A DNA stretch of 64,000 bases from positions 1-64,000 of the forward strand of contig NZ_JAEMWU010000001.1 of the NCBI RefSeq assembly GCF_017303215.1, written 5' to 3'. The notes beneath the pieces were generated by a model. That model did not search any database, had not been told where the DNA came from, and was given only the letters and a program-made list of their open reading frames with translations. The stretch's first letter is position 1, and every line of letters starts with the position of its first letter. This stretch comes from Microbacterium esteraromaticum (GTDB lineage Bacteria; Actinomycetota; Actinomycetes; Actinomycetales; Microbacteriaceae). Shown in pieces: positions 1-64,000 of this stretch. A program made the position numbers and the translations under genes.

Positions 1-465
1 AAAAAGACTGGACGAGGATAATTTGGCATTTGACAAGTGCACGCTGTTGAGTTCTCAAGGATCGGACGCACCCACACACCAACCAACAAAGGCCAGACGC
101 GCAAGGCAACTTCACAATCATAATCATCCCGACCCGACTGTCAAATCGACGGCCGTGAGGATCAGAACGAATCCGCTGCCCGTGAAGGCAACTTGTCTAT
201 CTTATCCGTCTCAGCCTATCTGTCAAGTTGACTCCCGGGCGGGACTTCCACGCTCTTCAGCACGAGGCTGATCATCCGAAGATGAAGGAGGTGGTTGTTC
301 GCTACTTGGTGGGGAGCCAGACCCTGAGGCCTTCCGCTCAACCGCTTGGGGCGAACAAGTAAGAGCTTACGTGCGTCCGAGCATCCCGGCAAATCGGGCC
401 CCTCCGGTCGGGCGTGTCGCCCCCGCGGAGGAATGCCGCGGCCGCGGTCGCGGTTGCATCCGACG
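1..465. other. Gene-free left edge, resembles rRNA-operon flank
   Basis: I see no convincing protein gene here. The stretch near 41-75 (GTTGAGTTCTCAAGGATCGG and neighbours) and the piece near 350-365 (GGGCGAACAAGTAAGAGC) resemble the conserved leader and spacer sequences I associate with rRNA operons of Microbacteriaceae. AAGGCAACTT occurs twice, near 104 and 186. No 16S, 23S or 5S sequence follows, so this may be the outer flank of an rRNA operon left of the window or a detached relic. A 26-codon frame at 282-362 begins ATGAAGGAGGTG, but that looks like a chance Shine-Dalgarno-like string. The rRNA link is recollection plus inference. Confidence 0.35.
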
Positions 466-1524
466 ATGACTACTCCTGCGCTCTCCGTTCTCGATCTCGT
501 CCCCGTCCGTGCCACGTCTGACGGCACCGTGCAGACCAGCGCCCAGGCGCTGACCTCCTCCCTCTCGCTCGCGCAGCGCGCTGACGAGCTGGGCCTGCGT
601 CGCTACTGGTTCGCCGAGCACCACAACATGCCGGCGGTGGCATCCACCTCTCCCCCGGTACTGATCGCCGCGGCCGCAGCACGCACCCGACGCATCCGCG
701 TCGGCTCGGGCGGCGTCATGCTGCCCAACCACGCGCCACTCATCGTCGCCGAGCAGTTCGCCGCGCTCGAAGCGCTCGCGCCCGGACGCATCGACCTCGG
801 TCTCGGCCGCGCACCCGGCAGTGACCCCGTCATCACGCAGCTCCTGCGTTCATCCGGCGCCGCCGGCGATGTCGAGCGCTTCCCGCAGCATGTTCAGGAC
901 ATCGCGCTGATGCTGCAGCCCGACGGCGCCACCGTGCAGTTCACGTCCGGCGGGCAGTACCAGGTGCACTCCACACCCTCCGCGACCGGGGCTCCGCAGA
1001 TCTGGATGCTCGGATCGAGCGACTACTCGGCGCAGCTCGCCGCCGCGCACGGCCTGCCCTACGTCTTCGCCAACCACTTCTCGGGGCATGGCCTGGAACG
1101 TGCGCTCGACCTGTATCGGTCCGGCTTCCAGCCGTCCGAGACGCTGGCCGAGCCGCGCACCTTCCTGACGGCCAACGTGGTCGCCGCCGATACCGCCGAA
1201 GAAGCCGACGATCGCGCCCTGCCCCAGCTGCGCATGATGGCGCGCCTGCAGCAGAACAAACCACTCACCGCACTGCAGACCGTCGAGCAGGCCAAGACGG
1301 GACTCGCCGCCGACGCCGACCCCGCCGAGCACTCGCTCATCGCCGCCATGCGGCAGCGCTGGTTCATCGGTGATGGCCCGTCGGTGGCATCCGATCTCTC
1401 GGCATTCGCCGCCCGGCACGGCGTCGACGAGATCATGCTCTCGCCCGTCGCCGGCGCCTACGAGGCCGAGCCTCTCGACGAGACGCCGGGACGCATCCGC
1501 ACGCTGGAGCTGCTCGCCCGCTGA
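466..1524 (+). CDS. LLM-class flavin-dependent oxidoreductase (luciferase-like)
   Basis: 352-residue bacterial-luciferase-like monooxygenase with a TIM-barrel fold, expected to be cytosolic and to use reduced FMN or F420. The N-terminal LSVLDLVPV, RYWFAEHHNMP at 46-56, SGGVMLPNHAPL at 81-92 and the LGLGRAPGSD stretch ending at 120 are hallmarks of the MsnO8/YtmO-like single-chain group. ATG 466 was chosen because the family-conserved sequence starts there. The frame is open further upstream, including an ATG at 433 only one base after GGAGG, but that extension is low-complexity and unlike the family. It stands alone and converges with pheA. Substrate unknown. Confidence 0.85.
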   Translation: MTTPALSVLDLVPVRATSDGTVQTSAQALTSSLSLAQRADELGLRRYWFAEHHNMPAVASTSPPVLIAAAAARTRRIRVGSGGVMLPNHAPLIVAEQFAALEALAPGRIDLGLGRAPGSDPVITQLLRSSGAAGDVERFPQHVQDIALMLQPDGATVQFTSGGQYQVHSTPSATGAPQIWMLGSSDYSAQLAAAHGLPYVFANHFSGHGLERALDLYRSGFQPSETLAEPRTFLTANVVAADTAEEADDRALPQLRMMARLQQNKPLTALQTVEQAKTGLAADADPAEHSLIAAMRQRWFIGDGPSVASDLSAFAARHGVDEIMLSPVAGAYEAEPLDETPGRIRTLELLAR

Positions 1525-1550
1525 GGCGGGCGGGGCGGCGAGCGCGGGGC

Positions 1551-2492
1551 CTATGCCTCGGGCTCGCCGTGGATCAGCGCGCGCAGCCAATCGCGCGCCT
1601 CGACGAACACCTCGTCGGCATACCGTTCCGGGTACTGCACGATCTTGCGGTCGGCGCGCGGGTACGACCCCAGGAAAGCCACGCGAGGGCTGAAGCGCCG
1701 GATCCCCATCAGTGCATCGGCCATGCGCTCGTCGTGCGCGTGGCCGTCGGCGTCGACGACGAATCGGTACCGCCCGAGGGCATCTCCGACCGGACGCGAC
1801 TGCAGCAGCGACAGGTTGATGCCGCGGGTGGAGAACTGCTCGAGCATCTCCAGCAGCGCGCCGGGGCGATCGTCGGGCAGTTCGATGATCAGCGAGGTCT
1901 TGTCGGCGCCGGTCGGCTCGGCGGGGGCGACGGTCTTCGACACCAGCACGAACCGGGTCACGGCGTTGTCATTGTCGCCGATCTGCTCGGCGAGCACCTC
2001 GACCTCGTGATGCGCGACGATTCCCGGGGCGGCGATCGCGGCCTGCGCGGGGAGAGTTCCGTCGAGCACGCCGATCGCGGAGGCCACGTTGCTGGCGGCC
2101 GGCACGTGCGCGTGCCGCGGCAGGTGCTCGCCGAGCCAGCCGTGGCACTGCGCGTAGGCGACCGGATGCGCGGCGATGACCTGTACGTCGTCGAGGCGGG
2201 TGCCCGGCGCGCCGACCAGCACGAAGTTGACGTTGACCAGGTACTCGCCGATGATGCGCAGCCCCGGCAGCGTCGCGAGGGCATCGAGTGTGGTCGAGAC
2301 ACCACCCTCGACCGAGTTCTCGATCGCGATCATGGCCGCGTGGCTGCGGCCTTCGAGCACGTCGGCGAGCGCCTCACCGACGTTATGCACAGCACGCCAG
2401 TCGTGTCCGCGCGCCTCGGGCACCTGGTCGAGCGCTGCCTCGGTGAAGGTTCCGGCGGGGCCGAGATAGCTGTATGTGCGGCGTTCGGTCAC
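1551..2492 (-). CDS. pheA: Prephenate dehydratase
   Basis: 313 residues. Converts prephenate to phenylpyruvate, the committed step of phenylalanine synthesis. SYLGPAGTFTE is at 8-18, AIENSVEGGV at 56-65 and the catalytic TRF triad at 179-181. A C-terminal ACT domain starts near 200. The allosteric GALL motif is at 211-214, and the second Phe-site motif, usually ESRP, reads QSRP at 231-234. It is monofunctional, with no chorismate mutase domain, as usual in Actinobacteria. It is transcribed divergently from pgm, and the shared 246-bp gap holds a 77-bp palindrome. Phe feedback inhibition is expected from the family, though the QSRP variant could alter it. Confidence 0.95.
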   Translation of the reverse strand: MTERRTYSYLGPAGTFTEAALDQVPEARGHDWRAVHNVGEALADVLEGRSHAAMIAIENSVEGGVSTTLDALATLPGLRIIGEYLVNVNFVLVGAPGTRLDDVQVIAAHPVAYAQCHGWLGEHLPRHAHVPAASNVASAIGVLDGTLPAQAAIAAPGIVAHHEVEVLAEQIGDNDNAVTRFVLVSKTVAPAEPTGADKTSLIIELPDDRPGALLEMLEQFSTRGINLSLLQSRPVGDALGRYRFVVDADGHAHDERMADALMGIRRFSPRVAFLGSYPRADRKIVQYPERYADEVFVEARDWLRALIHGEPEA

Positions 2493-2574
2493 TCCGCCAG
2501 CCTAGACCCGCGCCCCGGTGCGTCGACGCCGCGTTTCCGGGGCCCGCGGCAGGGTGAGTGAGGTCGGCCGTGTT

Positions 2575-2651
2575 CCGAGAACAGGATGGATGCTGAGAAC
2601 AGGACGGATGCCCGAGAATCGTCCTGTTCTCGGTAACGAGCCTGTTCTCGG
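2575..2651. repeat. Double-dyad palindrome, GAGAACAGG motif
   Basis: A 77-bp imperfect palindrome between divergent pheA and pgm. Each arm carries the same motif twice: CCGAGAACAGG (2575-2585) and GAGAACAGGAC (2595-2605) on the left, GTCCTGTTCTC (2621-2631) and CCTGTTCTCGG (2641-2651) on the right. The copies within an arm are 18 bp apart. The 9-bp spacers are not complementary, so only the motifs are conserved. There is no T-run and it precedes both starts, so it is not a terminator. It could be a paired operator or a REP-like element. Confidence 0.7.
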
Positions 2652-2738
2652 TGACGGCCGGGACAATCCCAGCCCCGACCCTCCGTCTCACCGCGACACG
2701 AGGATGCGCAGGCGCGAATGCCGGGGCAGACTATCCCC

Positions 2739-4382
2739 ATGACCAGCCGTGCCGGACTCCCCGCCGAGGAACATGACCTGATCGACGTCGACGAGCTGAT
2801 CGCCGCGTACTATGACCGGCGCCCGGATCCGTCCGTTCCCGCGCAACGCGTTGTGTTCGGCACGAGCGGCCACCGCGGCTCGGCGCTGACGTCGAGCTTC
2901 AACGAGGACCACATCCTCGCCACCACGCAGGCCATCGTCGACTACCGCGCCGATCAGGGCATCCGCGGGCCGCTCTTCCTGGGGAGAGACACGCACGCGC
3001 TCTCGCTGCCCGCCGAGCGCAGCGCGATCGAGGTGCTGATCGGCAACGGCGTCGATGTGCGCATCGACTCCCGCGAATCGTGGGTTCCCACACCCGCCCT
3101 CAGCCACGCCATCCTCACCTACAACCGCGGCCGCGAGGCATCCGACGCGGACCGTGCCGACGGGATCGTCGTCACCCCCTCGCACAACCCGCCCCGCGAC
3201 GGCGGCTTCAAGTACAACCCGCCGCACGGCGGCCCCGCCGACACCGACGCGACGGGCTGGATCGCCCAGCGCGCGAACGACCTGATCGCTGCCGGGTTGG
3301 AGGGTGTGCGACGCATCCGTCACGCCGACATCGACGAGGACACGATCGGCACCTACGACTTCCGCGATGCGTACGTGCGCGATCTGCCCTCGATCATCGA
3401 CATCGACGCGATCCGGCGCGCGGGCGTGCGCATCGGCGCCGACCCGCTCGGCGGGGCGTCGGTGGACTACTGGACGCTCATCGCCGAGATGCATGACCTC
3501 GACCTGCGCGTCGTCAACCCCGAGGTCGACCCCACCTGGCGGTTCATGACCCTGGACTGGGACGAGAAGATCCGCATGGATCCGTCGTCGCCGTCGGCGA
3601 TGGCCTCGCTCGTCGCCAAGAAGGGCGACTTCGACGTGCTCACCGGCAACGACGCCGACGCCGACCGGCACGGCATCGTCACCCAGGACGCCGGACTGAT
3701 GAACCCCAACCACTACCTGGCCGTCGCGATCGACTACCTGTTCTCTCACCGCGCCGACTGGCCTCGCGATGCGGCCATCGGAAAGACGTTGGTCTCGTCG
3801 ATGATCATCGACCGGGTCGCCGAGTCGCTCGGTCGGCGCCTGCTGGAGGTTCCGGTCGGCTTCAAGTGGTTCGTCCCCGGCCTGCTCGACGGCACCGTGG
3901 CGTTCGGCGGCGAGGAGTCTGCGGGAGCGTCGTTCCTGCGCCGCGACGGCAGCGTCTGGTCGACCGACAAGGACGGCATCCTGCTGTGCCTGCTGGCCGC
4001 CGAGATCATCGCCGTGACCGGCAAGACCCCCTCGGAGCGCTACCGCGAACTCGAAGCGGCCTTCGGCGCCTCGGCTTACCAGCGGGTCGACGCGCCGGCA
4101 ACGCCCGAGCAGAAGGCGACGCTGTCAAAGCTCGCCCCCGATGCCGTGGATGCCACCGAGCTGGCCGGTGAACCGATCACGGCGAAGCTCTCGCAAGCCC
4201 CCGGCAACGGCGCCGCGATCGGCGGGTTGAAGGTGCAGACCGAGCACGCCTGGTTCGCCGCGCGCCCCTCGGGCACCGAAGACGTCTACAAGCTGTACGC
4301 CGAGAGCCTGCGCGGCCCCGAGCACCTCGCGCAGGTGCAGGAGGAGGCCCGGGCGGTCGTCTCGGCCGCACTCGCCGACTGA
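2739..4382 (+). CDS. pgm: Phosphoglucomutase (alpha-D-glucose phosphate-specific)
   Basis: 547-residue cytosolic alpha-D-phosphohexomutase interconverting glucose 1-phosphate and glucose 6-phosphate, linking glycolysis to glycogen, trehalose and wall precursor synthesis. GTSGHRGS is at 41-48. The phosphoserine loop TPSHNPP is at 146-152, with Ser148 as phosphate carrier. The Mg loop DADADR is at 305-310, the sugar loop GEES at 391-394, and a C-terminal RPSGTED phosphate-binding loop is present. ATG 2739 fits the family N-terminus; an in-frame ATG at 2718 would add seven residues. No good Shine-Dalgarno precedes either. It also serves galactose entry, since Leloir enzymes yield glucose 1-phosphate. 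Confidence 0.95.
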   Translation: MTSRAGLPAEEHDLIDVDELIAAYYDRRPDPSVPAQRVVFGTSGHRGSALTSSFNEDHILATTQAIVDYRADQGIRGPLFLGRDTHALSLPAERSAIEVLIGNGVDVRIDSRESWVPTPALSHAILTYNRGREASDADRADGIVVTPSHNPPRDGGFKYNPPHGGPADTDATGWIAQRANDLIAAGLEGVRRIRHADIDEDTIGTYDFRDAYVRDLPSIIDIDAIRRAGVRIGADPLGGASVDYWTLIAEMHDLDLRVVNPEVDPTWRFMTLDWDEKIRMDPSSPSAMASLVAKKGDFDVLTGNDADADRHGIVTQDAGLMNPNHYLAVAIDYLFSHRADWPRDAAIGKTLVSSMIIDRVAESLGRRLLEVPVGFKWFVPGLLDGTVAFGGEESAGASFLRRDGSVWSTDKDGILLCLLAAEIIAVTGKTPSERYRELEAAFGASAYQRVDAPATPEQKATLSKLAPDAVDATELAGEPITAKLSQAPGNGAAIGGLKVQTEHAWFAARPSGTEDVYKLYAESLRGPEHLAQVQEEARAVVSAALAD

Positions 4383-4455
4383 CGCGACGCCCGGCACCGG
4401 GATCGGCCCGCGGGCGCGGCGCCCGGGCGCGTCGCGCGGGCGCCGCGCGTCCGAT

Positions 4456-5556
4456 TCAGCCGCGGGCGAGTTGTGCGCCGGCCTCGCGCAACCAGCGCTC
4501 GGGGTCGGCAAGGGCGGATGCCGCAGAGCCGGCGATCTGCGTCAACGACAGCGTGCCGGTGAACAGGTCGGTGTCGGCCCCATCATCGATACGACCGGCG
4601 ACGAGTAGGGCGCGCGCGCTGGCATCCGCCGCGAGCGACGCGACGTACGACGGCACCTTGCCGTCTCCGGACTGCCCGTCGTACGCCCCCTCGCCGGTGA
4701 CGACGACGTCGGCCGAGGCGACGGCCTCGGCCAGTCCGATCAGCCGCGCGACCTCGATCGCGCCCGGCACCAGCTGCGCGCCCCAGGCCACGAGCGCGCC
4801 ACCGACGCCGCCGGCAGCGCCCGCACCGGGCGTCGCGGCATCAACGCCGAGCAGGTGCGCCACCTGACCGAGCGCGGCATCGACCCGGTGCTGATGCGCG
4901 GGGCCGGTGAGTCCCTTCTGCGGGCCGAAGACCGCGGCCGCACCGCGGGGACCGGTGAGCGGGTTGGTGACGTCGGTGAGGACGATCACGTCGGATGCCC
5001 GCCGCAGGCCACTCAGGTCAGCCGTCACGATGTCAGCAAGCCCGCGCGCGCCGGGGGCGGTCTCCGTGCCCGACGCGTCAAGGAACCGTGCGCCGAGCGC
5101 CCGCAGCATTCCGGTGCCACCGTCGGTCGATGCGCTCGATCCGATACCGAGCACCACCCGCGAGACGCCGAACTCGAGCGCCGCAGCGATCGCCTGCCCG
5201 AACCCCCGCGAATCGGCATCCCACGGACGCAACTGATCGAGCATCTCGATGCCCGAGGTCGACGCCATGTCGATCACGGCCGTCCCCTGCGGGGCGTCGT
5301 CGGATGCCGGAAGCAGCAGCCACGACGTCGTGACAGGCATGCCGGCCGGGCCGTCGACGGTCACGGGCATCCGCCGCGCGCCCGGCACCGACGCCTCGAA
5401 CGCGGCGACCGTACCCTCGCCCCCGTCGGCCATCGGACGCGGCACGATCACTGCCGAGGGGTCGACCGACCGCCAGCCCGCGGCGAGCGCGTCGACGGCA
5501 TCCGCGGCGGTGATCGTGCCCTTGAAACTGTCGGGCGCGAGCACCACGCGCGTCAC
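4456..5556 (-). CDS. glxK: Glycerate kinase, type I
   Basis: 366-residue glycerate kinase of the GlxK/GarK family, phosphorylating D-glycerate to 2- or 3-phosphoglycerate. The N-terminal APDSFKGT, MADGGEGT at 42-49 and a GIGSSASTDGGTG stretch in mid-protein are typical. The GTG start at 5556 overlaps the TGA of the upstream LacI gene as GTGA, so the two are translationally coupled. A longer in-frame start at 5619 exists but would lie inside that gene and lacks family sequence. As last gene of the sugar operon it suggests that glycerate, or a compound cleaved to glycerate, is an end product of the pathway. Confidence 0.9.
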   Translation of the reverse strand: MTRVVLAPDSFKGTITAADAVDALAAGWRSVDPSAVIVPRPMADGGEGTVAAFEASVPGARRMPVTVDGPAGMPVTTSWLLLPASDDAPQGTAVIDMASTSGIEMLDQLRPWDADSRGFGQAIAAALEFGVSRVVLGIGSSASTDGGTGMLRALGARFLDASGTETAPGARGLADIVTADLSGLRRASDVIVLTDVTNPLTGPRGAAAVFGPQKGLTGPAHQHRVDAALGQVAHLLGVDAATPGAGAAGGVGGALVAWGAQLVPGAIEVARLIGLAEAVASADVVVTGEGAYDGQSGDGKVPSYVASLAADASARALLVAGRIDDGADTDLFTGTLSLTQIAGSAASALADPERWLREAGAQLARG

Positions 5557-6566
5557 GGCGTGACCACCGGTGTGCTGTCGCGCACGAGCACATCCAGTTC
5601 GATCGGCGACTGCTGCCACTGCGCATCGACGGTCGCCCGGAACGCCTGGTACCCGAGCTCGTCGAGCGGCACGCGCACCGTCGTCAACTGCGGCGTCACA
5701 TCACGGCTCGCCGGCACATCGTCAAAGCCGCACACCGCGATGTCGGCGCCGACCGTGCGCCCGGCCTCGCGGATCGCCGTCATGGCGCCGATCGCCACGA
5801 CGTCGCTCAGCGCGAAGACCAGCGTTCCGGCATCCACCCCGTCGCGCAGCGCATCAGCCATCGACGCCGCACCCGACTCGCGTTCGAAGGTGCCGCGGTA
5901 AGTGCGCTCGAGCGCACCACCTCCGGCAGTGAAGCCCTCAGTGAAGCCGGCGAGGCGGTCATCCGACGTGCGCACGCCGTCGGCCGCACCGATCGCGATC
6001 GCGCGGCGATAGCCGAGACGCGCCATCTCGCTGCCCAGACGCTCGGCCCCGTCGCGGTTGTCGATGCGGATGCTGCGACCCGCGCCCGCGCCGAACGCCA
6101 CCGTGCGTGCGCCGAGGTGGCGGAAGGCGTCCAGCTCGTCCGCCGTGCGGGTCTCGCCGTCATCCGTACGCGAAGCTGCCAGGATCACACCGCGCGGACG
6201 CTGCCCGCGCAGAGCACGCAGGATCTTCGCCTCGCGCTCGGGGTCGCGCTGCGTGATGGCGATGGTGACGATGAGGCCCTCTTCATCGGCACCTCGCGCG
6301 ACACCCGCGGCGATCTGCCCGAAGTACGGGTCGGCGATATCGGCGACCAGCAGCGCGATGGCCGCCGAGGTTCCGCGCGCTGTGGCTTGCGCCGAGGCAT
6401 TGGCCGTGTAGCCGAGCTCATCGGCGGCCTTCTCGACCCGCTCGCGATACGACTCAGCGACCTTGCGGTCGGAGCCGTTCAGCACGCGGGATGCCGTCGC
6501 CAGCGACACCCCCGCGGCGCGGGCGACATCGTGCAGGGTCGGTGAGCGTCGCACGTCAGCGGTCAT
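5553..6566 (-). CDS. LacI-family transcriptional regulator
   Basis: 337 residues. An N-terminal LacI helix-turn-helix (TLHDVARAAGVSLATASRVL, about 10-29) is followed by a hinge near 50-65 and a periplasmic-binding-protein-like effector domain with FDDVPASRDVTP near the C-terminus. It lies between the isomerase-like genes and glycerate kinase on the same strand, separated from the former by a repeat-filled gap of 178 bp. The palindrome at 10936-10949 upstream of the operon is its most likely target. Effector unknown, probably a sugar or sugar phosphate of this pathway. Confidence 0.9.
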   Translation of the reverse strand: MTADVRRSPTLHDVARAAGVSLATASRVLNGSDRKVAESYRERVEKAADELGYTANASAQATARGTSAAIALLVADIADPYFGQIAAGVARGADEEGLIVTIAITQRDPEREAKILRALRGQRPRGVILAASRTDDGETRTADELDAFRHLGARTVAFGAGAGRSIRIDNRDGAERLGSEMARLGYRRAIAIGAADGVRTSDDRLAGFTEGFTAGGGALERTYRGTFERESGAASMADALRDGVDAGTLVFALSDVVAIGAMTAIREAGRTVGADIAVCGFDDVPASRDVTPQLTTVRVPLDELGYQAFRATVDAQWQQSPIELDVLVRDSTPVVTP

Positions 6567-6600
6567 GCGCCGAGCCTACCCATGTGACGCGGACTGCTCT

Positions 6601-6648
6601 CACGAGGGGTGGGGGTCTTCTCCTCATGAGGGGTGGGGGTTTGTGCCT
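6601..6648. repeat. Two 24-bp direct repeats next to a 62-bp palindrome
   Basis: Two tandem units, beginning CACGAGGGGTGGGGGT at 6601 and CATGAGGGGTGGGGGT at 6625, each 24 bp long. They run directly into the 62-bp palindrome at 6649, which begins with the same CACGAGGGGT, so three copies of the end motif are phased at 24 bp. Similar G-rich fragments follow the palindrome up to about 6755. This looks like local duplication of one end of the element. Confidence 0.6.
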
Positions 6649-6710
6649 CACGAGGGGTCAAAATGTGCGGGGTTGCGCGCCCATTACACGACGTTTGTTG
6701 GCCCCTCGTG
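6649..6710. repeat. 62-bp palindromic repeat, copy 1 (CACGAGGGG family)
   Basis: Left end CACGAGGGGTCAAAAT; right end, read in reverse complement, CACGAGGGGCCAACAAAC. It is exactly 62 bp, like the five other copies at 8482, 17889, 28884, 46456 and 46550. It sits between the first isomerase-like gene and lacI of the minus-strand operon. The interior differs from other copies while the ends are kept. Confidence 0.8.
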
Positions 6711-6744
6711 GGAGGGGTGAGGTTTCTCGTGGGGGTGGGGTTTC

Positions 6745-7515
6745 TCACGGGGCTGGTTCGCCCGCCTCGCCGGCGAGCAGAGCGCGCAGGGTCGCGGCTT
6801 CGGATGCCAGTAACGCAGGGTCGTCGTCGGGAACGAACTCCAGCAGGGCGTCCCGCGGCGGCAACGCCTGGGCGGATGCCGCCGTGAACAGGGCTCGCCA
6901 CAGCTCCGCGCGCTCGCGCAGCCGCAGGCGCTCCGCTGCCGGCCACCACGAGAACACATGCACGGCGCTGGTGTGCGCAGCCACCGCATCGTACTCGGCC
7001 AGGGCGACAGCATCCGGCGCCCCGACCGACGGCTGCCAATACGTCGTCAGGGCGGGACTGCCAACGTCGGCGAGCAACCGCAACGTCGCCTGAGGGGTGT
7101 CGGCCAGCGTGCCGCGGTGGTACTCCAACGCCAGGGTGATCCCGCACTCTACCGCCTCGGCGGCGGCGTCCCGCAGCCGCGCGACCGTCTGCGCGTACTG
7201 CTGCGAAGACGCATCGGCGGAGTCGACGCGCCCCGCCCAGATCCGCACGCGGTCGGCGCCCAACGCGGCCGCGCTGTCGAGGGCGGGGGTGAGCGCCTCG
7301 TCCGGGTCTGCGCGGAAGTACGCTCCGTACGAGCAGGTCAGCAGTCCAGCATCCGATGTCAGTTCGGCGACCTGCGCGGCACGCTCGACGTCGCCGGCCG
7401 GCACGTGCACGTCGCCGCCCCACTCGATCACCTGCAGGCCCGCTTCAGCGGCCAGCGGCACGAGCTGCTCCGGCGTCAGCTGCCGGAAGGTCACCGAGCA
7501 CAATCCCGGTCTCAT
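6745..7515 (-). CDS. Sugar phosphate isomerase/epimerase family TIM barrel
   Basis: 256 residues, xylose-isomerase-like TIM barrel (AP endonuclease 2 superfamily) in the style of IolE/Hyi/YcjR proteins. The N-terminus MRPGLCSVTFRQ and the metal-site-like stretches LALEYHRG, YWQPSVG and VHVFSWW support this. The start at 7515 was chosen because AAAGGGGA lies five bases upstream; an in-frame ATG at 7533 has no ribosome site. It is shorter and diverged from the neighbouring paralogue at 7569-8465. Families of this type isomerise, epimerise or dehydrate keto-sugars or inosose. The exact reaction is unknown. Confidence 0.8.
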   Translation of the reverse strand: MRPGLCSVTFRQLTPEQLVPLAAEAGLQVIEWGGDVHVPAGDVERAAQVAELTSDAGLLTCSYGAYFRADPDEALTPALDSAAALGADRVRIWAGRVDSADASSQQYAQTVARLRDAAAEAVECGITLALEYHRGTLADTPQATLRLLADVGSPALTTYWQPSVGAPDAVALAEYDAVAAHTSAVHVFSWWPAAERLRLRERAELWRALFTAASAQALPPRDALLEFVPDDDPALLASEAATLRALLAGEAGEPAP

Positions 7516-7532
7516 CACCGTCCCCTTTCGCA

Positions 7533-7591
7533 TCTATTCGTCACATACTCCCGCTATTCGGCCCGAATTCAGGCAGTTTGTGACGAATAGA
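7533..7591. repeat. Double-dyad palindrome, CTATTCG motif, over a stop codon
   Basis: A 59-bp palindrome with perfect 13-bp ends (TCTATTCGTCACA at 7533-7545, its complement at 7579-7591). Inside, CTATTCG recurs at 7554-7560 and the partner CGAATTC at 7564-7570. Each arm therefore holds the motif twice, 20 bp apart, like the elements at 2575, 55657 and 62993. It spans the last codons and stop of the downstream-oriented isomerase-like gene (stop at 7569), which thus draws its C-terminus from the repeat, and reaches the 5' end of the next gene. Confidence 0.7.
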
Positions 7592-8465
7592 CGGGTGGGG
7601 AGGGCGGGAGGTGCGGGGCCACCGTGGCGGCGAAGGCCGCGGCCGTGCGGGCAACTACCGTCTCGGGGGCGTCAGCCCAGATGTCGGCGTTGAAGATCTC
7701 GACCTCGATATCGCGGTCGTAGCCGGTGTCGACCACCGCGCGGGTGAGCGAGGCGAAGTCGATGATGCCCTCACCCATGTAGTGCCGAGAAAGCAGCACA
7801 TCGGCCGGCAGCGGCGTCTGCCAGTCGCACACCTGGTACGTGGCGATGCGCCCTTCGCGCCCGGCGCGTGCGATCTGCTCGTACACCTGCGGATCCCACC
7901 AGATGTGGAAGGTATCGACCGCAGCGCCGACCGTCGCGGCATCGAAATCGGATGCCAGATCCAGGGCCTGCCCGAGCGTCGAGACGACGCACCGGTCGGA
8001 GCCGAACATCGGATGCAGAGGTTCGATCGCCAACGTCACTCCGGCGCTGCGCGCATACGGTACGAGATCGCCGAGGGCGTCCCGCACCCGTTCACGAGCC
8101 CCGACGAGATCGCGCGATCCCTCGGGCAGTCCACCCGCGACGAGCACGAGCACGGCCGTTGAGCCGTCGGCGCCGGCATCCGCCAGCGCCGCGGTCTCGT
8201 CGATCGCTCGCCGGTTATCGGCAAGAGCCGCGTCGCGCTCGGGACCGGCCGGCAGGGTGAAGAACCCTCCCCGGCAGTGCGTCGAGAAGCGCAGGCCCGA
8301 ATCCGACAGCATCCGCGTCGCCGTGTCGAGACCGACCTCGTTCACGGGCTCGCGCCACAGTCCGATGGACTGCACTCCGGCATCCGCGGTCACCCGCAAA
8401 GCGGTCGCGAGATCGGCGTACTTGATGGTGGCCTGGTTGATCGACAGGCGCGCGTCGACGGTCAT
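7569..8465 (-). CDS. Sugar phosphate isomerase/epimerase family TIM barrel
   Basis: 298-residue TIM-barrel protein of the sugar phosphate isomerase/epimerase superfamily. Probable divalent-metal ligands lie in LAIEPLHP, in GAAVDTFHIWW and in the late VEIFN strand. The start at 8465 (MTVDARLSI) has GGAG about eight bases upstream; the open frame to 8597 lies within a repeat and is unlikely to be translated. It is the third gene of the operon, after the DUF993 protein and before a second, shorter paralogue, suggesting consecutive isomerisation or dehydration steps on an oxidised sugar. Its last residues (about VYSSQTA) are encoded by the palindrome at 7533-7591. Confidence 0.85.
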   Translation of the reverse strand: MTVDARLSINQATIKYADLATALRVTADAGVQSIGLWREPVNEVGLDTATRMLSDSGLRFSTHCRGGFFTLPAGPERDAALADNRRAIDETAALADAGADGSTAVLVLVAGGLPEGSRDLVGARERVRDALGDLVPYARSAGVTLAIEPLHPMFGSDRCVVSTLGQALDLASDFDAATVGAAVDTFHIWWDPQVYEQIARAGREGRIATYQVCDWQTPLPADVLLSRHYMGEGIIDFASLTRAVVDTGYDRDIEVEIFNADIWADAPETVVARTAAAFAATVAPHLPPSPPVYSSQTA

Positions 8466-8481
8466 ATCGCGCTCCGCTCTC

Positions 8482-8543
8482 CACGAGGGGTCAAGAAATG
8501 CTGGGTCTGAGGGTGCAGATACGACGTATTTTGACCCCTCGTG
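8482..8543. repeat. 62-bp palindromic repeat, copy 2 (CACGAGGGG family)
   Basis: Ends CACGAGGGGTCAAGAA (left) and, reverse-complemented, CACGAGGGGTCAAAATAC (right), exactly 62 bp apart end to end. It fills almost the whole gap between the DUF993 gene (stop 8558) and the next gene (start 8465). In a transcript of the minus strand it would form a long hairpin between two coding regions of one operon. Confidence 0.8.
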
Positions 8544-8557
8544 GGGTTGGCGGGCGT

Positions 8558-9727
8558 TCATGCGTCGACGCCGTTCAGGCGCAGCATCCCGTGCCAACGC
8601 TGCTGCGCCAGCTCGGGGTTCTCCAGCGCGAGCGAGGCGTTGGCCAACTCGACGATGCGCGACAGGTGCGGCAGGCTGCGCGCCGAGTGCAGGCCCCCGA
8701 CCATCTGGAACGCCGGCTGGTGGCCGTTGAGCCAGGACAGGAATGCGACACCGGTCTTGTAGTAGAACGTGGGTGCGGCGAACACCTGCCGGCTGAGCTC
8801 TTCGGTGGGTCCGAGGAAGCGCGCGTAGGCGGCGTGATCACCGGCATCCAACGCCTGGATCGCCGCCGACGCGACCGGGGTGATCGCAGCGAAGGCGCCC
8901 AGCAGGGCATCCGAGTACGATCGCTCGCCGACACCCGAATCGCCGATCAGCGAGACATAATTGAAGTCGTCGCCGGTGAACATGCGCACGCCCTGCGGCA
9001 ACCGCTCGCGCACCGAGATCTCGCTCTCAGCGTTGAGCAGACTCATCTTCACACCCGCGATCTTCGCCGGGTTCTCGGCGATGATCTGCAGCAGCACCTC
9101 GGCGGCCGCAGGCCACTCGGTCGATCCGAAGTACCCCTCCAGCTGCGGGTCGAACGCGGTGCCCAGCCAGTGCAGCACGACGGGCGTGGTCGCCTTGTCG
9201 AGCACGGCGCGGTAGACGCGCCGGTAGTCCTCGGCGCTCGTCGCGGTGCGCGCAAGGTGACGGGATGCCATCAGCACCGGTCCCGCACCCTGCTCTTCGG
9301 TGAAGTGCAGCTGAGCGGTGTACGCGTCGATGATCTGGTCGAGCGAGAGGTGCTCGTCGTCGATGTGGTCGGTGTTGACGCCGACCACGACCGAGCCGCC
9401 CTCCTCGCGCGCGACCTGGGCGCTGCGCGCGATCAGCTCGCGAGTGGCGGCCGCGTCGAGGCCCATGTTGCGCTGCGCCGTGTCCATGGCGTCAGCGACG
9501 CCGAGTCCCCACGAGTACACGTTGCGGCGGAACGCGAGCGTGGCGTCCCAGTCGATGTCGGCGGGCTGCCCCGGCGTGTTGTCGGCGTGCACCTTGGGCA
9601 CGACGTGCGCGGCCGCGTAGGCGACGCGGCTGCGCAGGGCGGATGCCGGACGCGCGTAAGCGCCGGAGTCGTTCAGGGTGGCATCCGAGATCGCTCCGGA
9701 TGCTGCCAGCAGGCGAAGCGTCGTCAT
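8558..9727 (-). CDS. DUF993 protein (dihydrodipicolinate-synthase-like)
   Basis: 389 residues. I recognise the DUF993 family, which is related to class I DapA-like TIM-barrel lyases and aldolases. VVVGVNTDHIDDEH near 115-130 and a later VVLHWLGTAFDP are typical of it. Its start overlaps the stop of the upstream oxidoreductase by one base (TGATG), so the two are coupled. By family resemblance it may cleave or dehydrate a keto-acid or keto-sugar. In this operon an aldolase yielding a three-carbon unit that becomes glycerate would fit, but that is inference. Confidence 0.75.
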   Translation of the reverse strand: MTTLRLLAASGAISDATLNDSGAYARPASALRSRVAYAAAHVVPKVHADNTPGQPADIDWDATLAFRRNVYSWGLGVADAMDTAQRNMGLDAAATRELIARSAQVAREEGGSVVVGVNTDHIDDEHLSLDQIIDAYTAQLHFTEEQGAGPVLMASRHLARTATSAEDYRRVYRAVLDKATTPVVLHWLGTAFDPQLEGYFGSTEWPAAAEVLLQIIAENPAKIAGVKMSLLNAESEISVRERLPQGVRMFTGDDFNYVSLIGDSGVGERSYSDALLGAFAAITPVASAAIQALDAGDHAAYARFLGPTEELSRQVFAAPTFYYKTGVAFLSWLNGHQPAFQMVGGLHSARSLPHLSRIVELANASLALENPELAQQRWHGMLRLNGVDA

Positions 9728-10881
9728 CAGAGCGACAGCTTCTCGATCGCCACCTTGCGCCCTTCGGCGCTGGAGGTGAGGCCGGCCTCGGCGAACTGCA
9801 CACCGCGCGCACCGGCGAGCAGGTCAAAGTCGTACTCGGTGCCCAGGACGTACGAGGTGAGGTACTCCTCCCACTGCTGACGGAAGCCGTTGAGGAAGAC
9901 GTCGTTGGTGGGGACGTTCTGCCAGTCGGCGTCGTAGTCGTGGGTGTCTTCGAGGTCGGGGTTCCAGACCGGCTTGGGCGTGGCGTTGCGCGGCTGGATC
10001 TTGCAGCCGAACAGGCCCACGACGGCCGAACCGTGCGTGCCGTCGACCTGGAACTCGACGAGCTCGTCGCGGTTGACGCGCACGGTCCACGACGAGTTGA
10101 TCTCGGCGATCACGCCGCCATCGAGCTCGAAGATGCCGTACGCGGCGTCTTCGGCGGTGGCGGTGTAGTGCTCGCCCTTCTCGTCCCAGCGGTCGGCGAT
10201 GTGCACGGCGGCCTGCGCGTACACGCTCTTGACCTCGCCGAAGAGGTTCTCGAGCACGTAGTTCCAGTGCGGGAACATGTCGCTGATGATGCCGCCGCCG
10301 TCTTCGGTGCGGTAGTTCCACGACGGACGCTGCGCGGGCTGCCAGTCACCTTCGAACACCCAGTAGCCGAACTCGCCCCGCACCGAGAGGACGCGACCGA
10401 AGAAGCCCGAGTCGATCAGGCGCTTGAGCTTCTGCAGGCCCGGCAGGTAGAGCTTGTCGTGCACCACACCGGTCTTGACGCCGGCCTGCTGCGCCACGCG
10501 CGCCAGCTCGAGCGCCTCATCCACCGACTCGGCTGTGGGCTTCTCGGTGTAGATCGCCTTTCCGGCGGCGATGGCCTTGCGGATAGCGGTGGCGCGCGCC
10601 TTGGTCACCAGGAAGTCGGCGTAGATCTCCCACTGCGGGTCGGCCAGCGCGGCGTCGAGGTCGGTGGTGTAGTCGGCGATGTCGTGCTGCGCGGCGATCT
10701 CGGCGAGCTTGGCCTCGTTGCGGCCGACGAGCAGCGGCTTGACGGTGACCTTCGTGCCGTCGGGGAGCTCGATGCCGCCCTGGTCGCGGATCGCCAGGAT
10801 CGATCGCACCAGGTGCTGGCGGTAGCCCATGCGCCCGGAGACGCCGTTCATGATGATGCCGATCTCGCGTACGTCGGTCAT
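9727..10881 (-). CDS. Gfo/Idh/MocA-family NAD(P)-dependent oxidoreductase
   Basis: 384 residues, cytosolic dehydrogenase of the glucose-fructose oxidoreductase/inositol dehydrogenase family. The N-terminal Rossmann fold has an unusual dinucleotide loop, NGVSGRMG at about 12-19. The conserved EKPTAES of this family follows, then a C-terminal beta-sheet substrate domain with a GGGIISDMFPHW stretch. It is first in the operon, directly behind the LacI-type operator at 10936-10949. It likely oxidises a sugar or polyol hydroxyl to a keto group and starts the pathway. Substrate not evident. Confidence 0.85.
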   Translation of the reverse strand: MTDVREIGIIMNGVSGRMGYRQHLVRSILAIRDQGGIELPDGTKVTVKPLLVGRNEAKLAEIAAQHDIADYTTDLDAALADPQWEIYADFLVTKARATAIRKAIAAGKAIYTEKPTAESVDEALELARVAQQAGVKTGVVHDKLYLPGLQKLKRLIDSGFFGRVLSVRGEFGYWVFEGDWQPAQRPSWNYRTEDGGGIISDMFPHWNYVLENLFGEVKSVYAQAAVHIADRWDEKGEHYTATAEDAAYGIFELDGGVIAEINSSWTVRVNRDELVEFQVDGTHGSAVVGLFGCKIQPRNATPKPVWNPDLEDTHDYDADWQNVPTNDVFLNGFRQQWEEYLTSYVLGTEYDFDLLAGARGVQFAEAGLTSSAEGRKVAIEKLSL

Positions 10882-10935
10882 GGTGATCCGTTCTGTCGGT
10901 GATGCTCGGAAGTCTGTGCGCTCCGCATCCGTGCG

Positions 10936-10949
10936 GGTAAGCGCTTTCC
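10936..10949. promoter_or_regulatory. LacI-type operator before the sugar operon
   Basis: GGTAAGCGCTTTCC is a 14-bp palindrome with one mismatched pair and the central AAGCGCTT core typical of LacI-family operators. It lies 55 bp upstream of the Gfo/Idh start. The LacI gene at 5553-6566 in the same operon is the natural regulator. Confidence 0.6.
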
Positions 10950-11047
10950 GCTATCAAAGCAGGTCGGGTCATCGAGCGCAACCTTCGAGCGCTCGCGGCG
11001 TCAGCAGCAGAGGGCATCAGCGCACGAGAGCGCGTCAGTGGCAGAGA

Positions 11048-11136
11048 GCGCCAGCGACCGAGACGGTCGGCCGAGCGCGTCAGCGACCGACACGGGCGGG
11101 CCGAGCGCCTCAGCGCTCGCGAGCGTCAGCGACCGA
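11048..11136. repeat. Degenerate direct repeats of a marR gene end
   Basis: GCGTCAGCGACCGA occurs at 11087-11100 and 11123-11136, and with one change at 11048-11061. The copy at 11123 contains the stop codon of the marR gene (stop at 11126-11128); the others lie downstream of it on that gene's strand. Related fragments extend to about 11000. The rest of the 244-bp gap up to 10882 holds only the operator described above. Confidence 0.5.
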
Positions 11137-11638
11137 GCGCGTCGAGGAGGTCGGCGAAGTGTTCGAGGTCGTCGGCCGACCAGGCGCGCAGGCGGTCGCC
11201 GAGGCGCTCCTTGTACGTCGCGCGCGCGATCTCGACGCGCTCCTGCGCGAGTTCCGTCGCGACGAGGCGCCGAGCGCGTCGGTCGTCGGGATCACGGATG
11301 CTGTCGACCAGCCCCAGCTCTTCGAGCTGACGCACCTGACGACTCACCGTGGACTTGTCGGTCTGCAGTCGATCGATGATCTCGCCCGCCGTTGTCGCCG
11401 TGCCGTTCACGATCGACGTGAGCACCTGGTAGCCGAGCGGCTGCAGATCCGGATGCACCGAGGCCGCCGCTTCACGCCACCCCACTCGGATGCGGGCGAA
11501 CAGCCGCCCGAGCTCGTGCTCGACGCGCGATACGGCCTGATCGAGCTCGATATCGCCCACGCCGATGCGGCCGTCCGTGCCGTCTGAGGCATCGGCGCCG
11601 ACGGCAGCACCGTCGGCCGCGTGCGGGGCGGCGGTCAT
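11126..11638 (-). CDS. MarR-family transcriptional regulator
   Basis: 170-residue winged-helix protein. The recognition-helix region reads DKSTVSRQVRQLEELGLV and the wing DPDDRRARRLVAT, both typical of MarR. The first ~35 residues are acidic and Ala-rich. The start at 11638 was chosen because the longer frame to 11743 would overlap the efflux gene. It is the second gene of a two-gene unit, 52 bp behind the DHA2 pump. It probably represses the pump via the dyads at 13399-13442 and releases on binding the exported compound. Confidence 0.85.
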   Translation of the reverse strand: MTAAPHAADGAAVGADASDGTDGRIGVGDIELDQAVSRVEHELGRLFARIRVGWREAAASVHPDLQPLGYQVLTSIVNGTATTAGEIIDRLQTDKSTVSRQVRQLEELGLVDSIRDPDDRRARRLVATELAQERVEIARATYKERLGDRLRAWSADDLEHFADLLDALGR

Positions 11639-11690
11639 CTCGCCAGTGTACGACGCGGCCGTGCACGAATCGGCGACCGGCGCCCCCCGG

Positions 11691-13373
11691 TCAGCGTGTG
11701 CGTGCACCGTCGCCTCCGGCGTCCGTAACGACGCGGATGCCACCGGTGACGGCCATCGATGCGCCGACCTCTGCCTCGGCGACCTCGATCGTCGATTCCT
11801 CGGCCTGCTCCCGCAGCAGCTCCGCCGAGGTCTTGGTCGACAGCGGCTTGTTGCGGATGAACGCGATCGCGATGACCCCGACCACCGCCAGCGGAATGGC
11901 GATCATGAAGGCGTCGGCGATGCCGTGCCCGTAGGCGGATTCCACGATGACCCGGATGCTGTCGGGCAGCTCTCCGACCTTCGGGACGTCGCCGGAAGCC
12001 AGCCCCTGCAACGCGTCAACCTCGTCGGGCGCCGCCGGGGCGAAACCGGCCAGGCCGTCGGCGATGTAGACCCCGACGCGGGAGGCGAGCAGCGCACCCA
12101 TGATGGTCACGCCGATCGTGCCGGCGATGGTGCGGAAGAAGTTCACGTTCGACGATGCCGCACCAAGCTGCTGCGGCGGGGTGTCGTTCTGAACGATCAG
12201 CGTGAGGTTCTGCATGACCATGCCAAGGCCCGCGCCGAGCACAAACATGTAGGTGGCGACGAGGGCGAATGGGGTGTCGTAGCGCAGCGCCGACATCAGC
12301 GTGACGCCGAGCAGCGTGAGCGCCGAGCCGGTCAACATCCACCCCTTCCACTTTCCGAAGCGGCTCACCAACTGGCCGATGATGATCGACGCACCCATCT
12401 GACCGACGATCATCGGGATCGTCATCAGCCCCGACTCGGTCGGCGTGGCGCCCCGCGCCAACTGGAAGTACTGGGCGAGGAAGACGGACGTGGCGAACAT
12501 CGACACACCGATCGCGATCGAGGCGATCACCGAGAGCGTAAACGTGCGGTTGCGGAACAGCGACATCGGCACGATCGGCTCTTTCACGACGAACTCGACG
12601 GCGATGAAGGCGACCAGGAAGACACCCGCGATGCTCGCGAGGATCCAGCTGGTGGCGGAATCCCACGCGAACTGGCTGCCGCCCATCGACACCCAGATCA
12701 GCAGGGTCGACACCCCCACGGCCAGCAGAACGATGCCGAGATAGTCGATAGAGACCTTGGCCTTCTGCGGCTTGGGCAGGTGCAGAGTCACCTGCAGCAG
12801 GATCAGGGCGAGCACCGCGAAGGGGACGCCGATGAAGAAGTTGGCGCGCCACCCCCACGTGTCGGTGATGACGCCACCGAGCAGCGGCCCGCCGATCGTG
12901 GCGAACGCCATGACGCCGCCGACTACCCCCATGTACTTGCCACGCTCACGGGGAGAGATCAGAAGTGCCACGGCGACCATGACCAACGACATCAGACCGC
13001 CTACGCCGATGCCCTGCACGACGCGCACCGCGATGAGCATGTTCATGTCGACCGAGAACCCAGCGGTCACCGTGCCGACCGTGAAGAGGATGAGCGACAG
13101 CTGCACCAGGATCTTGCGGTCGAGAAGGTCGGCGAGCTTTCCCCAGACCGGCGTCGAGACAGCTGTGGCGAGCAGGCTCGCGGTGATCACCCAGGTGTAC
13201 TGCGATTGCGTTCCGCCGAGGTCTGCGACGATCACCGGCAGCGAGGTCGAGACGACCGTGCCCGAAAGGACGGCGACGAACATGCCGACGATGAGGCCCG
13301 AGATGGCAGTGAAGACCTCGCGCGCGGAGCGCTGCGGGACGGGATCCGAATGGGTGGCTGCGGTGGTACTCAA
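11691..13373 (-). CDS. DHA2-family multidrug efflux MFS transporter
   Basis: 560-residue inner-membrane drug:proton antiporter of the EmrB/QacA 14-helix type. MFS motif A appears as GKLADLLDRK. The DHA2 motif GWRANFFIGVP follows GPLLGGVITDTW. Long hydrophobic segments continue to the C-terminus and are followed by a ~60-residue charged tail. Start MSTTAATHSD. The linked downstream marR gene suggests substrate-induced expression. Exported substrate unknown. Confidence 0.9.
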   Translation of the reverse strand: MSTTAATHSDPVPQRSAREVFTAISGLIVGMFVAVLSGTVVSTSLPVIVADLGGTQSQYTWVITASLLATAVSTPVWGKLADLLDRKILVQLSLILFTVGTVTAGFSVDMNMLIAVRVVQGIGVGGLMSLVMVAVALLISPRERGKYMGVVGGVMAFATIGGPLLGGVITDTWGWRANFFIGVPFAVLALILLQVTLHLPKPQKAKVSIDYLGIVLLAVGVSTLLIWVSMGGSQFAWDSATSWILASIAGVFLVAFIAVEFVVKEPIVPMSLFRNRTFTLSVIASIAIGVSMFATSVFLAQYFQLARGATPTESGLMTIPMIVGQMGASIIIGQLVSRFGKWKGWMLTGSALTLLGVTLMSALRYDTPFALVATYMFVLGAGLGMVMQNLTLIVQNDTPPQQLGAASSNVNFFRTIAGTIGVTIMGALLASRVGVYIADGLAGFAPAAPDEVDALQGLASGDVPKVGELPDSIRVIVESAYGHGIADAFMIAIPLAVVGVIAIAFIRNKPLSTKTSAELLREQAEESTIEVAEAEVGASMAVTGGIRVVTDAGGDGARTR

Positions 13374-13398
13374 AGGCGTGGGCGCTCCTGGATAGATA

Positions 13399-13442
13399 GT
13401 TGATCGACATCAACGATACGCCACTAGTTGCGATTGAGCAAC
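13399..13442. promoter_or_regulatory. Candidate MarR operators upstream of DHA2 pump
   Basis: Two dyads lie in the pump's upstream region: GTTGAT-CGAC-ATCAAC (13399-13414) and GTTGC-GATTGA-GCAAC (13427-13442). Both have the GTTG/CAAC half-sites often bound by MarR proteins. They are 26-70 bp before the pump start at 13373, a position suited to repression. Confidence 0.5.
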
Positions 13443-13557
13443 CATTGCACAAGATCAATCACGAGCCGAGCGAGCGAGCACAGGAAGTCGGAGCCGACGC
13501 AGCTCACCCCGAAAACCCCTATCGTTGACGCGCAGCATCCGATCCAATGGAGGACTG

Positions 13558-13644
13558 ATGACCACCCCGTACGAACTCGACGCACACGCGCACGGGGCCG
13601 CGCCACGGCATCCGCTCACCGCCGACCTCGACACCTTCGCATGA
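13558..13644 (+). CDS. 28-residue ORF coupled to the DUF2264 gene
   Basis: A short frame beginning MTTPYELDAHAHG with an excellent ribosome site (TGGAGGACTG, then ATG). It ends ...DTFA with a TGA that overlaps the next ATG as ATGA. The DUF2264 gene has no ribosome site of its own, so this ORF probably drives its translation. It may be a leader peptide, or the N-terminus of a once longer gene whose body was deleted and whose start now feeds DUF2264. I know no family for it. Confidence 0.5.
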   Translation: MTTPYELDAHAHGAAPRHPLTADLDTFA

Positions 13645-15638
13645 TCGCCCTCCCCGCCGCCGACACCGCTCTCTCGCCTTTCACCGGCTGGACACGCGCA
13701 CACTGGGAGCGCGTTGCCGACACGATCCTCGACGGAGCCGCCCGCCACGCCAGCCCCACCGGATCGCTGATCCGCTACCCCGGAGTCCCGGGCGGCCTCG
13801 GACGCGACATCGACCATCTCGAGGGCTTCACGCGCACGTTCATGCTGGCGTCGTTCCGCATCGCCGGCGATCCCGCCCGCACCCAGTCGCTGGCCCGGCG
13901 CTACGCGCGCGGCATCGCCGCCGGGGTCGATCCGACGCATCCGGAGCGCTGGGTGCGCATCGAAGAGCACACCCAGGCGAAGGTCGAGGCTGCGGCGCTC
14001 GCACTGGGACTGCACCTCACGCGCGACACCGTCTGGGCACAGCTCGACGATCGCGCGCGAACGCAGACGATCGACTACCTCTCGGCATTCATGGGCGAGC
14101 CGTATCCGCCGAACAACTGGGCCTGGTTCCGCATCATGGTGTCGTTCTTCCTCGAGAGCGTGGGCGGGCCGTTCTCGGCATCCGACCGCGACGAGGACTT
14201 CGCACTGCTGGACGGATTCGACCTGCCCGGTGGGTGGACCTCCGATGGCGTCGGCCGCGACTTCGACCACTACTGCGGGTGGGCCCTGCCGTTCTACCCG
14301 ATCGTCTGGGCGCAGCTCGTTCAGGACGATGCCCACTATGCCCAGCGGGTGGCTCGGTACACAGAGCGACTGGACGACTACCTCGATGACGCGCTGCACC
14401 TGATCGGCGCCGACGGGGCACCGCTACTGCAGGGTCGCAGCCTCACCTACCGGTTCGCCACGGCGGCCCCCGCGTGGGCGGCCGCGTTCCACGGGCGATC
14501 CCGCCACGATCCCGGACTGCTGCGCCGGGCCGCGAGCGGCCAGATCAAGCATTTCGTCGAGCGCGGCGCCCCCGATGCCGATGGCGTCCTCTCACTCGGC
14601 TGGCACCATCCGTGGCGGGCGATCGCGCAGAACTACTCGGGGCTGGGATCGCCCTATTGGGCGGCGAAAGGGATGCTGGGGCTGGCCCTGCCCGCTTCGC
14701 ACCCCGCGTGGACCGCGCCCGAGCAACCGCTGCCGATCGACCGCGGCGCCTTCGCGCGTGCCCTGTCCGCGCCCGGGTGGCTCGCCATGGGAACGACCGA
14801 CGGCATCGTGCGCATCGTCAACCACGGCACCGACCATCGCGCCGAGGGCACCGACCACCCGGACGCGCCCCTGTACGCGAAGTTCGGCTACTCGACGGCG
14901 ACCGCCCCCGTGCTGACCGATCCCGGCACCTCCTGGCCCGTCGACGGGACAGTGGCGCTCGTGCGCGACGGACTGCCCAGCCACCGCTCGGGATTCACCG
15001 TGGGGAACACGCTCGCCCTGGACGCTCAGACCCTCCTGGGTTGGTCGACATCGACGGCCCACTGGCCGATCGGCTACGAGGCAGGACCGGACCACGGCGT
15101 CGGCACCCACCACGGCGCAACGATGCACGGGCCGCGCATCGACACCGTATCGGTGACCCACGGCGCGTGGGAGGTGCGATTGATCCGCGTGCACGCCGAT
15201 GCGCCGCTGCAGCCGGGCGACACGCTGCGCGTCGGCGGCTGGGCGCTGACCGGCGACGTGGCCCCGTTCACCGACGGCCCCGCGCCGAGTGACGAAGCAC
15301 CCCACGCCGCATGGGCACGGACCGAGCGACTGGCGACCGGCGTCGTGGCGCTCGGCGAATACACGCTCGGCGACGGGGGCGACCCGCACTCCTCCGGAGT
15401 ACTCATCCTCGACGACGCCACACCTCTGGCGGGACGCACCGCGGTTCCCTGGCTGGAGACGGCCCCGGATGCCGGCGCGTGGCGCGCCTTCGGCATCCAC
15501 CTGGGCGCCCCCACCGAGGCGACCACAGCGCCCGTCGTCTCGACCCACCACGAGGGCCGGCACATCGCCTGGCCCGACGGGCACGTCACGCGCCTGCCGA
15601 TCGACCCGCTTCTCAGCCGCTCCGACGCGACACCATGA
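13641..15638 (+). CDS. DUF2264 protein
   Basis: 665 residues, DUF2264 family. The N-terminal half is an alpha/alpha-barrel-like domain (GGLGRDIDHLEGFTR near 53-67, NNWAWFRIMVSFFLE, FDHYCGWALPFYP) and the C-terminal half is beta-rich. Members sit in polysaccharide or glycoside catabolic loci and are thought to be hydrolases or lyases. No signal peptide is visible, so it likely acts in the cytosol on imported oligosaccharides. It is translated from an ATGA overlap with the 28-residue ORF. It converges with lacI and overlaps that gene's 3' end by 26 bp. Confidence 0.8.
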   Translation: MIALPAADTALSPFTGWTRAHWERVADTILDGAARHASPTGSLIRYPGVPGGLGRDIDHLEGFTRTFMLASFRIAGDPARTQSLARRYARGIAAGVDPTHPERWVRIEEHTQAKVEAAALALGLHLTRDTVWAQLDDRARTQTIDYLSAFMGEPYPPNNWAWFRIMVSFFLESVGGPFSASDRDEDFALLDGFDLPGGWTSDGVGRDFDHYCGWALPFYPIVWAQLVQDDAHYAQRVARYTERLDDYLDDALHLIGADGAPLLQGRSLTYRFATAAPAWAAAFHGRSRHDPGLLRRAASGQIKHFVERGAPDADGVLSLGWHHPWRAIAQNYSGLGSPYWAAKGMLGLALPASHPAWTAPEQPLPIDRGAFARALSAPGWLAMGTTDGIVRIVNHGTDHRAEGTDHPDAPLYAKFGYSTATAPVLTDPGTSWPVDGTVALVRDGLPSHRSGFTVGNTLALDAQTLLGWSTSTAHWPIGYEAGPDHGVGTHHGATMHGPRIDTVSVTHGAWEVRLIRVHADAPLQPGDTLRVGGWALTGDVAPFTDGPAPSDEAPHAAWARTERLATGVVALGEYTLGDGGDPHSSGVLILDDATPLAGRTAVPWLETAPDAGAWRAFGIHLGAPTEATTAPVVSTHHEGRHIAWPDGHVTRLPIDPLLSRSDATP

Positions 15639-16611
15639 CGGGCAGCATCCGCAGGTCTTCCGGCTCGCCCCCCTCGATCAGGTCGGCCAGGCACTGAACG
15701 GCCGCCTCGCCGAGGCGATCGAAATCCTGTCGCACCGTCGTGAGCGGCGGCCGGTACTGGGCGGCATCCGCGACGTCGTCGAAACCGATCACCGCGACGT
15801 CGTCGGGCACCCGCACACCCGCGTCAGCCAGCGCCCGCAACGCTCCGAGGGCCATCTGGTCGTTGGCTGCGAACAGCGCGGTGAACGCAGCGTCGGCCGG
15901 CTGCGTGCGACGAGCATCGAGCATCCGCTCCGTCTGCGCGTACCCCGCGTCGGCGCTCCAATCGCCCCGGACGACGTCGGGAGCAGACGCACCGGCCGCG
16001 GCGAGCGCGGCACGCCAGCCGCGTTCGCGTTCGGATGCCGCGAATGAGTCGAGCGGACCGCCGAGGTGATGCACCGTGCGATGCCCGGCCGCGAGCAGCC
16101 GCTCCGTCGCCGCCCGCGCTCCCGCTGCGTGGTCGGTGGCGACGACGGTGAAGCGCTCATCGGGCGGCGAGTCGACCACGACCAGGCGGATGCCCGCCGA
16201 ACCGGCCTCGCGGGCGAGAGCCGTGGCCTCGTTCAACACGATGGCGCCGTCGACGCCCTGGTCATGCAGACGCTCGAACGCGTGCGCGATATCGCCGGCG
16301 TCCCCCAGCGTGACCACGGTCAGGGCATACCCGCGTGCGGAGGCGGCATCGGCAACCGCCTGCAGCATCCGTGAGTTGCCGACCGTCGAAAGGGTCTGGG
16401 CAACCAGTCCAAGAGTCTGCGTGCGACCGGTGCGCAGCGCACGAGCGGCACGGTTCGGGCGGTACCCGAGCTCGGCCATCGCCTGTTCGACGCGCAAGCG
16501 GGTGGCGGGGTCGACGCGCGGACTGTCGTTCGCGACGCGCGAGACGGTCTGATTCGACACCCCGGCGCGGGTGGCGACCTGGGCCATCGAGACGCGTCTG
16601 GCCTGTGGCAT
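15613..16611 (-). CDS. LacI-family transcriptional regulator (likely galactose)
   Basis: 332 residues. An N-terminal helix-turn-helix (MAQVATRAGVSNQTVSRVAN, about 9-28), a hinge with YRPNRAARALRTG, and an effector domain with VIGFDDVADAAQYRPP near 275-290. GGGGAAG lies five bases before the ATG. It is transcribed divergently from galT. The palindrome at 16678-16695 has the TG-ACGT-CA layout of LacI operators and covers the probable galT start, so repression of galT is likely. It may also control the convergent DUF2264 gene. Confidence 0.9.
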   Translation of the reverse strand: MPQARRVSMAQVATRAGVSNQTVSRVANDSPRVDPATRLRVEQAMAELGYRPNRAARALRTGRTQTLGLVAQTLSTVGNSRMLQAVADAASARGYALTVVTLGDAGDIAHAFERLHDQGVDGAIVLNEATALAREAGSAGIRLVVVDSPPDERFTVVATDHAAGARAATERLLAAGHRTVHHLGGPLDSFAASERERGWRAALAAAGASAPDVVRGDWSADAGYAQTERMLDARRTQPADAAFTALFAANDQMALGALRALADAGVRVPDDVAVIGFDDVADAAQYRPPLTTVRQDFDRLGEAAVQCLADLIEGGEPEDLRMLPVMVSRRSG

Positions 16612-16637
16612 CCGATCTTCCCCTCATTCACGGTTCG

Positions 16638-16713
16638 CAACTCCGGAGTGTTGACGTTACCACGGCGCCGCGCGTAACATGTTCACGTGAACATGGAAAA
16701 TTCTCCGGAGTTG
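16638..16713. repeat. 76-bp palindromic repeat over galT promoter and start
   Basis: CAACTCCGGAG (16638-16648) is inverted at 16703-16713, and the match extends outward to an 18-bp perfect inverted repeat (CGGTTCGCAACTCCGGAG at 16631-16648, complement at 16703-16720). The interior carries the galT promoter, the operator and the first codons of galT. A second element of exactly the same length and ends lies at 34233-34308 inside a methyltransferase gene. The right arm encodes residues about 6-12 of GalT. Confidence 0.7.
16651..16695 (+). promoter_or_regulatory. galT promoter and LacI-type operator, probably leaderless
   Basis: TTGACG (16651-16656) and TAACAT (16675-16680), 18 bp apart, form a good -35/-10 pair. 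The expected transcription start falls on the GTG at 16687, six bases after the -10, so galT mRNA is probably leaderless. A perfect 18-bp palindrome CATGTTCACGTGAACATG (16678-16695) covers this start and should block transcription when bound. Confidence 0.65.
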
Positions 16714-17865
16714 CGAACCGACGAACTCGGCGCCGGCGTCATCAAGCGCAGCACCCGCCTGGCCGACGGCCGCGAACTGTTCTACTTCGACGACCCCGGC
16801 ACCGCACTCGGCCCCGAACGCAGCGTCGATTCCCGCGCACTCGACGAGCGCCCCGAGACGGCCACCATGCGCCAGGACGTACTCACCGGCGACTGGATCA
16901 CGTTCGCCACCAAGCGGCAGAACCGCGTCATGATGCCCAGCGCCGACGCCGATCCCCTCGCACCGCAGACGGCGTCCAACCCGTCGGAGGTGCCCTCCCT
17001 CTACGACGTCGCGGTGTTCGAGAACCGCTCCCCCTCCTTCGGCCCCGCGCTCAACCGGGCCACCGGCGGTGTTCCCGCCGCGAGCAACCCGACCCGCGGA
17101 CTCGACGACCTCGCCGAGCTCGGCATCGGACGCACCCGCACCAGCATCGGCCGCTGCGAAGTCGTCTGCTTCAGCCCCGAGCACGAGGGGTCGTTCGGCA
17201 GCCAGTCCATCACCCGCGCACGCACGATCATCGAGGCGTGGGCCGACCGCACCGCCGCCCTCTCGGCACTGCCCGGCATCGAGCAGGTGTTCCCGTTCGA
17301 GAACCGGGGCGAGGCGATCGGCGTCACGCTCCCGCATCCGCACGGACAGATCTACTCGTATCCGTACGTCACGCCGCGCACGCAGCGGCTGCTCGACAGC
17401 ATCCACCGCACCGCTCCCGACCTGATGGGGCGCGTGCTCGACTTCGAACGCACCTCGGAGCGCGTGGTGCTGCAGGGCGAGCATTGGACCGCTTTCGTGC
17501 CGTTCGCCGCCCGATGGCCACTCGAGGTGCAGCTGATGCCGCACCGGCACGTTCCCGACTTCGCCGCGCTCAGCGACGAGGAGCGCGACGAGCTCGCGCC
17601 GATGTACCTGCGCCTGCTGCGCGGAGTGGATGCCCTCTACGAGACGCCGACGGCGTACATCGCCGCCTGGCACCAGGCGCCCGTGAACGTCGGCCGCGAC
17701 ACCGTGCGGATGCGGCTGGAACTGACCAGCCCGCGCCGCGCCGAGGACAAGCTGAAGTTCCTCGCAGGCTCGGAGGCCGCGATGGGTGCGTGGACGGCCG
17801 AGATCCTGCCCGAAGTCGCCGCCGACCGACTGCGCTCCGCGATCGCAGCGACCTCGACGCACTGA
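16687..17865 (+). CDS. galT: Galactose-1-phosphate uridylyltransferase
   Basis: 392 residues. Second Leloir enzyme, exchanging UMP between UDP-glucose and galactose 1-phosphate. GDWITFATKRQNR is near 68-80, NRATGGVPAASNP at 123-135 and CEVVCFSPEHEG near 157-168. The active-site HPHGQ is at 217-221, with His219 as the expected nucleophile. The GTG start at 16687 matches a leaderless promoter; ATG at 16693 is the alternative. A 62-bp repeat separates it from galK. galT, galK and galE run in one direction. Confidence 0.95.
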   Translation: MNMENSPELRTDELGAGVIKRSTRLADGRELFYFDDPGTALGPERSVDSRALDERPETATMRQDVLTGDWITFATKRQNRVMMPSADADPLAPQTASNPSEVPSLYDVAVFENRSPSFGPALNRATGGVPAASNPTRGLDDLAELGIGRTRTSIGRCEVVCFSPEHEGSFGSQSITRARTIIEAWADRTAALSALPGIEQVFPFENRGEAIGVTLPHPHGQIYSYPYVTPRTQRLLDSIHRTAPDLMGRVLDFERTSERVVLQGEHWTAFVPFAARWPLEVQLMPHRHVPDFAALSDEERDELAPMYLRLLRGVDALYETPTAYIAAWHQAPVNVGRDTVRMRLELTSPRRAEDKLKFLAGSEAAMGAWTAEILPEVAADRLRSAIAATSTH

Positions 17866-17888
17866 CCCCCGCCCCTCCCCACCCCTCC

Positions 17889-17950
17889 CACGAGGGGTCA
17901 CAAAACGTTGGGTCACCCCCACTCAACACGACACATTTTGACCCCTCGTG
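17889..17950. repeat. 62-bp palindromic repeat, copy 3 (CACGAGGGG family)
   Basis: Ends CACGAGGGGTCACAAA (left) and, reverse-complemented, CACGAGGGGTCAAAATGTG (right), 62 bp overall. It lies between galT and galK, so a galTK transcript would carry it as a hairpin. C-rich sequence precedes it and a partial copy of the end (CTCATGAGGGTG) follows near 17964. Confidence 0.8.
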
Positions 17951-18021
17951 AGGGTTGGGACGCCTCATGAGGGTGCGCCCCCCTCGCACACGGGGCAACC
18001 GAGAATCCGAACCGAGGCACC

Positions 18022-19215
18022 ATGACCCACACATCAACAGCACAAACCGCCGCCCGCGACCTGTTCACGGCCCTCGCCGGCACCGCACCTCAGGGCATCT
18101 GGTCGGCGCCCGGCCGGGTGAACCTCATCGGTGAGCACACCGACTACAACGAGGGCTTCGTGCTGCCGTTCGCGATCCAGCACCGCACCTACGCTGCGGC
18201 GAGCCCGCGCGAAGATGGCCGCATCCGGGTCGCCTCGACGTTCGCCGATGAGCCGGTCGAGGTGTCGCTCGACGACCTCGACCGTCTCTTCCCCACGCCT
18301 GCGGGAGAGGCGCCCGCCGTACCCGAATGGTCGGCCTACGTGCTCGGCGCGGCCTGGGCGATGCGGGCACTCGCACCCACGCCCGCCGAACACGGTGCCG
18401 ATATCGCGATCGCGTCCGACGTTCCGGTCGGTGCCGGGCTGTCGTCGTCCGCCGCGATCGAAGGGGCCGTGGCATCCGCGCTCGACGAGCTCTGGCAACT
18501 CAACCTCGACCCGGTGACGCTCGCTCAGGTCGGACGCCGCGCCGAGAACGAGGCGGTCGGCGCGCCCACCGGCATCATGGACCAGATGGCGTCGATGCTC
18601 GGCCTGCCCGATGCCGCAACCTTCCTCGACTGCCGGACGTTCGAAACCCGCTCGGTGCCCACCGGGTTCACCGCTGAGCACCTCGAACTGCTCGTGATCG
18701 ACACGCAGGTCAAGCACTCGCACTCGACCGGCGGGTACCGCGAACGCCGGGCATCGTGCGAGCAGGGCGCCGAGCTGCTCGGCATCCGCTCGCTGCGCGA
18801 CGCCGGCGTCGAAGACCTGCCCCGCGCCGCCGATCTGATGGACGACGTGACGTTCCGCCGGGTGCGCCACGTGATCACCGAGAACCAGCGCGTGCTCGAC
18901 ACGGTTGACGCCCTCGCCGCGCAGGGACCGCGCGCGATCGGTGACCTGCTCGTCGCGTCGCACGCATCGATGCGCGACGACTTCGAGATCTCGGTGCCCG
19001 AGCTCGACCTGGCCGTCGAGACGGCGCTCGCGCACGGCGCGATCGGCGCGCGCATGACCGGCGGCGGTTTCGGCGGGGCGGCGATCGCCCTGATCGAGCA
19101 TGCGTCGGTCGCGTCGGTGTCGGATGCTGTCGCGCGGGCGTTCTCGGATGCCGGCTTCGCCACCCCGCACATCTTCACCGTGCAACCGTCGGGCGGCCCG
19201 CGGCGGGACGCCTGA
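18022..19215 (+). CDS. galK: Galactokinase
   Basis: 397-residue GHMP-family kinase phosphorylating alpha-D-galactose with ATP. The galactokinase signature around GRVNLIGEHTDYN lies at 29-44, the ATP loop GAGLSSSAA at 137-145, and the C-terminal GHMP motif MTGGGFGGAAI near 350. Length is normal for the family. It is second in the gal cluster, 156 bp behind galT; the gap contains a 62-bp palindrome that could partly uncouple its expression from galT. Confidence 0.95.
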   Translation: MTHTSTAQTAARDLFTALAGTAPQGIWSAPGRVNLIGEHTDYNEGFVLPFAIQHRTYAAASPREDGRIRVASTFADEPVEVSLDDLDRLFPTPAGEAPAVPEWSAYVLGAAWAMRALAPTPAEHGADIAIASDVPVGAGLSSSAAIEGAVASALDELWQLNLDPVTLAQVGRRAENEAVGAPTGIMDQMASMLGLPDAATFLDCRTFETRSVPTGFTAEHLELLVIDTQVKHSHSTGGYRERRASCEQGAELLGIRSLRDAGVEDLPRAADLMDDVTFRRVRHVITENQRVLDTVDALAAQGPRAIGDLLVASHASMRDDFEISVPELDLAVETALAHGAIGARMTGGGFGGAAIALIEHASVASVSDAVARAFSDAGFATPHIFTVQPSGGPRRDA

Positions 19216-19377
19216 ACAGCCTGGGGCTCCGGTAGCTCCAGGCGCCCCGGGCAAGTCGCACACTTGGCCGCAATGCGCCACCGCGAGGCGACCAGGTGAC
19301 ACACATGTCCGGGCAGGCAGCCGCAGAACCCGACCTGACACAATGACACTGCGCATCCGCGCGAGGGAAGGAACATC

Positions 19378-20355
<978 letters not shown>

Positions 20356-20363
20356 TCGGCGAC

Positions 20364-20470
20364 ATCACTCCGGTCGCAGTTTCTCCCGGGTCGTCGGGGA
20401 GGCAGATCACTCCGGTCGCAGTTTCTCCCGCTTCCCGGCGTCGGATGCGGGAGGAAGTGCGACCGGAACG
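20364..20470. repeat. GGTCGCA repeat cluster
   Basis: ATCACTCCGGTCGCAGTTTCTCCCG (25 bp, described by ends ATCACTCC and TTCTCCCG) occurs identically at 20364-20388 and 20406-20430. An inverted, slightly diverged copy (CGGGAGGAAGTGCGACCGGAA) lies at about 20448-20468. The block fills most of the gap between convergent galE and the aldehyde dehydrogenase gene. A related palindrome is at 50614-50674. Confidence 0.7.
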
Positions 20471-20496
20471 CCGATTCGCCAGCCGAGAGCCAGCGC

Positions 20497-21930
20497 TCAG
20501 TCCCAGGCAGACATGACGTGCTTGATGCGCGTGTAGTCGTCGAAGCCGTACTGCGAGAGGTCCTTGCCGTACCCGGAGTGCTTGAATCCGCCGTGCGGCA
20601 TGTCTGAAACGAACGGGATGTGGGTGTTCACCCACACGCAGCCGAAGTCGAGATCGCGGGTGAAGCGCATCGCGCGGTTGTGGTCGCGGGTGAAGACGGA
20701 TGCCGCCAGCGCATAACGCACGCCGTTGGCCATGCCCAAGGCCTCGTCATCATCCGAGAACGACTGCACGGTGAGCACCGGACCGAAGATCTCATCCTGC
20801 ACGGCCTCGTCGTCCTGACGCATGCCCGACACGATCGTGGGTGCGAAGAAGTAGCCCTGCTCGCCGACCCGCGTGCCTCCGGTCTCGACCTTCGCGTGGG
20901 CCGGCAGCCGGTCGACGAAGCCCTGCACCTGCGCGAGCTGGGCAGCGCTGGAGAGGGGACCGTAGAACACGCCCTCCTCGCGCGGCCCACCGGTGCGGGC
21001 GTGCGTCTGCGTGCGGGCGACCAGCGCGCGAACAAGTTCGTCGTGCACCGATGCGTGGACGATCACCCGGGTCGCCGCGGTGCAGTCCTGACCGGCGTTG
21101 AAGAAGGCGCCCGACACGATGGCATCCACCGCCTTGTCGATCGACGCGTCGTCGAAGACGACGGCGGGCGCCTTGCCTCCGAGCTCGAGGTGCACGCGTT
21201 TGAGATCGGATGCCGCAGACTCGGCCACGGCCATGCCAGCCCGCACCGATCCGGTGATCGCGACCATCTGCGCACTCGGGTGCGCGATCAGCGCTGCCCC
21301 GGTCTCACGCCCACCCAGCACCACGTTCAACGCGCCCGCGGGGGTGTGCTCGGCGACGATCTCGGCGAGCAGCAGCGTGGACTGCGGCGTGGACTCGGCG
21401 GGCTTGAGTACGACGGTGTTCCCGGCGGCGAGCGCGGGTGCGATCTTCCAGACCGCCATGTTGAGGGGGTAGTTCCAAGGGGTGACCTGGCCGATCACGC
21501 CGATCGGTTCGCGTCGCACGTACGAGGTGTGTCCGGCGAGGTATTCACCGGCCGCGCGCCCTTCGAGGCTGCGCGCCGCGCCGGCGAAGAACCGCAGCTG
21601 GTCGATCGACTGCTCGATCTCGTCGGCCACGAGGGTGGCGCGGGGCTTGCCGGTGTCTTGTGATTCGAGGTCGGCGAACTCCTCGGCGCGGGCGGCCATG
21701 GCATCCGCGATGCGGAACAGGGCGAGCTGGCGGTCTCCGGGGGTCGCGTCGCGCCACGCGGGGAAAGCCGCCGCGGCGGCGGCGTACGCGGCGTCGATGT
21801 CGGCGACACCCGAGAGCGGGATGCTGCCGTACACGCCTTCTGTGGCAGGGTCGATCAGGTCGAGCCGCTCGTCGGTGAGGGCTTCGCGGTACTCACCCGC
21901 GATGTGGTTGCGCAACGTCGTCGTAGCCAT
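20497..21930 (-). CDS. Aldehyde dehydrogenase, gamma-aminobutyraldehyde-type
   Basis: 477-residue NAD(P)-dependent aldehyde dehydrogenase most like gamma-aminobutyraldehyde dehydrogenase (PatD/PuuC-like), which oxidises the aldehyde from putrescine to GABA. GQVTPWNYPLNMAVWKIAPA is the typical ALDH stretch. The catalytic glutamate lies in HLELGGKAP and the catalytic cysteine in FFNAGQDCTAATR. It is divergent from an Lrp/AsnC regulator and an FAD amine-oxidase-like gene, which supports an amine-derived aldehyde. Other omega-aminoaldehydes are possible substrates. Confidence 0.85.
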   Translation of the reverse strand: MATTTLRNHIAGEYREALTDERLDLIDPATEGVYGSIPLSGVADIDAAYAAAAAAFPAWRDATPGDRQLALFRIADAMAARAEEFADLESQDTGKPRATLVADEIEQSIDQLRFFAGAARSLEGRAAGEYLAGHTSYVRREPIGVIGQVTPWNYPLNMAVWKIAPALAAGNTVVLKPAESTPQSTLLLAEIVAEHTPAGALNVVLGGRETGAALIAHPSAQMVAITGSVRAGMAVAESAASDLKRVHLELGGKAPAVVFDDASIDKAVDAIVSGAFFNAGQDCTAATRVIVHASVHDELVRALVARTQTHARTGGPREEGVFYGPLSSAAQLAQVQGFVDRLPAHAKVETGGTRVGEQGYFFAPTIVSGMRQDDEAVQDEIFGPVLTVQSFSDDDEALGMANGVRYALAASVFTRDHNRAMRFTRDLDFGCVWVNTHIPFVSDMPHGGFKHSGYGKDLSQYGFDDYTRIKHVMSAWD

Positions 21931-22030
21931 GTCGCCACTCTAACCAGGATCCCTACGGAATCGAAAGTATTCTGCGCCAGATCCTGCGAAATCAGTTGCG
22001 TTCTACCGTTTTGAGTGTCAGGATCGACAC

Positions 22031-22498
22031 GTGAGCGACAAGTCGAAAGCCCCCGTCCTCGACGATGTGTCAAAGCAGATCATCGAGCTGCTGCAGCAGG
22101 ACGGACGCCGACCGTATGCCGACATCGGCCGTGCGGTGGGACTCAGTGAGGCCGCCGTGCGCCAGCGCGTGCAGCGCCTCACCGATGCGGGCATCATGCA
22201 GATCGTCGCGGTGACCGACCCCCGACAGCTCGGCTTCTCTCGTATGGCGATGATCGGCATCCGCACGACCGGTGATCCGCGCGAGCTCGCCGACGCGGTC
22301 AAGGCGATCGACGAGATCGCCTACGTCGTGGTGACGCTCGGATCGTTCGACGTACTCGCCGAGGCGATCTGCGAATCGGATGAGCACCTGCTCGACCTGG
22401 TCTCATCGCGCGTGCGATCGATCCCCGGGGTGACGCACACCGAGAGCTTCCTCTACGCCGGCCTGCACAAGGACTTCTACAACTGGGGCACGCGCTGA
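22031..22498 (+). CDS. Lrp/AsnC-family transcriptional regulator
   Basis: 155 residues. An N-terminal helix-turn-helix (RRPYADIGRAVGLSEAAVRQ near 26-45) and a C-terminal RAM/ACT-like effector domain. It starts with GTG 22031 and is divergent from the aldehyde dehydrogenase, with about 100 bp between them. That gap contains AT-richer, partly palindromic sequence (GGAAT...ATTC, about 21957-21977) and a GTGTC/GACAC hairpin at 22016-22031. It probably senses an amine or amino acid and controls both directions. Confidence 0.9.
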   Translation: MSDKSKAPVLDDVSKQIIELLQQDGRRPYADIGRAVGLSEAAVRQRVQRLTDAGIMQIVAVTDPRQLGFSRMAMIGIRTTGDPRELADAVKAIDEIAYVVVTLGSFDVLAEAICESDEHLLDLVSSRVRSIPGVTHTESFLYAGLHKDFYNWGTR

Positions 22499-22544
22499 CG
22501 CCGACCCCCGCCCCTTCCCCGATATCCACAACGGAGTGAGAACT

Positions 22545-23942
22545 ATGGGAACCACCGTCTTCGAGAGGTTCCGGCCTGCCGAATCGCAGATCGATGCAGC
22601 ATTGCGCGACACCCGACACTCGACCTTCTGGCTCGATGATGTCGCCCGCCCCGAGCATCCGCCGTTGCGCACCGATGTGCGCGCCGATCTCGTCGTCGTG
22701 GGCGGCGGGTACGCTGGCCTGTGGACGGCGGTGCGCGCCAAGGAGCGCGACCCGCAGCGCTCTGTCGTGCTGCTGGAGGCGTCACGGATCGGCTGGGCCG
22801 CGTCGGGGCGCAACGGCGGGTTCTGCGAGGCGAGCCTGACGCACGGCTACGAGAACGGCATGAACCGCTGGCCCGACGAGATGGAGCAGCTCGAACGCCT
22901 GGGCCTTGAGAACCTCGACGGCATCGAGCAGACCGTGCAGCGCTACGGCATGGACGTCGACTGGGAGCGCACCGGCCAACTGGCGGTGGCCACCGAGCCG
23001 CACCAGATCGAGTGGATGCACGGCGAGGAGTTCCTCGACCAGGACGCCGTGCGCGCCGAGGTGCACTCCCCCACCTATCTCGCCGGCAACTGGGATCGGC
23101 GGGGCTGCGCGATGGTGCATCCGGCGAAGCTCGCCGTTGAACTCGCCCGCGTCGCGACCGAGCTGGGTGTGCAGATCTACGAGCACAGCCGGGTCACCGG
23201 GCTCTCGGGCAAGGGCACCCAGACGGTGACGGTCGACGGGGGCGGCACCGTCACCGCCGACCAGGTGGCACTCGCCACCAACGTCTTCCCGTCGCTGCTG
23301 GCACGCAACCGGCTCATGACGGTGCCGGTGTACGACTACGTGCTGATGACCGAGCCGCTCACCACCGACCAGCTCGGCGCAATCGAATGGCAGAACCGTC
23401 AGGGCCTGGCCGACTCCGCGAACCAGTTCCACTACTACCGACTCAGCGCCGACAACCGGATCCTGTTCGGCGGCTACGACGCGATCTACCACTTCGGCGG
23501 CAAGGTGCGCGCCGCCTACGAGGAGCGCCCCGAATCGCACCGACGACTCGCGTCGCACTTCTTCACGACGTTCCCGCAGCTGGAGGATGTGACCTTCACG
23601 CACCGCTGGGCGGGCGCGATCGACTCATGCAGTCGGTTCTGCGCGTTCTACGGTGTCGCGCGCGGCGGCCGTGTCGCGTACGCGACCGGCTTCACCGGCC
23701 TGGGCGTCGGGGCATCCCGCTTCGCGGCGGACGTGATGCTCGACAAGCTCGCCGGAGTCGAGAACGAGCGCACCCAGCTCGAGATGGTGCGCACGCGTCC
23801 GATCCCGTTCCCTCCCGAGCCGGCCGCCGCGATCGGAGTGAACATGGTGCGCCGTGCGATGGACCGCGCCGATCACAACGAGGGCAAGCGCAACCTGCTG
23901 CTGAAGACCCTCGACGCGATCGGGATGGGGTTCGACTCGTGA
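22545..23942 (+). CDS. FAD-dependent amine/amino-acid oxidoreductase (DAO family)
   Basis: 465 residues, D-amino-acid-oxidase-like flavoprotein in the PuuB/gamma-glutamylputrescine oxidase style. The FAD loop GGGYAGLW is at 53-60 and the RNGGF motif near 89-93 is typical of the group. The start at 22545 is preceded by GGAGTGAGAACT. Together with the divergent aldehyde dehydrogenase it would oxidise an amine to an aldehyde and then an acid. A cupin gene is coupled to its 3' end. No signal peptide; it likely acts in the cytosol. True substrate uncertain. Confidence 0.85.
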   Translation: MGTTVFERFRPAESQIDAALRDTRHSTFWLDDVARPEHPPLRTDVRADLVVVGGGYAGLWTAVRAKERDPQRSVVLLEASRIGWAASGRNGGFCEASLTHGYENGMNRWPDEMEQLERLGLENLDGIEQTVQRYGMDVDWERTGQLAVATEPHQIEWMHGEEFLDQDAVRAEVHSPTYLAGNWDRRGCAMVHPAKLAVELARVATELGVQIYEHSRVTGLSGKGTQTVTVDGGGTVTADQVALATNVFPSLLARNRLMTVPVYDYVLMTEPLTTDQLGAIEWQNRQGLADSANQFHYYRLSADNRILFGGYDAIYHFGGKVRAAYEERPESHRRLASHFFTTFPQLEDVTFTHRWAGAIDSCSRFCAFYGVARGGRVAYATGFTGLGVGASRFAADVMLDKLAGVENERTQLEMVRTRPIPFPPEPAAAIGVNMVRRAMDRADHNEGKRNLLLKTLDAIGMGFDS

Positions 23943-24292
23943 GTGCGGATGCGCTCACGCCGGGAACAGCGTCGGATGCCACGGGCCTGACCCTCGCACA
24001 TGAACCGCTCCCGGCCGCCGACGTGCGCCGCGGGGAACCGACAGCCGGCGCACAGGACCTCGGGACGTTCTCGGGCGTTGAGCTGGGCGTCTGGGAGATG
24101 AGCCCCGGTGTGGCCGCGGATACCGAGGAGGATGAGGTCTTCATCGTGCTGTCGGGGCGGGCGCGTGTCGACTTCGAGCATCCGTCACTACCGTCGATCA
24201 ACCTCGGCCCCGGTTCGGTCGTCCGCCTCACCGAGGGCATGCGCACCGTATGGACCGTCACCGAGACCCTGCGCAAGGTGTACCTGGTCTGA
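23939..24292 (+). CDS. Small cupin-domain protein
   Basis: 117 residues. The GTG start overlaps the stop of the FAD oxidoreductase as GTGA. The cupin barrel is visible as GVWEMSPGVAADTEEDEVFIVLSGRA, starting near residue 50, with the EVFIVLSG strand and a later LGPGSVVRL turn. The usual histidines of the first cupin motif are absent, being replaced by acidic residues (DTEEDE), so metal binding is uncertain. It probably assists or regulates the oxidoreductase, for instance by binding its substrate or product. Confidence 0.75.
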   Translation: MSADALTPGTASDATGLTLAHEPLPAADVRRGEPTAGAQDLGTFSGVELGVWEMSPGVAADTEEDEVFIVLSGRARVDFEHPSLPSINLGPGSVVRLTEGMRTVWTVTETLRKVYLV

Positions 24293-24301
24293 CGACGCGG
24301 T

Positions 24302-25864
24302 TCACCGCACCGGCAGCGTCAGCACCGCCAGGTGCAGCGCCGCGAGCGTCTCACCGTCGTCGAGGTCGGCGTCGAGCAGGTCCGAGATCAGCGTGAGCCG
24401 TTGGTAGAACACCGACCTCGACAGGTGCGACGACGCCGCTGCGGCCGTGCGACTGCCCGGGTGCGCGACCACGGCGCGCAGCACGCGCAGCAGGTCGCCG
24501 CCGTGCTGCTCATCGAACCGGATCAACGGCGCCAGCATCCGCTCACTGTGCTCCTGCAGGCGGTGATCGCCGCCGAGCTCGGTGACCAGGCGCGTCAGCG
24601 GCCGGTCATCGACGCGCCGCACCTCGGCAGGGCCGAGGCGCGCGGCCAGGAGCCGCGCCGGACGGACGGATGCCAACAGCTCGGCGACCGTCGACGCCGG
24701 TGTTCCGATCGCGAGCCCCGTCGAAAGCCCGGCCGCCGCGGCGAAGATCTGCGCCGACGACAGTTTCCTCCGAGACGAGACGAGCACCACACCATCGCCA
24801 TCGTGCACGGCGCCCATCGCCCGCGTATCAGCGCCCGCATTTCGGGCATCCGTCGCGGTGAGCGCCTCGACCAGACGCTGCACCTGCCCGGGCTGCGCCC
24901 GCGGCACCACCAGCACGCCGAGCGCACGCCCCACCACCGGCAGCCCCGCCGCCGCCATGCGCGCCGCCACATCCGCGTCGCCGCTGTGGCCGCCCCCCGC
25001 GATCGCCTGAACGAGATCCCGCGCCGGGAGCACCTCCCAGGCCGTAGGGCCGTCGGCGAGCCGGGCGAAGGCCAGCGCCGTCGCAGCCAGCTCGAGCACG
25101 GTCAGCGCCCCCGCCGGATGCTCCGCTCCGGGCAGCGCGACCAGCGCACCCCATCGCACGCCACGCGCCTGCACCGGCACCGTCAACAACTCCACGTCGC
25201 TGCGGGATCGGGCGGCCCACCCGGTGAGCACATCGGATGCCCGCACGTCGCGCACCTCGGCGGTGACCACCTCGCGCCCGGGCGTCTCGAGCACGATGGG
25301 CGCATCGAGCACGCGGGCCGTCTCGCGCACGACGACATCCGCGGGTGCGCCGCGCAGGCTCAGCCCGGTGAACAGCTCATGCAACCGCTGACGCTCCTGC
25401 AGCGCCTCCAGCTGCCCCGAGATGATCCGGCGATGCACCGCCTCGGTGACCGTCACGAACTTCACCACGCGTTCCAGGGCGATCAGCGCCAGACCCCGGG
25501 CGCGGCACGCGGCGATGAACGCCGGCGGTGCGACCGTGAAGCGTGTCCCGAGCTCGATCACGACCCCGGCGACGCCGGCCCCGGCCAGTCGGTCGGCCAG
25601 ATCGTGCAGCGCGGCATCCGCCCCCGCCCACCCCGCTGCCGTCGTCAGCAGCAGCTCGCCGCCGTCAAGAAGGTCGGCCACCTGGTCACTGTCAGAGACG
25701 TGCACCCAGCGCACACGGGCATCCAGCGCCTCGCCGCCGACCAGCACCTCGGGGGCGCCGCGCTGCAGCGCGTCCACACGGAGCACGTCGCGCACACGAG
25801 GGAGCGCATCCTCTTCCGGACGATCTGTCTGATCCGCGCCGATGTCCTGACGATCTGCACCCAC
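24302..25864 (-). CDS. PucR-family transcriptional regulator
   Basis: 520 residues. An N-terminal PucR ligand-sensing domain (about 20-140), a GGDEF-like middle region and a C-terminal PucR helix-turn-helix (HPGSRTAAAASSHLSRSVFY near 470-490). PucR proteins activate purine, amine or amino-acid catabolic genes. It is divergent from mmsA over a 100-bp gap with clear dyads at 25905-25931. The GTG at 25864 follows GGGAGA very closely, so a slightly different start is possible. Confidence 0.85.
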   Translation of the reverse strand: MGADRQDIGADQTDRPEEDALPRVRDVLRVDALQRGAPEVLVGGEALDARVRWVHVSDSDQVADLLDGGELLLTTAAGWAGADAALHDLADRLAGAGVAGVVIELGTRFTVAPPAFIAACRARGLALIALERVVKFVTVTEAVHRRIISGQLEALQERQRLHELFTGLSLRGAPADVVVRETARVLDAPIVLETPGREVVTAEVRDVRASDVLTGWAARSRSDVELLTVPVQARGVRWGALVALPGAEHPAGALTVLELAATALAFARLADGPTAWEVLPARDLVQAIAGGGHSGDADVAARMAAAGLPVVGRALGVLVVPRAQPGQVQRLVEALTATDARNAGADTRAMGAVHDGDGVVLVSSRRKLSSAQIFAAAAGLSTGLAIGTPASTVAELLASVRPARLLAARLGPAEVRRVDDRPLTRLVTELGGDHRLQEHSERMLAPLIRFDEQHGGDLLRVLRAVVAHPGSRTAAAASSHLSRSVFYQRLTLISDLLDADLDDGETLAALHLAVLTLPVR

Positions 25865-25904
25865 TCTCCCATCCTTGCCTCTGTCAGCATGGGGATCAAG
25901 CCAT

Positions 25905-25931
25905 TCGTACCGATTCGGTCATTCTGTACGA
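25905..25931. promoter_or_regulatory. Candidate PucR operator between pucR and mmsA
   Basis: A perfect 11-bp dyad ACCGATTCGGT (25909-25919) lies inside a TCGTAC (25905-25910)/GTACGA (25926-25931) pair. CATTC followed by GTAC also repeats directly at 25902 and 25920, 18 bp apart. The position between divergent genes suits a shared regulatory site. Confidence 0.45.
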
Positions 25932-25964
25932 CACATCCCCTGACTCTCGACGAGGAGCACATCT

Positions 25965-27449
<1,485 letters not shown>

Positions 27450-27468
27450 TCGCGAAAGAGACACCGAT

Positions 27469-28854
27469 ATGGCACAGTTCACCGACCGGCACGGCGTGCA
27501 GCATCCGCTCCCCGCACCCGAGGCCGAAGCGCAGGTACGCGCCGACGACCGCTCCCACGTGTTCCACTCGTGGAGCGCCCAGGCGATGATCGACCCGCTG
27601 CCGGTCGCCGCCGGCGAGGGATCGACGTTCTGGGACTACGCGGGCAACGCGTACCTCGACTTCTCCAGCCAGCTGGTCAACCTCAACCTCGGTCACCAGC
27701 ATCCCGATCTCGTCGCGTCGATCCAGCAGCAGGCCGGACGCCTCGCGACCATCCAGCCCGCCGTCGCCAACGACGTGCGCGGCGAGCTGGCCCGCCTCAT
27801 CAGCGAGGTCGCCCCGGACGGGTTCGAGAAGGTGTTCTTCACCAACGGCGGCGCCGAGGCGAACGAGTACGCCGTGCGCATGGCCCGCCAGGCCACGGGA
27901 CGCCGCAAGGTGCTCTCGATGTACCGCAGCTACCACGGCTCGACCTCGACCGCGATCTCGCTGACCGGCGACCCGCGCCGCTGGGCGAACGAAGTCAGCG
28001 ATGCCGGAGCCGTGCGCTTCTTCGGCCCCTACCTGTACCGCTCGCCGTTCCACTCGACCACCCTCGCCGAGGAGTCGCAGCGTGCGCTGGAGCACCTCGA
28101 GCAGACGATCGTGCTCGAGGGGCCCTCGACCATCGCGGCGATCATCATCGAGACGGTCGTGGGCACCAACGGTGTGCTCGTGCCGCCGCCCGGCTACCTG
28201 CAGGGCGTGCGCGAGCTGTGCGACCGGTACGGCATCGTGTACATCGCCGACGAAGTCATGGTCGGCTTCGGCCGCCTGGGTGAGTGGTTCGGCATCCACG
28301 CGTTCGACGCCCAGCCCGACCTGATCACCTTCGCCAAGGGCGTCAACTCGGGCTACGTGCCCCTCGGTGGAGTCGTCATCTCGGATGCCATCGCGGCGCA
28401 CTTCGACAAGACCGCCTTCCCCGGCGGGCTGACCTACTCGGGGCATCCGCTGGCCTGCGCCGCCGGTGTGGCGACGTTCGAGGTGTTCCGACGCGACGGC
28501 ATCCTCGAGCGGGTGCGTGACCTGGGCGAGCGCGTCGTCGAGCCAACGCTGCGCGCGTGGGTCGACGCCCACCCGAGCGTCGGCGAGGTGCGCGGTCGCG
28601 GCCTGTTCTGGGCCGTCGAGCTGGTGCGCGACAAGGAGACGCGCGAGCCGCTGGTGCCGTTCAACGCGGCGGGAGCGGATGCTGCGCCGATGGGCGCGTT
28701 CGCTGCGGCGGCGAAGAAGGGCGGCGTGTGGCCGTTCACGCACTTCAACCGCATGCACGTCGCCCCGCCGCTGGTGATCAGCGAGGACGACCTGGTGCGT
28801 GGCCTGGCCGTGCTCGACGACGCCCTCTCGGTCGCCGACGAGTACACCGCCTGA
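27469..28854 (+). CDS. Class III aminotransferase (omega-amino acid/beta-alanine type)
   Basis: 461-residue PLP-dependent aminotransferase, fold type I class III. TNGGAEANEYAVRMAR is near 125-140, YIADEVMVGFGRLG holds the PLP aspartate, and the Lys of FAKGVNSGYVPLGG forms the Schiff base. It is most like beta-alanine or omega-amino acid:pyruvate transaminases. Sitting 19 bp behind mmsA, it likely makes malonate semialdehyde from beta-alanine, a product of spermidine or diaminopropane breakdown. ATG 27469 was chosen; the upstream frame overlaps mmsA. Confidence 0.88.
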   Translation: MAQFTDRHGVQHPLPAPEAEAQVRADDRSHVFHSWSAQAMIDPLPVAAGEGSTFWDYAGNAYLDFSSQLVNLNLGHQHPDLVASIQQQAGRLATIQPAVANDVRGELARLISEVAPDGFEKVFFTNGGAEANEYAVRMARQATGRRKVLSMYRSYHGSTSTAISLTGDPRRWANEVSDAGAVRFFGPYLYRSPFHSTTLAEESQRALEHLEQTIVLEGPSTIAAIIIETVVGTNGVLVPPPGYLQGVRELCDRYGIVYIADEVMVGFGRLGEWFGIHAFDAQPDLITFAKGVNSGYVPLGGVVISDAIAAHFDKTAFPGGLTYSGHPLACAAGVATFEVFRRDGILERVRDLGERVVEPTLRAWVDAHPSVGEVRGRGLFWAVELVRDKETREPLVPFNAAGADAAPMGAFAAAAKKGGVWPFTHFNRMHVAPPLVISEDDLVRGLAVLDDALSVADEYTA

Positions 28855-28883
28855 CACCCACCCGGCACCTCCTCAGCACCTCC

Positions 28884-28945
28884 CACGAGGGGTCAATAAA
28901 CGCGGCATCGGGCACCCCCGACCCGACGTTTATTGGCCCCTCGTG
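28884..28945. repeat. 62-bp palindromic repeat, copy 4 (CACGAGGGG family)
   Basis: The most symmetrical copy: left CACGAGGGGTCAATAAACG, right (reverse complement) CACGAGGGGCCAATAAACG, 62 bp in all, with further pairing towards the centre (CGGG...CCCG). It lies between the convergent aminotransferase and putA genes. A duplicated GTGTTGGG follows at 28945-28972. Nothing else is seen in the rest of the gap to 29056. Confidence 0.85.
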
Positions 28946-29056
28946 GTGTTGGGGCCCCGTGGTGTTGGGTGGCTGTTGCGCGGGGACGACGAAGTGCGCC
29001 GGGGGATGCTCCCCGGCGCCCTTCGCGCTGTTCTGCGTGTCTCAGCGACTCACGTG

Positions 29057-32000
29057 TCAGCGCACGGGATCCAGCAGCGGGATCTCGTAGCGGTGCGGCG
29101 TACCGAAGCGGTGCGCCGTGACCGAGACGGCCTGCTCGCGCAGGAACGTCAGCAGCTCGACACGACCGGCCGCGACGACCGGGTTCGCGTAGATCGCCAG
29201 GCTCGGCGAGCCGTTCACGGCGGATGCGGTGGCACCGGCATCCGATCCGACCAGGCGCACGCGACCGTCGGCGTCGGCCAGGCGACGGGCGTGACCCGCC
29301 CAGGCCTGCGCGTCTTCGGTCACGACGACGACATCGTGCGCACCCAGCCAGGTGACGACGGGGGTCGGCAGGGCCGATGCCGTGCTCACCGTGACGCGCG
29401 AGCCGGCGCGCACACCGGCGGCAGCGACGCGGATCAGGTCGACGATGCGGCCACCGTCGAAACGGATGGCGGCGGGGATCGCCTGGTAGCGCAGGGCGTT
29501 GTGCTCGGTCACCAGACCGGTGGCATCGCGGACGACACCGAACTCGTCCGCCCACGCGTCGATGTCGGTGGCGAGAGCGCCGCGCAGCCAGGCCGCCTCA
29601 TCGCCGTCGACCAGCTTGACGGCCGACAGGCCCAGCTCATCCAGCGGACGCGAGGTCGAGACGGGGGCATCCGTCCACTCCGACAGACCGACGAGGTAGT
29701 TCGGGCCGCCTGCCTTGGTACCCGCGCCGACGGCGGCCTTCTTCCATCCGCCGAACGGCTGGCGCTGCACGATGGCGCCCGTGGTGCCGCGGTTGACGTA
29801 AACATTGCCGGCCTCGATGCGCGAGAGCCACTGCTGGATCTCAGCCTCGTCGAGCGAGTGCAGACCCGAGGTCAGGCCGTACTCAATCGCGTTGACGATA
29901 TCGATCGCCTCATCGAGCGTCTCGGCGGTCATCACGCCGAGCACGGGGCCGAAGTACTCGACCATGTGGAACTCACTGCCCGGCTGGACACCCTCGCGGA
30001 TGCCCGGACGCCACAGGCGCCCCTCGTCGTCGAGCTTCTTCGGCTCGAGCATCCAGGACTGGCCCGGGTGCAGCTGCGTGAGCGCTCCGAGCAGCTTGCC
30101 CTCAGCGGGTCCGATCAGCGGACCGATGCGGGTCGAGCCGTTGCTGGGCGCGCCGACCTCGTACGCGCTGACCGCGTCAAGCAGCTGGCGACGGAAGCGG
30201 TCCGACTTCGCGACCGAGCCGACCAGCACCACCAGCGATGCGGCGGAGCACTTCTGACCGGCGTGACCGAACGCCGAGTAGACGGCGTCCTTGGCGGCGA
30301 GATCGAGGTCGGCCGAGGGGGTCACGATCAGGGCGTTCTTGCCGCTGGTCTCAGCCAGCAGCGGCAGGTCATTGCGGAACCCGCGGAACAGTTCGGCGGT
30401 CTCGTAGCCGCCGGTGAGGATCACGCGACCCACGGCCGGGTCGCTGACCAGCTGGGTGCCCAGCTCGCGTCCGTCGAGCTGCACGTACTGCAGCACGTCG
30501 CGCGGCACACCGGCCTCCCACAGTGCCTCGACCATGACGGCGCCCGAGCGGCGTGCCTGGCGTGCGGGCTTGATGATCACCGGCGAGCCGGTGGCGAGAG
30601 CCGACAGCACAGAGCCGGCGGGGATCGCGACGGGGAAGTTCCACGGCGGGGTGACGACCGTCAGGCCGACCGGCTGCATCGTGGCACCGTCGACGTCTGC
30701 GAGCTTCTTGGCGCTCTCGGCGTAGTAGTGCGCGAAGTCGATCGCCTCGGACACCTCGGGGTCGCCCTGCTCGATGACCTTGCCGGCCTCCGAACCCATG
30801 ACCTCGAGCAGGTCACCGCGGTGCGCCTCAAGGATGTCACCGGCACGGTGCAGGACCTCGGCACGACCGGCGGCACCCAGCGCACGCCAGGCCTCACCGG
30901 CGGCGACGGCCGTTGCGATGCGCTCGTCGACCTGCGCGGCCGACTTCAGCGTGTTCGCCGCCACGGTGTCGTTGCCGAGCGTCGAACCCTCCATGCGGGC
31001 GCGGATCGCGTCGCCCCAGGCACGGTTGGCCGCCAGCGACGGGTCGGTGTCGGGGGTGTTGATGAAGCCGTCGCGCAGTGCGGGCACCGCGGGCTTGCTG
31101 CGGTCCTGCACACGGTTCGGACCGGGAACCTCGGTGGGCATCGAGGCGACGGATGCCAGGAAGCGCTGCTTCTCGCGGTCGAACAGCTTCGGGTCGGCGT
31201 CGAGATCGAACACGGCCGACATGAAGTTCTCGTGGCTGGCGCCCTCTTCAAGACGACGGATCAGGTAGGCGATCGCGACGTCGAACTCGTCGGGGTGCAC
31301 GACCGGCGTGTACAGCAGCAGCGAGCCGACAGTGCGCTTGACGACCTCGGCCTGCGCCGAGGCCATGCCCAGCAGCATCTCGAACTCGATGCCGCTGGTG
31401 GCGCCGCGCTTCTCAGCGAGCAGCCAGGCCAGAGCGATGTCGAAGAGGTTGTGACCGGCCACACCGATGCGCACGTTCTTGACGCGCTCGGCCTGCAGCG
31501 AGTAGTCCAGGACGGCCTTGTACGAGGCATCCGACTCCTGCTTGGTCGACCAGGTCGCGAGCTCCCAGCCGTGCGACTCGGCGTCGACGGTCTCCATGGG
31601 CAGGTTGGCGCCCTTGACGACGCGCACCTTGATCGGCGCACCGCCGGCGGCCACGCGTGCGGCGGCCCACTCCTGAAGCTGGATCATCGCGCCGAGGGCG
31701 TCGGGCAGGTAGGCCTGCAGCACGATGCCGGCCTCGACGTTCTGGAACTCGGGGCGGTCGAGGATGCGCGTGAAGACCGCGATGGTGAGGTCGAGGTCCT
31801 TGTACTCCTCCATGTCGAGGTTGATGAAGGTGCCGTTCGACTTGGCGACCTCGTACAGCGGGCGCAGTGCCTCGATGGCCTCGTCGACGGCCTCGTCGAA
31901 CGCCCAGGGGCTGTGCGGGGCAACGGTCGAGGACACCTTGATCGAGACGTAGTCGACGTCGTCGCGCTCGAGCAGGCGGCGGGTGCCGGCCAGACGACGG

Positions 32001-32497
32001 GCGGCCTCTTCCTGACCGAGGATGGCCTCGCCGAGCAGGTTGACGTTGAGGCGCACGTTCTCGGCCGAGCGGATGCGGCGGATGGCCGAGCCCAGCTGGG
32101 CGTCGCGGGCGTCGACGATGAGGTGGCGCACCATGCCGCGCAGCACGCGACGGCTGATCGGCACGACGATCCCGGGCAGGATCGGGGCGAAAGCGCCGCC
32201 CAGGGCGATGGCGCCGCGCAGCGGTGCGGGCAGGAACTTGGGGGTCAGCGGCACGATCTCGCGCAGGGCACGAGCGGCGACCTTGGTGTCTTCGGGGCGC
32301 ACGACGCCGTCGACGAAGCCGACGGTGAATGCGAGGCCGTTCTCGTCGCGCAGCACGCCGGCGAGGCGCTGTGCAGCGACATCGGTAGGAACTTCGCGGC
32401 TCTGCACGAGCCACTGACGGACGAGTGCGACAGCGTCGTCGGCGAGCTCGGCGAGCTCGGCGGATGTGTCGGAGTCGGGAAGCAGAGGGGTGGTCAT
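29057..32497 (-). CDS. putA: Bifunctional proline dehydrogenase / L-glutamate gamma-semialdehyde dehydrogenase
   Basis: 1146 residues. An N-terminal FAD-dependent proline dehydrogenase barrel (about 60-430; DDVDYVSIKVSS, GTFINLDMEEYKDLDLT, FEMLLGMASAQ) passes electrons to quinone. The C-terminal ALDH (about 480-1000) has TPPWNFPVAIPAGS, LLAETSGKNA and catalytic Cys750 in GHAGQKCSAAS. A further C-terminal domain follows. There is no N-terminal DNA-binding domain. The ATG at 32497 was preferred to an upstream frame to 32566. A LysR gene lies just upstream on the same strand. A paralogue is at 50711-54400. Confidence 0.93.
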   Translation of the reverse strand: MTTPLLPDSDTSAELAELADDAVALVRQWLVQSREVPTDVAAQRLAGVLRDENGLAFTVGFVDGVVRPEDTKVAARALREIVPLTPKFLPAPLRGAIALGGAFAPILPGIVVPISRRVLRGMVRHLIVDARDAQLGSAIRRIRSAENVRLNVNLLGEAILGQEEAARRLAGTRRLLERDDVDYVSIKVSSTVAPHSPWAFDEAVDEAIEALRPLYEVAKSNGTFINLDMEEYKDLDLTIAVFTRILDRPEFQNVEAGIVLQAYLPDALGAMIQLQEWAAARVAAGGAPIKVRVVKGANLPMETVDAESHGWELATWSTKQESDASYKAVLDYSLQAERVKNVRIGVAGHNLFDIALAWLLAEKRGATSGIEFEMLLGMASAQAEVVKRTVGSLLLYTPVVHPDEFDVAIAYLIRRLEEGASHENFMSAVFDLDADPKLFDREKQRFLASVASMPTEVPGPNRVQDRSKPAVPALRDGFINTPDTDPSLAANRAWGDAIRARMEGSTLGNDTVAANTLKSAAQVDERIATAVAAGEAWRALGAAGRAEVLHRAGDILEAHRGDLLEVMGSEAGKVIEQGDPEVSEAIDFAHYYAESAKKLADVDGATMQPVGLTVVTPPWNFPVAIPAGSVLSALATGSPVIIKPARQARRSGAVMVEALWEAGVPRDVLQYVQLDGRELGTQLVSDPAVGRVILTGGYETAELFRGFRNDLPLLAETSGKNALIVTPSADLDLAAKDAVYSAFGHAGQKCSAASLVVLVGSVAKSDRFRRQLLDAVSAYEVGAPSNGSTRIGPLIGPAEGKLLGALTQLHPGQSWMLEPKKLDDEGRLWRPGIREGVQPGSEFHMVEYFGPVLGVMTAETLDEAIDIVNAIEYGLTSGLHSLDEAEIQQWLSRIEAGNVYVNRGTTGAIVQRQPFGGWKKAAVGAGTKAGGPNYLVGLSEWTDAPVSTSRPLDELGLSAVKLVDGDEAAWLRGALATDIDAWADEFGVVRDATGLVTEHNALRYQAIPAAIRFDGGRIVDLIRVAAAGVRAGSRVTVSTASALPTPVVTWLGAHDVVVVTEDAQAWAGHARRLADADGRVRLVGSDAGATASAVNGSPSLAIYANPVVAAGRVELLTFLREQAVSVTAHRFGTPHRYEIPLLDPVR

Positions 32498-32589
32498 GTT
32501 CTCAGGATGCGGCCTGAGACCCCTAAAGAAAAGCGAACTTTTACGACGATGACTGTTTGGTTTCATCGATGGTTTTGTGGCGGGTGCGC

Positions 32590-33483
32590 CTACGGCGCCA
32601 CCTTGCGGTGCGCGGCGAACGCGTCGGCAAGCGCCGCCCGCACCAGCGTCACGCTCTCGGATGCCCGTGCCGCCGACCGCACGGCGGTGAAAACCTCGCG
32701 CACGGGGGCGCCGGGAAGGGTCGCCAGACTCATGCCGCTGGGCTCATCTCCCCAGATCAGATCGGGCAACAACCCCACCGCATGACCCGCCGCGATGAGC
32801 CTCAGGTGAGCAGTCAGATCGTCGGCCTCGAACCGCACATCGGGCTCGAAACCCGCGGCCCGGCATTGCTGCACGGCCCAGTGGCGCACGGCCGTACCGG
32901 CCGGCTCCATGACCCAGACCCGGTCGGCGAGCTCAGCGAGACCACGCGGCTCTTCATCGGGCGGCAGCACGATGCGGATCGGATCCTCTCCCAGCAGTCG
33001 ATGTTCGAGACCGGCGTGTACCTCGCGGGTATGTCCGGGGTACTGTTCGGCGATCACCAGATCGAATCGGCGCGCCGACAGCTCGAACAGGCTCTTCTCG
33101 GGCGGCAGCTCGGCCAGTTCCACCCGCAGCTGCGGGGCGCGTTCGGCCAGCAGCGTCAGCGCGGCCGGCACGATCGTCTGCGCCGCTGTCGGCATCGCGG
33201 CCAACCGCACGGGTTCGAGTGCCCCCGGCGCCGACAGCGCGGCCCGAGCAGCCTCGTCCAGTTCGAGCGCGCGAGCGGCGTGCTCTGCCAGCATCCGCCC
33301 CTCGGCCGTCAGTCGCACCCGGCGCCCGTCCGGCTCGAGCAGCGGTACCCCCGCTTCGCGCTCCAGCAGCGCGAGCTGCTGCGAGACCGTCGACGGACTG
33401 TACGACAGCGAGGCCGCCACCCCGGCGATCGTGCCGCGCAGTGCCAGCTCATGCAACAGGCGCAGGCGCCTCAGCTCGAACAC
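32590..33483 (-). CDS. LysR-family transcriptional regulator
   Basis: 297 residues. An N-terminal winged helix (LRLLHELALRGTIAGVAASL, then YSPSTVSQQLALLEREAG) and a C-terminal substrate-binding domain. It lies 92 bp upstream of putA in the same direction. The gap contains a CATCGATG-centred dyad (32564-32571, within TTTCATCGATGGTTT) that could be its site. It likely controls putA with proline or a related amino acid as effector, by analogy with other actinobacterial loci; this is inference from position. Confidence 0.87.
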   Translation of the reverse strand: MFELRRLRLLHELALRGTIAGVAASLSYSPSTVSQQLALLEREAGVPLLEPDGRRVRLTAEGRMLAEHAARALELDEAARAALSAPGALEPVRLAAMPTAAQTIVPAALTLLAERAPQLRVELAELPPEKSLFELSARRFDLVIAEQYPGHTREVHAGLEHRLLGEDPIRIVLPPDEEPRGLAELADRVWVMEPAGTAVRHWAVQQCRAAGFEPDVRFEADDLTAHLRLIAAGHAVGLLPDLIWGDEPSGMSLATLPGAPVREVFTAVRSAARASESVTLVRAALADAFAAHRKVAP

Positions 33484-33517
33484 GTGCCCATCCTAATTGC
33501 GGCCACCGCGGCACGCC

Positions 33518-34474
33518 TCAGATCGTGCGGACGTACGCGTGCGGCATCCGCTCGTGCATCACCCGGATCGCATCGGCGTTGTCGTCGACGAGCACCGCGT
33601 GCCGTCCGAGTGGGGCAGCCACGGCCCCGAGCGTCCCCGATCCCGCGAACAGGTCGAGCACACGATCTCCGGGCCGACTGGACGCCTGCACGATACGGCG
33701 CAGCACCCCCTCGGGCTTCTGCGTCGGGTATCCCGTCTTCTCGCGGCCGGTGGTCGGCACGATGGTGTGCCACCAGACGTCGGTGGGCAACTTGCCGCGC
33801 GCGGCCTTCTCAGCGGTCACGAGTCCCGGTGCCATGTACGGCTCACGATCGACGGCATCCGAGTCGAAGTAGTGCTCGCCGGGGGTCTTCGCGTAGACCA
33901 GGATCGTGTCGTGCTTGGTCGGCCAGCGTCGGCGCGACTTGGCGCCGTAGTCGTACGCCCAGATCAGCTCGTTGAGAAAGGCGTCGCGGCCGAACACGGC
34001 GTCGAGCATCACCTTGGCGTAGTGCGCTTCACGGTAGTCGAGGTGCAGATACAGGGTGCCGTCGGCGGCCAGCAGCCGCCACGCCTCTTCCAGGCGGGGG
34101 ATGAGAAAGTCGCCGTAGTCGTCGAAACGGTCGTCGTATGCGCGCAGCATGCCGCGCACGCGCTCGTACGTGTGGCCGTGGAACCCCTGGCGCACCTCGC
34201 GGTCGACGCTCGGCTCGCCGGCTTCCGGTTCACAACTCCGGAGATCTGCGGCGGATTCGGCAGAATCTGCCGGTTCTGGGCCGGGATCATCCGGATTCTC
34301 CGGAGTTGCGTGCAGGCGACGGGCGGTGACGACCTGCCGTTCGCGGGTGCGCCCGGTGTTGAACGGCGGATCGAGGTAGACGAGGGTGAACGATCCGGAT
34401 GCCAGGGTGGGCGCGACGGCCAGATTGTCGCCCTGGATGATCTCGACCGAGCCCCGAGCAGCGGACTCGGTCAC
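33518..34474 (-). CDS. Site-specific DNA methyltransferase, beta class (orphan)
   Basis: 318 residues. The order of motifs, DPPF (35-38) first and the AdoMet-binding DLFAGSGTLG (274-283) last, marks a beta-class amino-methyltransferase (N6-adenine or N4-cytosine). A probable target-recognition region lies in between. The GTG start overlaps the stop of the lipoate-ligase-like gene as GTGA. No restriction endonuclease is adjacent, so it looks orphan. Residues about 56-81 form a Pro/Glu/Asp-rich loop encoded by a 76-bp palindromic repeat inserted between the DPPF motif and the rest. Confidence 0.85.
   Translation of the reverse strand: MTESAARGSVEIIQGDNLAVAPTLASGSFTLVYLDPPFNTGRTRERQVVTARRLHATPENPDDPGPEPADSAESAADLRSCEPEAGEPSVDREVRQGFHGHTYERVRGMLRAYDDRFDDYGDFLIPRLEEAWRLLAADGTLYLHLDYREAHYAKVMLDAVFGRDAFLNELIWAYDYGAKSRRRWPTKHDTILVYAKTPGEHYFDSDAVDREPYMAPGLVTAEKAARGKLPTDVWWHTIVPTTGREKTGYPTQKPEGVLRRIVQASSRPGDRVLDLFAGSGTLGAVAAPLGRHAVLVDDNADAIRVMHERMPHAYVRTI
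34233..34308. repeat. 76-bp palindromic repeat inside the methyltransferase gene
   Basis: Ends CAACTCCGGAG (34233-34243) and its complement (34298-34308), 76 bp overall, identical in length to the element at 16638-16713. The left flank GGTTCA and right flank CG also match that copy. The inside holds a smaller GGCAGAATCTGCC dyad near 34259-34271. It is read in frame on the minus strand as an acidic, proline-rich segment. Confidence 0.75.
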
Positions 34475-35520
34475 GGAACCCTGTGCAGCCACGCGTCGGT
34501 GGCGAACTTCGACTGCACCAGTTGCTCGGCGGCCGCGTACTCGTCGTCCGAGATCGCGCCGTCCTCGGCGCCGGTGAGCGCGCGGAACGTGCTCTTGAAT
34601 CGCTCGATGATCTCGGAGCGCTCCATGCCGGTCTGCGTGCGCAGCGGGTCGACGCGCTTGGCGGCCGACGTGGTGCCCTTGTCGCTGAGCTTCTCGCGTC
34701 CGATGCGCAGCACCTCGGTCATCATCTGGCCGTCGATGTCGTACGAGATGGTGGCGTGGTGCAGCACGCCACCGTTGGCGAGGCGCTTCTGCGCCGCACC
34801 GCCGATCTTGCCGGTGGGTGAGGCGATGTCGTTGAGCGGCTGATACGTCGCCTCGATACCGAGCGAGCGCAGCGCCTGCAGCACCCAGTCGTCGAGGAAG
34901 GCGTACGAGTCGGCGAACGTCATGCCCTGCACGAGGGATGCCGGAACGTACAGCGAGTATGTGATGATCTGGCCCGCGGCCATCATCATCGCGCCGCCAC
35001 CCGAGATGCGGCGCACGACGTCGAAGCCGTGCTTCACGGCACCGTCGGGGTCGACCTCGTTGCGGTACGACTGGAACGAGCCGATCACCACGGCCGATTC
35101 GTCCCACTCCCAGATGCGCAGGGTGGGGCGCCGGCGCCCTTCGCCGACGCGGGCGGTGAGCACTTCGTCGAGGGCGAGGTTCATGCGCGGCGAGACGGCC
35201 TTCTCGTGCACGACCTCCCAGTCGAAGTCACTCCATCCGGGGGCGGTGACCAGGGCGCGCCGCACGGCAGTGCCGACGGCCTCGGGCGAGAACCCGAGCA
35301 GCTGCGCGCCGTCGGGCAGGGCCGCGCGCACGGCGGCGGCGATCGTGGCCGAGTCGGCTTCGACCGGCATACCCTCGACCGCGGCGTTGATGGCGTCGAG
35401 GGCCGTGTCGGGTTCGAGGAAGAAGTCGCCCGCGAGGCGGAAGTCGCGGATCAGGCCGTCTTCGACCTCGAGATCGACGACGACGAGCTTTCCACCGGGA
35501 ACCTTGTACTCACCATGCAC
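34471..35520 (-). CDS. Lipoate-protein ligase family protein
   Basis: 349 residues. An N-terminal domain of ~90 residues resembling the accessory domain of lipoate-protein ligases (starting MHGEYKVPGGKLV) precedes a biotin/lipoate A/B ligase catalytic domain. The lipoate-binding motif appears as RRISGGGAM where RRxSGGGAV is usual, and the lysine loop as GKIGGAAQKR. It should attach lipoate or octanoate to 2-oxoacid dehydrogenase E2 or GcvH proteins. The accessory domain in front is the reverse of E. coli LplA. It is co-directional with the hydrolase upstream (40 bp) and the methyltransferase downstream (4-bp overlap). Confidence 0.85.
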   Translation of the reverse strand: MHGEYKVPGGKLVVVDLEVEDGLIRDFRLAGDFFLEPDTALDAINAAVEGMPVEADSATIAAAVRAALPDGAQLLGFSPEAVGTAVRRALVTAPGWSDFDWEVVHEKAVSPRMNLALDEVLTARVGEGRRRPTLRIWEWDESAVVIGSFQSYRNEVDPDGAVKHGFDVVRRISGGGAMMMAAGQIITYSLYVPASLVQGMTFADSYAFLDDWVLQALRSLGIEATYQPLNDIASPTGKIGGAAQKRLANGGVLHHATISYDIDGQMMTEVLRIGREKLSDKGTTSAAKRVDPLRTQTGMERSEIIERFKSTFRALTGAEDGAISDDEYAAAEQLVQSKFATDAWLHRVP

Positions 35521-35559
35521 CCGTCCAGCTTAAGCCGCCGGGTCGCGAGCGCACCGGGT

Positions 35560-36423
35560 TCACGCCCGGACAGGCACCCTCGCGTCGAGCCAGGCCAGCA
35601 GGTCGGCACGCACGGATTCGGCCTGCAGCTCGTGGAAGATCTCGTGCCGGGCATCGGGGTACACCAGTGTGGTGACGTCGGTGAGCCCGGATCGCGTGCG
35701 GTAGGCGTCGGCGAGTTTGTGCACACTGCGGGGGCCGCCGACCGGATCGTCGCCGCCGACCATCAGCAGCACGGGGATGTCGCGTCCGAGGTCGCGTGCC
35801 GGTCGGCCGTACAGGCGCAGCGCCTCGATCGGGCCGAACAGTTTCAGCAGAGGCGTCTCGGTCGTGAGCGGGTCGTCGCGGAACGCCTCCCACACGGCGG
35901 GGTCGCGCGAGAGCCACTCCAGGCCGTGCGCGTCGGGCCCCGCCCAGCGCGCGTTCAACGGCGCCGCATTCAGGTCACCGGGGGTGCGCAGCGCCGAGCC
36001 GGTCAGCACGACGGCGTCGTACGCCTCGGGATGCTGGTTCACCAGCATCTGCGACAGGAACGACCCCCAGGAATGACCGATCAGCACGAGCGGCAGTTCC
36101 GGATGGTGGGTGCGGATGATCCCGGTGAGCTGCCAGCAGGCGGCGACGGCGGCGCGCAGACCGCCCGGCCCCAGTCGGCCGAGCTTCGCCGGGCCGCCGT
36201 GTTGTCTGATGCCGGTGCGCCCGTGGCCGCGGTGGTCGTCGGCGTAGACGTGGAAGCCGGCCGCGGTGAGAGCGTCAATGACGGCCCCATAGCGGCCGGC
36301 GTGCTCACCGACGCCGTGCAGCAGCTGCACGACGCCGCGCGGTTCGCCCGCTGCCGTGTACACGTCGTACACGATCGATATCCCGTGGGCGTCGACGAAC
36401 TCGGCTGTTGTGGGTGCGGCCAT
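35560..36423 (-). CDS. Alpha/beta hydrolase (monoacylglycerol-lipase-like)
   Basis: 287 residues, serine hydrolase of the Hydrolase_4 group. Oxyanion region LLHGVGEHAGRY near 33-44, nucleophile elbow GHSWGSFLSQ near 117-126, and catalytic His in the C-terminal DARHEIFHE. It resembles bacterial monoacylglycerol lipases or lysophospholipases. No signal peptide is visible. It is the second gene of a co-directional run with cutC (33 bp upstream) and the ligase-like gene (40 bp downstream). The run may be an operon, though functions do not obviously match. Confidence 0.85.
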   Translation of the reverse strand: MAAPTTAEFVDAHGISIVYDVYTAAGEPRGVVQLLHGVGEHAGRYGAVIDALTAAGFHVYADDHRGHGRTGIRQHGGPAKLGRLGPGGLRAAVAACWQLTGIIRTHHPELPLVLIGHSWGSFLSQMLVNQHPEAYDAVVLTGSALRTPGDLNAAPLNARWAGPDAHGLEWLSRDPAVWEAFRDDPLTTETPLLKLFGPIEALRLYGRPARDLGRDIPVLLMVGGDDPVGGPRSVHKLADAYRTRSGLTDVTTLVYPDARHEIFHELQAESVRADLLAWLDARVPVRA

Positions 36424-36455
36424 GGCCCGAGTCTACGGATTTCGCTCGGCGCGGG

Positions 36456-37196
36456 TCAGGCGACGACCGGGGCGAGGGCGGCGACGACGGCCAGTGCCGC
36501 GTCGCGATCGGTGGTCTCGTAGCCACCGACGCCGTCGCTGGCGGATCCCAGGCGGACTCCCCCATCGGCGGTCACCGTGCGCTTGGCCGAGAAGTGCACC
36601 GCGTCGACTCCGGTGGCGGCGATCGCGACGACGTCGGATGCCGTGATGCCGCTGCCGGCCATGACCTCGATGCCGCCGTCGGCCTCGGCGACGAGCGCGC
36701 GCAGCACGTCGACGCCGTCGACCGCGCGCGAGGCGCCACCCGAGGTCAGGACACGTCGGATGCCGAGTTCTCGCGCCGTACGCAGCGCGGCGATCGGGTC
36801 CCGGGTGGTGTCGATCACACGGTGCAGCGTCACCGGGGCGCCAGCGGCAGCATCCACCAGTCGTGCGAGACCCTCCCGGTTGAGCGCGCCGTCGTCGCCC
36901 TGGCATCCGACGACGACACCGTGCGCACCCGCGGCGAGCGCGAGGCGCACATCGCGCGCCATGAGGGCGATCTCGTCGGCGTCGTAGTGGAAGTCGCCGG
37001 CACGGGAGCGCACCAGGGCGTGCACCTCGGGGCCGTCGTCCCCCGCGACCTCGCGGGTGATTTCGATCGTCGCCTGGGAGGGCGTGAGCCCGCCGAGGGC
37101 CAGCGCCTGGGTGAGTTCGACGCGCGCCGCACCCGCCTCGCGCGCGATGCGCATTCCGGCAGGGTCCTGGATGGCGATTTCAAGCGCGAGTGACAT
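36456..37196 (-). CDS. cutC: CutC-family protein
   Basis: 246-residue TIM-barrel CutC protein. The N-terminal LEIAIQDPAGMRIAREAGA, ARVELTQAL and GGLTPS are conserved, and VHALVRSRAGDFHYDADEI follows. The family name reflects copper homeostasis, but its biochemical role is still unclear. ATG 37196 matches the family start; the longer open frame upstream overlaps the divergent marR promoter. TTGACG (about 37227-37232 on the minus strand) is a possible -35. It is divergent from a marR gene. Confidence 0.88.
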   Translation of the reverse strand: MSLALEIAIQDPAGMRIAREAGAARVELTQALALGGLTPSQATIEITREVAGDDGPEVHALVRSRAGDFHYDADEIALMARDVRLALAAGAHGVVVGCQGDDGALNREGLARLVDAAAGAPVTLHRVIDTTRDPIAALRTARELGIRRVLTSGGASRAVDGVDVLRALVAEADGGIEVMAGSGITASDVVAIAATGVDAVHFSAKRTVTADGGVRLGSASDGVGGYETTDRDAALAVVAALAPVVA

Positions 37197-37287
37197 GAAA
37201 ACGATTTTCGCAGGATCGCCCTCGACGTCAAGTGTTCTGGTCTTTATTTTCACGCCCCCGAAATGTATCCCCCGGATCACCCAAAAG

Positions 37288-37304
37288 TTAGTTAGGCTAT
37301 CTAA
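37288..37304. promoter_or_regulatory. MarR-type operator before marR-MFS operon
   Basis: TTAGTTAGGCTATCTAA is a 17-bp palindrome with one mismatched pair, ending three bases before the marR ATG at 37308. It overlaps the likely -10 (TAGGCT, 37293-37298), so the MarR protein should repress its own operon by binding here. The short distance suggests a very short or absent leader. Confidence 0.6.
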
Positions 37305-37307
37305 GCA

Positions 37308-37739
37308 ATGACTGCCGATCTCCCCGCCACCGCCACTGAACTCCGCTACGCCGTCTTCCGCCTCGCCCGGCGCCTCCGCTGCGCGCGAGCCGTCGACTCC
37401 CTGAGCGACGCGCAGCTGGCGATCCTGGGCGGCCTGCGCGCGCACGGCAGGCACACGCTGTCGCGGCTCGCCGAGCGCGAACGCGTCACCGCGCCGACCA
37501 TGAGCGCCATCGTCGGCGGGCTGGTCGAGATGGGTCTCGTTGTGCGCATCCCCGACGAGGACGACCGCCGCCGGGTGCACGTCGAGATCACGCCGCAGGG
37601 CGAGGACGTGGTCACCGAGACCATCCGCCGCCGCGACGAGCTGCTGGCGGCGATGATCACCGACGCGGGCCTCGACGACAGCGACCTCGCGGTGCTGCGC
37701 GAGGCGGCCGCCCTGCTGCAGAAGATGGCCGACGCATGA
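37308..37739 (+). CDS. MarR-family transcriptional regulator
   Basis: 143 residues, compact winged helix. The recognition region RVTAPTMSAIVGGLVEMGLV and wing DEDDRRRVHVEIT are typical of MarR. Its stop overlaps the start of the following MFS gene as ATGA. It probably represses itself and the two downstream efflux genes through the palindrome at 37288-37304, with the exported compound as inducer. Confidence 0.9.
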   Translation: MTADLPATATELRYAVFRLARRLRCARAVDSLSDAQLAILGGLRAHGRHTLSRLAERERVTAPTMSAIVGGLVEMGLVVRIPDEDDRRRVHVEITPQGEDVVTETIRRRDELLAAMITDAGLDDSDLAVLREAAALLQKMADA

Positions 37740-39082
37740 GCGGCATGTTCCGGTCGTTCCGCACCTTCAACTACCGCACCTGGTTCCTCGGCGGCGTCAT
37801 CTCGAACATCGGCGGCTGGATGCAGGCGACCGCCCAGGACTGGGTGGTGCTCACCGAGCTGACCGACAACGACGCCACCGCGATGGGCATCACCATGGCG
37901 CTGCAGTTCGGCCCACCGCTAGTGCTGGTCAGCATGACCGGTTGGGTGGCCGACCGGTTCGACCGGCGCAAGGTGCTTCTCGTGACGCAATCCACGCTGA
38001 TGCTGCTGGCGCTCGGCGTCGCGGCGCTGCTGCTGACCGGCGTCATGACGCTTCCGCTGATGTTCTGCTTCGCGGCAGCGTTCGGCGTCGCGAACGCCTT
38101 CGACGCCCCGGCCCGCCAGGCGTTCGTGTCGGACATGGTGAGCATCGACGACGCCTCGAATGCCGTCGCGCTGAACTCGGCGGCGTTCAACATGGCCCGC
38201 CTGATCGGCCCGGCCGTCGGCGGTCTGCTGATCGTCGTGCTCGGCAGCGGATGGGTATTCGTCGCCAACGCCGTCACCTTCCTCGCCATGATCATCGCCC
38301 TGCTCGCGATGCGCGTGCACGAGCTGATCCCCCGCACCAAGGACCACCGCTCGGGTGGCCTCGCCGAGGGCTTCCGGTACGTCTGGGGCCGGCCCGACCT
38401 CGTCGTGGTGTTCGTGATGGTGTTCCTGATCGGCGCGTTCGGCATGAACTTCCCGATCTTCGCCTCGACGATGGCTCTGGAGTTCGGCAAGGACGCCGAT
38501 GGCTACGGCGTGCTCAGTTCGGTACTCGCGATCGGGTCCGTGGCGGGCGCACTGCTCGCGGCGCGGCGCGACCGCGCCCGGGTGAGGGTGCTGGTGCTCT
38601 CGGCGGGAGGGTTCGGGCTGGCATCCGTCCTCTCGGCGTTCTCGCCGACGTACTGGACCTACGCGTTCGTGCTCGTCTTCGTCGGGTTCAGCATCGTCTC
38701 GATGCTGACCACCGCCAACGGCTACGTGCAGACGACGACCGACCCGGCACTGCGCGGCCGAGTGCTCGCGCTGTACATGGCGGTCATCATGGGGTCGACG
38801 CCGATCGGCGCGCCGATCGCCGGGTGGATCGTCGATGCGTTCTCGGCGCGCACCGCGATCGTCGTCGGCGGCGTCGCCGGCATCATCGCATTCGGGATCG
38901 GCGTCGGGTGGATGCTGTGGTCCGGCCGCCTGCACCGGCGCGAGGGTGCGAGGTTCCGGCTCACGCTCGACGAGACCCGACCGGTCTCGGTCGTGCGCGC
39001 GATGGAACCCGAGACCTTCGACGAGCGCACCGCGATCACCTCGCCGATCCGCCTGCCCCGCCTTCGCAAGAGCAAGCGCTGA
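37736..39082 (+). CDS. MFS transporter, DHA3/EntS-like
   Basis: 448-residue, 12-helix major facilitator. The motif GWVADRFDRRKVLL after the second helix and RTFNYRTWFLGGVISNIGGW at the N-terminus resemble the EntS/MFS_3 group that exports siderophores, macrolides or other drugs. The ~50-residue C-terminal tail is charged and cytoplasmic. It is coupled by a 4-bp overlap to marR and followed after 3 bp by a second efflux gene, forming an inducible resistance operon. Confidence 0.88.
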   Translation: MSGMFRSFRTFNYRTWFLGGVISNIGGWMQATAQDWVVLTELTDNDATAMGITMALQFGPPLVLVSMTGWVADRFDRRKVLLVTQSTLMLLALGVAALLLTGVMTLPLMFCFAAAFGVANAFDAPARQAFVSDMVSIDDASNAVALNSAAFNMARLIGPAVGGLLIVVLGSGWVFVANAVTFLAMIIALLAMRVHELIPRTKDHRSGGLAEGFRYVWGRPDLVVVFVMVFLIGAFGMNFPIFASTMALEFGKDADGYGVLSSVLAIGSVAGALLAARRDRARVRVLVLSAGGFGLASVLSAFSPTYWTYAFVLVFVGFSIVSMLTTANGYVQTTTDPALRGRVLALYMAVIMGSTPIGAPIAGWIVDAFSARTAIVVGGVAGIIAFGIGVGWMLWSGRLHRREGARFRLTLDETRPVSVVRAMEPETFDERTAITSPIRLPRLRKSKR

Positions 39083-39085
39083 CCC

Positions 39086-40270
39086 GTGCAGCGGCATCCG
39101 CGCTCACTGCTCCTCGCGCTCGGCGCGCTGACGGCCTTCGGCCCGCTCTCACTCGATGTCTACCTGCCGTCGCTGCCACAGCTCGGCAGTGACCTGGGCG
39201 CCTCCGAGTCGCTGACCCAGTTCACCCTGAGTGCGTGCATGATCGGCCTGGCGCTGGGCCAGCTGCTGTGGGGGCCGATCAGTGACCGGTACGGACGGCG
39301 GATGCCGCTGTTCATCGCGATCACCGGGTTCATCGTCACCTCGCTGCTGTGCGCCGTAGCACCCACGATCGAGGTGCTGATCGGCATCCGCATCGTGCAG
39401 GGACTGTGTGGCGCCGCCGGAATGGTGATCGCCCGCGCCGTGGTGCACGACCTGTTCTCGGGTGCCGAAGCGGTCGCGGCGTACTCCACACTCGCCGCCG
39501 TGCTCGGCATCACGCCGGTGCTCGCCCCGCTCGTGGGCGGCGGCATCGCCCTGGTGTCGGACTGGCGTGGCGTCTTCGTGACGCTCGCCGTGATCGGTGC
39601 GCTGCTGCTCGCGGTCGCCGCCCTCGCCGTCCCCGAGACGCACGCCCCCGACGACCGCACCGCCGGTGGCATCCGCAACGACTTCCGCGGCATCGGTGCG
39701 GCCCTCACGAACGGTCCGTTCATGCTCGCGGCCGCCACGCTCGGTCTCGCCTCGATCGCCCTGTTCTCGTACCTGCAGATGTCGCCGTTCGTGCTGCAGC
39801 AGCAGTACGGTCTGAGTCCGCAGGGCTTCGCCCTGGTGTTCGCGGCGAACTCGGTCGGCATCCTCGCCGCTGCGACCCTCAACCGGCGCCTCGCCCGCCG
39901 AGCCCCCGCTCAGCGGGTCGTGCGGTGGTCGTTGTCGATCGCCGCGGCAGCCGCGATCGCGGTGCTGCTGGCCGGAATGCTCGACTCGTCACTGCCGTGG
40001 CTGCTGGTGCCGCTGTTCGTTGTCATGTCATCGCACGGCATCAACAACCCCTCGCTCACCGCGCTCGGTTTGGGCCAGATCACGCGCAGCGCCGGGTCGG
40101 CATCCGCCGTGCTCGGCACCGTCTCGATGCTGCTGGGCGCCCTCGTGCCGCCGCTGGTCTCGCTGTTCGGAGTCTCGGCCGCGGTTCTCGGCGGAACCAT
40201 GCTCGCAGCGCTCGTCGGGGCACTCGTGCTGCTGGCCGTGGCGAGCGCCCGCGGCGCCCGGAACGCGTAG
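39086..40270 (+). CDS. Bcr/CflA-family multidrug efflux MFS transporter
   Basis: 394 residues, 12 helices. ALTAFGPLSLDVYLPSLPQL at the N-terminus and GPISDRYGRRMPL in the first cytoplasmic loop are characteristic of the Bcr/CflA group, drug:proton antiporters for bicyclomycin, chloramphenicol or sulfonamides. GTG start 3 bp after the preceding MFS gene, so it belongs to the same marR-led operon. Having two different MFS pumps under one MarR is a little unusual. Confidence 0.9.
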   Translation: MQRHPRSLLLALGALTAFGPLSLDVYLPSLPQLGSDLGASESLTQFTLSACMIGLALGQLLWGPISDRYGRRMPLFIAITGFIVTSLLCAVAPTIEVLIGIRIVQGLCGAAGMVIARAVVHDLFSGAEAVAAYSTLAAVLGITPVLAPLVGGGIALVSDWRGVFVTLAVIGALLLAVAALAVPETHAPDDRTAGGIRNDFRGIGAALTNGPFMLAAATLGLASIALFSYLQMSPFVLQQQYGLSPQGFALVFAANSVGILAAATLNRRLARRAPAQRVVRWSLSIAAAAAIAVLLAGMLDSSLPWLLVPLFVVMSSHGINNPSLTALGLGQITRSAGSASAVLGTVSMLLGALVPPLVSLFGVSAAVLGGTMLAALVGALVLLAVASARGARNA

Positions 40271-40316
40271 CCCCGCCTCGCGCGAAGATCAGGCGCACGA
40301 CGCGGGCCGGGGCTCG

Positions 40317-40322
40317 TAACGT
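40317..40322 (+). promoter_or_regulatory. -10 element for a probably leaderless transcript
   Basis: TAACGT lies exactly six bases before the GTG at 40329, the spacing seen in leaderless actinobacterial genes, so transcription would start on the GTG itself. The -35 region is poor. The GGAG between them is too close to act as a ribosome site for this start. Confidence 0.45.
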
Positions 40323-40328
40323 GGAGTC

Positions 40329-41918
40329 GTGAGGCGATCCGGTGCGGCGGCAGCGGCCGGTGGCGCGGCAGCGCTGCTGGGCGCAGGAGCAGGCGAGCTC
40401 GTCGCGGCCCTGGCGGCTCCGACGGCCAGCCCGTTCGCCGTGATCGGCGGCGCCCTCATCGACGCGGCGCCGACATGGGCGAAAGACACCGCGATCGCCT
40501 GGTTCGGCACGGCCGACAAGCTCGCGCTGCTGATCGGCATCGGCGTCGCGCTGCTCGCCGTTGCGGCCATCGCAGGCGTCGCCGAATCTCGGTGGCGGGG
40601 TGTCGGCGTCATCGCGTTCGCCGCGCTGGGCGTCGGAGTCGGCGTTCTCGCGCTCACCCGGGCCGACGCGGGACCACTGTCGTGGCTGCCCGCCGTCATC
40701 GCGGGCGCCGTCGCAGCGGTGTTCCTGCGCACGCTGCTCTCGCTCGCGCCTGCCGAAGGGGTCGTGCCCGCCGAAGGGGTCGTGCCCGCCGAGGGTGTCG
40801 TGCCGTCCGAGAGGGTCGCGCCGGAGGGCGCACCATCTGACACGTCCGCGCACTCCCGGCGGCGCTTCCTCGCCTGGACCGGTGGTGCCGCGATCGTCGG
40901 GGTCGCCTTGGCGGTGGGCGGCACGCTTGCCCGCGCCGGCTCGACCGCGGTCATGGTCGTGCGCGACGCGATCCGCCTGCCCCGACCGGCCCTGCCCGCT
41001 CCGGCGGCGCCGGCCGGCGCAGCGCTCGATGTCGCCGGGCTCAGCCCACTGATCACTCCGAACAGCGACTTCTACCGCATCGACACCGCCCTCGTGGTGC
41101 CCACCGTCGACCCGGCGCAGTGGCAGCTGCGCATCCATGGTCTGGTCGACCACGAGGTGCGGCTGACCTGGGACGAGCTGCTCGCCCTGCCGCTGATCGA
41201 GGCACCGGTCACCCTGTCGTGCGTATCGAATCCGGTGGGTGGAGACCTGGTCGGCAACGCTGTGTGGCTGGGATACCCGATCCGCGAGCTCCTTGCCCGT
41301 GCTCAGCCGCACGCCGACGCCGATATGGTGCTGTCGACCTCGGCCGACGGCTTCACCGCCGGCACACCCTTGGAAGCGCTCACCGACGACCGCGACGCTC
41401 TGCTCGCGATCGGCATGAACGGCGAACCCCTCCCTCTGGAGCACGGCTTTCCCGTGCGGATGGTGGTGCCCGGCCTGTACGGGTACGTCTCGGCGACGAA
41501 GTGGGTGACCGACCTTGAGGTGACCCGCTTCGATCGGTCGCGGGCGTACTGGACCGACCGCGGCTGGTCGGCACGCGGCCCGATCAAACTGCAGTCGCGC
41601 ATCGACGTACCACGCTCGGGAGCGCAGATCACCGCCGGCGACGCCGTGATCGCCGGCGTCGCCTGGCAGCCCGGCACCGGTGTATCCGGCGTCGAGGTGC
41701 AGGTCGACGACGAGCCGTGGCAGCGTGCCGAGCTCGCCCCGGCGCTCTCGTCCGACACGTGGGTGCAGTGGCGGATGCCCTGGCGCGCCACCCCGGGGGC
41801 GCACGTGCTGCGCTGCCGGGCGATCGATGCCGACGGGAACGCCCAGACCGGGGCATCCGCTCCTCCCGCGCCCGACGGCGCGACCGGATGGCACACCGTC
41901 ACCGCGACCGTGGCGTGA
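40329..41918 (+). CDS. Membrane-anchored molybdopterin oxidoreductase, sulfite-oxidase family
   Basis: 529 residues. Several hydrophobic helices come first (about 8-30, 65-84, 91-110, 118-137), then a repeat-rich linker (142-165). A Tat-like motif SRRRFLAW (176-183) precedes another hydrophobic helix. After that come an oxidoreductase molybdopterin domain (about 240-420) with the Mo-binding Cys298 in TLSCVSNPVGGD, and a C-terminal dimerisation domain. The catalytic part is probably outside the membrane. The internal twin-arginine motif suggests Sec/Tat dual insertion. It likely oxidises sulfite or reduces a sulfoxide; the electron partner is not encoded nearby. Confidence 0.85.
   Translation: MRRSGAAAAAGGAAALLGAGAGELVAALAAPTASPFAVIGGALIDAAPTWAKDTAIAWFGTADKLALLIGIGVALLAVAAIAGVAESRWRGVGVIAFAALGVGVGVLALTRADAGPLSWLPAVIAGAVAAVFLRTLLSLAPAEGVVPAEGVVPAEGVVPSERVAPEGAPSDTSAHSRRRFLAWTGGAAIVGVALAVGGTLARAGSTAVMVVRDAIRLPRPALPAPAAPAGAALDVAGLSPLITPNSDFYRIDTALVVPTVDPAQWQLRIHGLVDHEVRLTWDELLALPLIEAPVTLSCVSNPVGGDLVGNAVWLGYPIRELLARAQPHADADMVLSTSADGFTAGTPLEALTDDRDALLAIGMNGEPLPLEHGFPVRMVVPGLYGYVSATKWVTDLEVTRFDRSRAYWTDRGWSARGPIKLQSRIDVPRSGAQITAGDAVIAGVAWQPGTGVSGVEVQVDDEPWQRAELAPALSSDTWVQWRMPWRATPGAHVLRCRAIDADGNAQTGASAPPAPDGATGWHTVTATVA
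40752..40823 (+). repeat. 18-bp tandem repeat in the oxidoreductase linker
   Basis: Four in-frame 18-bp units encode AEGVVP, AEGVVP, AEGVVP and SERVAP. The first two are identical at DNA level and the third differs at two wobble positions, so expansion is recent. They lie between the helical anchor and the Tat-like motif, a place where length variation is tolerated. Confidence 0.8.
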
Positions 41919-41938
41919 GCCCCATTCCGCCGGCGGCA

Positions 41939-41960
41939 CGACAGGAGTAGCGTCCTGTCG
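41939..41960. promoter_or_regulatory. Dyad over the ABC exporter promoter
   Basis: CGACAGGA and its complement TCCTGTCG flank a six-base loop and end one base before the ATG at 41962. A possible -10 (TAGCGT, 41948-41953) lies inside the dyad with eight bases to the start codon. This looks like a TetR-type operator or a hairpin masking the start; no TetR gene is nearby in the window. Confidence 0.5.
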
Positions 41961-41961
41961 C

Positions 41962-42909
41962 ATGGACCTCATCATCCGCACGCGCGGGCTGACGAAGACG
42001 TACGGACGGGTGCACGCCCTCGACGGCCTCGACCTCGAGATCGGTGCCGGGCAGGTGCACGGCTTCCTCGGCCCCAACGGCGCCGGCAAGTCCACCGCGA
42101 TCCGCGTGTGCCTGGGGCTGGCGCGCAAGACGGGCGGAGATGCGTCGGTGTTCGGCGAGGATCCGTGGACGTCGGCCGCGCGCCTGCATCGGCGCATCGC
42201 GTACGTGCCCGGCGATGTCAGCCTGTGGCCGAACCTGTCGGGCGGCGAGGCGATCGACCTGCTCGCCCGGTTGCGCGGCGCCCGCACCGACGCCGCCGAC
42301 TACCGCGCACAGCGAGCGCGTCTGCTGGACGTGTTCCAGCTCGACCCACATAAGAAGGGTCGCTCGTACTCGAAGGGCAACCGGCAGAAGGTCGCGCTCG
42401 TCGCGGCTCTCGCGGTTCCCGCCGACCTGTACATCCTCGATGAGCCGACCAGCGGCCTGGACCCGCTGATGGAAGTGACGTTTCGGCATGAGCTCACCCG
42501 ATTGAGGGACGGCGGCGCGACCGTGCTGCTCTCGAGCCACATCCTGAGCGAAGTCGAGCACACGTGCGATCACGTCTCGATCATCCGAGCGGGGCGCATC
42601 GTCGAGACCGGCACCCTCACCGACCTGCGGCACCTTACCCGCACCGAGGTCTCGTTCGACGCGACCTCCGACGACGCCCTGACAGGGATCCCCGAAGCCC
42701 ACGACGGCGCTGTGCGTGGCGGCCGCGCCCGATTCACGGTCGACAGCGACCGGGTCACCGCCGTCCTCCCGGAACTCTCCCGTCGGGCCGTGACGGGACT
42801 GCGCATCGAACCGCCCTCGCTGGAGGAGCTGTTCCTGCGTCACTACGGCGACGTGGTGAACGACACAGCGTCCAACACGGTGGACGCACGCGGGAAGCTC
42901 CGTCGATGA
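41962..42909 (+). CDS. ABC transporter ATP-binding protein
   Basis: 315-residue nucleotide-binding subunit of an ABC-2-type exporter. Walker A GPNGAGKST is at 37-45, the signature reads YSKGNRQKV at 136-144 in place of LSGGQ, and Walker B LYILDEP is at 156-162. A ~90-residue C-terminal extension follows, as in DrrA/tetronasin-type exporters. Its stop overlaps the permease start as ATGA. It powers export of a drug or lipid-like compound. Confidence 0.92.
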   Translation: MDLIIRTRGLTKTYGRVHALDGLDLEIGAGQVHGFLGPNGAGKSTAIRVCLGLARKTGGDASVFGEDPWTSAARLHRRIAYVPGDVSLWPNLSGGEAIDLLARLRGARTDAADYRAQRARLLDVFQLDPHKKGRSYSKGNRQKVALVAALAVPADLYILDEPTSGLDPLMEVTFRHELTRLRDGGATVLLSSHILSEVEHTCDHVSIIRAGRIVETGTLTDLRHLTRTEVSFDATSDDALTGIPEAHDGAVRGGRARFTVDSDRVTAVLPELSRRAVTGLRIEPPSLEELFLRHYGDVVNDTASNTVDARGKLRR

Positions 42910-44507
42910 GGACGCTCCTGCTGCTGCGGCTGCGCCGTGACCGCCTGCAGGTGCCGCTGTGGGTCGTCGGCACGACGCTGCTCGCTGCTGCCGCGGTCGG
43001 CGGTGTCACCGCCTCGTTCACGACCGAGGCCGACCGCCACGGGCTGCTGGCCGCGGTGATGGCCAATCCGGTCATCCTGCTGTTCCGCGGGTTGCCGTCC
43101 GGGTCGGGCGAGGCGCAGGTCGCGGTGTTCCTGATCCTCCCGTTCCTGTCGATGCTCGTCGGCATGATGAGCGTGTTCCTCGCCGTGCGCCACACCCGCA
43201 CCGATGAGGAGCAGGGGCGGGCCGAACTGGTCGCCGCAACCCCCGCAGCGCGAATCCTGCCCCTGGCGGCGACCACCCTGCACGGCCTCCTCGTCACCAC
43301 CGTGATCGGCGTCGGCATCGCCCTCGCGTTCATCACCCTGGGGTACCCGGTCGCGGGCTCACTCATCGCAGGGCTCGCCGTGGCATCCGTCGGTCTGTGC
43401 TTTCTCGGGGTCGGGCTGCTGTCGGCGCAGCTGATGCGCACCTCACGCGGCGCGAATTCCCTGGCCGTCTGGCTGCTGGTCGCGGCATACCTGACCGCCG
43501 GGCTCGGCAACGCGCTCGGCACGCCCAGCGACGACCTCACCCGTCTGGAGAGCAGCCCGCTGACCTGGCTGTCGCCCATCGGATGGGCCGAGAACACCCG
43601 CGCCTACGCCGATGACGTCGCCTGGCCGGCGCTGCTGGGCATCGCCCTGGGCGCGCTGCTCGCGAGCGCAGCGTTCCTCGTGCAGTCGACGCGCGATCTC
43701 GGCGAGGGCATCGTGCCGCAGCGGCACGGTCGTGCCTCGGCGTCGCGGATGCTGGGATCGCCGATCGGCCTGGCCTGGCGTCTGTCGCGCGGCGCCGCGT
43801 GGGGGTGGGCGACGGGCGGGCTGATCGCCGGCGTATTGGCCACGAGCCTCACCTCGGCGATGAACGAGCTCGCCCGGATCGACTCGGTGCAGCAGTTGCT
43901 CGAAGCGATGTCGCAGCAGAACGACATCGAGCAGAGCATGGTCGTGGTCTTCTACCTGATCGTCGGCGTGCTCGCCTCGTGCGCCGCTGTGCAGACGGTC
44001 TGCCGGGCCCGTCAGGAAGAAGCACACGGCACCGCCGAGCCCGTCCTGGCGGGCGCCGTCGACCGAACCCGCTGGCTGGCATCGCACCTCGTGGTGGCGG
44101 CTGCCGCGGCGGCGCTGACCCTGGCCGCCGCGATCGCAGGATCGGCACTGGGAGGTCTGCGCGGCGGTGCCGACCTGGTCGCCGACGCTGTCATCGCCGG
44201 CGTGGGCCAGGCGCTGGCGGCCGCAGTGATCCTAGCGCTGACCGCGGTGGTCTTCGTCGTCGCGCCGCGAGCGACGATCGTCTTCGGGTGGATGCTGGTG
44301 CTCGTCGCGTTGCTCATCGGCCTGTTCGGCCCGCTGTTCTCGCTACCGGAATGGGCGACCCGGCTGTCGCCGTTCGCGCAGGCACCGGTGCCGGGCCCCG
44401 ACGGAATCGATGTCAATGGCGGATGGTGGCTGCTCGCGATCACCGTGCTGGGTGCTGCGGCGGCGCTGTGGCTGATGCGCCGACGCGAGTTGCACCCCGC
44501 ATCCTGA
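42906..44507 (+). CDS. ABC-2-type exporter permease (tetronasin-resistance-like)
   Basis: 533 residues with about twelve hydrophobic helices, arranged as two six-helix halves typical of the TnrB3/ABC polyketide-antibiotic exporter permeases of Actinobacteria. The start RTLLLLRLRRDRLQVPLWV and the late VVFVVAPRATIVFGWMLV helices are characteristic. It is translated from a 4-bp overlap with the ATPase gene. The two together form the complete exporter. Substrate unknown. Confidence 0.88.
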   Translation: MRTLLLLRLRRDRLQVPLWVVGTTLLAAAAVGGVTASFTTEADRHGLLAAVMANPVILLFRGLPSGSGEAQVAVFLILPFLSMLVGMMSVFLAVRHTRTDEEQGRAELVAATPAARILPLAATTLHGLLVTTVIGVGIALAFITLGYPVAGSLIAGLAVASVGLCFLGVGLLSAQLMRTSRGANSLAVWLLVAAYLTAGLGNALGTPSDDLTRLESSPLTWLSPIGWAENTRAYADDVAWPALLGIALGALLASAAFLVQSTRDLGEGIVPQRHGRASASRMLGSPIGLAWRLSRGAAWGWATGGLIAGVLATSLTSAMNELARIDSVQQLLEAMSQQNDIEQSMVVVFYLIVGVLASCAAVQTVCRARQEEAHGTAEPVLAGAVDRTRWLASHLVVAAAAAALTLAAAIAGSALGGLRGGADLVADAVIAGVGQALAAAVILALTAVVFVVAPRATIVFGWMLVLVALLIGLFGPLFSLPEWATRLSPFAQAPVPGPDGIDVNGGWWLLAITVLGAAAALWLMRRRELHPAS

Positions 44508-44552
44508 GGCCGCATTCGTCACCGGTGACCCGCACTGGATAGCGTGGAGGGC

Positions 44553-46409
44553 ATGAGCGGACACGGCGAGGCGACTCAGACGACCGAGACCGAGACGCGC
44601 GAACCCCAGGTTCTGCGATGGGTCTTCTGGCCCGCGGCGGCGATCATCATCGCGTTCGTCTTGTTCACCCTGCTGTTCCCGCAGGTCGCCGAAGAGGTGT
44701 TCGCGGCCGTGCAGACCTCGATCGTGAACGCCTTCAACTGGTACTACGTGCTGATCGCGGCGTTCTTCGTCGCGTTCAGCCTGTTCCTCGGCTTCAGCCG
44801 GTTCGGTGACATCAAGCTCGGGCGAGACGACGAAGAGCCCGAGTTCTCGCTGATGAGCTGGTTCTCGCTGCTGTTCGCCGCCGGAATGGGCATCGGTCTG
44901 GTCTTCTACGGTGTCAGCGAACCGCTCAGCCACTTCGTGAGCCCGCGGCCCGGCGTGACCGGAACACCCGAGCAGCTCGCACAGGGGGCGCTGGGGCAGA
45001 CGTACCTGCACTGGGGTGTGCACGCCTGGTCGATCTATGTCGTGATCGGTCTCGCCCTGTCGTACGCGATCCATCGCCGTCGGCGTCCCGTGTCGATCCG
45101 GTGGACGCTCGAGCCGCTCCTCGGCAAGCGCGTCGAAGGCGGCTGGGGGCACACGATCGACGTGATCGCCCTGGTCGGCACCCTCTTCGGCGTCGCAACC
45201 TCGCTCGGGCTCGGTGTGCTGCAGATGAGCTCGGGCCTGCACGCGGCAGGCTTCGCCGACCCCGACGAGGCGACCCAGGTCGTGCTGATCCTCATCATCT
45301 CGGTGTTCGTGCTGATGTCGGTGCTGTCGGGCGTCACCCGCGGTATGAAGTGGCTGTCGAACGCCAACCTGGTGCTGGCCGGGCTGCTGGTGCTCTACCT
45401 GCTGGCTGTCGGCCCGACCGAGTTCCTGTTGCGCGACTTCGTGCAGTCGATCGGGTACTACGTGCAGAACTTCGTGGGTCTGTCGTTCAACGTGAGTGCG
45501 TTCCAGGGCGAGGCCGGCGAGCAATGGCAGGCGGGGTGGACGTCGTTCTACTGGGGCTGGTGGATCTCATGGGCGCCCTTCGTCGGCATCTTCATCGCCC
45601 GGGTCTCGAAGGGCCGCTCGGTGCGCGAGTTCGTGATCGGCGTGATCATGGTGCCGACGCTGCTCGGCATCCTGTGGTTCGCCGTGCTCGGCGGCTCTGG
45701 GCTGGCGATGGAACTCGCCAACCCGGGCACCCTCACCGGACCCGACGGCGAAGTGGACTTGCAGGGTGCGCTGTTCGAGATGCTGCAGCACGTGCCCGGG
45801 TCGGCAATCGTCAGCATCGGAGTGCTGTTGCTGCTGACGATCTTCTTCGTGACCTCGGCCGATTCGGGCGCCCTGGTGATGGGCATGATCGCCACCGGTG
45901 GCAAGCCCGAACCGCGCCGGTGGATCCGCACGTTCTTCGTCGCGGCGACGGCCCTGCTGGCGATCGCGCTCCTGCTGGCCGGAGGCCTCACCGCGCTGCA
46001 GACGGCGGCGATCACGATCGCACTGCCGTTCAGTGTGGTGATGCTGCTGATCTGCTGGTCGACTGTCGTGGCGTTCACCCGTGAGCGCCGCGCCTATGCG
46101 AAGGCCGAGCGTGCGCAGTTCATCGACCGGATCGGCGACTACTACGGCCTGGAGGTCGAGGCGCACGACGCCACCGGCGTGCTGGGAGCCCAGCCCCGAT
46201 GGATGCGTAGCCTGCAGCGCCGGTTCGGGCTGCCCGTGGCGCCGACCGAACCGTCGCGCATCACGCCGACAGCACTCGCGATCGAGAGCCACGTGGATGC
46301 GTCGCCGTCGACGATCGACGTCGACGTGCTCGTGGATCAGGACGAGCTCGCCGGCCTCGACGACCCCGACGTTCCCTCGCAGGACGCAGGCCCGTTCCTG
46401 AAGGACTGA
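44553..46409 (+). CDS. BCCT-family transporter (betaine/carnitine/choline)
   Basis: 618-residue, 12-helix sodium- or proton-coupled transporter. The glycine-rich GMGIGLVFYGVSEP (111-124) and WWISWAPFVGIFIARVSKGR are diagnostic of BCCT. A long acidic C-terminal tail of ~100 residues follows the last helix; in BetP-like members such tails sense osmotic stress. The start at 44553 has GGAGG three bases upstream and a possible -10 TAGCGT at 44540. It probably imports compatible solutes. Confidence 0.93.
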   Translation: MSGHGEATQTTETETREPQVLRWVFWPAAAIIIAFVLFTLLFPQVAEEVFAAVQTSIVNAFNWYYVLIAAFFVAFSLFLGFSRFGDIKLGRDDEEPEFSLMSWFSLLFAAGMGIGLVFYGVSEPLSHFVSPRPGVTGTPEQLAQGALGQTYLHWGVHAWSIYVVIGLALSYAIHRRRRPVSIRWTLEPLLGKRVEGGWGHTIDVIALVGTLFGVATSLGLGVLQMSSGLHAAGFADPDEATQVVLILIISVFVLMSVLSGVTRGMKWLSNANLVLAGLLVLYLLAVGPTEFLLRDFVQSIGYYVQNFVGLSFNVSAFQGEAGEQWQAGWTSFYWGWWISWAPFVGIFIARVSKGRSVREFVIGVIMVPTLLGILWFAVLGGSGLAMELANPGTLTGPDGEVDLQGALFEMLQHVPGSAIVSIGVLLLLTIFFVTSADSGALVMGMIATGGKPEPRRWIRTFFVAATALLAIALLLAGGLTALQTAAITIALPFSVVMLLICWSTVVAFTRERRAYAKAERAQFIDRIGDYYGLEVEAHDATGVLGAQPRWMRSLQRRFGLPVAPTEPSRITPTALAIESHVDASPSTIDVDVLVDQDELAGLDDPDVPSQDAGPFLKD

Positions 46410-46455
46410 CGCCCCGCGCGCTCGCGCCCAATCCCCACGCGCCCACCCCCCCACC

Positions 46456-46517
46456 CACGAGGGGCCAAGAATCGCGCAGTCCAGCCCCTTGAACGCGACA
46501 TTTCTTGACCCCTCGTG
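46456..46517. repeat. 62-bp palindromic repeat, copy 5 (CACGAGGGG family)
   Basis: Left end CACGAGGGGCCAAGAA, right end (reverse complement) CACGAGGGGTCAAGAAATG, 62 bp. It is the first of a tandem pair; its interior (GCGCAGTCCAGCCCC...) is nearly identical to copy 6 but unlike the other four. It lies between the BCCT gene and convergent rocD. Confidence 0.85.
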
Positions 46518-46549
46518 AAGAAGAGAGCTGTTGCGTGCGCTGCGTGACC

Positions 46550-46611
46550 CACGAGGGGTCAAATTCTGCGCAGTCCAGCCCCCTGAACGCGGCATTTCTT
46601 GACCCCTCGTG
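46550..46611. repeat. 62-bp palindromic repeat, copy 6 (CACGAGGGG family)
   Basis: Left end CACGAGGGGTCAAATT, right end (reverse complement) CACGAGGGGTCAAGAAATG, 62 bp, starting 94 bp after copy 5 with almost the same interior, so the pair arose by recent local duplication. A short GCGTGCGTTGCGTGCG-like tract separates it from rocD. Nothing else is seen in the 253-bp gap. Confidence 0.85.
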
Positions 46612-46662
46612 AGGAGGAGAGGTGTTGCGTGCGTTGCGTGCGCTGTGTGCGGTGCGCGCGGG

Positions 46663-47859
46663 CTACGCGGCGAGCACGTGCCGCAGCTGCTCGACGGCCC
46701 AGTCCAGCTCGGTCGCGCGGATCACCAGCGGCGGCGCGATGCGGATGGTCTGCCCGTGGGTGTCCTTCACCAGCACGCCGCGCTCGCGCAGCTTCTCGGC
46801 GATCTCTCGCCCGGTACCGATCGCGGGGTCGATATCGACGCCGGCCCACAGCCCCGCGATACGCACCGCGGTCACGCCGTGCCCGATGAGCGGTTCGAGA
46901 GCGGATGCCAGATGCGCGCCGAGCAGACGGGCACGCTGCTGGAACTCGCCCGTGCTGAGCATCTCGACGACCTTGGTGCCCACGGCGGCGGCCAGCGGGT
47001 TGCCGCCGAACGTCGAGCCGTGCTCGCCGGGACGGATCACCCCGAGCACATCCCGGTTGCCGACGACGGCCGAGACAGGCAGGATGCCCCCACCGAGCGC
47101 CTTGCCCAGCAGATACAGGTCGGGCACGACGCCCTCGCGATCGCAGGCGAAGGTCTCGCCGACGCGGCCGAGGCCCGACTGGATCTCATCGGCGATGAAC
47201 AGCACGTTCCGCTCGTCGCAGATCTCTCGGACCCGGCGCAGGTATCCCTCGGGTGGGATGATCACGCCGCCCTCGCCCTGGATCGGCTCGATGAGCACGG
47301 CCGCGGTGTCTTCGGTGATCGCGTTCGCGATGGCATCCGCATCGCCGTAGGCGGCCACGTCGAAACCGGGCGTGTACGGGCCGAAATCGGCACGCGCCTG
47401 CTCATCGTCGCTGAAGCTGACGATCGTCGTGGTGCGGCCGTGGAAGTTACCGTCGGCGACGATGATGCGCGCCCGACCGGCCGGGATGCCCTTGACCCGG
47501 TACCCCCACGCGCGGGCGACCTTGATGCCCGTCTCGACGGCCTCGGCGCCGGTGTTCATCGGCAGCACCAGCTCTTTGCCGCACAGTTCGGCGAGGGCCG
47601 CGGCGAACGGTTCGAGCTGGTCGTTCATGAACGCGCGGCTGGTGAGCGTGACGCGGCCCAGCTGCGCGGTCAGCGCCTGCACGATCGCCGGATGCCGGTG
47701 ACCGAAGTTGACGGCCGAGTAGGCGGCCAGCAGATCGAGGTAGCGCTTGCCGTCGGCATCCGTCACCCACACCCCGTCGGCTTCGGAGACGACGACGGGC
47801 AGTGGGCTGTAGTTCTCGGCGACGTGCGGTTCGAGCGGCGCGGTCGTCGAGGTCGACAT
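46663..47859 (-). CDS. rocD: Ornithine--oxo-acid aminotransferase
   Basis: 398-residue PLP class III aminotransferase converting ornithine and 2-oxoglutarate to glutamate 5-semialdehyde and glutamate. MNTGAEAVETGIKVARAWGY, FIADEIQSGLGR and LLGKALGGGILPVSAV (Schiff-base lysine) match RocD closely. The start ATG overlaps the TGA of the dimethylargininase-like gene by one base (TGATG). Its product is the substrate of the ALDH half of PutA, two copies of which are in the window. Confidence 0.92.
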   Translation of the reverse strand: MSTSTTAPLEPHVAENYSPLPVVVSEADGVWVTDADGKRYLDLLAAYSAVNFGHRHPAIVQALTAQLGRVTLTSRAFMNDQLEPFAAALAELCGKELVLPMNTGAEAVETGIKVARAWGYRVKGIPAGRARIIVADGNFHGRTTTIVSFSDDEQARADFGPYTPGFDVAAYGDADAIANAITEDTAAVLIEPIQGEGGVIIPPEGYLRRVREICDERNVLFIADEIQSGLGRVGETFACDREGVVPDLYLLGKALGGGILPVSAVVGNRDVLGVIRPGEHGSTFGGNPLAAAVGTKVVEMLSTGEFQQRARLLGAHLASALEPLIGHGVTAVRIAGLWAGVDIDPAIGTGREIAEKLRERGVLVKDTHGQTIRIAPPLVIRATELDWAVEQLRHVLAA

Positions 47860-48752
47860 CAGGACTCCCCGTCGGTCTTCGCGCCGCGCAGTTCGAGCGT
47901 GCAGCACTTGATGCCGCCACCGCCGAGCAGCAGCTCGGACAGGTCGACGGTGAGCGGGTTGTATCCGCGCTCGCGCAGCTGCTTCTCGAAGCCCTTGGCG
48001 CGCGGCGAGATGATCACGTTGTAGCCGTCGCTGGCCGAGTTCAGGCCGAACACGGCGCCGTCCTCATCAGCGACGAGGATCGCGTCGGGGAAGCGCTCGG
48101 CGAGGATGCGCTGGGATGCCTCGTCGAACGCGCCAGGCAGGTAGGCGATGTTGGCGCGCTCGGGGCCGCCGTTCTCGTGACCCACTACCGGGTCGAGCAC
48201 GGTGAGCGCGGTGTCGAGGTGGTAGAACCGCGGGTCGACGAGCGTGAGCGTGACGACCTCGCGTCCGAAGACCTCGTGCACCTCGCGGTGGCTGTCACCG
48301 GCGGAGCGGAAGCCGGTGCCGGCGAGGATCACGTCGCCGGCGAGCAGGAAGTCGCCCTCGCCCTCGTTGACTTCCTGGGGCAGAACCGTGTCGAAGCCGT
48401 TCGCGCGGAACCACTCGGCGAAGGCGGGGGCCTCACCCTGGCGCTGCTCGAAGTAGAACTCGGGGACGTACGCCCGGCCGTCGATGACGAATCCGCCGTT
48501 GGCGGTGTAGACCATGTCGGGGTAGCCAGCCAGCGGCTCGATCAGCTCGACCTCGTGGCCGAGCTCGATGTACAGGTCGTACAGCTTCTGCCACTGCTCG
48601 AGGGCCTTGGCGGTGTCGGTGGGCTTGGCGGGCTCCATCCACGGGTTGATCTTGTAGCTGACCGTGAAGTGCTCGGGACGGCACATCAGGTAGCGGCGGT
48701 GGTGGGCGACGCGGGTGGGGGCGGTGGCGGTGGTGGTCTCAGGCATGGACAT
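47859..48752 (-). CDS. Dimethylargininase-like guanidino hydrolase
   Basis: 297 residues, amidinotransferase/pentein-fold enzyme of the DDAH group. YTANGGFVIDGR, NEGEGDFLLAGDVILAG and RFYHLDTAL hold substrate and catalytic residues. The C-terminal GGGGIKCCTLEL carries the nucleophile, Cys283 or Cys284. Such enzymes convert methylated arginine or arginine to citrulline, and some relatives release ornithine. GAGGAG sits five bases before ATG 48752. Coupling to rocD suggests its product feeds ornithine breakdown, which would favour an arginine-to-ornithine role; that is inference. Confidence 0.85.
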   Translation of the reverse strand: MSMPETTTATAPTRVAHHRRYLMCRPEHFTVSYKINPWMEPAKPTDTAKALEQWQKLYDLYIELGHEVELIEPLAGYPDMVYTANGGFVIDGRAYVPEFYFEQRQGEAPAFAEWFRANGFDTVLPQEVNEGEGDFLLAGDVILAGTGFRSAGDSHREVHEVFGREVVTLTLVDPRFYHLDTALTVLDPVVGHENGGPERANIAYLPGAFDEASQRILAERFPDAILVADEDGAVFGLNSASDGYNVIISPRAKGFEKQLRERGYNPLTVDLSELLLGGGGIKCCTLELRGAKTDGES

Positions 48753-48871
48753 GGAGGCTCCTCGTGAAGGTGCGGCGGACGCTGTCCAGGGGCCCGGCGG
48801 AAGTTCGACCCGCAACACTGACGGGGAAGATGCACGTGGGCACGCCAGTGATCATTATTTCACGGGAAGGC

Positions 48872-49882
48872 TCACGATGCAGTGGGCGAATCCTCAGCGT
48901 GCACGACGAGTTTTCCGGCGGCGTGCCCCGTCTCGATGCGAGCCATTGCCTCGCCCGCCGCCTCGAATGCGTACTCGTCGGCGATCACAGGATGCAGGCG
49001 CCCCTGTGCCACGAGGTCGAGCAGGTTCGCGAGGATGTCCGGCTTCGCGACGGCTGCGAGGGGGCGGATGCGATGGCGCGATCCGATCGAGAGCAGAGCG
49101 GCCCGTAGCATCCGAGGGATCGGTCCGAGCACGCGTCCGCCATCGCCCCCGACGAGCACGACCGTGCCACCGGGACGAGTGAGCCGCTGCAGCGCGCGCA
49201 GCGACTGCCCGCCGGCGATCTGGATCACCGCGTCGTACTCACCGTGCGGCAGCTCGTCCACGGGGGTGTTCCGGTCGAGCACGCGTGCGGCGCCGAGCCC
49301 GGAGAGTAGCGGGTGGTGCTGTTCGCCGGACGTGGCATGCACCTCGGCACCACGGATCGCCGCGAGCTGGACGGCGAACGTGCCGACGCCACCGGAGGCC
49401 CCGAGAATGAGCACTCGGTTGCCCTCGGTGACCCCGGCGAGGTCGAGCGCCTGCCAGGCGGTTCCGCCCGCGATCGGCAGTGTCGCCGCGATCTGCGGCG
49501 GCACGGCCTCGGGTCGCGGCACGCAGCGAGCGACCGGGGCCGTCGCAAACGGCGCCAGCCCTCCGCCGCCGGGCAGTTCGGCCACGACGGCGTCGCCGAC
49601 GGTGGCATCCGTCACTCCGTCGCCGAGGGCGACGACCGTACCCGCGACATCCATGCCTCGGACCGGCTGACGGGGCCCGCGCAGTCCGAAGGCGGGCCGG
49701 ACGACCAGCGGGTCGCCGAGCATGATCCGCACGTCTCCGGCGTTAAGCGCGGTGGCCTCGATGCGCAGCAGCACCTCGCCGCGTCGCGGCTCGGGGGTGG
49801 TGCGCTCGTGGCGTCGGATGCCGGATGCCGGCCCGTAGCGGTGCTGCATCCAGGCGGTCATGGTGGTTGTCGAAACGGTCAT
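48872..49882 (-). CDS. MDR-family NAD(P)-dependent dehydrogenase/quinone reductase
   Basis: 336 residues. An N-terminal GroES-like domain (RRGEVLLRIEATALNAGDVR, RGMDVAGTVVALGDGV) and a Rossmann domain with LGASGGVGTFAVQLA near 155-170. The cysteines that bind zinc in alcohol dehydrogenases are missing, so it is closer to quinone-oxidoreductase-like or enoyl-reductase members. It begins one base after the stop of the XRE gene, so it may be the third gene of that small operon. Confidence 0.85.
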   Translation of the reverse strand: MTVSTTTMTAWMQHRYGPASGIRRHERTTPEPRRGEVLLRIEATALNAGDVRIMLGDPLVVRPAFGLRGPRQPVRGMDVAGTVVALGDGVTDATVGDAVVAELPGGGGLAPFATAPVARCVPRPEAVPPQIAATLPIAGGTAWQALDLAGVTEGNRVLILGASGGVGTFAVQLAAIRGAEVHATSGEQHHPLLSGLGAARVLDRNTPVDELPHGEYDAVIQIAGGQSLRALQRLTRPGGTVVLVGGDGGRVLGPIPRMLRAALLSIGSRHRIRPLAAVAKPDILANLLDLVAQGRLHPVIADEYAFEAAGEAMARIETGHAAGKLVVHAEDSPTAS

Positions 49883-49883
49883 G

Positions 49884-50099
49884 TCAATCCTCCGGGTACT
49901 GGAAGAGGTCATCGAGCCCGAGCTGGAGTGCGCGGGCGATCTGGAAGGCGAGTTCGAGCGTGGGCGAGTACTTGCCCTGTTCGATCGCGATGAGGGTCTG
50001 GCGGGTGACGCCGATGGTGCGGGCGAGTTCGGCCTGCGTGAGCCCGGCGCGTTCGCGGTGCGCGCGGATGCTGTTGGTGACCAGTGTCGGCTTGACCAT
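49884..50099 (-). CDS. Small XRE-family helix-turn-helix regulator
   Basis: 71 residues, essentially one Cro/C1-type helix-turn-helix (RERAGLTQAELARTIGVTRQ, then TLIAIEQGKYSPTLELAFQI). It ends DLFQYPED, the usual end of the YozG-type group. It overlaps the stop of the membrane-protein gene (TGATG) and is followed after one base by the dehydrogenase gene. The pair membrane protein plus small XRE regulator is common in Actinobacteria. It probably binds the TGTAAAAGATTCTTTACA-type sites upstream. Confidence 0.9.
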   Translation of the reverse strand: MVKPTLVTNSIRAHRERAGLTQAELARTIGVTRQTLIAIEQGKYSPTLELAFQIARALQLGLDDLFQYPED

Positions 50100-50521
50100 C
50101 AGATGAGCCCCCGCCGGTAGGCGATCACGCGGGCGATTCCGCCGACGAAAGCCGAGACGGCGAACCCGGCGAACATGGTCTGTGCGATCCAGAAGACATC
50201 GGCGCTGACCGCGCACAGGGCGATGACGCCGAGCCCGGCGATGACCAGGAAGGCGTGCTCGACGCGTGTTCCCATGCGCGAGATGTCGCGGTCGCGGATA
50301 TCGGTGGCGGCGACCGCGTCTCCCTCACGGGCACGGGCGATGAGCGCCCAGACCGCGATGATCAGCACCGTGAGCACGATGCCGGCACCGATCGTCCACA
50401 GCATGATCGGCAACCACGATGCCGTGGGATCGGAAGCACCCACGAGCACCACCACATATACGGGGATCGTCAGCACCAGGCTGATCAGTCCGGCCCAGGC
50501 GGCCCGTTCCTCAGCGACCAT
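50099..50521 (-). CDS. Four-helix membrane protein paired with XRE regulator
   Basis: 140 residues, four hydrophobic segments (about 8-30, 38-62, 89-107, 113-133) with a charged loop near 65-85 (AREGDAVAATDIRDRDISRM). I recognise the layout of small integral membrane proteins encoded with XRE regulators but not a named function. ATG 50521 is preceded by GGAGG six bases away. That ribosome site lies in the 3' arm of a 30-base hairpin (50528-50557), so translation may be controlled. Confidence 0.8.
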   Translation of the reverse strand: MVAEERAAWAGLISLVLTIPVYVVVLVGASDPTASWLPIMLWTIGAGIVLTVLIIAVWALIARAREGDAVAATDIRDRDISRMGTRVEHAFLVIAGLGVIALCAVSADVFWIAQTMFAGFAVSAFVGGIARVIAYRRGLI

Positions 50522-50527
50522 CACACA

Positions 50528-50557
50528 CCTCCGTGTAAAAGATTCTTTACACGGAGG
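50528..50557 (-). promoter_or_regulatory. Operator hairpin that pairs with the ribosome site
   Basis: CCTCCGTGTAAA and its perfect complement TTTACACGGAGG flank a six-base loop. The inner TGTAAAAGATTCTTTACA (50534-50551) is an operator-like dyad. On the transcript of the membrane-protein gene the GGAGG ribosome site is the last part of the hairpin and would pair with CCUCC. If transcription begins upstream of the hairpin, the site is masked. Confidence 0.65.
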
Positions 50558-50578
50558 CTACGCCTACCCGCGGCGCGA

Positions 50579-50596
50579 TGTCAAGAATCTTTTACA
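50579..50596 (-). promoter_or_regulatory. Second operator copy overlapping a -35 box
   Basis: Read on the minus strand this is TGTAAAAGATTCTTGACA, the same 18-bp dyad as at 50534-50551 with one change. That change creates TTGACA, a perfect -35. TAGCCT, 18 bp further downstream on that strand (about 50556-50561), could be the -10. The two operator copies thus bracket the promoter, as expected for XRE autoregulation. Confidence 0.6.
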
Positions 50597-50613
50597 TGGG
50601 CCGCGGTCGCCCC

Positions 50614-50674
50614 GTTCAGGTCGCAATATCTCCCGCAACATCACCGCGGAAGCGGCACAAATTGCGACCGGAAC
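50614..50674. repeat. 61-bp GGTCGCA palindrome
   Basis: GTTCAGGTCGCAAT at 50614-50627 pairs with ATTGCGACCGGAAC at 50661-50674, with one mismatch. TCTCCCG follows the left motif as in the cluster at 20364-20470, so it is a second locus of that family. It lies between the XRE/membrane operon promoter and the 3' end of the second putA. Confidence 0.65.
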
Positions 50675-50710
50675 GACCGCTTGCGACGAGAACACCCCGC
50701 GCGGGCCGGC

Positions 50711-53700
50711 TCAGATGACCCCGGCGCTCCAGTCGTCGGGATCCCCGAAGCGGTGCGCGGTGATCGAGATCGCCTGCTCGTGCACGAACGGCAGCAGTTC
50801 CAGCCGCCCGGCCGTAGTCACCTCGTTGTCATAGACGGCGAGATCCGGGTCACCGGCCACCGCACGCGCCAGATCCGCGTGCAGCGCCGCGACGGCCTCG
50901 CGCGATCCGACCAGTCGCACGCGCCCGGCATCCACACGGCCCGAAGCCCCGGCATCCGACGTCACGGCATCCACCCCTCCGGAGTGGACCGCACCGCCGC
51001 GCCGCGCGATGCGGTCGATCCACTCCGCGTCGCTCTCGACCGCGATGAGCACCTCCAGGTCGCTGAGCTGCCCGCGCACGCCGGCGGGAAGGCCCGCCGG
51101 CACCGACAGCACGAACGGCGCTCCCGCGCGGATGCCGGCGAACACCACCCGCAGCACTTCGTGCAGCCCGGCATCCGACGTCGCACGCACCGTCACCGGA
51201 ACCGGCCGGTACCGGAACAGATTGCGTTCGACCCCCAGGTGAGAGACGTCACGCACCTGACCGAACTCGCGATCCCACGCGACGGCGTCTGAGAGCGCCG
51301 CCTGCCGCAGCCACTCGAACTCGTCGAACCCGAGCGAGGGCTGCGCCGCCTCGATCAACGTCGAGATGCGGGTGTCGAGACCCCGCAGATGCAAGGTGCT
51401 CGACACCTTGCCCCGCGACTGCGAACGCCAGCGCCCCAACCCGACCAGGTAGTTCGGCCCGCCGGCCTTCGCTCCGGGTCCGACCGACGAGCGCTTCCAC
51501 CCTCCGAATGGCTGGCGCTGCACGATCGCGCCGGTGATGCCCCGGTTCACGTAGAGGTTGCCGGCCTGCACCCGGTCGAGCCAGAGCTCGAGGTCAGCGG
51601 GGTCCTGCGTGTGCAGTCCCGCTGTCAGCCCGTAGGCCACGGCATTCTGCATCTCGATCGCGTCGCTCAACGTCGCCGCGTGCATCACCCCCAGCATCGG
51701 CCCGAAGAACTCCTCCAGGTGTGTGCGCGAGCCCGGCTGCACCCCGGCACGCACGCCGGGACTCCACAGCCGCCCGCTGTCATCGAGCGATCGGGGGCGG
51801 ATCAGCCACTTCTCGTCACCCTCCAGGTCGTTCAGCGCCCAGGCGAGCTTGCCCTGCGGCTGCTCGATGACCGGGCCGATCTCGGCTGTGGGGTCCGACG
51901 GCCAGGCCACCCGCATCGACTTCACGGCATCGGCCAGTTGCCGCACGAACCGCTTGGAGCGGCCCACCGGACCGACCAGAATCGCCAGCGACGCCGCCGA
52001 GCACTTCTGCCCGGCGTGGCCGAAGGCGCTGCGCACGAGGTCGGCGACGGCGAGATCGAGATCGGCGGTGGGGGTGATGACGATCGCGTTCTTTCCGCTG
52101 GTCTCGGCCAGCAGCGGCAGGTCAGGACGCCACGAGCGGAACAGCGCCGCGGTGTCCCATGCGCCGGTCAGGATCACCCGATCGACCGACGGGTGCGCGA
52201 TGAGCCGGCGTCCGAGTTCGCGTTCACCGAGGTCGACGAGGGCGAGCACGTCCCGCGGGACACCCGCCTGCCACAGCGCCTCGGCGATGACGGCGGCGCA
52301 CCGACGCGCCTGATGGGCGGGCTTGAAGACGACCCCGGATCCCGCCGCCAGCGCGGCAAGCACACCGCCGGCGGGAATCGCGAGCGGAAAGTTCCACGGT
52401 GGCGTGACCACCGTCACCTGCGCCGGCTCGAAACGCGCGCCACTGACCGCGTCGAGCTCACGCGCGCGGCTGGCGTAGTACTTCGCGAAGTCGACGGCCT
52501 CACTGACCTCGATGTCGGCCTCCGAGAACACCTTGCCCGTCTCGACGGCGGCGATCTCGATCAGATCGCCGCGTCGCGTCTGCAGCGCGACGGCGGCACG
52601 CTGCAGGATCTCGGCACGTTCGGATGCCGGACGCGCGCCCCACTGGGCACCGCCGGCCTGTACGCGGTCGAGTGTCTGCTCCAGCATCCGCTCGTCGTCG
52701 ATCCGCGCGGCACGCACCGAGTCAAGGCCCAGGGCGCACGCGTCGGGCTCGGCGACGCGTGCGAGGATGCCGCGCGCCCACTCGCGGTTGGCGGGCAACG
52801 CCGGATCACTGTCCGGGGTGTTCTCGAAACCGGGGGCACCTGCGGTGCCGTCCACCGCGACAGCCAGCTCGTGACGCGCGTACACGGCGGTCTGCAGAAA
52901 GGCGTCGCCGTCATCCTCCGACCCTCGGGCGATATCGAGCACGACGCCGGTGAGGTCTTCGCGCTCGACCGCCCGGCGCGGTGCGGGGCGCACGGATTCG
53001 TGCGCCGGTGCGTTGCGGTCCTGGGTGCGCCGCGGCCCGATCTGCAGGGTGCGGTCGTCCTTGCGGGTGAGCGAATCCACGAAGCGCAGCCGCTCACGCT
53101 CGAACAACGAAGGATCCTCGGCGAGATGGAACGCCGCCGAGAGGAAGTTCGACGGCGACGCGTTCTCATCGAGACGGCGCACGAGATAGCTGATCGCGAC
53201 GTCGAACTCAGCGGGATCGACCACGGGCACGTACAGCAGAACCTCGCCGACCTCGCGGGCCACGGCCGCCACCTGCCCCTGCGCCATGCCGAGCAGCATC
53301 TCGAACTCGATGGCGTCGCGCACCTCGCGCTCCCCCGCCAGCAACCACGCATAGGCGATGTCGAAGAGATTGTGCCCGGCGACGCCGATGCGCACGGCGG
53401 CGGCGTTGCGGGGCGTGAAGGCCTCGTCGAGGCAGCGCAGGTAGTTCGCGTCGGTGTCGAGCTTGGTGGTGTACGGGGCCTGCGGCCAGCCGTGCATCAC
53501 GGCATCCACCTTCTCCATCGCGAGGTTGGCGCCCTTGACGAGCCGCACCTTGATGGGCGCACCGCCATGGTCGACGCGGTCGCGCGCCCAGGCGGTCAGC
53601 TCGCGCAGCGCGGGCAGCGCGTCGGGCAGGTAGGTCTGCAGCACGATGCCCGCCTCAAGGCGCTTCAGCCGTGGGTCCTCCAGCAGACGCGTGAACACCG

Positions 53701-54400
53701 CGACCGTCAGATCGAGGTCGCGGTACTCCTCCATATCGAGGTTGATGAACGTGCCGTTCGCCGCGGCGGTCACGTAGAGCGGCAGAAGACGCTCGATCAC
53801 CTGGTCGACGATCTCGTCGAACGCCCACATCGAGATGCGGCTGATGATCGCCGACACCTTCACTGAGACGTAGTCAACGTCGTCGCGGCGGATCAGCGCG
53901 TGAATGCCGTCGAGCCGGCGCTTCGCCTCGGCCTCGCCGAGCACCGCCTCGCCGAGCAGGTTGAGGTTGAGCCGAGAGCCCGAGACGCGCAGCTTCTGCA
54001 GCGCGGGTCCGAGCTTGTCGGGTCGCGCGTCGACGATGAGATGGCCGACCATCTCACGCAGCACGCGCCGTGCGATCGGCACGGTGGGCACGGGCAGCAG
54101 CGGGGCGACGCCCCCGCCGAGCCGCACCACGCCGCGCAGGTACCAGGGCAGGAAGTCGGGCGCGAGCGTCGCGACCCGATGCAGATTGGATGCTGCCGCC
54201 GACGCGCTCTCCGGGCGCATCACCCCGTCGACGAAGCCCAGGGTGAAGGGCATCCCCTTCGGATCCTGCAGCACTCCCGCGAGGCGCTCGGCGGCCGGGT
54301 CGACGTGCTCATCGGCGGCCTGCAGAACCCAGCGCGCGGCGAGTTCGACGGCCGCTTCCGCCAGGTCGCTTCCGGTGGGCGATGACGACTGCTCTGCCAT
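50711..54400 (-). CDS. PutA paralogue: proline / glutamate-semialdehyde dehydrogenase
   Basis: 1229 residues, same architecture as the protein at 29057-32497. Proline dehydrogenase barrel with DDVDYVSVKVSA, GTFINLDMEEYRDLDLT and FEMLLGMAQGQ, then ALDH with TPPWNFPLAIPAGG and Cys800 in GHAGQKCSAAS. The linker between the domains (about 450-545) is roughly 50 residues longer and rich in Arg, Asp and Pro. Both active domains look intact. No LysR gene accompanies it. It may serve ornithine/arginine-derived glutamate semialdehyde, as rocD is 2.9 kb away, while the other copy serves proline; this division is a guess. Confidence 0.9.
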   Translation of the reverse strand: MAEQSSSPTGSDLAEAAVELAARWVLQAADEHVDPAAERLAGVLQDPKGMPFTLGFVDGVMRPESASAAASNLHRVATLAPDFLPWYLRGVVRLGGGVAPLLPVPTVPIARRVLREMVGHLIVDARPDKLGPALQKLRVSGSRLNLNLLGEAVLGEAEAKRRLDGIHALIRRDDVDYVSVKVSAIISRISMWAFDEIVDQVIERLLPLYVTAAANGTFINLDMEEYRDLDLTVAVFTRLLEDPRLKRLEAGIVLQTYLPDALPALRELTAWARDRVDHGGAPIKVRLVKGANLAMEKVDAVMHGWPQAPYTTKLDTDANYLRCLDEAFTPRNAAAVRIGVAGHNLFDIAYAWLLAGEREVRDAIEFEMLLGMAQGQVAAVAREVGEVLLYVPVVDPAEFDVAISYLVRRLDENASPSNFLSAAFHLAEDPSLFERERLRFVDSLTRKDDRTLQIGPRRTQDRNAPAHESVRPAPRRAVEREDLTGVVLDIARGSEDDGDAFLQTAVYARHELAVAVDGTAGAPGFENTPDSDPALPANREWARGILARVAEPDACALGLDSVRAARIDDERMLEQTLDRVQAGGAQWGARPASERAEILQRAAVALQTRRGDLIEIAAVETGKVFSEADIEVSEAVDFAKYYASRARELDAVSGARFEPAQVTVVTPPWNFPLAIPAGGVLAALAAGSGVVFKPAHQARRCAAVIAEALWQAGVPRDVLALVDLGERELGRRLIAHPSVDRVILTGAWDTAALFRSWRPDLPLLAETSGKNAIVITPTADLDLAVADLVRSAFGHAGQKCSAASLAILVGPVGRSKRFVRQLADAVKSMRVAWPSDPTAEIGPVIEQPQGKLAWALNDLEGDEKWLIRPRSLDDSGRLWSPGVRAGVQPGSRTHLEEFFGPMLGVMHAATLSDAIEMQNAVAYGLTAGLHTQDPADLELWLDRVQAGNLYVNRGITGAIVQRQPFGGWKRSSVGPGAKAGGPNYLVGLGRWRSQSRGKVSSTLHLRGLDTRISTLIEAAQPSLGFDEFEWLRQAALSDAVAWDREFGQVRDVSHLGVERNLFRYRPVPVTVRATSDAGLHEVLRVVFAGIRAGAPFVLSVPAGLPAGVRGQLSDLEVLIAVESDAEWIDRIARRGGAVHSGGVDAVTSDAGASGRVDAGRVRLVGSREAVAALHADLARAVAGDPDLAVYDNEVTTAGRLELLPFVHEQAISITAHRFGDPDDWSAGVI

Positions 54401-54451
54401 GTGTCCACACTAGGCGCGTGCCGGCGTCAGGGGCGGGTGATGCGCGCCGTG

Positions 54452-55042
54452 TCAGTTCCAGGTGCTGGGCGCGGGCGCCTTCGTCGGCGGCAGGGCGACC
54501 GCCGCGGCCCAGTCGTGGATCCACTCCTCGATGTCGGGAATGCCCTCGGGGCGCCCCACAGCGGCGAAGAGCTCTTCGTGGCTCACCGTGCCACCGCTGC
54601 GTCGCAGCATCCGCGCCCGTACGATCACGCGGGCATAGACCTCGCCGTCGACGACGGCGCGGTGCTCGAGGAAGACCGCCTTGTCGTCGTGCCCGATCAT
54701 GCGCGACTCGACGTCGAAGCGCTGCCAGAGCTCCAGCGACTTGCGGAACGTGACGGTCTCACTGGAGACGACGGCGTACCAGCCGCGCTGCTTCATGGAG
54801 TCGAACAGGCCGGTGCGGATCAGCAGGTCCCAACGGCCCAGGTCGAACAGCGACAGGTATCGGCCGTTGTTCATGTGCCGCAGGATGTCGATATCGGTGG
54901 GCAGTGTGGTGAGCCGGACCGTCCCCACGTCGGTGGGACCGAGCGTGCCGTCGCGGCGCACGCGCCGCCGCGCCTGGAGGATCACGAGGAGGGTGCGCCA
55001 GATCACATTCACAAGTGGCGATAGTAGTGATCCACGATGCAT
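54452..55042 (-). CDS. Hot-dog-fold thioesterase family protein
   Basis: 196 residues. A hydrophobic N-terminal segment (about 7-22) precedes a 4-hydroxybenzoyl-CoA-thioesterase-like hot-dog domain with DIDILRHMNNGRYLSLFD near 50-67 and VTFRKSLELWQRF. The aspartate usual in acyl-CoA thioesterases may be D50 or D52. It resembles THEM6/Rv-type membrane-associated thioesterases. ATG 55042 was chosen; a slightly longer frame starts at 55069. It is co-directional with putA, 51 bp upstream, so readthrough is possible. Confidence 0.8.
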   Translation of the reverse strand: MHRGSLLSPLVNVIWRTLLVILQARRRVRRDGTLGPTDVGTVRLTTLPTDIDILRHMNNGRYLSLFDLGRWDLLIRTGLFDSMKQRGWYAVVSSETVTFRKSLELWQRFDVESRMIGHDDKAVFLEHRAVVDGEVYARVIVRARMLRRSGGTVSHEELFAAVGRPEGIPDIEEWIHDWAAAVALPPTKAPAPSTWN

Positions 55043-55131
55043 GTCCCAACTTCGTTGGCGGGTTTCCACACACGAGGGGGTGTGTGACGGGCCGATTTCA
55101 CCTCTTGGGCCCTCGAGCGTAGAGTCGCGGC

Positions 55132-55638
55132 ATGAGCGCCGAAGCCCAGCCCGAGATCATCGTCCGTCCGGTCCGCGACGTGGATGCGGAAGCCCTCGGT
55201 CGCGTGCACGCGCAGACGTGGCACGAGACCTATGACCACCTGATCAGCAAGGCGGCGCTGGAGCGCATCTCACCGCGCCGCATGGCCGAGCTCTGGACGA
55301 ACTGGGCCCGTCAGGGCGAGGACTTCAAGATGAGCGCCGCACTCGTCGACGGCGAGATCGTCGGCTTCGTCGGCTCGGGGCCTGCGCGCGACAAGGATGC
55401 CCCCGCGTTCCGCGAGCTGTACTTCATCTATCTGCTCGACGAGTACCACGGCACCGGCATCGGCCAGCAGCTCTTCGACGCGGCCGTCGAGAAGGAAGAG
55501 CCCCTGTACCTGTGGGTCGCCGAGGACAACCCCCGGGCGCACCGCTTCTACGCCCGCAACGGGTTCTCGCTCGACGGCGCCAGCCACACCGAGCCCTTCC
55601 TCGGCGAGACGCTGACCGAGGTGCGCTTCGTACGCTGA
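55132..55638 (+). CDS. GNAT-family N-acetyltransferase
   Basis: 168 residues, one GCN5-related acetyltransferase domain. VRDVDAEALGRVHAQTWHETY at the N-terminus, the acetyl-CoA pyrophosphate loop YHGTGIGQQL near 102-111 and the VAEDNPRAHRFYARNGF strand are typical. Substrate cannot be told; relatives acetylate amines, antibiotics or ribosomal proteins. It is divergent from the thioesterase gene and followed by a large palindrome. Confidence 0.87.
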   Translation: MSAEAQPEIIVRPVRDVDAEALGRVHAQTWHETYDHLISKAALERISPRRMAELWTNWARQGEDFKMSAALVDGEIVGFVGSGPARDKDAPAFRELYFIYLLDEYHGTGIGQQLFDAAVEKEEPLYLWVAEDNPRAHRFYARNGFSLDGASHTEPFLGETLTEVRFVR

Positions 55639-55656
55639 GCGCATCGCTCTTCGCGT

Positions 55657-55734
55657 CGACACCCCGTGTTCGCGCCGAGACCCCCTGCTGCAGACGTCTG
55701 CAGCAGGGGGTCTCGGCGTCAGGTGGGGGTGTCG
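55657..55734. repeat. Double-dyad element with a 46-bp perfect palindrome
   Basis: The core 55673-55718 is a perfect, loopless 46-bp palindrome (from CGCCGAGACCCCC to its complement, centred on GACGTC). Outside it, CGACACCCC (55657-55665) and GGGGTGTCG (55726-55734) form a second pair. The motif CGAnACCCC therefore occurs twice per arm, 19 bp apart. It lies between convergent genes, so it could act as a bidirectional terminator, but it lacks T-runs and shares its design with elements that precede genes. Confidence 0.75.
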
Positions 55735-55810
55735 GCGGTCCTGTCCCGTGGCCTGGCCCGGGACCGGCCCGGCCCGGCCCGGGGCGGGGTGGACCGGGTC
55801 GGATGCCGGG

Positions 55811-57211
55811 TCACAGCGCCCGGATGATGTCCTCCACCCGTTCCTTGGCGTCGCCGAACAGCATCTGGGCGTTTTCGCGGAAGAACAGCGGGTTCTGCAC
55901 GCCCGCGTAGCCCGCGGCCATCGACCGCTTGAACACGATCACGTTCTCGGCTTCCCACACCCGCAGCACGGGCATGCCGGCGATCGGGCTGCCCGGGTCC
56001 TCGGCGGCGGCCGGGTTGACCGTGTCGTTGGCTCCGATCACCAACACGACGCTCGTCGAGGCGAGGTCGTCGTTGATCTCGTCCATCCCCAGAACGATGT
56101 CGTACGGCACCTTCGCCTCGGCCAGCAGCACGTTCATGTGCCCCGGCAGGCGCCCCGCGACGGGGTGGATGCCGAAGCGCACGTCGACGCCGCGCTCGCG
56201 TAGCTTCGCGACCAGGTCGGCGACGGGGTACTGGGCCTGTGCGACCGCCATGCCGTATCCGGGGGTGATCACGACCGACTGCGCCTGCGACAGCAGACTG
56301 GCGGCGGCCTCGGCGTTGAGTTCGCGGTGCTCGCCGTGGTCGACGTCGTCGGAGGCGGAGGCTGTGATGCCGAAGCCTCCGGCGATGACCGACAGGAACG
56401 ACCGGTTCATGGCCTTGCACATGATGTACGACAGGTACGCACCCGACGATCCGACCAGCGCGCCGGTGACGATGAGCAGATCGTTGTTCAGCAGGAAGCC
56501 GGCCGCAGCCGCCGCCCAGCCCGAGTAGCTGTTGAGCATCGAGACGACGACGGGCATGTCGCCGCCGCCGATCGAGGCCACCAGGTGCCAGCCGAGGGCG
56601 AACGACAGCAGGGTCACCGCCACCAGCAGCCAGAGCTGCTGGTCGAGCACGAACCACACCGTCAGCACGACGAATGCGATCAGCGCGCCGACGTTGAGCA
56701 GGTTCTTGCCCGGCAGCACCAGCGGACGCGACGACATCCTGGCTGACAGCTTCAGGTACGCCACGATCGAGCCGGTGAAGGTCACACCACCGATGAAGAT
56801 GCCGATGAAGACCTCGGCGTTGTGGATGTCGACCAGTTCGGCCGGGATCGACGCGTGCGAGAGGTGGCCGTTCCATCCGACCAGCACCGCGGCAAGGCCG
56901 ACGAAGCTGTGCAGCAGGGCGATGAGCTGCGGCATCTCGGTCATCTTGACGACCTTGGCGCGCCACAGGCCGATCGCCGCACCGACCAGCACACCGACGG
57001 CGAGCAGGCTCAGGCCGAGGGTGGCACCGCTGCCGCCCCAGGCGTCGGCGACGGTGAGCGCCAGAGTGGCGCCGAGGGCGATCGTCATGCCGACGATGCC
57101 GTAGACCACGCCCGCGCGGGCGGATTCGTGGCGGCTGAGCCCGGCCAGGCTCAGGATGAACAGCAGGGCGGCGGCGATGTAGGCCGCGCCGGCGAGTGCG
57201 TCGACGGTCAC
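55811..57211 (-). CDS. pntB: Re/Si-specific NAD(P) transhydrogenase, beta subunit
   Basis: 466 residues. The N-terminal membrane part (about nine helices, 1-280) forms the proton channel with PntA, and the C-terminal NADP-binding domain dIII has [24 protein letters not shown] and GANDTVNP. It uses the proton gradient to drive hydride transfer from NADH to NADP. It overlaps pntA by four bases (ATGA). A gap of about 90 bp separates its stop from the palindrome downstream. Confidence 0.95.
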
Positions 57212-58764
57212 TTGTGGTCGCCCCCTGTCGTCTTGCCGAGTGTGAACATGCTGAGCATGCGGCGGGTGACGGCGAATCCACCGAAGATGTTGATGCTCGC
57301 GACCAGTACGGCGACGGCGGCGAGGGCCTGCACGATGGGGTTGGCGTCGGTGATCTGCAGCATCGCTCCGACCACGATGACGCCCGAGATGGCGTTGGTG
57401 ACCGACATCAGCGGGGTGTGCAGCGCGTGGTGCACCTTGCCGATGACGTAGAAGCCGACGACGACGGCGAGCATCAGCACGGTGAAGTGCTGCGGCAGCG
57501 GTGCCGGGGCGAACGCATTGACGAGGAACAGCGCGGCGATGCCCACGACGATCAGCGCGATCTTCTTGCCGGCGCTCATCTTCTTGGGCTCGGGAACGGG
57601 TTCTGCAGAGGCGGCGAGTGCCGCCGGGGCCGGGGCGGCGGCGACCTGCACGGGCGGGGGCGGCCAGGTGACCTCACCGTCGCGCACCACGGTGACCGCG
57701 CGCTGCACGACATCGTCGAAGTCGATGGTGAGCGTGCCGTCCTTGCCCGGGGTGAGCAGCGCGACCAGGTTGGCGACGTTGGTGCCGTACAGCTGCGAGG
57801 CCTGCGCGGCCAGCCGCGAGGCGAGGTCGGTGTAGCCGAGGATGATCACGCCGTTGTCGGTGACGACGCGCTCGCCCGCCACCGAGCCCTCGACGTTGCC
57901 GCCCTGCGCGGCGGCCATGTCGACGATCACGCTGCCCGGCTTCATCTGCGCGACGTCGGATGCTGTGATGAGCCGCGGCGCTGCGCGCCCCGGGATCAGC
58001 GCGGTGGTGATGATGATGTCGACGTCGGCGGCCTGCTCGGTGTAGATCTCGGCGGCGCGGCGGTCGTAGTCGGCGCTGGTGGCCTTGGCATAGCCGTCGG
58101 TGGACTTCTCGACCGCGACGTCGACGGCCAGGTAGGTGCCGCCGATCGACGACACCTGGTCGGCGACCTCGGGTCGCGGATCTGTGGCGCGCACGATGGC
58201 GCCGAGGCTGGATGCTGCTCCGATCGCGGCGAGTCCGGCGACGCCGGCACCGGCGACGAGCACCTTCGCGGGCGGCACCTTGCCGGCCGCCGTCACCTGC
58301 CCGGTGAAGAAGCGGCCGAACTCATGGGCGGCCTCGACGACGGCGCGGTAGCCCGAGATGTTGGCCATCGAGCTGAGCACGTCCATCGACTGCGCGCGCG
58401 AGATACGCGGAACCGCGTCAAGGGCGAGCGCCGTGATGTCGCGCTGGGCGAGCTTCTCGATCAGCTCGGGCTTGAGCGCGGGTGAGAGCAGCGCGATCAG
58501 GGTGGCTCCGTCGGCCAGGGCGGCGATTTCCGCATCCGATGGCGGGTTCACCTTGAGGACGACGGGGCTGCGCCACGCCTGCTCCGCTGCGACGATCGTC
58601 GCACCGGCCTGCCGGTACTCGTCATCCGGGTACGACGATCGCTCGCCCGCCCCGCTCTCGACGGCCACTTCGTAGCCGAGCTTTCTCAGGGTCTGCACGG
58701 TGGCCGGGGTGGCAGAGACACGTGTCTCCTCCGGGCCTTCCCGCACGATTCCGATCTGCGTCAC
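57208..58764 (-). CDS. pntA: Re/Si-specific NAD(P) transhydrogenase, alpha subunit
   Basis: 518 residues. The NAD-binding domain dI (about 1-370) resembles alanine dehydrogenase, with the dinucleotide loop [12 protein letters not shown] at 171-182 and TDPRPEV after it. An Ala/Pro linker and four C-terminal helices follow. dI and the membrane part are one chain, as in E. coli rather than the split PntAA/PntAB form. GTG start with GGAAGGA five bases upstream. pntAB is a two-gene operon; the region 58765-58896 holds its promoter, but I cannot fix -35/-10. Confidence 0.95.
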
Positions 58765-58896
58765 TGCGATCCTTCCGTCCCGACATCACTGTCGGCCTCA
58801 GCGTTTTGCTCAGACTACTGACCGATCGAGAAGGAATGAGGGGAAATCTGCTCTGTGACCGCTGAAAATCAGGCGAAATTGATCAATGGAGAAAGC

Positions 58897-58929
58897 GAGA
58901 GGCCCCCGTGCTCAGCACGGGGGCCTCTC
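58897..58929 (-). terminator. Hairpin terminator of the etf-cytochrome b operon
   Basis: Sixteen-base perfect arms (GAGAGGCCCCCGTGCT and its complement) around a single base, 16 bp after the stop of the cytochrome b gene. On that strand the stem is followed by CGCTTTCTCC, a weak T-tract, acceptable for a GC-rich actinobacterium. Confidence 0.75.
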
Positions 58930-58944
58930 AAGAAATGCGTGGCG

Positions 58945-60558
58945 TCAGCGCCCGGACACCTGCCCGAACAGCTTCGCGATCGGCGCCAGCACCAGCGGGC
59001 GAGCGGCGAACCAGCCGGCAGCGACCACGACCATGGCTCCGACAAACACCCAGAAACCGGTCCAGACATCCGCATAGGCGATGCCATCGACCGAGCCCTG
59101 CGCGGCGAACATGTGGTTCAGGTTGCGCAGCGCACCGGTGAGGAACACCAGCGCGACGTGCACGATGATGAACGCCACGAAGTACAGCATGACGGGGAAG
59201 TGCAGAGCACGCGCCCACTCGACCGGGTAGGCCTTCGACAGCTTCTCGGCCTTCTTCGGCCACAGCCCCGACATGCGGAACCCAGTGATCACTGCAAGGG
59301 GCGCGGCGATGAACACCGTCGTGAAGTACGCCAGCTGCTGCAGGCTGTTGTAGTTCACCCAGCCATTCTCGGTCGGCCAGTCGAGCGAGATGTACTGCAG
59401 CAGGGCCGAAAGCGCGTTCGGGAAGACCTCCCAGCTGGTGGGCACAATGCGCACCCAGTGGCCAGTGACGATGAGCAGCACCACGAAGATCACTCCGTTG
59501 ACGATCCACAGGATGTCGAGCGACTGGTGGAACCACAGAGTCAGGCTGATCTTGCCCTTGCTGTTGCCGCGCGGCGCCCAGAACACGGTGGGCCGCTTCT
59601 CGGTGCGCACCCCGAGCCCCGAACGGATGATCAGCACCATCAGGAAGATGTTGAAGAAGTGCGCCCAGTTGACCCACGGCGCGAAGCCCGGTTCGGTCTC
59701 GAACGCGGGGTGGTACTCGCCGGGGTAGGCGGCCAGGAAGTCCTGCATGAACGGCAGAGTGAGGAACGCCCGCACCAGGAACACCCCGGCCGTGGCCAGC
59801 AGACCGAGTGAGGCGAGTCCCAGCAGTCCGCCGATGGCCTGCGGCCACGTCGGGCGCAGCTTCGAGGGCTGCGCGACGGGCTGCGAAGCATGCCGCGGCG
59901 CGCGTCCCTGCCAGACAGTGCGGGTGAACGGCAGCGGCGTCGACAGGTCGGGGCGGTCGGATGCCACGGCCACCGCAGTCTGGGTGGACGGGGCTTCCGT
60001 CACCGCAGCCTCGGCGACAGCATCCGACGACGCGACGACCGCGGCGACCGAAGCGGTACCGGCGGGCGGCCACGGGTCGCCGCCGGCGACGCGCGGCAGG
60101 CCGCGGCGCAGCTCGGCGCCCGGCGCGGTGGCTGCGGCGGCGGTCGCCTGGGGCGCGGCAGCCGCCGCCGGGGCGACGGCTGCCGCGGGCGCCTCGGTCA
60201 CGACCGGGGAGGGTGCGGCCATCGCGGGTGCCGGAGCAGCAGGTGCCGGAGCAGCGGATGCCGGCGGCCAGGGATCTCCCCCGGCGACGCGCGGCAGACC
60301 ACGACGCAGGCTGGCGCTCGGTGCTGCGGCGGTCGCCGGCGCAGCACTCGCCGGCGCAACGCCGACCGATGCGGCCGCCGGCTCGGCCGCGGGCGCGGCG
60401 GGAGCGGACTCCACTGGCGCGGGCGCGGCGGCAACCGCCTCCGCGACCGGCATATCGTTCACGTTGTCAGCGCCCTCGACGGTCACCTCGGTGACGGGAG
60501 GCCAGGGCTCTCCGCCGTTGATCCGCGGCAGTCCGCGGCGCAGCATCCGCGTTCCCAT
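58945..60558 (-). CDS. Cytochrome b-type membrane protein with repeated N-terminal motif
   Basis: 537 residues. Residues 1-235 are Ala/Pro-rich and repeat a 16-residue motif LRRGLPRxxGGxPWPP at 6-21, 84-99 and 150-165. Residues about 240-520 hold about six helices with candidate heme histidines H300, H344, H367, H453 and H467, resembling hydrogenase/formate-dehydrogenase b-type cytochromes. It starts two bases after the etfA stop and so belongs to the etfBA operon. It likely passes ETF electrons to menaquinone or forms part of such a complex; no Fe-S motif is visible. The function of the repeats is unknown. Confidence 0.85.
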   Translation of the reverse strand: MGTRMLRRGLPRINGGEPWPPVTEVTVEGADNVNDMPVAEAVAAAPAPVESAPAAPAAEPAAASVGVAPASAAPATAAAPSASLRRGLPRVAGGDPWPPASAAPAPAAPAPAMAAPSPVVTEAPAAAVAPAAAAAPQATAAAATAPGAELRRGLPRVAGGDPWPPAGTASVAAVVASSDAVAEAAVTEAPSTQTAVAVASDRPDLSTPLPFTRTVWQGRAPRHASQPVAQPSKLRPTWPQAIGGLLGLASLGLLATAGVFLVRAFLTLPFMQDFLAAYPGEYHPAFETEPGFAPWVNWAHFFNIFLMVLIIRSGLGVRTEKRPTVFWAPRGNSKGKISLTLWFHQSLDILWIVNGVIFVVLLIVTGHWVRIVPTSWEVFPNALSALLQYISLDWPTENGWVNYNSLQQLAYFTTVFIAAPLAVITGFRMSGLWPKKAEKLSKAYPVEWARALHFPVMLYFVAFIIVHVALVFLTGALRNLNHMFAAQGSVDGIAYADVWTGFWVFVGAMVVVAAGWFAARPLVLAPIAKLFGQVSGR

Positions 60559-60560
60559 GG

Positions 60561-61529
60561 TTAGTTCTTCCGCGCTTCGAGCGCCTCGATCAGCTGCGGC
60601 ACCACAGTGAAGACGTCACCGACGATGCCGAAGTCGGCGACGTCGAAGATCGGCGCCTCGCCGTCCTTGTTGATCGCGACGATCGTCTTGGCGGTCTGCA
60701 TGCCGGCGCGGTGCTGGATCGCGCCCGAGATACCGAGCGCGATGTACAGCTGCGGCGACACCGAGACGCCGGTCTGACCGACCTGATGCGCATAGGGGAT
60801 GTACCCGGCGTCGACCGCCGCCCGCGAGGCGCCGATGGCGGCACCCAGCGTGTCGGCGAGCTGCTCGACGAGCACGAACTTCTCCTTCGAGCCCAGGCCG
60901 CGGCCGCCCGAGACGACTCGCGCGGCACCACGCAGCTCGGGACGCGACGAGGTCTTCTCTTCGGCCACGATCTCTCCGGTGCTCGCGGCGACCGCATCGG
61001 ACACGGTAACCGCGAGCTCCTCGACCGTGAGGTCGGCGGCCTCGGCGCGGGCATCCACAGCGCCCTGACGGACGGTGATGACCGGGGCACCGAAGGTCGG
61101 GGCCGAATCGGTGAGGAACGAGCCGCCGTAGACGGAGTGCTGGGCGGTGACGCCCTCGTCGTCGCGGGAGACGCCGATGGCATCCACCGACAGGGCGAGC
61201 TTCTCGCGCACGGCGAAACGTCCGGCGACATCGCGGCCGGCGATCGAGTTCGAGATCAGCACGGCATCGGGCTTCACCTGTGCGTAGGCGGCCTGCAGCG
61301 CGTCAACGACCGGGACGGTCAGCTTGCCGGCGTCACCGGCGGCCGTGAGCACGACCTGCGCTCCGGCCGCTGCGGCGGCATCCGCCGCGGCGGGGCTGCC
61401 ACCGACGATCAACGCGACGGGAGCACCGATGGTGGATGCCGCACCGATGAGCGCCGCAGTGCTGCTGGCGGCATTGCCGGCGGGGTCGACGTCGACGAGG
61501 ACGAGGATCGGGTTCGCGGGGTACGCCAT
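60561..61529 (-). CDS. etfA: Electron transfer flavoprotein, alpha subunit
   Basis: 322 residues. Binds FAD in its C-terminal half: VSGGRGLG at 206-213, HQVGQTG at 248-254 and GISGAIQH at 266-273 are the ETF-alpha signature. Accepts electrons from acyl-CoA and related dehydrogenases. It starts one base after the etfB stop and is followed two bases later by the cytochrome b gene. The motif set matches ordinary, non-bifurcating ETF rather than bifurcating forms, as far as can be judged by eye. Confidence 0.95.
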
Positions 61530-61530
61530 G

Positions 61531-62304
61531 TCACACCAGCCTGTTCTGTGCGAGGAACTCGACGAGCTGAGCGGCGGCGTCGCCCTCGTCGGTGATCTTG
61601 ACACCGGCCGCCCGCGGGGGCTTCTCTGCGACCGTCGTCATGATCGCGCGAGGCGCCAGAGCGGGATCCGCCGAGACGCCCAGGTCGGCCAGCGAGAGCA
61701 CCTCGAGCGGCTTCTTCTTGGCCGCCATGATGCCCTTGAAGTTGGGGAAGCGCGCGTCGGGCAGCGCCTCGGTGATCGAGATGACCGCGGGCAGTGCCGC
61801 GGTGATCTGCTGCGTGCCGTCGTCGCCGGTGCGGGTGCCGACGACCCGTGCGTCGGAGATCTCGATCTGGCTGAGCGCCGTCGCCTGCGCGAACCCGAGG
61901 TGCTCGGCGAGCATGGCGGGGATGACACCGCCGGAGCCGTCGGTCGAGAGGTTGCCGGTGATGACCAGGTCGGGCTCACCGCGGCGGATCGCGGCGGCGA
62001 GCACCTCTGCGGTCAGCGTGAGGTCGGCGCCGCGCAGATCCTCATCGACGACGTGCACGGCAGATGCCGCGCCGATCGCCAGGGCACGACGCACGGATGC
62101 TGTCGACGACTCCGGCGCCATCGAGAGGGCGACCACCTCGGTGCCGGCGTTCTTGTCGGCGTACGAGAGCGCGGCTTCGAGAGCACGCTCGGTGATCTCA
62201 TCCAGTACGACATCACCCGAACGATCAGCCAGTCCCGTCTCGAGATCGAGCTTTCGGTCACCGTAGGTGTCTGGCACTTCTTTCACCAGGACATAGATCT
62301 TCAT
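61531..62304 (-). CDS. etfB: Electron transfer flavoprotein, beta subunit
   Basis: 257 residues. [15 protein letters not shown] at the start, [12 protein letters not shown], and the [20 protein letters not shown] stretch are typical of ETF-beta, which binds AMP and holds the docking loop for dehydrogenases. First gene of the etfB-etfA-cytochrome b operon. AGGAGG lies a few bases before the ATG. The promoter region 62305-62418 is shared with a divergent MarR gene, which may control it. Confidence 0.95.
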
Positions 62305-62418
62305 CGAGCCTCCTTACGCCGGATTCGAGTCTACCTGCGAGCGTACCTGAGATTCAGTTCCGCAGCCGGTGAAATTGAGTATCAGCCAGACTCGATGGCG
62401 ACCCGATACCGTGGCTCT

Positions 62419-62955
62419 ATGGCCCGCCCCCGCCCTCTTCCCATCGATCCGCTCGCCGAGGCGAAGCGGCAATGGCTCGCGCACGGCTGGAACGATGCCG
62501 CCGAGGGCATGGCCGTGGTCACCTCGATCATGCGCGCCCAGCAGCTGCTGCTCGCACGAGTGGATGCGGCACTCAAGCCCTTCGGCGTGACCTTCGCGCG
62601 CTACGAGGTGCTGCGTCTGCTCGCCTTCAGTCGCACGGGCACCCTGCCGCTGTCGAGCGTCGTGGCCAGGCTGCAGGTGCACGCTACGAGCCTGACGAGC
62701 ACGGCCGAGCGCCTCGTGCGCGACGGCCTGGTGCGCCGTGATCCGCACCCGCACGATGGCCGCGCCGCACTGCTGACCCTCACCGATGCCGGCCGCGATC
62801 TCGTCGAGCGTGCCACTGCCGCACTGAACACCGAGGTGTTCTCCTCGCCCGGGCTGGCCGCCGACGATGCCAAGGAACTGGTCGGCATCGTCGCGCGACT
62901 GCGCAAGAACGCCGGCGACTTCACCGACCCGCGCCCGCTGCCCGAGCCACTCTGA
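62419..62955 (+). CDS. MarR-family transcriptional regulator
   Basis: 178 residues with a winged helix: GTLPLSSVVARLQVHATSLT, then STAERLVRDGLVRRD and wing HPHDGRAALLTLT. The N-terminal ~35 residues extend beyond the domain. ATG 62419 was chosen; an in-frame ATG at 62395 would add eight residues. It is divergent from etfB over about 115 bp, so it may regulate fatty-acid or branched-chain oxidation genes such as etfBA in response to an acyl-CoA. That link rests on position alone. Confidence 0.87.
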   Translation: MARPRPLPIDPLAEAKRQWLAHGWNDAAEGMAVVTSIMRAQQLLLARVDAALKPFGVTFARYEVLRLLAFSRTGTLPLSSVVARLQVHATSLTSTAERLVRDGLVRRDPHPHDGRAALLTLTDAGRDLVERATAALNTEVFSSPGLAADDAKELVGIVARLRKNAGDFTDPRPLPEPL

Positions 62956-62992
62956 GTCGCGGATCGCGGTCGCGGTCGCGGATCACACCGCC

Positions 62993-63057
62993 GAGAAACC
63001 ATCTGTCGTGTGAGAAACCACGTGCGACGTGGTTTCTCAAACGGGAAGTGGTTTCTC
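62993..63057. repeat. Double-dyad palindrome, GAGAAACCA motif
   Basis: GAGAAACCA occurs at 62993-63001 and 63012-63020, and its complement TGGTTTCTC at 63030-63038 and 63049-63057; in each arm the copies are 19 bp apart. The inner pair extends to 13-bp arms (TGAGAAACCACGT, 63011-63023) around GCG. The sequences between motifs are not complementary. It lies between two convergent genes and is preceded by a short GGATCGCGGTCGCGGTC tract. Confidence 0.75.
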
Positions 63058-63072
63058 ACCGGAAGGGTGCGC

Positions 63073-63522
63073 TCAGTCGCCCTCGTACACGTACTGGTCG
63101 AACCGCTCAGGCACACGCTGACGCTGCCAGGCGAGCTCCTCGTCGCGCCGCTCACGGTCGCCGGGGAACGCCTTGGCCGTGTACCGCGGCACCTGGCGGG
63201 CGTGCCCGGCCATGTGCGCGACGGCCGCGGCCTGCCCGCACACCCGCGCCGCGGCGATGGCCGACGCCTCAGACGCCTCGCGCGCGGCCGCGTGGCTACC
63301 GAACGACCGCTCGCGCACCTCGTCGATCGCGAGTTCTCCGCGGATGAACGCCTGCGCCGCGTCGAGCGCCTCGCGAGGTCTGAGGTCGTCGGGCCGTTCT
63401 TCGAGGAAGAACGGCAGCATCCGCTCTGCGCACGCCACGGTCCATTCCACCAGCTCGCGGCGGTCGTGCTCGGAGAGTCTGAGGTCTGCGTCGTCGGGCT
63501 GGCTGTTCACGGTCGATCTCAT
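63073..63522 (-). CDS. Imm-5-like putative immunity-family protein
   Basis: 149 residues, all-helical. [20 protein letters not shown], then [38 protein letters not shown] and [20 protein letters not shown] match, from memory, the family annotated as Imm-5-like putative immunity proteins. No toxin gene is visible, and its ATG overlaps the stop of an enoyl-CoA hydratase gene as ATGA, so here it may have a metabolic or unknown role. Start at 63522 is set by this overlap. Confidence 0.7.
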
Positions 63523-64000
63523 CGGTGCTGGAAGTGAGGGGGGCGCTTCTGTCGAAAAGCGGCCATCCCCTCCTTCTGATCTGCGGTGTCGAACAGTGCG
63601 GCGAACTGCTGCTTCTCGACGGCAAGTCCCGCCTCGAGGGTCGTCTCCATGGCAGCATCCAGCGTCGCCTTCGCCGCGTACAGCGACGGCAGCGACTTCG
63701 ACGCGATCGTCTCGGCGAGCGTCGTCGCCTCGGCGAGCAGATCGGATGCCGGAACCACGCGCGACACGAGGCCGATGCGTTCGGCCTCGTCGGCCGCGAT
63801 CATGCGTCCCGACAGAATCAGTTCGGCGGCCTTGTAGTACCCGACCGCGCGGATGAGGCGCTGGGTGCCGCCCATGCCCGGCACGACACCGAGGTTGATC
63901 TCGGGCTGACCGAAGCGTGCCGAGTCGGCGGCGAGGATGATGTCGCACATCATCGCCAGTTCGCATCCGCCGCCGAGCGCGTACCCCGAGACGGCGGCGA
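63519..64000 (-). CDS. Enoyl-CoA hydratase/isomerase family protein (5' end outside window)
   Basis: The C-terminal ~160 residues are visible and the start lies beyond the right edge. [19 protein letters not shown] is the crotonase oxyanion-hole segment, and [20 protein letters not shown] carries the catalytic-glutamate region. [16 protein letters not shown] and a basic C-terminus ([10 protein letters not shown]) follow. This pattern is that of classic short-chain enoyl-CoA hydratases (EchA8/PaaF-like) hydrating 2-enoyl-CoA in fatty- or aryl-acid oxidation, in line with the nearby etfBA. Confidence 0.88.

Follow-up and report, generated by a model that had tools for sequence, protein, structure and literature searches.

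An XRE/membrane-protein operon

The window, by which we mean the whole stretch of 64,000 nucleotides analysed here, belongs to a genome of 3,063,803 bases (3.06 Mb), placed in Microbacterium by its closest named relatives, and contains a three-gene operon that, like the gene upstream of it, is encoded on the minus strand. The first gene (50099-50521) encodes a 140-aa membrane protein with four predicted helices, the second (49884-50099) a 71-aa CylR2-like protein of the XRE/HTH_3 type recognised in Pfam and PDB sequence searches, and the third (48872-49882) a zinc-type alcohol dehydrogenase/quinone oxidoreductase-like protein (ADH). The three genes overlap or nearly touch, in agreement with a preliminary description of this DNA: the membrane and XRE reading frames share 1 nt (TGATG), and a single nucleotide separates the XRE stop from the ADH ATG at 49882. 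The membrane gene likely starts at ATG 50521 rather than GTG 50524, since most relatives start with ATGGTCTAC or a similar sequence, and it is preceded by a GGAGG ribosome site at 50528-50532. For the membrane protein there were no Pfam families above cut-off, the best fold match had an E value of 1.2, and the best match of its profile against the PDB reached only E 0.019. PADLOC returned generic HTH-type matches for the XRE protein and none for the membrane protein.

Upstream and co-directional lies putA (proline and P5C dehydrogenase; 50711-54400), which ends at 50711 and is a possible source of read-through RNA. The spacer that follows it (50597-50711) is strongly structured (fold −58.9 kcal/mol, z −2.0) and forms a long stem, a possible putA transcript end or stabiliser. 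Besides putA and the ADH gene, the scanned neighbours include a thioesterase gene. Of the 131 relative loci described below, 111 have an ADH homologue downstream of the XRE gene and in the same orientation, and 2 have a divergent one. At L178 and L179 an ADH-like gene is divergent and upstream of the operon, with none found downstream, suggesting that it is part of the same regulon.

A pair of putative operators on a conserved promoter

Read 5′ to 3′ on the minus strand, the region in front of the operon comprises a putative operator O1 (50596-50579, TGTAAAAGATTCTTGACA) that ends in the −35 box TTGACA (50584-50579), a gap of 18 nt, a predicted −10 box TAGCCT (50560-50555), 3 nt, a second putative operator O2 (50551-50534, TGTAAAGAATCTTTTACA) with symmetric half-sites TGTAAA/TTTACA, the GGAGG, and the ATG. 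On the plus strand O2 reads TGTAAAAGATTCTTTACA (50534-50551), and O1 is a one-mismatch copy of it on the opposite strand (50579-50596). The TTGACA copy is the gene-distal one because the genes lie on the minus strand. These are the only two sites in the window at up to three mismatches, and none arose in 100 shuffles. Across the 3.06 Mb genome the exact pattern TGTAAAAGATTCTTKACA has two matches, both at this operon, while the looser TGTMAAN6TTKACA, with one mismatch allowed, adds one further cluster. A duplicate operator, with a single change that creates a −35 box in one copy, had been proposed in the preliminary description; the arrangement is borne out here, and its conservation across relatives lends it strong support.

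Searches of 198 genus genomes recovered the membrane protein in 104 (E ≤1e-8) and the XRE protein in 110 (E ≤1e-12), and named genomes contributed at least 56 loci. Of 193 loci examined, 20 lacked an operator pair within the searched stretch and 42 were dropped as repeat promoters; the 131 distinct loci that were kept have both sites present, with ≤3 mismatches per site. Several bases are invariant across these relatives, and the distance between the starts of O1 and O2 ranges from 41 to 48 bp. Spacings of 44, 45, 46 and 47 bp are all common, without a single helical phase, so that cooperative binding at a fixed phase is doubtful. A TANNNT −10 box lies 17 or 18 nt past the −35 box in 115/131 loci, 16/131 being without such a box, and TANNNT occurs at any other offset only four times. 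In most relatives O2 becomes TTGACA when read on the opposite strand. Two sites with a fixed placement on a conserved −35/−10 promoter precede the XRE operon in many species. A sigma-70 consensus scan that returned 0 promoters was dismissed as an argument against a promoter, the conserved layout in relatives being the stronger evidence; the scan missed TAGCCT because it needs four of six matches to TATAAT and TAGCCT has three.

The tandem pattern is present in 147/366 genus genomes, although some of these matches represent a second, paralogous type. A second sample was taken from 31 new genomes among the matches listed, picked by the operator pair alone, and removal of 2 repeat promoters left 29 distinct loci. 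All 31 regions contain an XRE gene along with the operator pair, and 28 of the 29 distinct loci carry TANNNT at 17 or 18. Exact-consensus sites in 58 genomes number 45 in total, with 31 at this operon (in 18 genomes) and 14 elsewhere; five of these 18 genomes have one such additional site apiece, and the other 9 are spread over 6 further genomes.

Fourteen of the 20 pairless loci were re-examined, with L113-L118 (weak XRE relatives) left out. Clean operator pairs at other distances are found in L036, L047, L064, L085 and L106, and one site each in L149 and L177. Among the XRE relatives, L084, L086, L089 and L102 have only degenerate pairs, far upstream, and a proper pair is absent from the scanned stretch in L100, L110 and L112. 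In L036, L047 and L064 the membrane gene is without its middle, in frame, with 30, 24 and 24 codons remaining, respectively; the start, the end, both operators, the ribosome site and the XRE overlap are all kept.

Similar sites also occur in contigs labelled Chloroflexi and Alphaproteobacteria. The further cluster found with the looser pattern lies ~700 kb away in the same genome, in front of a second XRE/membrane pair with reversed gene order (G000:C1:747934-747998; L196 1454-1518). This pair is preceded by three sites of the TGTCAA type, and the sequence TACGGT, 6 nt before its GTG start, may serve as a −10 box; its transcript is perhaps leaderless. Clusters that by eye resemble this second one were noted in G036, G069, G089, G107, G129 and G230.

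Probable autorepression by the CylR2-like protein

The XRE protein aligns over residues 7-69 with the CylR2 structures 1utx and 2xiu (phmmer E 4.6e-12 and 4.5e-12, respectively), and its best PDB match is 9k3w, a PbsX-family regulator (E 1.3e-12). CylR2 is described as binding a promoter, and the membrane protein CylR1 as needed for induction (PMC3709268). As in the CylR1/CylR2 system of the Enterococcus faecalis cytolysin, a small XRE DNA-binding-type protein is encoded here beside a small membrane protein. The two systems differ in the membrane partner, which has four predicted helices here versus three predicted for CylR1 (PMC3709268), and in their surroundings, with putA, ADH and thioesterase genes among the scanned neighbours here and a lantibiotic/cytolysin operon there. 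HipB, the phage 434 repressor and related Cro/CI repressors are likewise HTH_3 relatives with solved structures, but their matches are weaker than those to CylR2, and a kinase toxin and phage genes are absent among the scanned flanking genes. The palindromic operators of these repressors lie over promoters. In the open-licence literature we found nothing on this Microbacterium system, and no papers for XRE/CylR2/DUF2975 or for DUF2178 with helix-turn-helix.

The best explanation for the operator pair is that the XRE/membrane operon is autorepressed by the adjacent CylR2-like XRE protein acting through O1 and O2, to which we assign a probability of roughly 0.8. A dimer of the XRE protein, the product of the second gene, would bind two sites of the form RTGTMAAGAATTCTTKACAY, with O1 over the −35 box and O2 over the transcription start, and RNA polymerase would be excluded when the XRE protein is plentiful. 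The membrane protein may modulate the XRE protein, a role that has been proposed for CylR1 towards CylR2. Autorepression is supported by the restriction of the window sites to these two, the lack of any other exact match in the genome and the conserved placement on the −35 and −10 boxes, as well as by the XRE gene in every region picked by operators, the retention of the operators where the membrane gene is shortened (L036, L047, L064) and the likeness to CylR2, a solved DNA-binding regulator. It is weakened by the 14/45 exact-consensus sites elsewhere, by the degenerate or absent pairs in some XRE relatives, by the varied distance between the operators and by the TTGACA that O2 of most relatives offers on the opposite strand. 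XRE proteins can also activate as well as repress, which counts against it.

A hairpin over the ribosome site and the predicted transcription start

O2 lies within a 30-nt hairpin, CCTCCGTGTAAA-GAATCT-TTTACACGGAGG (50557-50528, minus strand), whose arms pair perfectly over 12 bp around a 6-nt loop and whose 3′ arm contains the GGAGG of the membrane-protein gene, just as had been described from the sequence. The 61-nt stretch that includes it (50560-50500) folds with z = −4.55. Perfect 12-bp-arm hairpins (loop 3-10) are not rare in the window, which holds four, with any found in 1/10 shuffles; the one at O2, the gene-proximal operator copy, is distinguished by covering a ribosome site. The others, at 63011-63039, 58897-58929 and 55679-55712, are perhaps transcript ends. 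An Rfam leader was rejected, as 50400-50800 has no match at gathering score, and so was an intrinsic terminator at O2, where a U-run is absent; no terminator-like site lies within 49800-50800.

The preliminary description had proposed that one sequence acts both as a DNA operator and as a regulated translational switch in RNA, which places the switch in the operon's own message. Such a switch would be consistent with the strong fold that holds the GGAGG, with pairing of the O2 flanks above chance in relatives (see below) and with a ribosome site that is partly paired even in RNA from the predicted start, but the promoter layout argues against it. The −10 box TAGCCT, a feature absent from that description, shares 3 nt with the 5′ arm of the hairpin. 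Spacings of 3-11 nt between the −10 box and the start are described for C. glutamicum (PMC3890552), and on this basis transcription is predicted to start inside O2, in the zone 50543-50551 and most likely at 50550-50547; even the shortest of these spacers (3 nt) would keep the CCTCCG of the window untranscribed (spacing from PMC3890552). When the start is taken as the 7th nt past the −10 box, it is predicted to fall within bases 1-6 of O2 in 115/115 TANNNT loci, and the 6-nt left flank of O2 shares at least 1 nt with the −10 hexamer in 103/115.

A start inside O2, an outcome that the preliminary description had itself named as refuting its idea, would leave the CCTCCG arm out of the operon's own RNA. 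Folding predicts a paired probability for the ribosome site in the window of 1.00 with the 5′ arm versus 0.30 from the predicted start, and alternative, weaker structures are possible in window RNA that starts inside O2. Averaged over 126 loci, ribosome-site pairing amounts to 0.72 when the left flank is included, 0.59 when it is omitted and 0.67 when the flank comes from another locus. With the pairing arm predicted to be untranscribed, and with no Rfam match, a switch in the operon's own mRNA is left unsupported and appears very improbable.

An arrangement of this kind is described for T4 I-TevI, whose autorepressor operator overlaps the promoter; transcripts from promoters further upstream fold into a hairpin that conceals the ribosome site, whereas RNA from the gene's own promoter lacks the 5′ arm and so leaves the site free (PMC2988022). 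The present locus resembles I-TevI and other T-even homing endonucleases in the overlap of a putative operator with the promoter and, if transcription starts where predicted, in a hairpin limited to read-through RNA. Unlike I-TevI, the genes here form a chromosomal XRE/membrane operon, the operator palindrome is itself the hairpin core, and the RNA part is proposed. Pairing of the ribosome site in read-through RNA is predicted in the window but is not general in relatives. In the operon's own RNA the hairpin would at best form in part, whereas RNA reading through from putA could fold it completely; much less certainly, this would conceal the ribosome site there and keep expression under the operator. 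The literature on protection of the IS10 type against read-through offered no usable comparison.

Pairing beside O2 across relatives

A palindrome kept paired with the ribosome site could leave RNA from an upstream co-directional gene untranslated, while the operon's own RNA, starting in O2, is translated. The Watson-Crick run outward from O2 in the 131 loci is 1.20 versus 0.68 in whole-flank shuffles (0/2000), and a position-by-position excess is absent from the O1 control. The 29 new loci gave an O2 extension of 1.48 versus 0.75 (0/2000), with O1 at 0.62 versus 0.61. On a tree of 154 tips with simulated independent evolution, the observed value of 1.22 compares with 0.64 (per site) and 0.67 (whole flank, 0/2000), and the observed O2 extension was reached by no simulation for positions 1-6 and by 1 in 1000 for positions 2-6. 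Clustering at 85% identity (~84 representatives) retained the O2 extension (1.29 versus 0.73), with O1 at P ~0.04, and at 70% identity (~37 representatives) O2 gave P 0.05-0.07.

Other observations count against such a role in read-through RNA. A Watson-Crick pair beside O2 is absent in 61/131 loci, or 25/131 if G-U counts, and the folding test is weak, with a mean percentile of 0.561 and 17/126 loci above 0.9 versus ~13 expected. Loci above 0.9 make up 11/51 of those with PutA upstream and 6/75 of those without, and folding places the window species among those with the strongest pairing. The preliminary description looked to relatives for compensatory changes that keep the pairing: among 49 sister pairs these are in excess over positions 1-6 (13 versus 7.2, P 0.017), but not clearly so at positions 2-5 (7 versus 4.6, P 0.17). 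It had also named the opposite outcome, pairing lost while operator bases are kept; operator bases are indeed far more conserved than the pairing, yet the pairing is above chance. Between the related L047 and L064, both sides of O2 differ, and by eye a position mismatched in one locus is paired in the other.

The flank pairing could instead be a mere extension of the symmetric DNA contact made by the XRE dimer. The positions adjoining O1 and O2 both favour R and Y, as such a contact would suggest, and O1 also has long extensions in excess, with at least four pairs at 8 loci versus 1.5-1.9 expected, and at 5 versus 1.0 for positions 2-6 (P 0.002); the motif CATCCG/CGGATG accounts for 2 of the nine long O1 extensions listed. 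This excess, like the P of ~0.04 for O1 at 85% identity, counts against a role in read-through RNA. The two sites part, however, in the mean extension over positions 2-6, which lies above the tree null at O2 (P 0.001) and not clearly at O1 (P 0.12), and in their response to G-U pairs, the counting of which removes the O1 excess (P 0.3-0.5) and leaves that of O2. An extended DNA contact as the whole cause of the pairing is therefore rather unlikely.

Orientation of the upstream gene

Orientation of the upstream gene was called by a GC-frame heuristic, which designated 69 of the 131 loci co-directional and 30 divergent and left 32 unassigned (36/160 unassigned in the larger orientation set). PutA lies directly upstream in 51/131, and many of the genes called divergent encode, by eye, identifiable proteins, among them TetR- and LacI-like ones. 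With G-U pairs counted, the O2 extension is 2.51 at co-directional, 1.17 at divergent and 1.41 at unassigned loci. On the tree, the difference at O2 between co-directional and divergent loci is 0.69 (null sd 0.20; 0/2000), while the orientation difference at O1 has P 0.09, or 0.06 with G-U. Among co-directional loci, four or more pairs (G-U allowed) are commoner where the flank contains the ribosome-site core (25/70) than where it does not (4/22).

The link to co-directional upstream genes is equally predicted if the extended palindrome is a 3′-end element of the upstream gene, either a terminator or an RNA stabiliser, and hairpins without U-runs do occur at actinobacterial transcript ends. 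O2 itself is without a U-run, the surrounding kilobase is without a terminator-like site, and pairing is stronger with a ribosome site in the flank, which a terminator does not need; a 3′-end element is accordingly improbable.

Silencing of read-through RNA by the palindrome is favoured by pairing above chance against shuffles, in new loci and against the tree null, by the orientation contrast and by the link to the ribosome-site core. The orientation contrast was spotted post hoc, depends on heuristic calls and is without independent replication, since the second sample holds only 2 divergent loci. The strongly folded spacer between putA and O1 may, in addition, already stop putA read-through in the window. 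Weighing these points together with the unpaired loci, the sister pairs at positions 2-5 and the result at 70% identity, we regard this silencing as a real possibility at slightly less than even odds.

Implications for the operon and its neighbourhood

Tentatively, and well short of even odds, these observations can be drawn together as one palindrome with two jobs: a DNA operator at the transcription start and the central part of an RNA hairpin by which read-through transcripts alone are silenced, with a strength evolutionarily tuned to the orientation of the neighbour. If this is true, an autoregulated operon would be cheaply insulated from its genomic neighbourhood, as the operator itself would make leaked RNA untranslatable. 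Well over 100 Microbacterium genomes supply a natural comparison of operons with co-directional and divergent neighbours, so that the insulation idea is open to direct test. Quite apart from any role in RNA, the present results define precisely how operators and promoter are laid out for an XRE/membrane-protein pair.
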